Source: Coriobacteriia bacterium
GTDB taxonomy: Bacteria > Actinomycetota > Coriobacteriia > WRKU01 > JAENWW01
Direction: 5' to 3'
DNA length: 38,927 nucleotides
Assembly (NCBI GenBank): GCA_016649875.1
Contig: JAENWW010000014.1
Coordinates: 1-38,927 of the forward strand
Below are positions 1-38,927 of this stretch, piece by piece (position 1 is the first letter of the stretch; each line of letters starts with the position of its first letter). The notes beneath the pieces were generated by a model. The model saw nothing but the letters and a program-made list of their open reading frames with translations. It searched no databases and was not told the DNA's origin. The position numbers were made by a program, and so were the translations under genes.

Positions 1-1
1 A

Positions 2-232
2 CATGACCACGTTCACCTTCTCATTGAGTATCCGCCGAAAATGGCTGTTGCTATGCTGGTGAATAGTCTGAAAGGTGTTTCAAGCCGTTTGCTCCGCAAG
101 CAAAGACCAGACATTGAAAAGCGGTACTGGAAGAATACGCTCTGGAGCCCATCCTATTTTGCTGCCTCCTGCGGCGGCGCGCCGATATCCATTATTCAGA
201 AGTATGTAGAACAGCAGCAGACATCAGACTAA
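2..232 (+). CDS. IS200/IS605-type transposase TnpA, C-terminal part (cut by window edge)
   Basis: The reading frame is open from the first base of the window, so the N-terminus lies outside it. The visible part begins with HDHVHLLIEY, which carries the HxH half of the HUH metal site of Y1 transposases. A methionine at position 41 is internal and is not the start. Further on, WSPSYFAASCGG and then IIQKYVEQQ match the end of IS200-type TnpA, where the tyrosine of QKYVE is the expected nucleophile. These enzymes cut and rejoin single-stranded DNA at hairpins at the element ends. A hairpin 24 bases after the stop fits the element's right end. No TnpB gene follows. The family call is firm; whether the gene is intact cannot be judged. 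Confidence 0.85.
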   Translation, partial: HDHVHLLIEYPPKMAVAMLVNSLKGVSSRLLRKQRPDIEKRYWKNTLWSPSYFAASCGGAPISIIQKYVEQQQTSD

Positions 233-255
233 GAACCAAGACCTTTGCTCTACAT

Positions 256-275
256 CCCCGCCCTGAACGCCGGGG
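256..275 (+). mobile_element. IS200/IS605 right-end hairpin
   Basis: CCCCG at 256-260 pairs with CGGGG at 271-275 around a 10-base loop, followed by TTTT. Its place just after TnpA, and the CCCCGCCCTGAA..GGGGTTTT form, are typical of the subterminal right-end hairpin recognised by TnpA. It may also stop the TnpA transcript. The exact cleavage site cannot be fixed from one copy. Confidence 0.6.
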
Positions 276-301
276 TTTTCCGCAAATTTACTGATAATCG
301 A

Positions 302-772
302 TTAATCTAGCGAAACCAGCCCGAGCTCACGGACGATGACCCCGGCTGCCACACCGGCCATCTCTCCGGTGAAGGCGATGCATTGGCTCTTGTTCTCGCC
401 GGCCGCCAAGTCCATCCCCTTGGTATGGACCGAACAGCATAAAACTCTGTGGCTGTCGCGGAATGCCTTCTGGACCTCGTTCGCAAGATCCAGACACTTG
501 GCCGAATCGGGGTCTTGCGGATTCGTCGGCTCCGAACGGCCGAAGAAATATCCGATTGCCATAACGGCACCCGACACCGCTCCGCACATACATTTCGAAC
601 GACCGACGCCCACCGGGAAGCCCGATGCGGCTTTCACCAACTCCGAGGGCATATCGGGATCGATGTTTGAGCGGATAGCTGCGACAATCGCCTCCGAACA
701 GTACAAACCGCCCGAACGGAACAGCTCCTCTGCATCTGCTTGGACCTTTTTCACGCTTACTTCTTTATTCAT
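302..772 (-). CDS. C_GCAxxG_C_C family redox-type protein
   Basis: A 156-residue cysteine-rich protein. After an N-terminal helix it has GGLYCSEAI (Cys25), then C-x-CGAVSG (Cys61, Cys63), Cys93, the pair Cys112-Cys113 and Cys131. This is the pattern of the C_GCAxxG_C_C family (PF09719), thought to be a redox-active or metal-binding protein of anaerobes. There is no signal peptide, so it should be cytoplasmic. The start is supported by an AGGGAGGA ribosome site just upstream. It stands alone between an IS end and a tRNA gene. The biochemical role is unknown for the family; the family assignment is confident. Confidence 0.85.
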   Translation of the reverse strand: MNKEVSVKKVQADAEELFRSGGLYCSEAIVAAIRSNIDPDMPSELVKAASGFPVGVGRSKCMCGAVSGAVMAIGYFFGRSEPTNPQDPDSAKCLDLANEVQKAFRDSHRVLCCSVHTKGMDLAAGENKSQCIAFTGEMAGVAAGVIVRELGLVSLD

Positions 773-951
773 CGGTTCCTCCCTAGATATAAATAATTCT
801 GATAATGACTATAACATTTTATAACTATTTAAAATGACCGGGCGGAGGAAAACGCAAGCGGCAACCATGCTCTACCGGAACAAATCGATCTCGGTATCGT
901 CATCTTTAAGACTCGACAAAAAAACGATGCATTTTCATGAATCGCGCAAAT

Positions 952-978
952 AAAAAACTCCCACAAAAGAGGAGTTTT
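952..978 (-). terminator. Rho-independent terminator of the tRNA-Lys gene
   Basis: AAAACTCC (954-961) pairs with GGAGTTTT (971-978) around a 9-base loop. Read on the minus strand the stem ends in a run of six T. It lies 10 bases beyond the 3' CCA of the minus-strand tRNA. Confidence 0.85.
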
Positions 979-988
979 GAATGTTTGT

Positions 989-1064
989 TGGTGCGCCATG
1001 TAGGACTCGAACCTACGACAAATGGATTAAAAGTCCACGACTCTACCAGCTGAGTTAATGGCGC
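989..1064 (-). tRNA. tRNA-Lys, anticodon TTT
   Basis: A complete 76-base cloverleaf on the minus strand. The 7-bp acceptor stem is GCGCCAT paired with ATGGCGC, the discriminator base is A, and CCA is encoded (989-991). The anticodon loop is CTTTTAA, with the anticodon at 1029-1031. The T-arm reads GTAGGTTCGAGTCCTAC. A terminator follows directly. Together with the IS fragment nearby, this tRNA may mark an insertion-prone spot, but no integrase or attachment-site duplicate is visible. Confidence 0.97.
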
Positions 1065-1215
1065 ATTATGTTGCAATACAGCAATTAATTAGTCTAACAA
1101 GCAACAGCCACGAGGTCAAGATAATCGGGAGAAAAGATGAACAATCAGCAACCGATATCGTATGAACATGATTTTGCCTTCCGATGACGATACAATATGT
1201 AGTAGGAGGAACTAT

Positions 1216-2250
1216 ATGTCAGGACTCATACCGAATAATTTTCCCAATTTCTGGGAGCAATACGGATACGCCGTTCTCGTGTTCGGAGGCTGGCTCATAG
1301 CCGGTGTCGTGCTCGACCAACTGCTCGCAACATTCATTCGCAAGCGCGCAACTAAAAGTGGCAGCCGTATCGCCCATGCATTCGCACTTTCATTTCACGG
1401 GCTCATCGGTTCGATGGCGGCGTTGACCGGTTTCTGGATTGCCTACCTGAAAACACCGCTTCCCTCGAAGGTCTATCGCGACCTCTCGATTTATCTGAAA
1501 ATCGCGACGATCATCATTATCGTCGCGTTCATCGCGCGCGTAGCGGGGAGCCTCATCACCTTCTACTCTTCGAGAGACGACACACGACTGCCGTCGAGCT
1601 CCCTTTTCGGCAATCTCGCAAAAGTAGTTATTTGGATGATAGGCCTGGCAGGAATCCTGTCGGTCATCGGCATTTCCATCACACCGATAGTCACCGCATT
1701 GGGCGTCGGCGGTTTGGCCGTCGGCCTTGCGATGCAGTCGACTCTCGACAATCTTTTCAGCGGCATCCAAATTTTAGCCTCGGGGCAAATCGTGCCCGGC
1801 GATTTCGTGCGGCTCGAAAGCGGAGAAGAAGGTACCGTCGAAGATGTGACATGGCGAAACACCACCGTCCGGCGATTCTCCGGAGAAGTGATTATCGTTC
1901 CGAACTCCGTGCTCAGTAAATCTTTGATTGTGAACTTCAGCCGAAGCAACAAGGCGTTCATTTTGGTCATCCCCACCACCGTCGCCTACAACAGCGACAC
2001 TAAAAAAGTTGAGGAGATTGCGCTTGCTTTAGCCAATAAAATAATGCACGAATCACCCTACACCTACAAAGGCGAGCAGGCTTCGGTCAAGTTCGCAAAA
2101 TCGGATGCATCGGGCATTACCTTCAATACCGTTATACCGATTGTCTCTTATACGGAGCAGGTAGACGTGAAATCAAACTACGTAGGACTCCTTCAAAAAG
2201 CCCTCGTCGAAGCGGGAATCAAAGGTCCGAACGCGGTTCGTCAACTTTAA
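1216..2250 (+). CDS. mscS: Small-conductance mechanosensitive channel, MscS family
   Basis: A 344-residue inner-membrane channel that opens under membrane tension to release solutes on hypo-osmotic shock. Several hydrophobic helices come first, more than the three of E. coli MscS. The pore helix and start of the beta domain are then read in GVGGLAVGLAMQSTLDN, followed by SGIQIL, VPGDFVRL, EGTVEDVTWRNTTVR and IVPNS, the MscS signature. The cytoplasmic alpha/beta vestibule ends the protein. The ATG at 1216 is preferred because AGGAGG lies 6 bases before it; an in-frame ATG at 1162 has no such site. It converges with purH, with only 21 bases between the stop codons and no clear terminator. Confidence 0.93.
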   Translation: MSGLIPNNFPNFWEQYGYAVLVFGGWLIAGVVLDQLLATFIRKRATKSGSRIAHAFALSFHGLIGSMAALTGFWIAYLKTPLPSKVYRDLSIYLKIATIIIIVAFIARVAGSLITFYSSRDDTRLPSSSLFGNLAKVVIWMIGLAGILSVIGISITPIVTALGVGGLAVGLAMQSTLDNLFSGIQILASGQIVPGDFVRLESGEEGTVEDVTWRNTTVRRFSGEVIIVPNSVLSKSLIVNFSRSNKAFILVIPTTVAYNSDTKKVEEIALALANKIMHESPYTYKGEQASVKFAKSDASGITFNTVIPIVSYTEQVDVKSNYVGLLQKALVEAGIKGPNAVRQL

Positions 2251-2271
2251 GAAGCCCGGTCGAAGCGTATG

Positions 2272-3837
2272 CTAGTGGCGGAAGTGACGATGCCCGGTAA
2301 AGACCATGGCGACTCCGAGTTCATCCGCCTTCTTCAAAACTTCCTCGTCGCGAATCGATCCGCCCGGCTGGATGACTGCCGTGACGCCGGCCGCCGCAAC
2401 GACTTCCAGGGAGTCCGAAAAGGGTATGAAGGCATCGGAACTGGCAACGGCGCCTTTCGCCTTTGAGCCGGCCTGCTCGCAAGCGATACGAGCGGAGTTG
2501 ACGCGATTCATCTGCCCCGCACCGACACCGACCGTCGCCTTGCCTTTCGTCAATACGATGGCATTCGATTTCACGCACTTGGCGACTTTCCACGCAAACA
2601 AAAGTTCTTCGAATTCCGCAGCGGTCGGTTGACGCTTCGAAGGAACGGTAAACGTCTCCGGGTCCTCTGAAACGGCATCGGCGTTTTGGATGAGGACACC
2701 ACCCTCGACTGCGCGCAACTCCATATAACCGCCGGCTTTATGTATGCCGCCGGTCCTCAGGATACGAAGATTTTTCTTGGCTGAGATGATACCGAGCGCT
2801 TCCTGCTCGAAATCGGGAGCGATTATGACCTCGACGAACTGCTTATTGCCGAAAATCGCATTAACGAGCGCGACGGTCACCGTCTCGTTGAATGCCATCA
2901 CTCCGCCGTAAGCAGAAATCGGGTCGGATTTGTGCGCCTGTTGATACGCGGTGACGATATCTCCGGCCACTGAAAGACCACACGGGTTCGTATGCTTTAC
3001 AATCACACAACAGGAACCTTCGGTGAATTCACGGCAGGCCGCCCAGGCGCCGTCGGTATCGAGGATATTGTTATAGCTGAGTGCTTTTCCTTGGAGCTGT
3101 TCTGCACTCGCCAACGTGTGAGAGATATCGCCGGGGCGGGCGTAAAATGCAGCGTTTTGATGGGGGTTCTCGCCATAGCGCAGCGTTTGAATTTTTTCGA
3201 ATCGTGCGTCAATGGTGTCATCGAGCCGATTGATGTCGCCCTCATGGCTTAAATAGTGCCAAATCGCGGTATCGTAAGCACTCGTCGTATAGAACACCTC
3301 TTGTGCCAAAGCGCGCCGAGTTTCCTCTGTAGTCGCGCCGTTATTCGCACGCATCTCTTCAAGAATCGTTCCATAGGCATTCGGGTCGGTGACTACCGTG
3401 ACACTTGCAAAATTTTTCGCAGCGGAGCGAAGCATGGACGGACCGCCGATATCGATATTCTCAATTGCCTCTTCTTCGGTTACTCCGGGTTTTGCCACGG
3501 TCGCCTCGAAAGCATACAGATTCACGCATACCAAATCGATCATGCCGATTCCGTGCTCTTTGGCCGCAGCCATATGCGCAGGAACATCCCGTCGCGCGAG
3601 GAGACCGCCATGCACGCGTGGGTGCAACGTCTTGACACGTCCATCCATCATCTCCGGAAAACCGGTGAGGTCGTCAATGGGGCGCACATTCACACCTGCC
3701 TCGGCAAGCACTTTTGCGGTTCCACCGGTTGAAACGATTTCGACGCCGAATTCTTCTTCCAAAACTTTACAAAACTCGGCGACACCGGTTTTATCGGTAA
3801 CAGAAACCAATGCACGTTTAATGGTTGGGTTGGTCAT
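2272..3837 (-). CDS. purH: Bifunctional AICAR formyltransferase/IMP cyclohydrolase
   Basis: PurH, 521 residues, the usual length, catalysing the last two steps of purine synthesis: formylation of AICAR with 10-formyl-THF, then ring closure to IMP. The N-terminal cyclohydrolase (MGS-like) domain shows MDGRVKTLHPRVHGGLLARR at residues 64-83. The formyltransferase domain shows RYGENPHQ (221-228) and KHTNPCG (282-288), with the catalytic Lys282-His283 pair. AAGGAG lies 5 bases before the ATG. It is the last gene of the minus-strand purine block, but a strong terminator hairpin sits only about 30 bases before its start, so its expression may depend on read-through (see findings). Confidence 0.98.
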   Translation of the reverse strand: MTNPTIKRALVSVTDKTGVAEFCKVLEEEFGVEIVSTGGTAKVLAEAGVNVRPIDDLTGFPEMMDGRVKTLHPRVHGGLLARRDVPAHMAAAKEHGIGMIDLVCVNLYAFEATVAKPGVTEEEAIENIDIGGPSMLRSAAKNFASVTVVTDPNAYGTILEEMRANNGATTEETRRALAQEVFYTTSAYDTAIWHYLSHEGDINRLDDTIDARFEKIQTLRYGENPHQNAAFYARPGDISHTLASAEQLQGKALSYNNILDTDGAWAACREFTEGSCCVIVKHTNPCGLSVAGDIVTAYQQAHKSDPISAYGGVMAFNETVTVALVNAIFGNKQFVEVIIAPDFEQEALGIISAKKNLRILRTGGIHKAGGYMELRAVEGGVLIQNADAVSEDPETFTVPSKRQPTAAEFEELLFAWKVAKCVKSNAIVLTKGKATVGVGAGQMNRVNSARIACEQAGSKAKGAVASSDAFIPFSDSLEVVAAAGVTAVIQPGGSIRDEEVLKKADELGVAMVFTGHRHFRH

Positions 3838-3861
3838 TTTTCTCCTTAACGATACATCCTA

Positions 3862-3899
3862 ATAAAAAAAGACACCCGACAAGTGGGTCGGGTGTCTTT
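3862..3899 (-). terminator. Strong intrinsic terminator between the binding-protein gene and purH
   Basis: A perfect 13-bp stem pairs AAAGACACCCGAC (3868-3880) with GTCGGGTGTCTTT (3887-3899) around a 6-base loop. On the minus strand it ends in seven T. It should end transcripts from the purine/substrate-binding block. The purH ATG begins about 30 bases after the stem, leaving little room for a separate promoter. Confidence 0.9.
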
Positions 3900-3928
3900 G
3901 ATTATAGCAACTTTTCAGCACAAACGAG

Positions 3929-5101
3929 CTATTTGAGCGGTTGCCATTTTCCGTTCTTGACGATATAGGCGGATATCACTTGGGAGGCATTGTCGCCCTT
4001 GCTGTCAAACGACACGTTACCCGTCACGCCGTCATACTTAATGGCTCGAACGGCCTTCTTCACATCGACCGGCTTGGTCGAGTGCGCATCAAGCACCGCC
4101 TGCCCGATGATCATGGTCGAGTCATAGGAGTAGGTATCATAAGCTTCCGGAGATTTATTGTAACGAGTTTTGAATTTCTTCAAGAACTCGGGACCCTTCG
4201 GTTGGTCGGCGATGGGAAGTCCCAGCGCAGTTGCAATATCTCCCTCACACGTCGAACCGGCGAACTTTATATAATCCGGCGTATAGATCATCTCGCCGCC
4301 GATGAGAGGAACATCCAACCCCGCATTACGCAATTGCTTGCCGATGAGTGCACCTTCGGTATGCGCACCTGCGTAGTAAACCGCCTCGGGATCCTCTTCC
4401 CTGATTTTGGTGACGAGCGCAGAGAAGTCGACGTCTTTGGACTGGATTGCTTCGCTGGAGGCGATGGCGCCTCCGAGTTTCTTATAAGCTTTCGAGAACT
4501 CGGTCGCAAGTCCTTGCCCGTATGTGGTCGAGTCGTCGATGACGACCACCTTCGTCAACCCGCGTTTGTAGACGAGGTCGGCGGCAAAGGGCCCTTGCGA
4601 ATCATCGCGCGCGGTGATTCGATTGACAACCGTATAGCCGCCCTCGGTAAGCTCGGGATTCGTCGAAACCGTCACCATCGCCAAATCTTGTTTCTCATAG
4701 ACCGCGGCGGCGGGAATCGAGCATCCGGAGTTGAAATGCCCCACAAGCGCTACAACCTTTGTATCGGTAATCAGCGAATTGGCGACATTGACCGCTTGTT
4801 TGGGATCGCCTGCATCGTCTTCTGCTTTAAGTTCGAAAGTATAGCCGGCCTTCTTTGTCGCCGGCATCGCATTGAGCTCATCAATAGCGATAAGCGCTGC
4901 ATCCCTCATCGAGATACCATACAGCGCATTATCACCGGTGAGCGGACCTGCAAATCCGATTTTGACGATTTGTGTGTTTGCGGCCTTCTTGCTCTCAGAC
5001 GATGAACAGCCGGCCATGATAAGTGCGAGCGCCATCATGAGCGCCAGCGATAGGAACAGCCTTCGAATGAACCGAGTGTTTCCTGATGTGCTTGTATTCA
5101 T
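3929..5101 (-). CDS. Liv-type ABC transporter substrate-binding lipoprotein
   Basis: A 390-residue type I periplasmic-binding-fold protein. Residues 11-31 form a lipoprotein signal peptide with basic residues, a hydrophobic core and the box MAGC (Cys32), so it should be lipid-anchored outside the membrane. The mature part starts IVKIGFAGPLTGDNALYG and contains LVGHFNSGCSIPAA and DDSTTYGQGLA, typical of LivJ/LivK proteins that bind branched-chain or other amino acids. No Liv permease or ATPase gene is in the window. It sits 36 bases after purN and before purH, an unusual place, so the ligand could be linked to purine synthesis, though nothing in the sequence shows the ligand. AAGGGG precedes the ATG. 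Confidence 0.88.
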   Translation of the reverse strand: MNTSTSGNTRFIRRLFLSLALMMALALIMAGCSSSESKKAANTQIVKIGFAGPLTGDNALYGISMRDAALIAIDELNAMPATKKAGYTFELKAEDDAGDPKQAVNVANSLITDTKVVALVGHFNSGCSIPAAAVYEKQDLAMVTVSTNPELTEGGYTVVNRITARDDSQGPFAADLVYKRGLTKVVVIDDSTTYGQGLATEFSKAYKKLGGAIASSEAIQSKDVDFSALVTKIREEDPEAVYYAGAHTEGALIGKQLRNAGLDVPLIGGEMIYTPDYIKFAGSTCEGDIATALGLPIADQPKGPEFLKKFKTRYNKSPEAYDTYSYDSTMIIGQAVLDAHSTKPVDVKKAVRAIKYDGVTGNVSFDSKGDNASQVISAYIVKNGKWQPLK

Positions 5102-5137
5102 GCAAACCCCTTCCGCTTACCCACATTTCTGAATTTT

Positions 5138-5746
5138 TCAGGTGGGAAAAATATGCACTATGTTATCGATACTATGTATCTGCTCCCGCGCAAGCTGCTG
5201 CAGCACACGAGGATAGAGAACGTGCTCGGTTTCATGAATGCGCATCGCAAGTGACTCGAGTGTATCGCCCTCTTCGATCTCGACGGGCACCTGTGCGATA
5301 ATCGCACCGCAATCGAAATCCTCGTTCGCAAAGTGCACCGTCACTCCCGTGACTTTCACCCCATAGCCAAGCGCGTCTTCAATGGCATGCGCGCCTTTGA
5401 AACTCGGAAGAAGTGCCGGGTGTAAATTGAGCACATGGTTCGGAAATGCATCGAGAACCGACGTGCCCAAGAGCTTCATGTACCCGGCCATTACCAGGTA
5501 GTCGGCTCCGGCATCGATGAAGATATCTCTGATTTCACGATTGAACGCCACGTTATCCGTATATTTCTTCGGATCGATGAAGTATGCAGGGATTCCCGCT
5601 TCGCGTGCACGGACGAGACCATAGGCATCTTCTTTATCGGAAATGACGGCCGTCACCGATGCATCGAGTTCATTCTCTGCGATTGCGTCGATAATCGCTT
5701 GCAGATTCGAGCCCGATCCGCTGATGAGCACCCCGAGTGCGATCAT
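5138..5746 (-). CDS. purN: Phosphoribosylglycinamide formyltransferase, 10-formyl-THF dependent
   Basis: PurN, 202 residues, transfers a formyl group from 10-formyltetrahydrofolate to GAR, the third step of purine synthesis, in the cytoplasm. The phosphate-binding start LISGSGSNLQA (residues 8-18), the active-site stretch VLNLHPALLPSFKG with Asn107 and His109, and VHFANEDFDCG with Asp145 match the known triad. Its ATG overlaps the purM stop by 4 bases, indicating translational coupling. An imperfect stem-loop (5120-5146) spans its stop codon without a T run. Confidence 0.97.
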   Translation of the reverse strand: MIALGVLISGSGSNLQAIIDAIAENELDASVTAVISDKEDAYGLVRAREAGIPAYFIDPKKYTDNVAFNREIRDIFIDAGADYLVMAGYMKLLGTSVLDAFPNHVLNLHPALLPSFKGAHAIEDALGYGVKVTGVTVHFANEDFDCGAIIAQVPVEIEEGDTLESLAMRIHETEHVLYPRVLQQLAREQIHSIDNIVHIFPT

Positions 5747-6804
5747 CGATAATCGACCTTGCCCGTGCCCGATACGACGGTTCCGATGCGATACACTTTC
5801 TCGCCGGAAGCTTCAAGCCTGCGAATCGCTTCATCGGCAACTTGCGGAGAAACGATCAGCACAAAGCCGATGCCCATGTTGAATGTTTTGTAGCTCTCAT
5901 CCGAGCTGAGATTCGCCGCTTTGCACACGTATCCGATAATGGGAGGAACCGGCCACGAGCCTCTCTCGATGAGTGCGTTTATACCGCCGTGCAATGCACG
6001 GTCGAGATTCTCGGTGATACCGCCACCGGTGATATGCGCCATGGCTTTGACTTCGATGCCCGACCTCAAAAGGTCGAGCACCGGCTTTACATAAATGCGC
6101 GTCGGAGCCAAAAGTGCTTCGGCAAGTGTTTCTCCGTCGAGATCGGCGACGGGGACATCCAGCTCGTGCTCATGGCCTTCGACGACGACACGCCTCACCA
6201 AAGAATAGCCGTTGGAGTGTATTCCGCTCGATGCGAGACCGAGAATGACATCGCCCGCTTCTGAAGTCGAACCGTCGATTGCCTTCGGCTTATCGACGAC
6301 GCCGACGCAAAAACCGGAGAGGTCGTAGTCCTTCTCGCCCATCGTCCCCGGATGCTCGGCCATCTCGCCGCCGATCAATGCACAGCCGGCCTGACGACAA
6401 CCCTCCGCAATTCCTGCGACCACATTGCTGACAAGAATCGAATCGAGTTTACCGATTGCAATATAGTCGAGAAAAAAGAGTGGCTCAGCCCCGGTTGCCA
6501 AAATATCGTTGACGCACATGGCCACCAAGTCGATGCCGACCGATTTGTGCCTTCCCAAAAGTTGAGCGAGAACGAGTTTCGTGCCGACGCCATCGGTGCC
6601 CGATACCAAAATGGGTTCTTCCATGCTTTTGAAGGCACTCATATCGAACAAACCACCGAATCCGCCGATATCTCCGATTACTTCGGAGCGATACGTCGAA
6701 CGGACGGCGGACCGGATGAGTTCAACGGCATGAGCGCCCTCGGCGGTGTCGACTCCGGCGTCGGCATAGGTGATCTGTACATCTTGCTCGCGGTCCATCG
6801 TCAC
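5743..6804 (-). CDS. purM: Phosphoribosylformylglycinamidine cyclo-ligase (AIR synthetase)
   Basis: PurM, 353 residues, closes the imidazole ring of FGAM using ATP to give AIR. It begins ITYADAGVDTAEG and has GGFGGLFDM, VSGTDGVGTKL near residues 68-78, a middle GGEMAEHPG, SSGIHSNGYSLVR and HITGGGITENL, all standard for PurM. It overlaps purF upstream and purN downstream by 4 bases each (ATGA), so purF-purM-purN form one coupled unit. The length is normal and nothing is missing. Confidence 0.98.
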   Translation of the reverse strand: MTMDREQDVQITYADAGVDTAEGAHAVELIRSAVRSTYRSEVIGDIGGFGGLFDMSAFKSMEEPILVSGTDGVGTKLVLAQLLGRHKSVGIDLVAMCVNDILATGAEPLFFLDYIAIGKLDSILVSNVVAGIAEGCRQAGCALIGGEMAEHPGTMGEKDYDLSGFCVGVVDKPKAIDGSTSEAGDVILGLASSGIHSNGYSLVRRVVVEGHEHELDVPVADLDGETLAEALLAPTRIYVKPVLDLLRSGIEVKAMAHITGGGITENLDRALHGGINALIERGSWPVPPIIGYVCKAANLSSDESYKTFNMGIGFVLIVSPQVADEAIRRLEASGEKVYRIGTVVSGTGKVDYR

Positions 6805-8270
6805 TCCTCTTCGTAAGCCATTTTGTTACCGGAAAGACTTTCGGGGACATCCATGGGATACTCACCGGTAAAACAACCGAGACAGAAGCGATTCTCATCG
6901 CGTCCGGTAGCTCGGACCATTCCCTCTTTCGAAATGTAGGCCAGTGAATCGGCGTCGATGAACTGGCGGATTTCATCAACGGATTTGTTGGCGGCAATTA
7001 ACTGATCGCGCGTATCGATATCAAGTCCGAAGAAACAAGGCCACATCACCGGAGGCGAACTTATACGCATATGGACTTCCTTTGCACCGAAATCACGCAG
7101 CATGCCCACCAGCTGCTTCAGTGTGTTTCCACGGACGATGGAGTCGTCGACGACCACGAGCCGCTTTCCCTCGATTTCGTGACGCATCGGATTGAGTTTG
7201 AGGCGAATGCCGAGCTTACGAATCGTTTGGCTCGGAGAGATGAACGTTCGTCCCACATAACGATTCTTTGCAAGTCCCTCACCGTAAGGAATTCCGCTTT
7301 TTTTTGCGAAACCGACGGCAGCCGGCACTCCCGAGTCGGGAACGCCCATGACCATATCGGCTTGCGCCGGCGCTTCTTCTGCAAGGCGCTGTCCCATACG
7401 GCGCCGCACTTGGTACATCGATGCGCCGTCGATTTCTGAGTCGGGGCGCGCAAAATAAACATACTCGAACATGCACATGGCCTGTCTGTCGGCCGGAATC
7501 GCGTCCAAAATCTGCAATCCGTCCTCACTTACTTTTATTACTTCACCGGGGCCGACTTCACGCAAAAACTTCGCACCGACGATGTCGAGTCCGCATGTTT
7601 CGCTGGCGACGACATAGCCGCGCCCTTTGTCGAGCTCGCCGACACAAAGAGGACGAATGCCGCGCGGGTCACGAAACGCATAGAGCGCGTTTTCCGTCAT
7701 AACCACGACGGCGTAGGCACCTTTGATGCGCTTCATCGTCTCGGAAATCGCCTCACGGATATGGCTCGTTTTCTGTGTATATATATCTATGAGCGCGGCG
7801 ATGGCCTCAGAGTCGGTCGTTGAGGCAAGATGAGCTCCGTCGGACTGGAGTTCCTCTCTTATTTCGTGCGTATTGATGAGGTTACCGTTATGCGCGAGCG
7901 CGATGAGCTGCCGGCCGATTGAGGACATATGGGGCTGAGCATTTTCCCACGCCTTCGAGGCGCCGGTCGTCGAATACCGCGTGTGACCGATTGCAACGAT
8001 TCCGGGAAGCGATTTGAGGTCGGTTTCTTCGAAGACTTGAGTCACAAGTCCGAGGTTTTTCACGGTCGTCACGGTATGACCGTCACCGACTGCGATACCG
8101 GCGCTCTCCTGCCCGCGATGTTGCAGCGCATGAAGGCCGAAATACGTGAGGCGCGCAACATCTTCATCGGGTGCCCAAACGCCGAATACTCCGCACTCTT
8201 CTTCCATATGGTCGGGACGACCACCGAAAATATCAAGGTCCGTCATAACATCGGATTCCGTCTGGTCCAT
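6801..8270 (-). CDS. purF: Amidophosphoribosyltransferase, [4Fe-4S] type
   Basis: PurF, 489 residues, commits PRPP to purine synthesis by making phosphoribosylamine from PRPP and glutamine. The N-terminal nucleophile is Cys26 in EEECGVFG; the preceding 25 residues would be removed as a propeptide, as in Bacillus PurF. The PRPP loop VVVDDSIVRGNTLK lies near residues 370-383. Four candidate cluster cysteines are visible (MCMFEYVYF, MWPCFF and FCLGCF), matching the Bacillus-type oxygen-labile [4Fe-4S] form. GAGG precedes the ATG at 8270; Met9 is a possible later start. The gene follows purL after a 136-base gap, the largest gap inside the block. Confidence 0.97.
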   Translation of the reverse strand: MDQTESDVMTDLDIFGGRPDHMEEECGVFGVWAPDEDVARLTYFGLHALQHRGQESAGIAVGDGHTVTTVKNLGLVTQVFEETDLKSLPGIVAIGHTRYSTTGASKAWENAQPHMSSIGRQLIALAHNGNLINTHEIREELQSDGAHLASTTDSEAIAALIDIYTQKTSHIREAISETMKRIKGAYAVVVMTENALYAFRDPRGIRPLCVGELDKGRGYVVASETCGLDIVGAKFLREVGPGEVIKVSEDGLQILDAIPADRQAMCMFEYVYFARPDSEIDGASMYQVRRRMGQRLAEEAPAQADMVMGVPDSGVPAAVGFAKKSGIPYGEGLAKNRYVGRTFISPSQTIRKLGIRLKLNPMRHEIEGKRLVVVDDSIVRGNTLKQLVGMLRDFGAKEVHMRISSPPVMWPCFFGLDIDTRDQLIAANKSVDEIRQFIDADSLAYISKEGMVRATGRDENRFCLGCFTGEYPMDVPESLSGNKMAYEEE

Positions 8271-8364
8271 GCATCCTCACATCTTGATTATTTTTGAGCG
8301 ACACTCATCAAATAGGTTGAATAGGTTCAAAACAGATACCTAGAATACCACGCGCATGACAGCA

Positions 8365-8393
8365 ATCATATGTATAGTGCTCAATTGAAAACT
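8365..8393 (-). promoter_or_regulatory. Weak candidate promoter for purF-purM-purN
   Basis: In the 136-base gap between purL and purF, TATGAT (8365-8370, minus strand) matches five of six -10 bases. A poor -35, AGTTTT (8388-8393), lies 17 bases upstream. The gap has no terminator-like hairpin, so read-through from purL is equally likely. Confidence 0.22.
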
Positions 8394-8406
8394 CGAATCT
8401 TCCTGC

Positions 8407-10668
8407 CTACAGACCGGACCCGCCGCCGACTAAACGCTCCAGCGAAGTATCGAACAACTCGACGATATCCTCAATCGAGAGTGATATTTTTCCCTCGATT
8501 TCAAGCGTATCGCCACCAACTTCTCCGATGACGCTGTAAGGGACATCTTCCCCGTCGAGAATGTCGAGGAGCGCCTCGACATCTTCTCCGGCGCACGTGA
8601 CCACGATACGACTTTGCGTTTCACTGAAGAGGGAGGCGACGTCATCGAGATCATCATCGAGGGCAACCTGTGCTCCGATTCCACCGCCGATGCAGCACTC
8701 GGCGAGTGCCACGGACAGACCGCCTTCCGAGCAGTCGTGCGCACTTTTGGCGAGCCCTTTCACGATAGCGGTCCGCGTTCCTTCTTGGACGGCACGTTCC
8801 AAATCCATATCGAGCGCAGGTATTTCACCGGCCACCGTGTCATATTCGACCTTGAGGTATTCCGATCCCCCGAGCTCGTCTTCGGTCTCTCCGATGAGGA
8901 CGATCGTGTCGCCTTCATCCCTGAAACGGGAGGTACAACGCTCATCGACCGAATCGAGAAGTCCGACCATCCCGACGACGGGCGTCGGATAGATTGGCTC
9001 TCCGAAACTCTCGTTATAGAAGGAAACATTTCCCGAAACAACCGGGACCTCGAAGAATCGACACGCCTCCGAAAGCCCCTTGACGGCCTCGTGGAACGTC
9101 CAATACACTTCCGGTTTCTCCGGCGAGCCGAAGTTGAGACAATCGGTGATCGCCGCCGGTTTTCCTCCGGCACACGTCACGTTTCTCGCCGCCTCGGCGA
9201 ATGCGATTTGCGCCCCCCGATACGGGTTGAGATACACATAACGACCGTTGCAGTCACTTGAAACGGCTATCGCGCGCTCGGTCGTTTCGCCACGCCCGGT
9301 GTCGCCTATTCGAATGACGGCGGCATCGCTTCCCGGAAGAACGACCGTGTTGCACATGACTTGGTGGTCGTACTGTTCCCAAATCCACTTGCGAGAACAG
9401 ATGTTCGGACTTGAAAGCAGCCCTATGAGAATTTCGTTGAGTTTCTCGATACCGGGCTCTCTGTCTATGAAGCTCAAGTCGGCGTTCGCCAATTCATCGA
9501 GATAATCCGGACGAGACATGGGAGGATCGTAGATCGGGGCATCGTCGGCAAGCTGAAGTGCGGGGATTCGAGCATGGATTTCGCCGCCTCCGCGCACGAC
9601 GAAATCACCGGTATCGGTCACTTCACCGATCACCGTGGCGAGAAGTCCCCAACGCGCGCAGATGGCGAGCGCCTCATCGAGGTTTTCCGGTGTCATGACC
9701 GAGAGCATACGCTCTTGTGATTCGCTTACCATGATTTCAAACGGTTTCATGGCCGATTCGCGCTGCGGGATCACATCGACATCGATGTCGATTCCGACAC
9801 CGCCGCGACTTGCCATCTCCGAAGCCGAAGAGGTGAGGCCGGCCGCTCCCAAGTCGCCGAGACCGACGACCAGATTCTTATCCAACAATTCGAGGCACGC
9901 CTCGATCAGAAGTTTTTCTTCGAAGGGATCGCCCACCTGAACTGCAGGCCGCTTGTTCTGCGCGCCCTCGTCGAACTCTTGGCTGGCGAGTACACTCGCA
10001 CCGCCGATGCCGTCGCGACCGGTGGTCGACCCGATCAATACGAGCTTGTTGCCGATACCGCTCGCTTGCGCAAGCATCAACTTTTCCTCGCGCATGAGAC
10101 CGATCGCCATCGCGTTGATCAGGCAATTCCCCTCATAGGCATCCTCGAAGTAAACCTCGCCGCCGACGGTCGGAACACCGAGACAGTTGCCGTAACCCCC
10201 GATTCCAGCCACCGCCTCTTCGAACAAATAACGTTGACGCGGCTTGTCCAGAGTACCAAAACGCAGTGAATCCAGGCAGGCGATCGGACGAGCGCCCATC
10301 GTGAAGATGTCGCGGATGATGCCGCCCACCCCGGTGGCTGCGCCTTGATACGGCTCGATTGCACTCGGATGGTTATGCGATTCCATTTTAAAGGCGACCG
10401 CCCAACCGTCGCCGACGCTGATGACGCCCGCATTCTCACCGGGCCCCTGCAAAACATGGGCACCCGTCGTCGGAAACATACGTAAATATTTGCGCGAATG
10501 CTTATAGCTGCAATGTTCCGACCACATGAGCGAAAACATATAAAGTTCGGTCACGCTCGGTGTGCGTCCGAGAACTTCAACGACATGTTCATACTCATCG
10601 AGTTTGAGGCCGAGTTGCACGGCGAGCTCGGGGGCTGCCTCCGCATCGAGATCTTTAATCACGGTCAT
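8407..10668 (-). CDS. purL: Phosphoribosylformylglycinamidine synthase, small-type catalytic subunit
   Basis: A 753-residue PurL of the short kind that works with separate PurQ and PurS. It uses ammonia from PurQ and ATP to convert FGAR to FGAM. SEHCSYKHS near residues 50-58 holds the expected active-site histidine; GPGENAG, ESHNHPSAIEPYQGAATGVGG, VGLGDLGAAGL and SAHDCSEGGLSVAL follow in family order. The ATG at 10668 is preferred since AGGAG precedes it by 10 bases; an in-frame ATG at 10686 lies 18 bases earlier, before that site. It overlaps the preceding small membrane-protein gene by 14 bases, so the two are coupled. Confidence 0.96.
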   Translation of the reverse strand: MTVIKDLDAEAAPELAVQLGLKLDEYEHVVEVLGRTPSVTELYMFSLMWSEHCSYKHSRKYLRMFPTTGAHVLQGPGENAGVISVGDGWAVAFKMESHNHPSAIEPYQGAATGVGGIIRDIFTMGARPIACLDSLRFGTLDKPRQRYLFEEAVAGIGGYGNCLGVPTVGGEVYFEDAYEGNCLINAMAIGLMREEKLMLAQASGIGNKLVLIGSTTGRDGIGGASVLASQEFDEGAQNKRPAVQVGDPFEEKLLIEACLELLDKNLVVGLGDLGAAGLTSSASEMASRGGVGIDIDVDVIPQRESAMKPFEIMVSESQERMLSVMTPENLDEALAICARWGLLATVIGEVTDTGDFVVRGGGEIHARIPALQLADDAPIYDPPMSRPDYLDELANADLSFIDREPGIEKLNEILIGLLSSPNICSRKWIWEQYDHQVMCNTVVLPGSDAAVIRIGDTGRGETTERAIAVSSDCNGRYVYLNPYRGAQIAFAEAARNVTCAGGKPAAITDCLNFGSPEKPEVYWTFHEAVKGLSEACRFFEVPVVSGNVSFYNESFGEPIYPTPVVGMVGLLDSVDERCTSRFRDEGDTIVLIGETEDELGGSEYLKVEYDTVAGEIPALDMDLERAVQEGTRTAIVKGLAKSAHDCSEGGLSVALAECCIGGGIGAQVALDDDLDDVASLFSETQSRIVVTCAGEDVEALLDILDGEDVPYSVIGEVGGDTLEIEGKISLSIEDIVELFDTSLERLVGGGSGL

Positions 10669-11035
10669 CGTATTCAAACTCCTCATCTTGTGCCTTTACC
10701 ATTCCGTCGGGCACTTTCGGGAATACCACGCGCAGTAAATACGCGAGTTCAGTGATAATCATGAGCGGAATCGATATGATCGCCGCACCTTTCACCGGGC
10801 CGGGTACGAAAGAAAATTGCGCCGCGATAAACACGAGCACATAGATTCCGGCGATGATCTGATAGACGATCAAAGGCTCGCGTTTGTGGCCGGCCGCTCG
10901 AAAGCTTACGGGGACGACGATCCTTCTTTCCCTGCGTGCATCGAAAATCAGAACGAGCGCGGCCACTGCAACGAGAATATATATACCGATGATGGCGTAA
11001 TACCCCGCGCCGAATGTTACATCTCCGTGTGGCAC
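10655..11035 (-). CDS. Small three-helix membrane protein inside the purine operon
   Basis: A 126-residue protein of unknown function. It begins with GTG directly after the purQ stop codon (no spacer) and overlaps purL, so its synthesis is tied to the FGAM synthase subunits. Three hydrophobic segments are visible, at about residues 12-31, 56-77 and 83-105, the last two close together. Between the first two is a basic stretch (FDARRERRIVV), and the C-terminal tail is acidic (AQDEEFEYDDRD). There is no signal peptidase site. I recognise no family. The position hints at a role linked to purine synthesis or membrane placement of the enzymes, but chance co-transcription is possible. Confidence 0.75.
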   Translation of the reverse strand: MPHGDVTFGAGYYAIIGIYILVAVAALVLIFDARRERRIVVPVSFRAAGHKREPLIVYQIIAGIYVLVFIAAQFSFVPGPVKGAAIISIPLMIITELAYLLRVVFPKVPDGMVKAQDEEFEYDDRD

Positions 11036-11725
11036 TTATGCACCAACTTCTTCCATGCGAGAAAGAACTGCGGTAAAGAAAGCTTTCCCGTCACCGCTGC
11101 CGTAAATCGAGTCGACGGCACGTTCAGGATGAGGCATCAGCCCGAATACGTTACGCTCGGCATTGCAAATCCCGGCGATGTTATCGAGCGCACCGTTGGG
11201 TGCCTCGGCACTATCGGAGCCGTCCTCGTTGCAATAGCGCAACACGATTCGATTGTCCTCGCGAAGCTCCGAAAGCACCTTTTCATCGCACACGAAGTTT
11301 CCTTCATTGTGATTGATGGGAAGGCTTATGACGCTTCCGGTCTCAAGTCCGAGCCAGTCGCAGTACGCCTCCACGCGAAGCGGCACTTCCCGACAGATGA
11401 ATTTGAGGCCTCGATTGCGCAACAAAGCACCCGGCAGCAAGTGCGCCTCCGTCAGAATCTGAAATCCGTTACAGATACCGAGCACGGGGCGTCCCGCCTG
11501 CGCAAACCGGATGACCTCGCCCATCACCGGGCTGAAGCGCGCGACCGCGCCACAGCGCAAATAATCACCGTAACTGAAACCGCCCGGCAAAACGACTGCA
11601 TCGACACCGGACAAGTCGGTATCCTGATGCCAAATATAGGTAAAGTCGTGACCGAGGAACCGGCATGCATGCGCGACATCCTGTTCACAATTCGAGCCGG
11701 GAAACACCACAATTCCGAAGCGCAT
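11036..11725 (-). CDS. purQ: Phosphoribosylformylglycinamidine synthase, glutaminase subunit
   Basis: PurQ, 229 residues, a class I glutamine amidotransferase that hydrolyses glutamine and passes ammonia to PurL. It starts MRFGIVVFPGSNCEQD, shows LPGGFSYGDYLRCGA, the nucleophile Cys85 in GICNGFQ, and His199/Glu201 in MPHPER, completing the triad. The length is standard. It starts 3 bases after purS and ends directly at the GTG of the small membrane protein, so these genes are tightly packed. It should act as a complex with PurS and PurL. Confidence 0.98.
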   Translation of the reverse strand: MRFGIVVFPGSNCEQDVAHACRFLGHDFTYIWHQDTDLSGVDAVVLPGGFSYGDYLRCGAVARFSPVMGEVIRFAQAGRPVLGICNGFQILTEAHLLPGALLRNRGLKFICREVPLRVEAYCDWLGLETGSVISLPINHNEGNFVCDEKVLSELREDNRIVLRYCNEDGSDSAEAPNGALDNIAGICNAERNVFGLMPHPERAVDSIYGSGDGKAFFTAVLSRMEEVGA

Positions 11726-11728
11726 GTA

Positions 11729-11965
11729 TCAGTCCTCCTCGGAAGGTACGATACGATAATCCTCGATTACCGGATTCGCGAGGAGCTTTTCGCACATCTC
11801 GGTGACCTGCGCCAAATCCGCATCGACATCGAGTTGGATGAATTTCCCGATTCCGACGCTGTTGACGCCCTCGTAACCCATCTGGCCGAGCGCGCGCGCG
11901 GCAGTGGCTCCTGCCGGGTCGAAAATACCGTCACGATAAGTGACGTAAATATCGTAGCGTGCCAC
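11729..11965 (-). CDS. purS: Phosphoribosylformylglycinamidine synthase, PurS subunit
   Basis: PurS, 78 residues, the small structural subunit that bridges PurL and PurQ and helps ammonia channelling. The sequence runs YDIYVTYRDGIFDPAGATAARAL, then GYEGVNSVGIGKFIQLDVD, both family hallmarks. The start is the GTG at 11965: AGGAGGAACTTCT lies just before it, and the homologous region begins there, although the frame stays open upstream to an ATG at 12142 that would add 59 unrelated residues. It precedes purQ by 3 bases. Confidence 0.95.
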   Translation of the reverse strand: MARYDIYVTYRDGIFDPAGATAARALGQMGYEGVNSVGIGKFIQLDVDADLAQVTEMCEKLLANPVIEDYRIVPSEED

Positions 11966-11988
11966 AGAAGTTCCTCCTAAAGATAGTG

Positions 11989-12462
11989 TTATTTCTTCTT
12001 GGTTTTTCTCGCTGCTTTGGCAGCGGCGCTCATCGCATGATATTGCTCGACCGACACACCGAGTTGGTGCGCCTGCACGAGAGGGCGTACCTGTCTGAGG
12101 TCTATCCACCATGCAAAACCGACCAGACCGAGCGCAATCCACGACATGGCCAGACTTATGTACTGCCCCCCCTTACCGACTAGGGGTGCAATCGATTTCG
12201 TGGTGAGAATCAAGGAAATCACCAGTATGACGATGGCAATTCCGAGCACCGTCCACCACAGTCTGCGCAATCTCTTGTACTCGGGAGAATCGGGCATAGA
12301 CGCCGCATAGCGCTCTTTAACCGACTGCTTGGCAGCGGTTTTCTTCGTCACGGGGGAGGAATCCTTGCGAATCGGTTTTGCCGAAGCAGCCGACTTGCGC
12401 GTCGAACCCTTGGGCTCCTGACCTTTTTTGTAGCGGGCATTCATCGGGCTTCGTCTACTCAT
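11989..12462 (-). CDS. Small basic two-helix membrane protein coupled to purC
   Basis: A 157-residue protein of unknown function. The first 65 residues are strongly basic and low in complexity (many Lys, Arg, Ser, Ala), without a signal peptide. Two hydrophobic helices follow, at about 68-88 and 100-120, so the charged N-terminus and the basic C-terminal tail (KAARKTKKK) probably both face the cytoplasm. The ATG overlaps the purC stop by 4 bases and has GGGAG upstream. purS begins 23 bases after it. It is therefore the second gene of the purC-purS-purQ-purL unit. I cannot assign a family. Confidence 0.75.
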   Translation of the reverse strand: MSRRSPMNARYKKGQEPKGSTRKSAASAKPIRKDSSPVTKKTAAKQSVKERYAASMPDSPEYKRLRRLWWTVLGIAIVILVISLILTTKSIAPLVGKGGQYISLAMSWIALGLVGFAWWIDLRQVRPLVQAHQLGVSVEQYHAMSAAAKAARKTKKK

Positions 12463-13349
12463 TGCGCAACTCCCTGTGGCACGAATTTCGTGCCGGTAAT
12501 CGTTTCATATGCTTGAATATATTTTTTGCTCGTCGTCTCGATGACATCGGCGGGAAGAGAGGGTGGCTGAGAGACTCTGTCCCAGTCGGTCGACTCAAGC
12601 CAATCGCGCACATATTGCTTATCGAAGCTCGCTTGGTTTCGTCCGGGCGCATACGAATCTGCCGGCCAGAACCGCGAGGAGTCCGGCGTGAGCACTTCAT
12701 CGATGAGAGTGAGTTTCCCGTCGATGAGACCGAATTCGAATTTCGTGTCCGCGATTATGATGCCTCGAGCGGCGGCGTGGTCGCGACCGCGCGTATAAAC
12801 GGTCATTGCCGCATCCCGCAAATCGACGGCAGTCTGTTCTCCGAGAAGTTCGACCATCGTATCGAAACTGATGTTCTCGTCGTGGTCGCCGATTTCAGCT
12901 TTCGTCGAAGGGGTGAAAAGAGGTGCCTCGAATTTTGAACTGTTGACGAGGCCCTCGGGTAGTTCGATTCCGCAAAGGGTTCCGCTTTTTTGATATTCCT
13001 TGAGCCCGCTGCCCGCCAAATATCCGCGAACGATGCACTCGATTGGAAACACGTTTGCTTTCTTAACGAGCATGAACCTGCCGCGCAAATAATCCGCCTG
13101 TTCGGCGAAACCGAGCGGCAAGTCGGCCGTGTCGGCGGAAAGAAAATGCGTCGGAATCACATCTTTGAAGAAATCAAACCAGAACAGCGATAGCCGAGTG
13201 AGAATTTCACCCTTAAAAGGAATCGGGTCGCTCAAGACGAAATCGAAGGCGCTAATCCGGTCGGAAGCGACAAGCAGCAACCTGTCTCCGAGGTCATAGA
13301 TATCGCGCACTTTACCTTTTGCATCGGGCGCAAAGTTAAGTGGCTGCAC
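12459..13349 (-). CDS. purC: SAICAR synthetase
   Basis: PurC, 296 residues, joins CAIR and aspartate with ATP to form SAICAR. It has the ATP-site start GKVRDIYDLGDRLLLVASDRISAFD (about residues 12-36, split here as GKVRDIY and ASDRISAFD), IPTHFLS, ECIVRGYLAGSG, and IIADTKFEFG followed by LTPDSSRFW, all typical. The length matches the longer eukaryote-like/actinobacterial form rather than the 237-residue E. coli form. The start is a GTG at 13349 with AAAGG upstream. It is the first gene of the purine block, about 100 bases after the histidine kinase gene; that gap shows no clear terminator or riboswitch. Confidence 0.96.
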   Translation of the reverse strand: MQPLNFAPDAKGKVRDIYDLGDRLLLVASDRISAFDFVLSDPIPFKGEILTRLSLFWFDFFKDVIPTHFLSADTADLPLGFAEQADYLRGRFMLVKKANVFPIECIVRGYLAGSGLKEYQKSGTLCGIELPEGLVNSSKFEAPLFTPSTKAEIGDHDENISFDTMVELLGEQTAVDLRDAAMTVYTRGRDHAAARGIIIADTKFEFGLIDGKLTLIDEVLTPDSSRFWPADSYAPGRNQASFDKQYVRDWLESTDWDRVSQPPSLPADVIETTSKKYIQAYETITGTKFVPQGVAQ

Positions 13350-13448
13350 AAAAAACCTTTCCCTGAGTACTGACTTAAGGCAAGAGATGACTCACCACAG
13401 TTTCCATTGTACGCAATATGCGAAGCTTTTTAACCGTGAATTATTGAA

Positions 13449-14942
13449 TTATACGAGAGGTATCTTAATTCTGAAGGCGGTTCCGACACCCTCTTTGCTC
13501 TCGACCTCGATACAGCCGTGGTGTCGCTCGACGATCTCTTTGGCAATCGAGAGCCCGACTCCGACACCTCCCGTTTGACGGGCGCGAGCCGCGTCGGCAC
13601 GCCAGAACCGGTTGAACATTTTTCCCATGTCTTTCTCAGGTATACCCATGCCGGTATCTTTGACTTCGGCGACGGCGAGCCCGTCCTCTTCATATGTTCT
13701 GACGAATACGGTACCGCCCTCAAGGGTGTAGCGTGCCGCATTGCTCAAGAGATTTCCGATGGCTTGCTGAAGCCGATCTCTGTCTCCTCTGATATAAAGA
13801 TTTTCCGCAAGCTCCGAATCGAGGGTAAGCGAACCCATGTCGAGAAGGGCGGAATGCGCGTCGATGGCCGAACGCACAGGGTTGACCAAGTCGATACGGT
13901 CGAAATGGAATGGCAAAGAACCGTTTTCTATACGGCTCAACTCGAGAATCGCATTGGTCAAGCGCGAGAGGCGACGGGTTTCATTGCGAACCGTACCCAA
14001 GTGGTGGGAATCGGCGGGAAGGACACCGTCCTCCATCGCTTCGACCGTCGCTTGGATGGCCATGAGCGGAGTGCGCAACTCATGGGCGACATCGCTGGTG
14101 AGGCGGCGTTCAAGCTCGCGATCGGCCTCGACGGAGTCGGCCATTTTATCGAACGTAATACCGAGTTGTGAAATTTCATCCTCGCCGACGAGATTCGTAC
14201 GCGCGTTCATGTCGCCTGCGCGGATAGATTGGGCGGTTTCGGCGATGACGCTGATGGGTCGTGACACGCTGCGGGAATAACGCAGCCCGGCTATGGAGGC
14301 GATGATGATCGATATGATGGCGGCGATCGCCAAGGCGATCATCGACGAGTTGCGCCACTCGAGATCTCGGGCAGTCAACAATGAACTCGAACCGTAGGCC
14401 CACACACGCACCGTACCGACCTGCACGCCCGAATACATGACGGGAGAAGACAACACTTCACCCGTCGGCTGTGCATCCATGTCGACGATGGCAGTCGAGC
14501 TCGTATTTTGAGAAGTGACGGTCGTCATCGCTTTCGCATGGCTCCGCACGGTCGCCTCGTCATAGATTATGTTTCCCTTTTTATTGAGAATTTGAACGGC
14601 GACGTCCGCGCTCACTCCGACTTGAGGAATGTTGGTAAGTGAACTGAAGTTCCACCCTCCGTAAAGTCCGTATGCGTTCGAACCGGCAGCGGCGATGCCT
14701 TGGGCGATTATGCTCAAATTATCACGAACGTACTTATCGAACTGCGCATTCCATACGATGAAGTTCAAGATGCCGCCGAGCACTGCGGTAAATGCCGCAA
14801 CAAGAGCAAAAGCAAATGCCAAACGGGAAGAAAAACGACGGCTGTTGTTATCGCCTTTAACCGGCTTGGCGACCGGAAGTTCTTCTTCGGATGCCGGCAA
14901 GTCGCACGTCGATGTCTTTTTGCCCTTGATGTGGAAACTCAT
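13449..14942 (-). CDS. Membrane sensor histidine kinase
   Basis: A 497-residue sensor kinase. A cytoplasmic N-terminal tail is followed by helix 1 (about 41-64), an extracytoplasmic domain of about 135 residues, helix 2 (200-222), a HAMP linker, the phospho-acceptor SDVAHELRTPL with His287, and the ATPase domain with NLLSNAARYT, DTGMGIPEKDMGKMF and VGLSIAKEIVERH. It autophosphorylates and passes phosphate to the regulator encoded 5 bases upstream. The signal is not evident from sequence; the sensor domain has no motif I recognise. The pair lies upstream of purC on the same strand, which may be chance. Confidence 0.93.
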   Translation of the reverse strand: MSFHIKGKKTSTCDLPASEEELPVAKPVKGDNNSRRFSSRLAFAFALVAAFTAVLGGILNFIVWNAQFDKYVRDNLSIIAQGIAAAGSNAYGLYGGWNFSSLTNIPQVGVSADVAVQILNKKGNIIYDEATVRSHAKAMTTVTSQNTSSTAIVDMDAQPTGEVLSSPVMYSGVQVGTVRVWAYGSSSLLTARDLEWRNSSMIALAIAAIISIIIASIAGLRYSRSVSRPISVIAETAQSIRAGDMNARTNLVGEDEISQLGITFDKMADSVEADRELERRLTSDVAHELRTPLMAIQATVEAMEDGVLPADSHHLGTVRNETRRLSRLTNAILELSRIENGSLPFHFDRIDLVNPVRSAIDAHSALLDMGSLTLDSELAENLYIRGDRDRLQQAIGNLLSNAARYTLEGGTVFVRTYEEDGLAVAEVKDTGMGIPEKDMGKMFNRFWRADAARARQTGGVGVGLSIAKEIVERHHGCIEVESKEGVGTAFRIKIPLV

Positions 14943-14947
14943 AAGCG

Positions 14948-15700
14948 TTAGGCTCCGATGGTTTCATCGACTTTTTCAGTCTCGGACCCATCATCCTCGC
15001 CGCCTTTCGGCTCGAAGCGATAGCCTACTCCGTGAACGGTGAAAATGAAACGGGGATCGTGCGGATCGTCGCGAAGTTTCGCCCGTAAGTTTTTAATATG
15101 GGAATCGACCGTACGTTCATAACCCTCGAAATCATAGCCGAGAACTTTCTCGACGAGTTCCATGCGCGAGTATGCGCGTCCCGGATACCGCGCGAGTGTG
15201 GTCAACAACTTGAACTCGCTGGCGGTTAAATCGAGATCCTCACCCGCTAAAATCGCTCGGTGAGCCGTAATGTCCAATTCAAGGTCGCCGTAAATGAGCT
15301 TGTCTCGCTGAGGCTCCTCGTTGACATTGGCGCGGCGAAGAAGCGCACGCACACGAGCGATGAGCTCACGAGGAGAGAACGGCTTTACCAAATAGTCGTC
15401 GGCACCGAGTTCGAGACCGGCGATACGGTCATCGAGTTCACCTTTCGCGGTCAACATGATGATGGGGACATCCGAGCCGTTACGAATGTCACGACACACC
15501 TGCTCTCCAGAAACAACCGGAAGCATGAGGTCCAAAATGACGACGTCGAAGCTGTGCGAGCGAAACTGGTCGATCGCCACCTGCCCGTCGGCTGCGGGCG
15601 TCACCCAGTAGCCCTCCCTTTCGAGATAGGCCGAAACGACATCACGAATCGACTTTTCATCTTCTACAAGTAATATTCTCTTGGTTTCTGAACTAGACAT
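14948..15700 (-). CDS. OmpR/PhoB-family response regulator
   Basis: A 250-residue DNA-binding regulator. The receiver domain shows VEDE near the N-terminus, the phosphorylated Asp57 in VILDLMLP, Thr84 and Lys106 in VKPFSP. The winged-helix domain ends with YERTVDSHIKNLRAKL and FTVHGVGYRF. GGGAGGG six bases before the ATG at 15700 fixes the start, although the frame is open 78 bases further. It forms an operon with the histidine kinase that follows. The last residues are acidic. Its targets are not known; it diverges from the acyltransferase gene across a 147-base spacer. Confidence 0.95.
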   Translation of the reverse strand: MSSSETKRILLVEDEKSIRDVVSAYLEREGYWVTPAADGQVAIDQFRSHSFDVVILDLMLPVVSGEQVCRDIRNGSDVPIIMLTAKGELDDRIAGLELGADDYLVKPFSPRELIARVRALLRRANVNEEPQRDKLIYGDLELDITAHRAILAGEDLDLTASEFKLLTTLARYPGRAYSRMELVEKVLGYDFEGYERTVDSHIKNLRAKLRDDPHDPRFIFTVHGVGYRFEPKGGEDDGSETEKVDETIGA

Positions 15701-15847
15701 AAGTAGCCCTCCCAGTGAAAAACATCGATATGTGAATAAGGTGCTAGTCAAGTGATAACAGTTTACGCCCGTATGCATGAATTACTTCAAAGGTCGCTTT
15801 CACTTCATTAAATCTACACCCTCATGCAAATATGCGATGATAGTACC

Positions 15848-17020
15848 ATGGAAAATCGAACTTCTCCCGCAAGTGGCCCCGAATACTTCACCCGCATTCT
15901 CGCTTTCGATGCATTGCGCGTCTTCGCCATCATCCTCGTTCTCGGGATACATACACTCATGACCAGCCGAGAGCTCGATTGGCGACCATCGTATATCGGT
16001 AATTTCGACACATGGTTGCATTTCGCCGTTCCGCTCTTCGTTTTCGTTTCGGGGGCGTTGGTGTGGGGCAAACCTTGGGGTGACAAAAAATTCGTGCCCT
16101 TCATCAAGGGCCGTCTCAAACGCGTCGGATTGCCCTATCTCTTTTGGTCGGCGATATACATCACACTTTTATTTTGCGGGACGCCCGGAAACAAGGCCAT
16201 TTACGGTGAGCAGTACAACTGGCGCCTGCTCATCGCAACAAAAGAATCTTTTTTCAACATCATGGGCAGAATTCCCGGTTATCTCTTGTCGGGGCACAGT
16301 TGGTATCATCTCTATTTCATCCCGATGATCATCACCTTTTATATATTAACGCCTCTTTTTGCACGGGGCATGCGTGCATTCAAAGGGTCTGCCGAACTCA
16401 TCGTCCTCTGCGCTTGTGCGGTAAAAACAATGGCATGGCCGTATGCATTGCGCTATCTCAATGACGTGGGAAATCCGTTTCTCACGTCGTATGCCACGCA
16501 TATTTTCCAGTACCTGTTTTTTATGGCGCTCGGAGCGTGGTTCATGATTCGTTTCGGAAAACTCGCCGGCGCACATTCGGCGAAATTTCAGCGGGTCGAA
16601 TCGGAGCGATCGATTGCCGCTGAATCGGCGGTGAAAGGCACTACGCTACCGGCTGCGGCGATATTCACAGATATCTTCAAACAATCGAAACCGGCGCAAG
16701 CGATGGTGGAAATATATAAAAATCTAAATCTCGGCATTTTCATTGCCCTTGCATTCGCACTCGAACCGCTCTGGGCTCGTGTGAAAAAACCGCTCATAGC
16801 CGCCTCGAGCCTTTCTTTCGGGGTGTATTATATTCACCCTCTCTTCGTGCTGGTGGCGCAGCGAGCAAGCCTGTTGCTATCTTCGAATGCGACGATGCAT
16901 GATTTTTGGATCCGCTGGCCGTGCCTCATCGCGGTATGGATTTTCTTAATCGTCACTTCCTTCGGAGTCTCGTACCTCTTCTCAAAAAGTAAGTACACCC
17001 GCTGGCTGATCGGCGGATAG
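15848..17020 (+). CDS. Acyltransferase-3 family membrane protein
   Basis: A roughly 390-residue multi-helix membrane protein of the acyltransferase 3 family (PF01757), which moves acetyl or other acyl groups onto sugars, lipids or cell-wall polymers. The first helix carries FDALRVFAIILVLGIHT with the conserved Arg24 and His35. About ten hydrophobic helices follow, for example VPLFVFVSGALVW, LFWSAIYITLLF and WYHLYFIPMIITFYIL. A polar loop of about 50 residues separates the last helices from the rest. No ribosome site clearly decides between ATG at 15848 and ATG at 15824; 15848 is chosen because the family begins close to FDALR. The acceptor is unknown. Confidence 0.85.
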   Translation: MENRTSPASGPEYFTRILAFDALRVFAIILVLGIHTLMTSRELDWRPSYIGNFDTWLHFAVPLFVFVSGALVWGKPWGDKKFVPFIKGRLKRVGLPYLFWSAIYITLLFCGTPGNKAIYGEQYNWRLLIATKESFFNIMGRIPGYLLSGHSWYHLYFIPMIITFYILTPLFARGMRAFKGSAELIVLCACAVKTMAWPYALRYLNDVGNPFLTSYATHIFQYLFFMALGAWFMIRFGKLAGAHSAKFQRVESERSIAAESAVKGTTLPAAAIFTDIFKQSKPAQAMVEIYKNLNLGIFIALAFALEPLWARVKKPLIAASSLSFGVYYIHPLFVLVAQRASLLLSSNATMHDFWIRWPCLIAVWIFLIVTSFGVSYLFSKSKYTRWLIGG

Positions 17021-17048
17021 CCGTCAAACATACCATAACGTAAAGAAG

Positions 17049-18314
17049 CTAATCCTTAAGACATGCAAGAGGCACGACGTATACACCGTCGGGCCGTGCA
17101 TAGGCCACTTCGCCTGAAGTTACTACCATGAGAAAAGAAGGCGTGCCCATTCTATTGACATCAATTTTGTTTTTCAGCGCCAAAAGATGCCCTGCGCCGT
17201 CATCGATTTTGCTTTTCCCCATTTTCACTTCAACGGCCGCCCAGCGCCCGTCATTAAGTTGAATGACAATGTCAGATTCCAAGCCATCTTTATCAAGATA
17301 ATGAAACAATTTTCCGCCCAATGCCTGTGCATACACTCTTAAATCACGAACGCACAACGATTCAAAAAACAGCCCAAAAGTTTCAAAATCTGAAAGCAGC
17401 CACTCCGGTGAAGCATCGAGAGCGGCAACGGCAATTGACGGATCTACGAAATGACGCGTCGGAGAGGTTCTGATCGTAGTTTTTGAACGAAGAGCCGGGT
17501 TCCACGCAGGAAGCTCTTCAATAACAAATATCCGACGCAGTGCGGCCAAGTAATCATCAGTCGATGATTTTGACAGTGAGTCATCATCGGCGGCAATATC
17601 TGCACGTATTGTACCTATGGAGGCCCCGCTTGAAATATTTCGAGCATATGAACGCATCAAAAGTCGAACTTTTTGTGGGTTTCTTTTTGTTCCGTCGACA
17701 CTGGACATATCTTGCTCTACGACGGCATCAACATAATCACGCGCCTTTTGCAGCGCCGCTTCACCTTTTGTTTTTACTGCATCCGGCCAACCGCCCCTCG
17801 CAATTGCGGATGCAATATCCTCGACTCCCATTTGAGACATCGACGAGCACTCTCCTCGGCCATTGAAGAGAGAAAGTAAAGAAACCTCGCCATTTGACTC
17901 CTCGGATTCAAAAAGGCTCATCGGGCGCATAAGCAATCTTACAATCCGACCGGTGCCGGTATGCATTATGGACTCATCTTTGGGAACAACAGAACCGGTT
18001 AAAATGAACTGCCCGTTCAGACCACGCTGGTCGACTGCAAAACGGACTGCATCCCACAAAACCGGCGCCATCTGCCATTCATCTATTAGGCGCGGCGTTT
18101 TTCCCCTGAGCAGAACCGATGGCTTTGCGTCAGCTGCTGCAAGATATGATTGAGCATGATCGGGATCTTGCATGTACAAAACTGAAGCAGCCTTCTGTTT
18201 GGCTGTCTCAGTTTTCCCACACCACTTTGCGCCGACAATGCAGACGGCGCCATTGGATTCCAGCGCATTTCGTAGTCTTGAATCTGCTATTCTTGCTAAA
18301 TATTTTTTCCCCAT
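17049..18314 (-). CDS. AAA ATPase with DUF4143 domain
   Basis: A 421-residue protein of the AAA_14/DUF4143 class, common in gut and anaerobic bacteria and of unsettled function. Walker A is GAKWCGKT (residues 28-35), Walker B is RLIDEWQ (Asp78-Glu79), and ILTGS is the sensor. The C-terminal half shows HFVDPSIAVAAL and an ending DIVIQLNDGRWAAVEVKMGK, whose D..ExK pattern resembles a PD-(D/E)XK nuclease core. AAGGA precedes the ATG. A consensus TATAAT lies 30 bases upstream and a 23-bp tandem repeat reaches into the -35 region, suggesting tight control. It is convergent with the acyltransferase gene. Confidence 0.9.
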   Translation of the reverse strand: MGKKYLARIADSRLRNALESNGAVCIVGAKWCGKTETAKQKAASVLYMQDPDHAQSYLAAADAKPSVLLRGKTPRLIDEWQMAPVLWDAVRFAVDQRGLNGQFILTGSVVPKDESIMHTGTGRIVRLLMRPMSLFESEESNGEVSLLSLFNGRGECSSMSQMGVEDIASAIARGGWPDAVKTKGEAALQKARDYVDAVVEQDMSSVDGTKRNPQKVRLLMRSYARNISSGASIGTIRADIAADDDSLSKSSTDDYLAALRRIFVIEELPAWNPALRSKTTIRTSPTRHFVDPSIAVAALDASPEWLLSDFETFGLFFESLCVRDLRVYAQALGGKLFHYLDKDGLESDIVIQLNDGRWAAVEVKMGKSKIDDGAGHLLALKNKIDVNRMGTPSFLMVVTSGEVAYARPDGVYVVPLACLKD

Positions 18315-18343
18315 TTGCCATTCCTTACAACGTTGTTTTCCTG

Positions 18344-18372
18344 ATTATAGCCTACAGAGAAGAGTATTACCA
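18344..18372 (-). promoter_or_regulatory. Promoter of the AAA/DUF4143 gene
   Basis: On the minus strand a perfect TATAAT (18344-18349) lies 17 bases after TGGTAA (18367-18372), a weak -35. Transcription would start near 18337, giving a leader of about 23 bases with AAGGA ahead of the ATG at 18314. The -35 overlaps the first repeat unit, so a protein bound there would touch RNA polymerase. Confidence 0.6.
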
Positions 18373-18430
18373 TCCAAATCGGCAGTATTCTGCCATCCAA
18401 ATCGGCAGTGTTCTACCATCCAAATCGGCA
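18370..18430. repeat. Three tandem copies of a 23-bp-period direct repeat
   Basis: The 15-base core CCATCCAAATCGGCA occurs without change at 18370-18384, 18393-18407 and 18416-18430, exactly 23 bases apart. The spacers are AGTATTCTG-like and AGTGTTCTA-like. The core contains the weak dyad CCAAATCGG. The array ends at the -35 region of the AAA gene and starts just after the glnA terminator. Three sites spaced about two helix turns apart look like an operator array. Confidence 0.9.
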
Positions 18431-18441
18431 TACATAAGCGC

Positions 18442-18492
18442 AAAAAAAGCACCCCCGAACTCGAAACATGACCGTTTCGATTCCGGGGGTGC
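18442..18492 (-). terminator. Rho-independent terminator of glnA
   Basis: A long stem pairs GCACCCCCG...TCGAAAC (18449-18467) with GTTTCGA..CGGGGGTGC (18474-18492), 19 positions with two or three mismatches, and ends in seven T on the minus strand. It lies 66 bases after the glnA stop and separates glnA from the ATPase gene. Confidence 0.93.
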
Positions 18493-18558
18493 GACTATTT
18501 CAAGAGATATATCGTTTCGCTCACGCCGAAAATTCAGACGAGGGCATTTAACGTTTCT

Positions 18559-19902
18559 TTAGAGAGTCGAAAGATACTCGTCGACTTCCCAATGAGAAAC
18601 GCGCGTACGATAGGCATCCCACTCTTGGCGCTTGTTGCGAAGCAGGTACTCGAACACTTGGTCACCGAGAATCTCACGCATGAGGTCACTTTCCTCGAAG
18701 CGATTGATTGCCTCGTTGAGATCGCCTGGCAGCATGGTAATGCCTGCAGCCGTGCGTTCCTGAGGAGTCATCGTATAAACATCGCTGGTGACATCTTCGG
18801 GAGCCTGAAGACCTTTTTCGATTCCGTCGAGGCCGGCAGCGAGCATAACTGCGAATGCGAGATAAGGGTTGCACGCGGGATCAGGTGAACGCAGCTCGAT
18901 ACGAGTCGCCTTCTCTTTTCCGGGGCGATGCAATGGAATACGGACGAGCGCGCTGCGGTTACGGTGCGCCCAACAGACATACACGGGGGCTTCGTATCCA
19001 GAAACGAGACGCTTGTAGCTGTTGACCCACTGGTTGGTGACAAGGCTGAAAGCGGGCGCATGTTTGAGGATACCGGCGATATAGGAACGGCAGGTATCGG
19101 ACAAACCGTATTTCTTATCGGCATCGAAGAATACATTTTTATCGCCGGCGAAAAGTGACTGATGAACGTGCATGCCGCTGCCCGCTTCACCGTAAACCGG
19201 TTTCGGCATGAATGTCGCGTAAATACCGTTTTCCGAGGCGATCTGCTTGACGATCATGCGATAGTTGATGACGGCGTCGGCCATTTTGAGTGCCTCGCAG
19301 TAACGAAGGTCTATCTCGTGTTGGCTCGGGCCGACTTCGTGGTGGCAGTACTCGACCTGGATTCCGGCTTTGCGAAGCTCTCGAACGGTATCCGAGCGAA
19401 CGTCGAACGATGTGTCGCGCACGGACTGATCGAAGTAGCCGGCGTTATCGACGAATTGAGGAGTCTTGTCATCTTTGAGATAGTAAAACTCGAGCTCGGG
19501 TCCGATGTTGAACGTATAGCCGAGCGCGGCGGCACGACGGAGCTGACGCTTGAGAACCTCGCGAGGGTCGCCCTCGAACGGCTCGCCTTCGGGAGTGACG
19601 ATGTTGCAATACATGATGGCAACGATCTCTTGCGACTGGCGCCACTCTTGGATTTGCAAAGTGCTCGGGTCAGGATAAGCAATCATATCCGACTCTTCGA
19701 GACGGGCGAAACCTTGAATCGAAGAACCGTCGAAGCCCATACCTTCGTTCATGGCTACATCAAGCTCATCGATGGTGAGGACGAGAGTTTTCAAGAAACC
19801 GAGGACATCGGTGAACCAAAGATGGATGAACTCCACATTTGCTTCCCTGATGCGCTTAACGGCATCTTCTTTCGCCTGGGCATACGCTGGATCAGTTAGC
19901 AT
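18559..19902 (-). CDS. glnA: Glutamine synthetase, type I-alpha
   Basis: A 447-residue glutamine synthetase that makes glutamine from glutamate, ammonia and ATP in the cytoplasm. MGFDGSSIQGF, GPELEFYYL, EVGPSQHEIDLRY, GSGMHVHQSL and RIELRSPDPACNPYLAFA mark the metal, glutamate and ATP sites. The length is that of the alpha subtype, and the NLYDLPPEE adenylylation stretch of the beta subtype is absent, so control is expected by feedback or a repressor rather than adenylylation. AAGGAG precedes the ATG. It is a single-gene unit with its own terminator. Its product feeds the glutamine-using enzymes PurF and PurQ encoded nearby. Confidence 0.97.
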   Translation of the reverse strand: MLTDPAYAQAKEDAVKRIREANVEFIHLWFTDVLGFLKTLVLTIDELDVAMNEGMGFDGSSIQGFARLEESDMIAYPDPSTLQIQEWRQSQEIVAIMYCNIVTPEGEPFEGDPREVLKRQLRRAAALGYTFNIGPELEFYYLKDDKTPQFVDNAGYFDQSVRDTSFDVRSDTVRELRKAGIQVEYCHHEVGPSQHEIDLRYCEALKMADAVINYRMIVKQIASENGIYATFMPKPVYGEAGSGMHVHQSLFAGDKNVFFDADKKYGLSDTCRSYIAGILKHAPAFSLVTNQWVNSYKRLVSGYEAPVYVCWAHRNRSALVRIPLHRPGKEKATRIELRSPDPACNPYLAFAVMLAAGLDGIEKGLQAPEDVTSDVYTMTPQERTAAGITMLPGDLNEAINRFEESDLMREILGDQVFEYLLRNKRQEWDAYRTRVSHWEVDEYLSTL

Positions 19903-20062
19903 TGCATCTCCTTAATCGGTTGCATACAGTAAGTGGTGGGAACGCTTATAAAAGTAAAACACTAATTAAACTATACGCCCAATGGGTTCTGCTAATGTTA
20001 AGCCTTTGTGAACGATTATGTTTTGGAAACAAACTTGTAATAGTACTTGGAATGAGGCTCCG

Positions 20063-20638
20063 ATGAAAAAACTCCTATTCTCCCGAAAAAGCGAATGCAT
20101 TCAACCGCTCAGAAGCCTCATTGAAAAGCAGACGCACCGCACTTTGGTAATGTGGACGCTCGACTGTGCGCCACGCATCTTGGCGATTTTCGAAGATGCC
20201 TATCCCGACGACTTCCGACCTCGAACCGCCTTGGACATGGCAACAGCGTGGTCTCGCGGTGCAATCAAAATGTCGGTGGCGAAAAAGGCCATCCTCTCCG
20301 CTCATAATGCAGCGACGGACGCTGAAGAGAACCCGGCTGCGCAAGCTGCGGCACGTGCTTGCGGGCACGCCGCGGCAACGGTGCATGTCGAAACGCATGC
20401 GCTCGGTTTGGTATTTTACGGGCTCACGGCCTTCGTTTATGCGACAGGTACTCAAGATACAGATGAAATCGTGACGAAAGAACTGGCATGGTTTTACAAT
20501 CGCCTGCTGCATTGGGAGGCGAATACAGGCTCCGTCACCACGCCTTGGGCTGATTTTCTACTCAAAGAGGCACCCAACAAAGAACGCCTGTTGCATTTGA
20601 AGGAAGAGGAAAAAGCTTCTGAAAAGAGTGGGCTATGA
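20063..20638 (+). CDS. Imm5-like putative immunity protein
   Basis: A 191-residue helical protein. The middle part, WTLDCAPRILAIFEDAYPDD followed by RPRTALDMATAWSRGAIKM, then AAARACGHAAATVHVETHALG, matches the Imm5-type immunity family found beside polymorphic toxins. It has no signal peptide or membrane helix. GAGG lies about 8 bases before the ATG at 20063; an earlier ATG at 20018 has no such site. No toxin gene or secretion cluster is nearby, so it is an orphan. It is divergent from glnA and convergent with the helicase gene. The C-terminal tail (KEEEKASEKSG) is charged. Confidence 0.8.
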   Translation: MKKLLFSRKSECIQPLRSLIEKQTHRTLVMWTLDCAPRILAIFEDAYPDDFRPRTALDMATAWSRGAIKMSVAKKAILSAHNAATDAEENPAAQAAARACGHAAATVHVETHALGLVFYGLTAFVYATGTQDTDEIVTKELAWFYNRLLHWEANTGSVTTPWADFLLKEAPNKERLLHLKEEEKASEKSGL

Positions 20639-20639
20639 A

Positions 20640-20676
20640 AAATGCACCCCAGAAGTCGAACTTCCGAAGTGCATTT
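20640..20676 (-). terminator. Shared hairpin terminator between the Imm5-like and helicase genes
   Basis: AAATGCAC (20640-20647) pairs with GTGCATTT (20669-20676), extended inward by AGAAGT/ACTTC with mismatches. On the minus strand it ends in five T, so it mainly terminates the helicase transcript. On the plus strand only three T follow, so it may serve weakly for the Imm5-like gene, whose stop codon adjoins it. Confidence 0.75.
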
Positions 20677-20700
20677 CAAGATTACCTGTGTAATACGAAC

Positions 20701-21948
20701 TTATCTCCTGCCGTAGCGAGAACGTCCGCCGCCTCTCCGTTGTGAAAACGGCTTTTCCTTTTTCTTGACGACCGAGCGATCCTCACGAGGAACGATACGG
20801 CCGGGACCGTAGGGGAACTCCTCGAGATCGTCGACCGGAATAAGCTGTCCGGTCAAATACTCGATGTTGCGGAAATCGTTGATTTCTTCAGGCGAAAGGA
20901 ACGTGATTGCATTTCCGCTTGCTCCTGCACGGCCGGTACGGCCGATGCGGTGGATGTAGTCTTCGGGGTTTGCCGGCGTATCGTAATTGATGACGTGATC
21001 GATATTCTTGACATCGATACCGCGGGCGATGACGTCGGTGGTAACGAGAACATCTATCTTACCGTTGGTGAATTGCTCGAGAGCACGGGTGCGCTGTGCC
21101 TGAGATCGGTCACCGTGAATCGCTTCACACCTGACCCCGGTTTTGCGCAAAATACGCGTCACGTTGTCGGCACGACGCTTCGTGCGGGTGAACACCAATG
21201 TCTTACCTGTTGCGATACGGTCGATGACTGCAACCAACAAATCGCTTTTCTGGCTATAGACGACCGGCATCGCGACCTGCGCGATTTTATCGGCGGTCAT
21301 TCCCTTGCGGGCGATTTCCACACGTACCGGGTTCGGCATGTGCGTGTCGACCATCTTATCGATTTCACGACCGATGGTGGCAGAAAACAACAGTTTTTGC
21401 GAACGTTCTGGAATCTGAGCCATAATCTTTTGAATCTGAGGCCAAAAGCCCATATCGAGCATTCGGTCAGCTTCATCGAGGACAAGTATCTCGATCTTCG
21501 TGAGATCGACATGCTTGTTACTCATCAGGTCGATCAAACGACCCGGTGTGGCTACTAAGACATCGACGCCGCGTGCAAGGCGATCGAGCTGAGGTCCATA
21601 TTTAACACCGCCGACTACTACGCCCACGCGTAGGTCCTTTTGTCGGGCAACAGTGCGAGCAACTTTTTCAATTTGAGCTGCAAGTTCGCGTACGGGGGAA
21701 ACAATGAGGGCGCGCGGTGCGAGCCCTTTACCTTTAGAATGTGATATCAGCTGCATCAAAGGTAACATGAATGCGGCCGTCTTGCCTGTGCCTGTCTGTG
21801 CGCACGCAACAACGTTTCGTCCTTCGAGGACGAATGGGATTGCTTGGGCTTGTACAGGGCTTGGTGTTTCGTAGCCGAGTTTATTAACTGCGGCCAATAT
21901 CTCGGGAGAGAGCCCGAGTTCTGCAAAATTACTCATATGCTTTAACAT
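20701..21948 (-). CDS. DEAD-box RNA helicase, RhlE-like
   Basis: A 415-residue ATP-dependent RNA helicase. Q motif NFAELGLSPEIL...PSPVQAQAIP at residues 7-38, motif I AQTGTGKT (50-57), TPGR, motif II DEAD (158-161), motif III SAT (189-191), ARGIDV and HRIGRTGRAG are all present. A short basic tail, rich in Arg, Gly and Lys (RRGGGRSRYGRR), probably binds RNA. Such proteins act in ribosome assembly and mRNA decay. The first ATG (21948) has GGGGA upstream; Met5 is also possible. It ends at the shared terminator at 20640-20676. Confidence 0.95.
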   Translation of the reverse strand: MLKHMSNFAELGLSPEILAAVNKLGYETPSPVQAQAIPFVLEGRNVVACAQTGTGKTAAFMLPLMQLISHSKGKGLAPRALIVSPVRELAAQIEKVARTVARQKDLRVGVVVGGVKYGPQLDRLARGVDVLVATPGRLIDLMSNKHVDLTKIEILVLDEADRMLDMGFWPQIQKIMAQIPERSQKLLFSATIGREIDKMVDTHMPNPVRVEIARKGMTADKIAQVAMPVVYSQKSDLLVAVIDRIATGKTLVFTRTKRRADNVTRILRKTGVRCEAIHGDRSQAQRTRALEQFTNGKIDVLVTTDVIARGIDVKNIDHVINYDTPANPEDYIHRIGRTGRAGASGNAITFLSPEEINDFRNIEYLTGQLIPVDDLEEFPYGPGRIVPREDRSVVKKKEKPFSQRRGGGRSRYGRR

Positions 21949-22011
21949 ACAGCAATTTCCCCGATAAACCTAATACTTTGAATAAAGAACACAACTGGAG
22001 GAGGGAAAATA

Positions 22012-23157
22012 TTACTTCATCCACCATGCATTTTGCTTTATCCATGCAAGCGCCTGCACGCGGTCTTTGAGATCGGGGGCGTCTTCACCGTCTTTTTTAA
22101 CCGTGACCTGAAGCGTGTTGTACGCAGTGAAACATGCTGCATATTGCGCTTTGTAAACTGCGAAATCCGCCGCATTCTTCGCATGCTCGGCCTGGACTTT
22201 CTTGGCGGGAGCAGAAGACAGCGCATTGTCACGCGTTTCTCGTATGAGCGCCACATCGTTTACGGCGGAGGCGCTGTACGACTTCCCCTCCTTGCTGAAC
22301 ACGATGACTTGCGGCGTCGAAGTGAGCTTGATTCCTCCGACGAATTCGTCGGGGACCTCCGATATATAGGAGGCGCCCGTCGTTTCGATGAACTCATACC
22401 CGGTATCGTCGTAACCGGCTCCTTGGGATTTGATGCCGACACTCATATGCTTCTCTTTATCGAATAAAAATCCGGCGCACGCATATCCCTCGTGCTTAAG
22501 AAGCGCTGCAAGTAAAAATGATTTTTCATCGCAGTCACCGGTCCCGTCGGCCAGAGTCTGTACCGGAAAACGCGGGTCCCCCACAAGCGTGCGATCGGAA
22601 TTGTTAACCGAAGCTCGTTCGAAATCATAGGGTAAGCTTTGCACATATTTCGCGAGGAACTCGGCGTATTCATCCGAGGAAAAATTACGTTTCCCCTTTG
22701 TTGCACGAAACGCGGTGCACAACGACTCGATGGTCGACGCCTGTTCGGGGTCGCTTACAAACGCGTTGTAATAGGCACTTTTCATGGCCGCCGGTGACTC
22801 GACGACAGCTGTCGTCACATTGCGCTTCGCGTCGACGGCGCCATGGTACACGGCCGAGTTAACGGCAGGTTGTACTCCGTACTTTCTTCCCTCGAAGTGA
22901 AACGAAGTCTTTTTTGCGACGACTTTCGATCCCTCTTCAGGTTTGATTTCGGGAACTTGGACTTTTTGCGCAGCTTCGAATTTATCGGCGAGACCGACCG
23001 CAACCTGCGAGTACGCCAGATTTCCTTTGATGGCCGAAATGAGCGGCTTGGTATCATAACCGGTGAAGGCGAGCACGATGAGCAAAACGGCGATCAGCGC
23101 AAAGAATGCGAGAACCGTGTTGATGCACCAAGCGAGTATTTTTCCTATGGTATGCAT
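22012..23157 (-). CDS. Membrane-anchored transglutaminase-like cysteine protease fold protein
   Basis: A 381-residue protein with one N-terminal membrane helix (about residues 12-33) and a large outer part. The transglutaminase-like core is read from LPYDFE through GTGDCDEKSFLLAALL (Cys209), KHMSVG (His237) and YEFIETTG (Glu258), giving a plausible Cys-His-Glu triad. Such domains occur in bacterial proteases and in proteins that act on cell-surface peptides. A lysine- and alanine-rich helical stretch follows the core. The start overlaps the preceding kinase-fold gene by 13 bases, so it is the last gene of a long minus-strand run. Substrate unknown. Confidence 0.82.
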   Translation of the reverse strand: MHTIGKILAWCINTVLAFFALIAVLLIVLAFTGYDTKPLISAIKGNLAYSQVAVGLADKFEAAQKVQVPEIKPEEGSKVVAKKTSFHFEGRKYGVQPAVNSAVYHGAVDAKRNVTTAVVESPAAMKSAYYNAFVSDPEQASTIESLCTAFRATKGKRNFSSDEYAEFLAKYVQSLPYDFERASVNNSDRTLVGDPRFPVQTLADGTGDCDEKSFLLAALLKHEGYACAGFLFDKEKHMSVGIKSQGAGYDDTGYEFIETTGASYISEVPDEFVGGIKLTSTPQVIVFSKEGKSYSASAVNDVALIRETRDNALSSAPAKKVQAEHAKNAADFAVYKAQYAACFTAYNTLQVTVKKDGEDAPDLKDRVQALAWIKQNAWWMK

Positions 23158-24020
23158 GAGAAAATTGTACCGCGAAAAGCTCTGATCATCTCGCGAACCG
23201 GTGTATACACTTGGGCAACGATTTTTTGTCCGGCCAAACGATTGATCCGAAGTGCGGCAATCGCGGCTTGTTCCGTCTCGACACCGGTACTCATCAGTCC
23301 GCTCGCAAGACCTACGACCGTATCCCCCGTACCACCGATTGCTTCGAGCTCGGGGATGTCGGGCTCATGAATCGTCGCCGTGATATGGGGTGCGGCCGAT
23401 GCCGTGGCGACATAGTCCGTCGACCCTTTGACGATGAGAACTCTCGATGCCGTGCCGAGCGCATACGCCTCGTCGATGAGCCTGACCGGGTCGAAAGCTT
23501 CTTGTCCGAAAAGATAATTCGCCACATAGGCGGGATGCGTGGCACCCGGCTCGGCAAGAAACCCGATTTCGCCGACATCAGGCGTGAGGAGGTCGAACCC
23601 GCTCGACCGCCCCGCCGCGCGAGCAGCATACATTCCCCCGGCATCCGCCACCAAGCGAGACTGCGGAGAAACCTCTTGAATTTTTTCAAGCGCGTGACGC
23701 ATCAGGCTCATAATCGGCTGTACATAGTGAAAGGCTATGACGCTCGGCTTCTCGCCATCTGATTCGAGCAGTTTCGTAAGCGCCGCATATGCCGCGCGCG
23801 TTCCGTCACCGGCGCCGATATCTCCCCCCAGCACCGCATAAGGCGGGGCTGAAGCGAAATGCTTCGTCACTTGCAAGGCGGCCATGAGCATTGCCGCAGT
23901 TCCCTGGCAATCGGGCACGGCGACATCTCCGACGGTCAAAATCTCATTTTCATAGGCAACGCGCCCTTCGAAAAGTTCACCGGGATGGAAGGGGATCGTT
24001 CCCACGACAAGAAGCGACAT
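23145..24020 (-). CDS. Ribokinase-fold protein, NAD(P)HX dehydratase-like
   Basis: A 291-residue protein of the ribokinase/NNRD fold. It has DAGGMYAA, FDLLTPDVGEIGFL (TPDVGE at 146-151, like the LTPNPGE of NAD(P)HX dehydratase) and IGGTGDTVVGLASGLM (GGTGDT at 229-234, with Asp233 as the expected base and anion hole). This fits an ATP- or ADP-dependent enzyme, either repairing hydrated NAD(P)H or phosphorylating a small molecule. No epimerase domain is attached. AGAGGAGGGG supports the ATG at 24020, although this start lies 44 bases inside the preceding DUF3343-like gene. The two genes are likely to work together. Confidence 0.75.
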   Translation of the reverse strand: MSLLVVGTIPFHPGELFEGRVAYENEILTVGDVAVPDCQGTAAMLMAALQVTKHFASAPPYAVLGGDIGAGDGTRAAYAALTKLLESDGEKPSVIAFHYVQPIMSLMRHALEKIQEVSPQSRLVADAGGMYAARAAGRSSGFDLLTPDVGEIGFLAEPGATHPAYVANYLFGQEAFDPVRLIDEAYALGTASRVLIVKGSTDYVATASAAPHITATIHEPDIPELEAIGGTGDTVVGLASGLMSTGVETEQAAIAALRINRLAGQKIVAQVYTPVREMIRAFRGTIFSCIP

Positions 24021-24621
24021 GTGCTACCCCTCCTCTCTGCGAGACTTCGACATTTCTTGCGGAGGCATCCGAAACCGCCATCATACGGGTAGCCTCCATG
24101 AAAGCACGATCGAGCATGAGCCCACACAATGTCTTCCCGAGAGCTTTGGGGCGAGGAGCCCGATCCGTGGTTTTTCCCACCAGTTCGAGATTGAGATAGG
24201 GGATATCGGGGCATCCTCCCCCGGAGGTGTTGACGATAAGACCATCGTGTGTGCGCACCGTGATTTTCATGTTGCCGGCACGCACCATAAGATACTCGTT
24301 TCCGTCAGTACCTGAAAAATATTCATGCGTTACGACATCGGAAAGTTTTGCGGTGCCGACAAGCGAATCACGGTGATCGGTGATGACGAGTCCGGCCGCC
24401 TCGAGAGCATTGCGCGCAGCCAGAATCTGATAATCGAAAACGGCCAACGCCAAATCACAGCCGGTTCGCAGTTCGACCGGCGGAACGAGGAGCGATACCT
24501 CGATATCGGCACTCTTGAGCACCTTCTCGCCCTCAAGCGCTTTGAGAACCGAGCCGAGCATCAGAAGGGCTCGACCCGGTTGAAGCGTCTCTCTCTGTTT
24601 GCGGTAAGGGTCTGATTCCAT
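23977..24621 (-). CDS. DUF3343-like protein with an extra C-terminal domain
   Basis: A 214-residue protein. Residues 20-65 (LKALEGEKVLKSADIEVSLL...VPPVELRTGCDLAL) resemble DUF3343, a small domain proposed as a Se/S carrier-like fold with a conserved cysteine, here Cys55. The remaining 140 residues are unfamiliar to me; they contain NTSGGGCPDIPYL (Cys137) and GKTLCGLMLDRAF (Cys166). No membrane segment or signal is seen. The ATG at 24621 lies 5 bases after the uppP stop; an upstream extension would run into uppP. It overlaps the kinase-fold gene by 44 bases, a strong sign of coupling. Function unknown; the DUF3343 link is a reading by eye. Confidence 0.65.
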   Translation of the reverse strand: MESDPYRKQRETLQPGRALLMLGSVLKALEGEKVLKSADIEVSLLVPPVELRTGCDLALAVFDYQILAARNALEAAGLVITDHRDSLVGTAKLSDVVTHEYFSGTDGNEYLMVRAGNMKITVRTHDGLIVNTSGGGCPDIPYLNLELVGKTTDRAPRPKALGKTLCGLMLDRAFMEATRMMAVSDASARNVEVSQRGGVAHVASCRGNDPLPSR

Positions 24622-24626
24622 GTTTA

Positions 24627-25433
24627 TCAACCGAAGAAATGAAGAGCCAAAAGTATGACACCGAGAATGAACGTGTAACCGGCAAACCAATAAAGTTTGA
24701 TGCGCTTCACCAAGTCGATCATGATGGCGATGGCAAAGTAGCCGGCGACGGCCGAAGCGATGAACCCTACCGCGCAGATCGAGGCGCTCGGCAGCACTGC
24801 GGTGCCCTTTATCACGTGGAGGCCGTCGAGAAGCGCAGCCGCTGCGATGATCGGCAGGGATACCAAGAAGGAAAAACGCGTCGCCTTCTCCCGACTCATA
24901 CCGGTCGCCATCCCGCCGGCGATCGTCATGCCCGCGCGAGAAAGACCGGGTAGGACCGCGATGCCTTGTACGAGGCCGATGAAAGCCGCGCGCACGGGTC
25001 CGAGCGATTCCGGCTCGCGCTTACCGCTGTTATGCGTGAAGTACTCCGCCGCCGACAAAACCACGGTTGTGCCGATGAAGCACAGGCCCAACACCACGAG
25101 ATTCTTGGACAGGGCGTCCATCGGACCGTTGAAAAGCAGACCGATCGGGCCGGTCACCAAAGTCACGATGAGGATAGAGAGCACAATACTTCGTTCCGCT
25201 TTCATCTCTTTGTTCTTCGGAGAGAGTGAACAGAGCAGGTCGAAGATATCTTTATGGAAGTAGACTATCGCCGCAAGGAGCGTCCCGACATGCAACAGCA
25301 CCGAGAACGCGATCCCGCCGTCTTTGATATGGAAGAACATGTCCAACAAAGCGAGGTGGCCCGAGGAGGACACCGGCAAGAACTCGGCCAGGCCTTGGAC
25401 CACGCCCATGATAAGCGATTGCAAAAAAGTCAT
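24627..25433 (-). CDS. uppP: Undecaprenyl-diphosphate phosphatase
   Basis: UppP (BacA), 268 residues, an integral membrane enzyme that removes a phosphate from undecaprenyl pyrophosphate to recycle the lipid carrier of cell-wall synthesis; it can give bacitracin resistance. GLAEFLPVSSSGHLAL (residues 14-29, Glu17) and PGLSRAGMTIAGG (from residue 162, Arg166) are the two conserved active-site stretches. About eight hydrophobic helices are seen. The ribosome site is weak. It starts 37 bases after the zinc-ribbon gene and is followed within 5 bases by the DUF3343-like gene. Confidence 0.95.
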   Translation of the reverse strand: MTFLQSLIMGVVQGLAEFLPVSSSGHLALLDMFFHIKDGGIAFSVLLHVGTLLAAIVYFHKDIFDLLCSLSPKNKEMKAERSIVLSILIVTLVTGPIGLLFNGPMDALSKNLVVLGLCFIGTTVVLSAAEYFTHNSGKREPESLGPVRAAFIGLVQGIAVLPGLSRAGMTIAGGMATGMSREKATRFSFLVSLPIIAAAALLDGLHVIKGTAVLPSASICAVGFIASAVAGYFAIAIMIDLVKRIKLYWFAGYTFILGVILLALHFFG

Positions 25434-25470
25434 CTACACGTTCCCATCTATCTGATTTGACGAACTGATT

Positions 25471-26061
25471 TTAGCGCAAAGCCGCCATTTGCGCCGGCAA
25501 AATATTGATCCAATAATAAACGGCACCGGCAATCAGGCAGACGAACATGCATGCGGCGAGAGCGCTCCAAACATACTGGGTCTTTTTGAACTGCGCGAAC
25601 GTTTTTTTCGACGCGCCGGTTCGATAGACGCTCCTCCACGCGGAGCCCCACCCACGCCAGCCCATCCACGCCATGAGCCCGACGGTGACTACCGAAATCA
25701 GAACAGCCGATCCGTATGTCATCACTTTTGCGAAAACGGTCGATCTCGGTCCGACGCCGTATACGGCCGAGCGAATCACCGAGTCGGCCACCAACCAGAG
25801 CGGAAAAATAATCGCGCCGGCCCACACACCGTAAGCCGGACCCCACACCGGAGCCATGAAAAATGCCCCCCAGTGAAACTTCGGGAGAACCGGGATTTCC
25901 TCATTTTTGTCCAAAATTTGTGCACCTTGCATTGCAACGGCCTCATGGCCGTTCGCGCACTTGGCTTTTTTCGTACGTCGCACGAGTTTGTTGCAGATGA
26001 TGCAGTAGCCGATCGTGTCTTCGGGATGGATTGCGACCGATCCCTGTTTAATCTTGCTCAC
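25471..26061 (-). CDS. Zinc-ribbon membrane protein of unknown function
   Basis: A 196-residue protein. The N-terminal cytoplasmic part has Cys20-x2-Cys23 and Cys35-x3-His39, probably a small zinc ribbon. Then HWGAFFMAPVWGPAYGVWAG starts the membrane part, a pattern shared by proteins that carry a short soluble domain before clustered helices. Three to four hydrophobic segments follow, the last near residues 168-188. Two positively charged loops face the cytoplasm. The start is a GTG with GAGGAG 6 bases before it. I cannot name the family with certainty and see no enzyme motif. Confidence 0.78.
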   Translation of the reverse strand: MSKIKQGSVAIHPEDTIGYCIICNKLVRRTKKAKCANGHEAVAMQGAQILDKNEEIPVLPKFHWGAFFMAPVWGPAYGVWAGAIIFPLWLVADSVIRSAVYGVGPRSTVFAKVMTYGSAVLISVVTVGLMAWMGWRGWGSAWRSVYRTGASKKTFAQFKKTQYVWSALAACMFVCLIAGAVYYWINILPAQMAALR

Positions 26062-26107
26062 GTATACTCCTCAACTAAGACGCCGCTCACCCTGAACTGT
26101 TTTCAAT

Positions 26108-26848
26108 TTAAGCGAATACCCAACCGATTGCCAGCGCAATGAATACGGCCGGCAGCATATTTGCCACGGGAAGACGTTTGATACCGAGGATATTGAAGCC
26201 TATGGCAACGATGAGGACTCCCCCGATCGCCTCGATTTCCAAAATCGCAACCGCGGGAATCACGTTGCCGGCGAAAAACGCAAGAAGCGCGATGGACCCT
26301 TGTAAAACAAATACGGGGATGACTGAAAATGCAACACCGACGCCTAAGGTGGAAGCGAGGAATATCGAGGTGACGCCGTCGAGAACCGATTTGAGATACA
26401 GCGTCGCGGGATTCCCGAGGCCGTCTTGAACGGCACCTAGAATCGCCATGGCCCCGACGGCGTAGATCAACGACGATGTCACGAATCCTTTGACCATATT
26501 GTGATCGTCGTCATGCCTGCCGAGCCGCAATGAAGATGTCTTCGACCGCAGCCGAAGCCCGAGCTTTTTTAATCGTGTTTCAATGTGCCACCACTCGCCG
26601 AACATTGTGCCCACCACGAGAGAACCCACCAAAATAATGGAGGCGTACATCCCGAGAACATCTTTTCGCGCTCCGAGTTCGAACAGCGCGCTCAGCGCTC
26701 CTGAAAACCCGATTATCATGATGGCGAGCCCGATGGCTTTCTCAGCATTCAGACGGATTCGGGTCGGAATCTTTTTGCCGACCGTCAAGCCCAAGAGGGT
26801 CCCGGCGAGAATCGCAAAAACATTGACAATCGTTCCGATACCCGGCAT
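26108..26848 (-). CDS. DUF554 family membrane protein
   Basis: A 246-residue integral membrane protein of the DUF554 (YdfK/YqgA-like) family. It begins GTIVNVFAILAGTLLGLTVGK, and contains AIGLAIMIIGFSGA, a cytoplasmic loop with GEWWHIE and paired basic residues, then SLIYAVGAMAILGAVQDGL and LDGVTSIFLASTLGVGVAFS. These repeats of small-residue helices are typical. The function of the family is not established; a transport role is often supposed. Its ATG follows the stop codon of the NYN gene with no spacer, so the two are coupled. Confidence 0.88.
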   Translation of the reverse strand: MPGIGTIVNVFAILAGTLLGLTVGKKIPTRIRLNAEKAIGLAIMIIGFSGALSALFELGARKDVLGMYASIILVGSLVVGTMFGEWWHIETRLKKLGLRLRSKTSSLRLGRHDDDHNMVKGFVTSSLIYAVGAMAILGAVQDGLGNPATLYLKSVLDGVTSIFLASTLGVGVAFSVIPVFVLQGSIALLAFFAGNVIPAVAILEIEAIGGVLIVAIGFNILGIKRLPVANMLPAVFIALAIGWVFA

Positions 26849-27358
26849 TTACTCACCATCCTCATCGAGCCAAAGTTTCTCGAGCTCACGCGTTATACCA
26901 CGCGCATTTTTTATCGGCTCTTGCCCTTCGATCACATCAGTATGCATTGTATTCTTCTTGACTGTTTTGTGCGAAATCGGCTCGTCGAAAAGCACATTCG
27001 TCGGTAAAAATTTTACGTGCCGTCCGATATCCTGTGAAATTCGCGCACGCAATCGCATGTCATCGGTGACGACCGTGATGCTTTTGCCTGCTTTACTGCA
27101 ACGAGCGACGATATCGGTATCGGCATCCGGCGCGTACACGATTTTCACCGCGCCCCGCTGCTCGCTTACCGACTGCCATTGGTCTCGGGCGTCGAAGACG
27201 ACCGTATACCTGCCGACGCCCAGCACACGCGAGCCGGCGCTTCCGACGCGTGCGATGAGCATCTCGCGCTGGTTCTCTTTCGAGTACTGCGCCATCTCCT
27301 CATCACGCATGGTTGCATTGTAGCCGTCTATGAAGTACTGCATCATTTCTTTATTCAT
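26849..27358 (-). CDS. NYN-domain (YacP-like) putative ribonuclease
   Basis: A 169-residue protein of the YacP/NYN group, relatives of PIN-domain nucleases. It begins with YFIDGYNATMR, whose Asp11 and Asn14 form the first metal-site motif. VVFDAR and the VYAPDADTDIVARCSK stretch near the middle give the second acid group, and VVTDDMRLRARI the third. In Bacillus the related Rae1 cleaves mRNA on ribosomes, so an RNase role is reasonable but unproven here. Its ATG lies 8 bases inside the preceding permease gene, and the DUF554 gene begins directly after its stop. Confidence 0.82.
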   Translation of the reverse strand: MNKEMMQYFIDGYNATMRDEEMAQYSKENQREMLIARVGSAGSRVLGVGRYTVVFDARDQWQSVSEQRGAVKIVYAPDADTDIVARCSKAGKSITVVTDDMRLRARISQDIGRHVKFLPTNVLFDEPISHKTVKKNTMHTDVIEGQEPIKNARGITRELEKLWLDEDGE

Positions 27359-29753
27359 ATGCTATCGCATCGCGAACCGACACCTGGCTCGCTCTCCATG
27401 CCGGCAACAACGATCCGAGCACAGAGATAATCCAAACCGCAACCAACCACACAACAACACCCGCCCAGCTGAATCTATAGGCAAGTGGCATACCGAGCGC
27501 CGATTCGAGCGCCTTCATCAACCACCATGAAAGCGGATAAGAAACGAGCGCCCCGCCGAACCACGCTATGGTACCGACCACCAGTCCCTGCGTGATGAAG
27601 ATGCCGAATATCGATTTGTGACTCGCGCCTATCGAGCGCATCACGCCGATTTCTCGCGTCGATTCTATGACGGTCAAAGTCATAGAACCCGACAGCCCTA
27701 TCACCCCGACGAGCGCAAGCGCCGAGGCCATGATGATCAAAAACGTGACGAGAATACCGAGTTGCCCTCTCGTCGTATCGAGCTGCTTTACCTGCGTCTG
27801 CACAGACGACGTCGCAAAACCGGCCCTATCGAGTTGCCGCTCGAGATCATTTCCCATGCGGCTCTGCGTCGTTGCCACGACGCCGGAGCCGGCTTTGACC
27901 ACGATGCGCGTAGCCGAGCCCTCGATTCCCATCGCTTTGGCCAAATCGTCGCGATCCATGAACAAATAGGGGCCCATCAGCGAGCCGGTGGCGACACCGA
28001 TGACAGTCCGTTTGAGCACGACACCGTTTATCTCGATATATACCGCGGACCCGGGCGTGAGATAGGGCTCGTCGTTGAAAAGCTCCGTGTTGAGGACGAC
28101 TCCTTTTTCTCCCGGTTTGAGCGCACGCCCCAATGAATACTGAAAATCGAGGACCTTCGTGTTCGCAGGCACACCGAGAGTGAAATAGGACTCGTCTGTC
28201 GTCCCATCCGGTCGGTCGATGGCTGAGCGACCGTCAAGCCACGTCTCGGCATACGTGACGCCGTCGACTTTTTTCGCAGCCGTCATGAGAGAGGATTGCG
28301 GAGCGGCCGTGGAGAGGTTGAGCATGGCATCGTATTTCCACCAAGAGCCGACATTATCGACCGATTGCGTGAGTGATGCACGCGCGGAGAACACCGCCAT
28401 GACCACACCGCTCGCAAGTATCAACGTGGCGAGCGTCAGTGCCAAGCGTCCTTTGTGCGCGAACGTCGAGCGCAACGCCAACGCAGTCGGTCGGGGCAGC
28501 CCGTGGATTTTTGCAAGGAGTCGATCGATGAGACCGTGCCCGTAGTTGTCCCACAACGCATCCGGATTAAATGCATCGACAATCGGGCGCTTGACTCCCG
28601 CGACGATGGGAACGGCGGCGGCCAGAACGGGTACGAGCGTGCCGATACCGACTAGAACCACCATCACCCATGTGGGATAACTGCTGTCGTAAACATGGAA
28701 ATTCAAAACACTCGCGGCATACTGTATGAATTTGTGCCCGAACAGCACTCCGAAAGGCATACCGACTATCACGCCGAGCACACCGTACAAAAAGACAAGT
28801 CCGACATACATGCGAGCGATTTGCCAACGCTGCCCACCGATTGCCTTCATGATGCCGAGTTGCCGAGTCTGCTGCACAAGGATTGCGCTCGTCGTCGTGA
28901 CGACGAGAAAACCTGAAAGAGCGAGCGCCATCAATGCCATCGCCAGCAAAAGCACCGATACGGCTTTGAAAATGTCGCCGAAAAAGTGAGAACCGGGAAT
29001 CGGTACGCTCATACGTTCGACCGTAATGCCGATCGGGCGCACTACCTCGTCGCGAATTTTCGCGCCGATGCGTGCCGCCTCCACTCGATTAGAACTCGAA
29101 TCGACGTCGATGAGGATATCGTTGAATTCCTCAGGCTCCGCAAGGCTCGTCAGCGTATCCATGGAGACATAACCGGTGACTTGCCGGTAGAACCGCGAAG
29201 GAATCGAATTGAGGTCATGGACAAATCCGGCGATGCGAAGTTTTGCGGTACCGTTCTGAGTTTCCACCTCCACCGTGTCGCCGATATTATACGAATACAG
29301 GGCGGTGGCTCCGCCCTCGATGACAATCTCCCCTTTTTTGGGAGGCCAGTGGCTCGAATCAGTATTGAGGATGCGACCCGGTTTGGAATTGAAGTCGGAT
29401 AATGCATCTATTTCGAGCTTCTCCCATTCGCCCGTGTTGACGACGGCATCGGCATTCGCCGGTAGTTGACGAATCCTCCCTATCACGATACGTCGACCGG
29501 TGGCGCGAACGACATCCTTGCGTTTTTTGATTTTGTCGATGACACTTTGCCCGACATCGCTCGTCCGCATATTTATCGACGCGCGATCGCTTGCGGCATA
29601 ATCGCGAGCGAATTCACGCAGTAGGACTTGGCGGGCTCCCAAAATGGCGCCCGTGGCGAAAATGCCCACCGCAATCGAGAGAACCACGAGCGCGGTGCGA
29701 GAACGATTGCTCGTCAAATCACGAAACACTTTTTTCCAACGAACGGAGCTCAC
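27351..29753 (-). CDS. MacB/FtsX-type ABC transporter permease
   Basis: An 800-residue permease with two FtsX domains. One N-terminal helix (about residues 17-38) leads into a large outer MacB-like domain. The first FtsX core carries LGIMKAIGGQRWQIARMYVG, helices follow, then a second outer domain, and the C-terminal FtsX core carries IGVMRSIGASHKSIFGIF before the last helices. Such mechanotransmission transporters export or extract lipoproteins, peptides or antibiotics rather than importing. The start is a GTG 3 bases after the ATPase gene. The substrate is unknown. Its end overlaps the NYN gene. Confidence 0.92.
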   Translation of the reverse strand: MSSVRWKKVFRDLTSNRSRTALVVLSIAVGIFATGAILGARQVLLREFARDYAASDRASINMRTSDVGQSVIDKIKKRKDVVRATGRRIVIGRIRQLPANADAVVNTGEWEKLEIDALSDFNSKPGRILNTDSSHWPPKKGEIVIEGGATALYSYNIGDTVEVETQNGTAKLRIAGFVHDLNSIPSRFYRQVTGYVSMDTLTSLAEPEEFNDILIDVDSSSNRVEAARIGAKIRDEVVRPIGITVERMSVPIPGSHFFGDIFKAVSVLLLAMALMALALSGFLVVTTTSAILVQQTRQLGIMKAIGGQRWQIARMYVGLVFLYGVLGVIVGMPFGVLFGHKFIQYAASVLNFHVYDSSYPTWVMVVLVGIGTLVPVLAAAVPIVAGVKRPIVDAFNPDALWDNYGHGLIDRLLAKIHGLPRPTALALRSTFAHKGRLALTLATLILASGVVMAVFSARASLTQSVDNVGSWWKYDAMLNLSTAAPQSSLMTAAKKVDGVTYAETWLDGRSAIDRPDGTTDESYFTLGVPANTKVLDFQYSLGRALKPGEKGVVLNTELFNDEPYLTPGSAVYIEINGVVLKRTVIGVATGSLMGPYLFMDRDDLAKAMGIEGSATRIVVKAGSGVVATTQSRMGNDLERQLDRAGFATSSVQTQVKQLDTTRGQLGILVTFLIIMASALALVGVIGLSGSMTLTVIESTREIGVMRSIGASHKSIFGIFITQGLVVGTIAWFGGALVSYPLSWWLMKALESALGMPLAYRFSWAGVVVWLVAVWIISVLGSLLPAWRASQVSVRDAIAYE

Positions 29754-29756
29754 GCG

Positions 29757-30446
29757 TTACCGCCTGACGTCATAAAGAATATGTCCGTCGACGACGTTGA
29801 GCGTTCGGGTCACTCTGGCGGCCAAATCATTGTCATGCGTGACCATGACGATAGTTTTCCCGTTTTTCACAAGTCGTTCGAAAAGTTCGAAGACCGAATC
29901 GGCGGTTTTCGAGTCGAGGTTGCCGGTCGGCTCATCGGCCACGATAAGCGGCGGATCGTTTGCAAGTGCGCGGGCAATCGCCACGCGCTGCTGCTGTCCC
30001 CCGGATAACGCCGCCGGCATTTTATGCGCCTGATCCACCATTTCGACTTGTTCGAGGTAGTGCAGGGCACGATCGAGTCGCTCATCACTGCGATACATGC
30101 CGCAAAAATCCATGGGAAGCATGACGTTTTCGACAACGGTAAGCGTCGGCAAAAGCTGGAAGAACTGGAATACCACTCCGACCGCTTTACCACGCCAAAC
30201 AGCGAGCTGATTCTCATTGAAAGTGTGCACGGGAGCGCCTTCGACGAATATTTCGCCACTTGTCGGATGGTCGATTCCGGTAATCATGTTGATGAGCGTC
30301 GTTTTACCCGAGCCCGATTTACCGATAAGCCCTATGAACTCTCCGGGAAAAACTTCTAAATCGACCCCGCGCAGTGCAGTGAAGGGGATTTCGCCCTTAT
30401 CGTAGGTTTTTGTGACATTTTTCAGATGAATGAGTAGATCTGCCAT
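29757..30446 (-). CDS. ABC transporter ATP-binding protein, MacB/LolD type
   Basis: A 229-residue ATPase that drives the permease encoded next to it. Walker [14 protein letters not shown]-loop [13 protein letters not shown], the signature [15 protein letters not shown], Walker [12 protein letters not shown] and the switch histidine in VMVTHD are all present. The frame is open 204 bases further upstream, but that stretch is unlike the family and runs through the sRNA region; ATG at 30446 has GGGG six bases before it and gives the family's normal start [17 protein letters not shown]. The gene heads the long minus-strand run that ends near 22012. Confidence 0.94.
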
Positions 30447-30527
30447 CATAAACCCCAAAAAATAACAGGACGGAATACTTATTTTATGATACCCCAGCGC
30501 ACAGGGTTTTGCGTGTGCCGTGCATAC

Positions 30528-30557
30528 AAAAAAAGTCCGCCTCTCGGGCGGACTTTT
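30528..30557 (-). terminator. Terminator of the candidate small RNA (and of rsgA read-through)
   Basis: AAAAGTCCGCC (30531-30541) pairs perfectly with GGCGGACTTTT (30547-30557) around a 5-base loop, with seven T at its minus-strand end. It also has a short T run on the plus strand, so it may work in both directions. Confidence 0.93.
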
Positions 30558-30616
30558 ACTACTTGAAATAAGGGGGCGTTTGTCAATTAGAGGGGGGAGG
30601 TACCAACAAACGCCCC
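30528..30616 (-). ncRNA. Candidate small RNA resembling actinobacterial 6C RNA
   Basis: On the minus strand a perfect 11-bp stem pairs GGGGCGTTTGT (30573-30583, plus strand) with ACAAACGCCCC (30606-30616). Its 22-base loop reads, in the transcript, GGUACCUCCCCCCUCUAAUU, with six C in a row. A second hairpin with an 11-bp stem and a run of seven T follows. An extended -10 is placed so that transcription would begin at or next to 30616, giving about 89 nt. 6C RNAs of Actinobacteria have C6 loops; here only the first loop qualifies. The open loop could pair with GGAGG ribosome sites. No reading frame is found in it. Confidence 0.68.
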
Positions 30617-30622
30617 GAATGA

Positions 30623-30650
30623 AGACTAACACGTTGAAAAACCAATGCAA
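30623..30650 (-). promoter_or_regulatory. Extended -10 promoter of the candidate small RNA
   Basis: On the minus strand TGTTAGTCT gives a TGn extension before TAGTCT (30623-30628), with TTGCAT (30645-30650) 16 bases upstream. Seven bases downstream of the -10 is the first G of the hairpin at 30616. The -10 matches four of six consensus bases, so the case rests on spacing and on the RNA structure. Confidence 0.42.
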
Positions 30651-30714
30651 CAGATTCCGTCACATATAACAATTTCTCCACATACGTTTTATGCTTCGAA
30701 TTCCCCGAGAGCCT

Positions 30715-31821
30715 TCAGCCGCGTCCGCTGCGCTTTCGCGCAGGCCTGCTTTCCTTGCGATTCCACGACTGTTCATCACGCATTCGAGCCAGATCGTCCA
30801 ACTCATTCACGAGTGTGAGATAGCGTTCAACTCGCGTCGCGGCGATAGTACCTGCCACAACCCCGCCGCGCACGGCGCAACCCGGTTCGTTGATGTGGGC
30901 GCAGTCGGCGAATTTACAGCTTGCGGCCGCCTCGGCGACCTCGGGAAACGCCAAGTCCAGACCCCTGTCACCGCGCCACAAAGCTATGGAGCGCATCCCC
31001 GGAGTATCGATGAGAACGCCTCCGTTCGGGATCTCGACGATCTCTCGCGCGACGGTGGTATGACGCCCTTTGTCGTCGACCATGCGCACTTCGCCGGTTT
31101 CTTGCATTTCAAAACCCACGAGTCTGTTGGCGAGCGTGGATTTCCCCACACCCGACGCGCCGACCATGGCCGCAGTCATTCCCGGTTCGATGAGGTCTTT
31201 GACTTCATCGACACCGACGTGCGTCACCGCGCTTTCCACGATGACGCGCGCTCCCGCGCTGACCGATCGCGCCAATGCGATCTGACCGTCCAGCGCCTGA
31301 TCATTCTCGATGAGATCGACCTTGGTCAACACGATGACGGGAGTGGCGCCGCTTTCGAAAGCTATCACCAACTCACGTTCGAGACGAGCGACATTGACCC
31401 CCGAGCCGGAGAGCGCTTGGACGAGGAACACCACATCGATGTTGGCGATGACGACTTGCTCGTTGGCGATGTCTGCGGGGTCTTTGCGCGTAAACGTTCC
31501 GTGACGCGGCAAGATCGCTTCGATGATGGGCATCTCATGACTTGCAGGCGATACGAGCGCCACCCAATCGCCGACGGCTGCGCGAGAAGCGGCATCGCGT
31601 TTGCCCGCTTTCAAGAGATGATTCGAAGGCTCTACTCGGCCGGTCCCTCGCCTGCTCGACGCAAGCGGCAAGCCGCGATCGACGCGAACGATGCGCGCTA
31701 AAAATGAATCGGGGATAGCGAGGGAAGCGAATAGTTCGAGAGTTTTTTCATCACAACCGAGGTGGTCGAAGTGATACTTCGACTCGCCCTCATCATGTTC
31801 ATATAGGTGCGTATCTGTCAT
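30715..31821 (-). CDS. rsgA: Ribosome small-subunit-dependent GTPase A
   Basis: RsgA (YjeQ), 368 residues, a circularly permuted GTPase that helps 30S subunit maturation. After an OB-type N-terminal domain the motifs come in permuted order: G4 TKVD (166-169), G1 GASGVGKS (221-228), G3 DTPG (272-275). The C-terminal zinc finger uses Cys302, Cys307, His309 and Cys315 (CKFADCAH..EPGC). The C-terminus is very basic (RKESRPARKRSGRG), fitting rRNA contact. The ATG at 31821 is chosen; an in-frame TTG at 31830 is the alternative. The ribosome site is weak. The candidate sRNA follows 98 bases after its stop. Confidence 0.96.
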   Translation of the reverse strand: MTDTHLYEHDEGESKYHFDHLGCDEKTLELFASLAIPDSFLARIVRVDRGLPLASSRRGTGRVEPSNHLLKAGKRDAASRAAVGDWVALVSPASHEMPIIEAILPRHGTFTRKDPADIANEQVVIANIDVVFLVQALSGSGVNVARLERELVIAFESGATPVIVLTKVDLIENDQALDGQIALARSVSAGARVIVESAVTHVGVDEVKDLIEPGMTAAMVGASGVGKSTLANRLVGFEMQETGEVRMVDDKGRHTTVAREIVEIPNGGVLIDTPGMRSIALWRGDRGLDLAFPEVAEAAASCKFADCAHINEPGCAVRGGVVAGTIAATRVERYLTLVNELDDLARMRDEQSWNRKESRPARKRSGRG

Positions 31822-31849
31822 AGAACCCAATCATACTATATGAAACACG

Positions 31850-32509
31850 CTAGAGCGATTGCAGCACACCTTGCCCGAGACCACGCCACAGATACAGCGA
31901 AGCACAGGTGCGATATGGCATCCAGTCCTGCGAAATTGCTTCGATCATGGCTTTGGGAGCAGTACTTTCGAGACCTTTGAGCGCGCAGACACTGCTGTGT
32001 AGGCCTCCGTCGTCGAGGGCGAACACGTCTTCTCTGGCGAGTGCGAAAATCAAAAACATTTCAGCGGTCCAACGTCCGATTCCTTTGACTTGGACCAGCT
32101 GCTCGATGATTTCCTCATCGTCAAGAGTGGCGAGTCGCTCGAAGTCGATGCGACCCGTCGTCACACAGTGGCTCAAATCTTTGATGTAGAGCGCTTTGCG
32201 TTCGGAAAAACCGCACGCCCGCATCGCCTCGACATCCAGAGCCTCGACGACTTCGAGCGTGACCGCATGTTCACACAGCATATCAAAGCGCGCCCAGATA
32301 CTTCGTGCAGCCGACAGGGAAATCTGCTGATCGCATATGGCACGAGCAAGCGAAAAGAACCCATCGGCCTCGATATCGACGCGCACTTCACCGACCGATT
32401 CGATTAAGCGTGCCATGTCCTCATCAGCATCGGCGAGATAACGTGATTCGACGCTCTCAGGATAAAATATGAGCGTGGAATTGGGATTTGTGTAAGTTGG
32501 GCGAACCAT
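31850..32509 (-). CDS. DNA-3-methyladenine glycosylase, HhH-GPD (AlkA-type)
   Basis: A 219-residue base-excision repair glycosylase. FFSLARAICDQQISLSAARSIWARF starts the helical fold, with the conserved paired Gln. The helix-hairpin-helix is VQVKGIGRWTAEMFLIFAL (about 139-157), and the catalytic aspartate is expected at Asp167 in FALDDGGL. It lacks the extra N-terminal domain of E. coli AlkA, as do many bacterial AlkA-like enzymes. It removes alkylated bases from DNA. The gene diverges from a glycosyltransferase gene with only 25 bases between the two start codons, so both leaders are very short or the promoters lie within coding sequence. Confidence 0.92.
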   Translation of the reverse strand: MVRPTYTNPNSTLIFYPESVESRYLADADEDMARLIESVGEVRVDIEADGFFSLARAICDQQISLSAARSIWARFDMLCEHAVTLEVVEALDVEAMRACGFSERKALYIKDLSHCVTTGRIDFERLATLDDEEIIEQLVQVKGIGRWTAEMFLIFALAREDVFALDDGGLHSSVCALKGLESTAPKAMIEAISQDWMPYRTCASLYLWRGLGQGVLQSL

Positions 32510-32534
32510 AATGGGCTAATGCTACCATAGAGCC

Positions 32535-33710
32535 ATGCGAATCGGACTGTTCTCAGATACATACACACCGGAGATAAACGGGGTGGTCTCCTCGATGCTC
32601 ATGCTGCGAGAGGGACTCGAGGCGCGCGGACACGAGGTCTGGATTTTCGCACCGACCAATCCGTTGAACGATGAGATCGACGACCATATCATCCGTATTT
32701 CCAGTCTTCCGCTGGTGCTTTTGCCGGAGCGCCGTGTCGCAACTCCGTTGGAGCTCGGGATAATGCGCAAGATTCGCTCACTCAATCTCGACATCATCCA
32801 TACTCAGACGGAGTTCGGCGTGGGCTCTTACGGTTTTCGCGCCGCACGCAGGTATCATATCCCCCATATTCACACTTCCCATACGACATGGGAGGAATAC
32901 ACCCACTACGTAACGCGTGGCATGTTCGACGGGACCGCCAAAAACGCCGTCCGTATCTACACGAAGGTGATATTCGATCGATGCACGCGTATCGTCGCTC
33001 CCACCGTCAAAACAAAGGAATTGCTGCTCAGCTACAAAGTCGCTGTGCCCATCGATGTGGTTCCGACGGGCGTCGATTTGATACGGTTCTTTCCTGCCAA
33101 CACAAGTTCTGCGCCGCATACCGGCGGCGGTGACCCGTTAGCCAAACTCAAGCACCGGCTCGGCACCGACCGATTCGAGCACACCATACTCTCTTTGGGA
33201 CGCATCGCTCCCGAAAAATCAATCGTCGAACTGTTCGATTTGATGACGCCCTATCTTAAAGCCCACTCAGACGCCTGTTTTCTCGTAGTCGGTGACGGCC
33301 CTTCGCGCAGCGACCTCGAGCACTTGGCGAAAAAGCGATGCCTCGTCGAGCAGATCATCTTCACCGGTGAACTTCCTTGGGATCGAATTCCGAACTATTA
33401 CCGAATCGCCGACGTGCTCGTCGGCAACTCGCACAGCGAAACACAAGGCCTCACCTTCATCGAAGCGATTGCCTCGGGTGTGCCGCTCGTCGTTCGCTAT
33501 AACACCTGTTTCGACGGAATTTTGGAAAACGGAGTATCCGGCACACTGTTCACGGAAAATGGCGAGTTCGAACCGGCTCTTCATGCGATTCTTACCGACC
33601 ACGAGTTACGCGTAGCCCGCATTCGAGCGGGCATCGAAGCGGCGGCGACCGTATCCAAGGATCGGTTCATCGAGGATATCGAAACCGTCTATGAAAAGGC
33701 TAGACCTTAA
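32535..33710 (+). CDS. Glycosyltransferase family 4
   Basis: A 391-residue GT-B enzyme. MRIGLFSDTYTPEINGVVSSM is the usual start of diacylglycerol or phosphatidylinositol glycosyltransferases of the MgtA/PimB group. HTSHTTWEEYTHY lies in the N-terminal domain. The C-terminal domain has LGRIAPEKSI, VGDGPSRSDLE, FTGELPWDRIPNYYRIADV and SHSETQGLTFIEAIASG with the nucleotide-sugar E-x7-E motif near residues 300-308. It probably transfers a sugar to a membrane lipid at the inner face of the membrane. The sugar and acceptor are not fixed by sequence. The last 11 bases overlap the convergent small membrane-protein gene. Confidence 0.93.
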   Translation: MRIGLFSDTYTPEINGVVSSMLMLREGLEARGHEVWIFAPTNPLNDEIDDHIIRISSLPLVLLPERRVATPLELGIMRKIRSLNLDIIHTQTEFGVGSYGFRAARRYHIPHIHTSHTTWEEYTHYVTRGMFDGTAKNAVRIYTKVIFDRCTRIVAPTVKTKELLLSYKVAVPIDVVPTGVDLIRFFPANTSSAPHTGGGDPLAKLKHRLGTDRFEHTILSLGRIAPEKSIVELFDLMTPYLKAHSDACFLVVGDGPSRSDLEHLAKKRCLVEQIIFTGELPWDRIPNYYRIADVLVGNSHSETQGLTFIEAIASGVPLVVRYNTCFDGILENGVSGTLFTENGEFEPALHAILTDHELRVARIRAGIEAAATVSKDRFIEDIETVYEKARP

Positions 33711-34125
33711 TTTCAGCGGTACCGACTCTGAAGAACTGGATGAGAAACCCGACACCGGCCGCAATGAGCGCGGAACCCAGGCCGACATAAAACATCGCTA
33801 TCCAACGCTCGGGCATGAGTTTGAAACTGCGCACGGTGATACCGAGCGTGATCATAAAAACCATGATCACATACGATTGAACGTCGAAAAATTTAAACAC
33901 CCACACACGGTGCTCTTTATAGTCCCTGATTCGGTCGGTGTGTTTTTTGACCATGCGACCGAAAATGAAAAAGAAGAACAGGCAAAACACCACCAGGGCA
34001 ATGGTGACATTGACCACATGCCAAATACCATGCGAGGCCTGCGCCCCTATACGCAAAATGTTCACACCGGCGATCATCCATACGATGCCGGCAATCAATA
34101 TCAGATAGTTCTTTTTGACTTTCAA
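33700..34125 (-). CDS. Four-helix membrane protein of unknown function
   Basis: A protein of about 141 residues with four hydrophobic segments (about residues 7-25, 33-53, 77-95 and 104-128) and basic loops (GRMVKKHTDRIRDYKEHR). The start is uncertain. A TTG at 34125 has GAGGTG six bases before it and gives a normal N-terminus (KVKKNYLIL); GTG at 34134 and ATG at 34158, the latter inside the preceding gene, are alternatives without a ribosome site. It starts 10 bases after the radical SAM gene. I recognise no family. Codon use is like the upstream native genes rather than the cluster that follows. Confidence 0.72.
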   Translation of the reverse strand: MKVKKNYLILIAGIVWMIAGVNILRIGAQASHGIWHVVNVTIALVVFCLFFFFIFGRMVKKHTDRIRDYKEHRVWVFKFFDVQSYVIMVFMITLGITVRSFKLMPERWIAMFYVGLGSALIAAGVGFLIQFFRVGTAEIKV

Positions 34126-34135
34126 GAAATGCACC

Positions 34136-35422
34136 TCACGCGTTGCTTCGCATGCCAAGCGACAGCGCTGCCGCTGTCGTAAGTTCTTCGATGCGTGCCG
34201 CCGTGAGGTGCCGTGTCTCCATCACGATGTGCTTGGCGTCATAGTGGCTCAAATCATCCGTGAGAATACGCAGCCCGAGTTCATCTGCCTTCTCGGCATA
34301 CATCGTACCCGGGAAAGGCGTGGTATAGGAGATCAGCAACTTTCCACCAGCGTCCTGGATAACGTGCATGAACGCAAAGGTCTCAGCCAACGTCTCCTCG
34401 GTATCTTCTGGAAAGGGGACCATGAACGAGCACGAGACGCTGATACCCAACGCCACCGCTTGACGCACCGCTGCGAGAGCAGTGTCTTTCTTGATGCCCT
34501 TCACTGAGTCCAAGATCTCCTGCGCCCCGGATTCGATGCCGTACTGGATGCCCGTGAATCCCACCTCAGCCATACGCTGCAGTGTGGGCTCGTCGACACA
34601 ATCCACGCGTGTTGCACATCCCCAGGTGACGTGCCCCTCGTAGGTGGCGAGCGCATCGAGCAGCCCTGTGAACCAGGTACGGTTCGCGGTCAGGATGTCA
34701 TCCGCAAGAAAGATGTGCTCCGCGCCATACGTGGTCACGACTTCCTCGACTTCGAGCATGATGTCTTCCACCGGACGAGGGCGACGTTTACCGCCCCATA
34801 GCGCCGATGCCGAGCAAAACGGGCAGCGATACGGACAGCCACCCCGTGCCGTGAGGATGTTGAAAGCATCTTCGTAGAAGTCGAGGAAGAGCAGCTGCCG
34901 CGCCGGACGTCCTATCTCGCTCACTCCCAACGGAGGTCGCGGCGGATTTAAGACAGGCACGCCTCGGGCTTTGTGTCCCAACCCAGCTATTGCTTCGATG
35001 TCCTCGGCAGCAGCACCAGTCTCGATTGCAGCGACCAATTCGACCGCCGTGCGCTCGCCCTCCCCCACGATGATGTAGTCGAGATCAGGCTCGGCCAACG
35101 CTTCCAGACGCACGATGCTCACGTGCGGACCGCCGATCATGACCGGGATCGCAGAATCGCGTTCTTTCACTTGCCGAGCGATGGCTAACGCGTTGGGATA
35201 CGTTTCCGTGTGCGAGGAGATGCCCACCACATCGGGACCGAAGCGGTTGAGTGCAGCCGTGAGTCGGGCTGGATTGAGACCCGTCAGGTTGAGGTCGATC
35301 AACTCGACGTCGTGGCCCGCGTCCAGTAGATGTTGCGCCACATAGGCAAGACCAAGGGGTGGCGACAAATGCGAATGCGCCGTAATAGCCGCAACCGGTG
35401 CCTCGATAAGCAGTACATGCAT
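34136..35422 (-). CDS. B12-binding-domain-type radical SAM protein
   Basis: A 428-residue protein. The first 150 residues have the cobalamin-binding-like fold pattern (LLIEAP, LSPPLGLAYVAQHL, PDVVGISS, PVMIGGPHVS, DYIIVGEGE) but not the DxHxxG motif, so cobalamin would have to bind base-on. The radical SAM centre is CPYRCPFC with Cys196, Cys200 and Cys203, followed by FLADDILTANR and GIESGAQEILDSVKGI. This group includes enzymes of tetrapyrrole, lipid and natural-product methylation. The reaction here is unknown. AGGTG lies about 9 bases before the ATG. It lies downstream of the AOR cluster, separated by a hairpin. Confidence 0.9.
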   Translation of the reverse strand: MHVLLIEAPVAAITAHSHLSPPLGLAYVAQHLLDAGHDVELIDLNLTGLNPARLTAALNRFGPDVVGISSHTETYPNALAIARQVKERDSAIPVMIGGPHVSIVRLEALAEPDLDYIIVGEGERTAVELVAAIETGAAAEDIEAIAGLGHKARGVPVLNPPRPPLGVSEIGRPARQLLFLDFYEDAFNILTARGGCPYRCPFCSASALWGGKRRPRPVEDIMLEVEEVVTTYGAEHIFLADDILTANRTWFTGLLDALATYEGHVTWGCATRVDCVDEPTLQRMAEVGFTGIQYGIESGAQEILDSVKGIKKDTALAAVRQAVALGISVSCSFMVPFPEDTEETLAETFAFMHVIQDAGGKLLISYTTPFPGTMYAEKADELGLRILTDDLSHYDAKHIVMETRHLTAARIEELTTAAALSLGMRSNA

Positions 35423-35452
35423 GCTGCATCACCTAACTTTTGTCCAAAGGAA

Positions 35453-35496
35453 ACCGGCCGCCGGGCTCCATCTGCGGAGTCTGACGGCCGGCCGGT
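35453..35496 (-). terminator. Possible terminator at the end of the AOR cluster
   Basis: ACCGGCCG (35453-35460) pairs with CGGCCGGT within CGGCCGGCCGGT (35485-35496), with an inner stem of CTCC and GGAG. On the minus strand it ends in TTTCCTTTGG, a broken T run. A GC-rich stem makes termination plausible, but the T run is weak. Confidence 0.5.
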
Positions 35497-35509
35497 GTAT
35501 CACGTGCTT

Positions 35510-35917
35510 CTAGTCCTGCTCACCCGATACGGGTGCGAGAAGCTCCTTGCACTGTGCAAGCCTCTCGGCCAACAACTTCTTCATATCCGGTACTAGAAAT
35601 CCATAAGCCTTACGTGTCGCGATAATCACATCGAGCGCCGATGCGAGCTCCGCGTCACCGAGCTTGTCAGCGATCCATCTCGAGAGGGTCGCCGGATCAA
35701 CATAGTTGATCGTCGTCCACTTGCTATTGGAATCAACCAGGTTCCCGTTGTGTATGACAAGGAAGCTCTCGGCCTCCTCGAGACTGAACAGCCGTACGGG
35801 CCTGGTTCCAGCCATGGGGGTCAGGATGCCGGCCTCAAGGGCTTCTTCCGGCTCGAAGTGGCGCATAAGCCGCTGGGCAGTCTCAATATCGATAGCACTC
35901 AGTATGGTCTCACTCAT
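35510..35917 (-). CDS. Small protein coupled to the AOR subunit
   Basis: A 135-residue soluble protein of unknown function. Its ATG overlaps the stop of the AOR gene by 4 bases (ATGA), so the two are translationally coupled and it is probably an accessory factor. It starts SAIDIETAQRLMRHFEPEEALEAGILTP, has a middle segment SLEEAESFLVIHNGNLVDSNS, and ends in long acidic-basic helices rich in Leu and Ala (LLAERLAQCKELLA). It has one cysteine, no signal peptide and no membrane segment. A chaperone, cofactor-insertion factor or small enzyme subunit are possible; none is shown by sequence. Confidence 0.78.
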   Translation of the reverse strand: MSETILSAIDIETAQRLMRHFEPEEALEAGILTPMAGTRPVRLFSLEEAESFLVIHNGNLVDSNSKWTTINYVDPATLSRWIADKLGDAELASALDVIIATRKAYGFLVPDMKKLLAERLAQCKELLAPVSGEQD

Positions 35918-38019
35918 GCAGATGCACCCAACTTTCCGGCCTTTTCAAGCGCGTCGGCGACGTTCGCCAGGTCGAGCTTCTCAAGCGTCTCACGCGTCGG
36001 CCATCCGGACTTGACGTCCCAGCCTTCCACCTTGAAGAACAGCGTCTTCCAGTCTTCGGACTTCTGACGGTCGAGGATACGTCCGGCCACGCTCTTGTAA
36101 GACCACTCGTTGTTCTCGAACACCGGCATGGTGTAGGGAGCTTCGTAGGTGGTCATCCCAGGCTGCGCGCCGGTCGTATAGTTATACTCAGTGAACTTCT
36201 CGATGTCGCGATGACGACCCTGAAGGATCCAGATCGCACGGTCGAGGTTCCAGATTCTGCGTCCGACTTCCATGCCTTCCGCGAAGGTCATGTTTCCGCC
36301 GATGACGGCGTTAATGAACTTGTTCTCTCCGACGCTGGTCATGCCCTCGTGCTCAGGACCGTAGGGGTTGACGAAGTCGGCCCATCCCCAGTCACAGAAC
36401 CCCATCGCCTGCTTGTAGAACCTCGTGTAGTGGCGATGCCATGCGACGGTCTTGGCCATGGACTCGGAGTAAATGCCCTCGTCGCTGTAGTTGATTGCCA
36501 TCGGATCGTTGTACGGGATCATCTTCTTGGCGAAGATCTCGGCGAGACGCTGCGCGCTCACAGCAGGCTCCACGCCGAACAGCCCGGCGATGGTCGGCGT
36601 CCAATAGACGTGCCAGTTGAAGTCGTGCTCGTTGATGTCGCGCTCACCCATGAGTGATCCGTAGCCCCACTCGACTTCGGTGCGTGCGTCATAGTGTTGC
36701 GGGAGACCCCACTCCTGAAGCGGCAGAATCCCGCTCGTAGTATCAATCTCAAGACGACCCCACGCAAGAGCCGCCTGGGCGACGCCCTTGCAAAGCTCCT
36801 TGCCGATGTCGGTCTGAGTGATGATGCAATTGATAAACGCCTCGGCCCATTCGCCGGAGCCGAACTTGTCGAACGGCAGGTTCGAGTCAATCGCCTTGCC
36901 CTTGCCCAGAATGCCCTTGTTGTACAACTGCTCGAGCCACAGCGTGGCTGCTTCGACGGCGAAGGCGTTCACACCGGAGAGCTGGATCGCATCGGTAGCC
37001 CGAGGAGCCGCATCGGTAATCTTCCCGTGCGCCTTGACGTCGTGGGCATCGTACCAGAAGAAGTCGACGCACTGGGACTCGTTACCCTGGCCTGTATCTG
37101 TTCTGCCACGGCAGCTGCGGATACATCCGACGCAGCCCTGCGGGCGCGACTTGACGCCTTCGGGTGTGTCCTGCATCGGCGCGAGCGGCTTACCCGGCGT
37201 GGAGCCGAAGGACGTCAGGCCGACATACTCGGCGGGATCGTCATGGTGTCCGGCGAACGAGTAACTGTTGGACCACAGGCGAGCAGCCATAAGTGCCTTC
37301 GGGTCAGCGATCGCAACGCCACCGGTACCGAGAACACTGACCGCTTTAAGGTTCTTCGAAGCGAAGACCCCGCCGAATCCGCCCTGTCCGGCGCCGTTAC
37401 CGGCATCGTGGATGAGTGCGGCCATCGGACCGAAGCGCTCGGCGTTCGGGCCGGTGGTGAGTACTGCCGGGCGCTGGGTGGTGCGTCCCGAGTCACGTGA
37501 CTGCCCGAGGTTAGTCCAGTCGTTATCCTTCTTGCTGGGCTCGACGCTCGCCCAGATCTCTTCTTGGGTCTCGCGAGTGTTCAAACCCCAAAGATCCGTG
37601 GCGTCCTGAAGCTTCACTTCGCCGTTGATGATGTTGAGCCACACCTGCTTGGGCGACTTGCCCATCAGCACGATGCCGTCCCAGCCGGCGAACTTGAGCT
37701 GAGTCGAAAAACGTCCGCCGAAGTTGGAGCGGGTGAACCACCCGATTGGGTAGGCCTGGATGCCGATGCCTTGCACTTCGCACCGACCGGCCACAGACGG
37801 CGCCAAGGTGCCGGAAAGCGGCGATGCCATGATTGTCACGACGTTGCCGGGGTCGGTTCCCTTGATCGTCTTGTCTTCGCACAGGTCGAAGAAGAGGGCG
37901 GAGCCGATCCCATGTCCACCGCCCCATGACTTGTACTTCTCAGTGAGTATCGTTTCAAATTTTCCGGTGGTTAGGTCCACTTTAAGGATCTTCCCGGAGT
38001 ATCCATTACCACTAGCCAT
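35914..38019 (-). CDS. Aldehyde:ferredoxin oxidoreductase family catalytic subunit
   Basis: A 701-residue protein of the AOR family, whose members hold a tungsten or molybdenum bis-pterin and one [4Fe-4S] cluster. It begins GYSGKILKVDLTTGKFE, has RSNFGGRFSTQLKFAGWDGIV near 97-116, the cluster cysteines Cys296, Cys299 and Cys303 (CVGCIRSC) and Cys542 (GFCDWGW), and the C-terminal VGRRIWNLDRAIWILQGRHR. It is longer than the roughly 600 residues of Pyrococcus AOR. There is no signal peptide. GGAGG precedes the ATG. Partner genes are the Tat ferredoxin upstream and the small protein downstream. It could oxidise an aldehyde or reduce an acid; the substrate is not known. Confidence 0.92.
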   Translation of the reverse strand: MASGNGYSGKILKVDLTTGKFETILTEKYKSWGGGHGIGSALFFDLCEDKTIKGTDPGNVVTIMASPLSGTLAPSVAGRCEVQGIGIQAYPIGWFTRSNFGGRFSTQLKFAGWDGIVLMGKSPKQVWLNIINGEVKLQDATDLWGLNTRETQEEIWASVEPSKKDNDWTNLGQSRDSGRTTQRPAVLTTGPNAERFGPMAALIHDAGNGAGQGGFGGVFASKNLKAVSVLGTGGVAIADPKALMAARLWSNSYSFAGHHDDPAEYVGLTSFGSTPGKPLAPMQDTPEGVKSRPQGCVGCIRSCRGRTDTGQGNESQCVDFFWYDAHDVKAHGKITDAAPRATDAIQLSGVNAFAVEAATLWLEQLYNKGILGKGKAIDSNLPFDKFGSGEWAEAFINCIITQTDIGKELCKGVAQAALAWGRLEIDTTSGILPLQEWGLPQHYDARTEVEWGYGSLMGERDINEHDFNWHVYWTPTIAGLFGVEPAVSAQRLAEIFAKKMIPYNDPMAINYSDEGIYSESMAKTVAWHRHYTRFYKQAMGFCDWGWADFVNPYGPEHEGMTSVGENKFINAVIGGNMTFAEGMEVGRRIWNLDRAIWILQGRHRDIEKFTEYNYTTGAQPGMTTYEAPYTMPVFENNEWSYKSVAGRILDRQKSEDWKTLFFKVEGWDVKSGWPTRETLEKLDLANVADALEKAGKLGASA

Positions 38020-38069
38020 TGTGTGCCTCCATAAATGTTGTCATTGCGTGCAGCGCGCGCCGCCGAATA

Positions 38070-38810
38070 CTAGCCAAGGTGACCGCCCGACTTGGGCGCT
38101 CCATCAAAGCCCAGCGTGTCCCATACAGTGCCGGTGCGCAAATCGGCCTCATATCCGTCCTCGCTCTGAACGGGGAGTTCTTTGGTGAACTTGATGGCTC
38201 CCATGGAGCACACTTCTTCACAGGCCCGCTTGCCGTCGGGGCCGCCGTCTTCATCCCAGAAAGGCGTGTCCTTACACAGGTCACACTTCTGCGAATGCTT
38301 CTCTTCGAAGTTCCAGAGAGTTCGCGACGGGGTAAACGGACAAGCATTGACACAGCGCTCGCAGCCGACGCACTTGTCCGCATCTACCGTGCGCACACCG
38401 GTCGCCTTGTCCACATGCATCGCGCCGGTGGGACATGCCTCGACGCAGGACGGGTACGGACACTGGCGGCACTGCGCAATGCTGATGTCGTCGGGGAACT
38501 TTCCAAATGGATCCTGGGTAATCTGAATCCTCGAAAGCGACATGTTCGTCTCGCCGTGGTGGGTGAGCGAACAGGCCATCATGCAACTCGTGCAGCCCGC
38601 GCACTTCTTGGTATCGACCAAGAGGTAGCCGTCCGAGGCCTGGATCGCGACGACCTGGTCGGGAAGCAGAAACGCTCCACCAACGAGGCCTCCCAAAGCG
38701 AGACCCCCGCCGAGCAGACCGAAACCGGTGAGGAACTGCCTGCGAGAGAGCGTGCCTTTTTGATCCGCGGAGGCTGCTTCCTCCGTCGGGTTTATATTCT
38801 TATCAACCAT
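38070..38810 (-). CDS. Tat-exported ferredoxin-like subunit with four [4Fe-4S] motifs
   Basis: A 246-residue electron-transfer subunit. Residues 22-27 SRRQFL and the hydrophobic stretch up to residue 50 form a twin-arginine (Tat) signal or anchor, so the folded, cofactor-loaded protein is likely exported. Sixteen cysteines make four clusters: Cys70/73/76/80, Cys114/117/122/126, Cys147/150/153/157 and Cys176/179/197/201. This matches the DmsB/HybA/FdhB type. It lies 50 bases before the AOR gene. Its ATG overlaps the stop of the preceding gene by one base. Electrons from AOR would pass through it to a membrane partner, possibly the gene that precedes it. Confidence 0.92.
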   Translation of the reverse strand: MVDKNINPTEEAASADQKGTLSRRQFLTGFGLLGGGLALGGLVGGAFLLPDQVVAIQASDGYLLVDTKKCAGCTSCMMACSLTHHGETNMSLSRIQITQDPFGKFPDDISIAQCRQCPYPSCVEACPTGAMHVDKATGVRTVDADKCVGCERCVNACPFTPSRTLWNFEEKHSQKCDLCKDTPFWDEDGGPDGKRACEEVCSMGAIKFTKELPVQSEDGYEADLRTGTVWDTLGFDGAPKSGGHLG

Positions 38811-38926
38811 CAGTATTTCCTTTCAGAATTGTCGGCGCTTGACTGGGCTACGGTTTCGTCGGCTTCTGCGACGTGTGCCGCGTCAGACTCCTTGAAGCCG
38901 AGCTCGGCAAGCCATCCGGCGTGCTC
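38810..38926 (-). CDS. Unidentified gene, C-terminal 38 residues (cut by window edge)
   Basis: The frame runs off the window. The visible end is HAGWLAELGFKESDAAHVAEA, followed by an acidic, serine-rich tail ending SERKY. Its stop codon shares one base with the ATG of the Tat ferredoxin gene, and the gene's tail carries the ferredoxin's AAGGAAA ribosome site, so it is the upstream member of the same operon. Only a tail is seen, with no helix or motif; it could be a membrane subunit, chaperone or second enzyme subunit. No function can be given. Confidence 0.8.
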   Translation of the reverse strand, partial: EHAGWLAELGFKESDAAHVAEADETVAQSSADNSERKY

Positions 38927-38927
38927 G

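Follow-up and report, generated by a model that had tools for sequence, protein, structure and literature searches.

A small RNA gene of about 89 nt, real and conserved, lies on the minus strand (30528..30616) of the window, that is, the whole 38,927-nt stretch of Coriobacteriia DNA analyzed here—contig 14 of its genome, referred to as G000. We regard it as quite probable that this gene encodes a stand-alone, trans-acting sRNA that has a paralog in the same genome and belongs, in divergent form, to a family of C-loop RNAs found in Coriobacteriia. For the class as a whole, we lean toward the view that Coriobacteriia harbor an unrecognized, RpoN-dependent branch of 6C-type RNAs, which often occur twice in a genome and are associated with loci for phosphate uptake and WYL regulators. 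In the window lineage, which is devoid of RpoN, both copies would then have been switched to a housekeeping-type promoter, with only a single anti-Shine–Dalgarno loop left. Post-transcriptional control by C-loop (6C-type) RNAs would thereby reach a class in which the Rfam 6C model RF01066 passes its threshold in none of the 120 genomes searched, and C-loop RNAs would be tied to sigma-54 in a phylum said by a 2011 survey of Actinobacteria to lack this factor (PMC3162934). The window RNA itself represents a natural single-loop version for asking if one C loop suffices. Sigma-54 start sites, two paralogs and a short loop seed lead to clear predictions.

On the minus strand, the element is arranged as GGGGCGUUUGUUGGU-ACCUCCCCCCUCUA-AUUGACAAACGCCCC, followed by a 15-nt spacer, an intrinsic terminator and a T tract. 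The first stem-loop, SL1 (30573..30616), is a 15-bp hairpin—11 Watson–Crick pairs and four more (U-G, two G-U and U-A)—whose stem closes the 14-nt loop ACCUCCCCCCUCUA at 30601..30588. This loop contains the CCUCC anti-Shine–Dalgarno core, then further C, and is likely the seed for mRNA pairing; its full complement reads UAGAGGGGGGAGGU. The second stem-loop, SL2 (30528..30557), is predicted to be an intrinsic terminator with a stem-loop at 30557..30531, a T tract that runs to 30528 and the loop CGAGA, which bears no C run. The 89-nt RNA folds with −38.4 kcal/mol, whereas shuffled versions average −20.1 (z −6.0); none of the 200 shuffles folds as well. A scan of both strands of the window for hairpins with a stem of at least 11 pairs and C6 or more in the loop returned exactly one, the chance expectation being 0.017 per window as estimated from first-order Markov shuffles.

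Transcription is predicted to start at about 30616 from the extended −10 TGTTAGTCT (30623..30631, minus strand). A generic sigma-70 scanner did not report this element, as there is no good −35. A GG-N10-GC (sigma-54) element is absent upstream of the window SL1. The first-pass annotation had already described a hairpin with a C6 loop ahead of a terminator, with the C run in only one of the two hairpins, and both points are confirmed, the stem amounting to 15 rather than 11 pairs around a 14-nt loop. The extended −10, which it proposed to set the start on the first base of SL1, is conserved at an identical distance in a related genome.

This related genome, G001, belongs to another genus of the same family, which is represented by these two genomes only; G000 was read in stretches. 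The counterpart in G001 reads GGGGCG(U)CCGUUGAU-ACCUCCCCCCUCUA-AUUAGCGGCGCCCC. Its loop is identical in 14/14 positions, and its SL1 stem shows two double changes from U-A to C-G, three one-sided changes that still pair and one lost pair. Loss of the C6 loop or a lack of covariation in relatives—objections raised beforehand—were checked, and the loop proved invariant on a stem with compensatory changes. The terminator differs in sequence between the two genomes, and the SL2 C run is missing in G001, too. The extended −10, TGTTATTCT in G001, is located 31 nt 5′ of the loop CCUCC in both.

A second C-loop RNA was found in G001 through a search for loop complements (L271 1452-1528, minus strand), and its counterpart in the window genome lies at about 12,290-12,380 on the minus strand of contig C5 (L306). 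Both second copies consist of a hairpin with a CCUCCCCCC-containing loop and a subsequent terminator, and they are located between pstB and nhaA on the strand opposite to both genes, convergent to pstB. The SL2 C run is absent from both. G001 PstB and G000 NhaA score above the NCBIfam cut-offs of TIGR00972 and TIGR00773, respectively, and G000 PstB, scanned as an N-terminal piece only, shows 71% identity to G001 PstB in tblastn. Upstream of the G000 second copy, a TTGG-N6-TGTT sequence can be seen, which is perhaps a decayed sigma-54 promoter. Of the two separate pst phosphate-transport clusters that G000 carries (L277 and L306), one seems to precede a phoU-like gene and the other adjoins nhaA.

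Two-hairpin RNAs with UCCUCCCCCCUC as their first loop came to light in other Coriobacteriia families by way of weak, sub-threshold RF01066 matches. A gapped pattern then yielded matches in 56 of the 300 genomes searched, with a few chance cases in coding or low-complexity DNA among them. We read 58 two-hairpin elements (L162-L182, L184-L191, L202-L230) and aligned 43 sequences. Most elements bear the 11-nt core CCUCCCCCCUC in their first loop, which is identical in the window loop. In the alignment of 43, 97.3% of cells are paired, and two-sided changes occur at 14 of 20 pairs. Shuffling gives 17.3 two-sided cells and slid controls give 8-22, compared with the 75 observed. None of the eight two-hairpin loci scanned with Rfam rises above threshold; these RNAs are not in Rfam, and a limited search of the open-access literature found no publication on them. 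Two copies per genome are often observed. A PstB-type gene converges on at least 19 of the elements, and a WYL-type regulator gene follows downstream of at least 14; these neighbor groups were formed by BLAST, with one member per group tested by HMM.

The motif TGGCA-N6-TTGC—the −24/−12 promoter motif of sigma-54—occurs just upstream of 55 of the 58 elements, and the remaining three have GG-N10-GC at the same place. The predicted start, about 12 nt after the GC of the motif, coincides with the base of hairpin 1 (SL1). RpoN (PF04552; for example G015:C1:368569-369045, L231) is present in 67 of 140 class genomes, including nearly all genomes seen with two-hairpin RNAs. The window's order lacks it throughout (14 genomes, G000 included).

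The window RNA has in common with this family the CCUCCCCCCUC first loop, SL1 at the predicted start and SL2 as terminator, the parts following one another in the same order. It differs by the lack of both the SL2 C run and a sigma-54 promoter, and it is located between rsgA and an ABC gene instead of being pstB-convergent or WYL-upstream. The second copy of its genome, however, does share the pstB-convergent position. The R1 model, for which the two window-type RNAs served as sole input, recognizes the family: its 15 best matches in 90 kb are all at family elements (E 8.8e-5 to 0.23) and span SL1 to SL2, whereas on true 6C loci it yields mostly single hairpins at 9-19 bits. The model built from the two-hairpin family (R2) scores the window copy with 15.9 bits (E 0.11 in 42 kb), a value that unrelated terminators in the window also reach, and a genome-scale search with R2 did not report the window copy. 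The best R2 matches in the window's order resembled repeats, terminators or coding sequence rather than family members. On balance, membership is most likely but not proven, the R2 score being weak and the SL2 C run and sigma-54 promoter missing; the window RNA would be a divergent, single-C-loop member of this unrecorded Coriobacteriia family.

Such a loop might also have arisen independently, making the window RNA an anti-Shine–Dalgarno sRNA of the same working that descends neither from the Coriobacteriia C-loop family nor from 6C. Its stem cannot be aligned with those of the family, R2 is weak, and anti-Shine–Dalgarno loops arise elsewhere: in NfeR1/ar14 and other "cuckoo" RNAs of Alphaproteobacteria, which are unrelated and silence ribosome sites, the anti-Shine–Dalgarno loop CCUCCUCCC is invariant on variable stems (PMC10746234). 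These RNAs belong to another phylum and bear three loops, each with CCUCCUCCC, compared with the one C-rich loop of a different motif in the window RNA; the likeness between the two is likely convergent. The ar14 model gave no match on the window element and one sub-threshold match on a single Coriobacteriia family relative. A further case was met when GTDB contigs were searched for exact matches to a loop 16-mer: apart from G001, only one Saprospiraceae genome showed such a hairpin, the other sites having none. This genome has curlin-like genes preceded by a hairpin with the identical 14-nt loop ACCUCCCCCCUCUA and an unrelated 11-bp stem (L039 4467-4511, minus strand); an exact loop match occurs in none of 60 relatives of that genome. 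Nevertheless, we consider convergence unlikely, since a paralog in the same genome occupies the family-like position convergent to pstB, R1 picks up family elements over SL1 through SL2, and the 11-nt loop identity exceeds what the CCUCC core would need. Viral contigs carrying the loop 14-mer were also inspected and showed no comparable hairpin.

6C RNAs are defined by two stem-loops with about six C in each loop (PMC4046766). Like these RNAs (RF01066, including Mycobacterium B11), the window RNA is a short RNA of Actinomycetota with a stable C6-loop hairpin, and its SL2 corresponds to the terminal 6C hairpin that acts as intrinsic terminator. Unlike these, it carries C6 in SL1 only, with CGAGA in the SL2 loop, and its stem is unrelated to 6C stems. 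Its predicted length of 89 nt compares with about 100 nt for the discrete 6C transcript. CUCCUCCCCCC is the first loop of some true 6C RNAs (L197, L198). RF01066, with a gathering score of 47 bits, has no match at E up to 10 in the 601 bases around the element, nor genome-wide in G000 or G001, and the matches of a wider Rfam scan on the window element were by chance only. The window RNA is not an Rfam 6C RNA. From the first-pass reading as a possibly divergent 6C-like sRNA, the stand-alone gene with its own promoter and terminator is retained, and a match to RF01066 is not found. The suggested kinship with the Mycobacterium 6C RNA B11 gives way to that with the nearest relatives found, the Coriobacteriia RNAs with sigma-54-type promoters, which Rfam misses.

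Concerning function, pairing with G-rich start regions and a block of translation is most likely, being the mechanism best supported by analogy. A housekeeping-type extended −10 promoter would start the transcript on SL1, which would hold the loop ACCUCCCCCCUCUA single-stranded, and SL2 would end the transcript. The loop would then most likely pair in trans with G-rich Shine–Dalgarno regions and block ribosome entry on several mRNAs—one loop serving where 6C RNAs use two. B11 of M. abscessus still represses when one C loop or the other is mutated, and repression is abolished only with both mutated; hence, a single C loop can suffice (PMC10470900). The combination of invariant anti-Shine–Dalgarno loops and variable stems in NfeR1/ar14 (PMC10746234) is also the pattern of the window RNA. 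In relatives with RpoN, the family is located behind the sigma-54-type promoter; the RpoN-less window lineage shows another promoter and no C run in the second loop.

We searched for near-full-length complements of the loop and ranked start regions according to their pairing with it; the ranking includes many spurious ORFs and is not a target list. Neither approach revealed a target with strong, conserved complementarity. The complement search gave one clear start-site match, GGAGAGGGGAGGAGAAUAAUG, at L258 about 1500 (G000:C2), ahead of a formate-dehydrogenase cytochrome-b-like gene, which makes this gene a candidate target; no counterpart was recognized in G001. In the ranking, pstC (G000, L277 18225-19220, minus strand, C1) has GGGGGGAG near its start codon, which would form eight pairs with the loop; the start region reads GGGGGGAGAGUGAUG. 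As a candidate, pstC fits the pstB link of the paralog, and it is one of many in an uncorrected ranking. The targets mscS, purS and AOR that had been put forward earlier rest on generic GGAGG sites, which are not evidence of regulation.

Instead of being an mRNA seed, the loop could act as a protein ligand, i.e., as a sponge for a C-binding regulator, with WYL proteins as possible partners. The WYL-type regulator genes downstream of at least 14 family elements would suit this idea, and WYL domains bear an Sm-like fold, RNA having been proposed to be among the ligands that PafBC might bind (PMC6789036). However, no WYL gene was seen adjoining the window-lineage copies, the loop has the exact CCUCC anti-Shine–Dalgarno core, and the loops of B11 and NfeR1 act by pairing (PMC10470900, PMC10746234). 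We therefore hold a protein-ligand role to be improbable and prefer the mRNA-pairing loop.

The gene context bears on whether the element acts on its own. Downstream lies a MacB/LolD-type ABC ATPase gene (29757..30449, minus strand; ABC_tran PF00005, best NCBIfam match LolD below cut-off), and upstream rsgA (30715..31830, minus strand; TIGR00157 above cut-off, PF03193). In G001, the ABC ATPase gene is also found downstream, but a rubrerythrin-like gene—named from its sequence—replaces rsgA upstream. A box of the form GGTAT[CG]AT is conserved 3′ of the terminator in both genomes and might provide a separate −10 for the ABC gene (TATCAT, 30486..30491, minus strand). A C7-loop hairpin in G009 (L107), between rplL and the ABC ATPase ortholog, was set aside as an ortholog of the element, because it is at the rplL-terminator site of sister genomes and is missing from this position in all other genomes of the order.

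Conceivably, SL1 and SL2 serve the ABC transporter operon downstream as a leader or attenuator that controls read-through into the ABC ATPase gene, as this gene follows in both genomes at about 80-100 nt from the terminator. Against this stand the strength of the terminator SL2, with which no fold visibly competes in the 89-nt structure, the conserved −10-like box of the ABC gene, and the location of Coriobacteriia family members at other genes. Moreover, the second copies are antisense to both of their neighbors, so that a leader function is unlikely for this RNA type. We thus judge the leader explanation very improbable; the window element is most likely a stand-alone sRNA gene. Hardly any credence is due to a mere double terminator of rsgA with a loop rich in C by chance: the element does follow rsgA by about 100 nt on the same strand, but SL1 itself has no T tract, the chance expectation for its hairpin is as low as given above, and G001 keeps both loop and −10 behind a different upstream gene.
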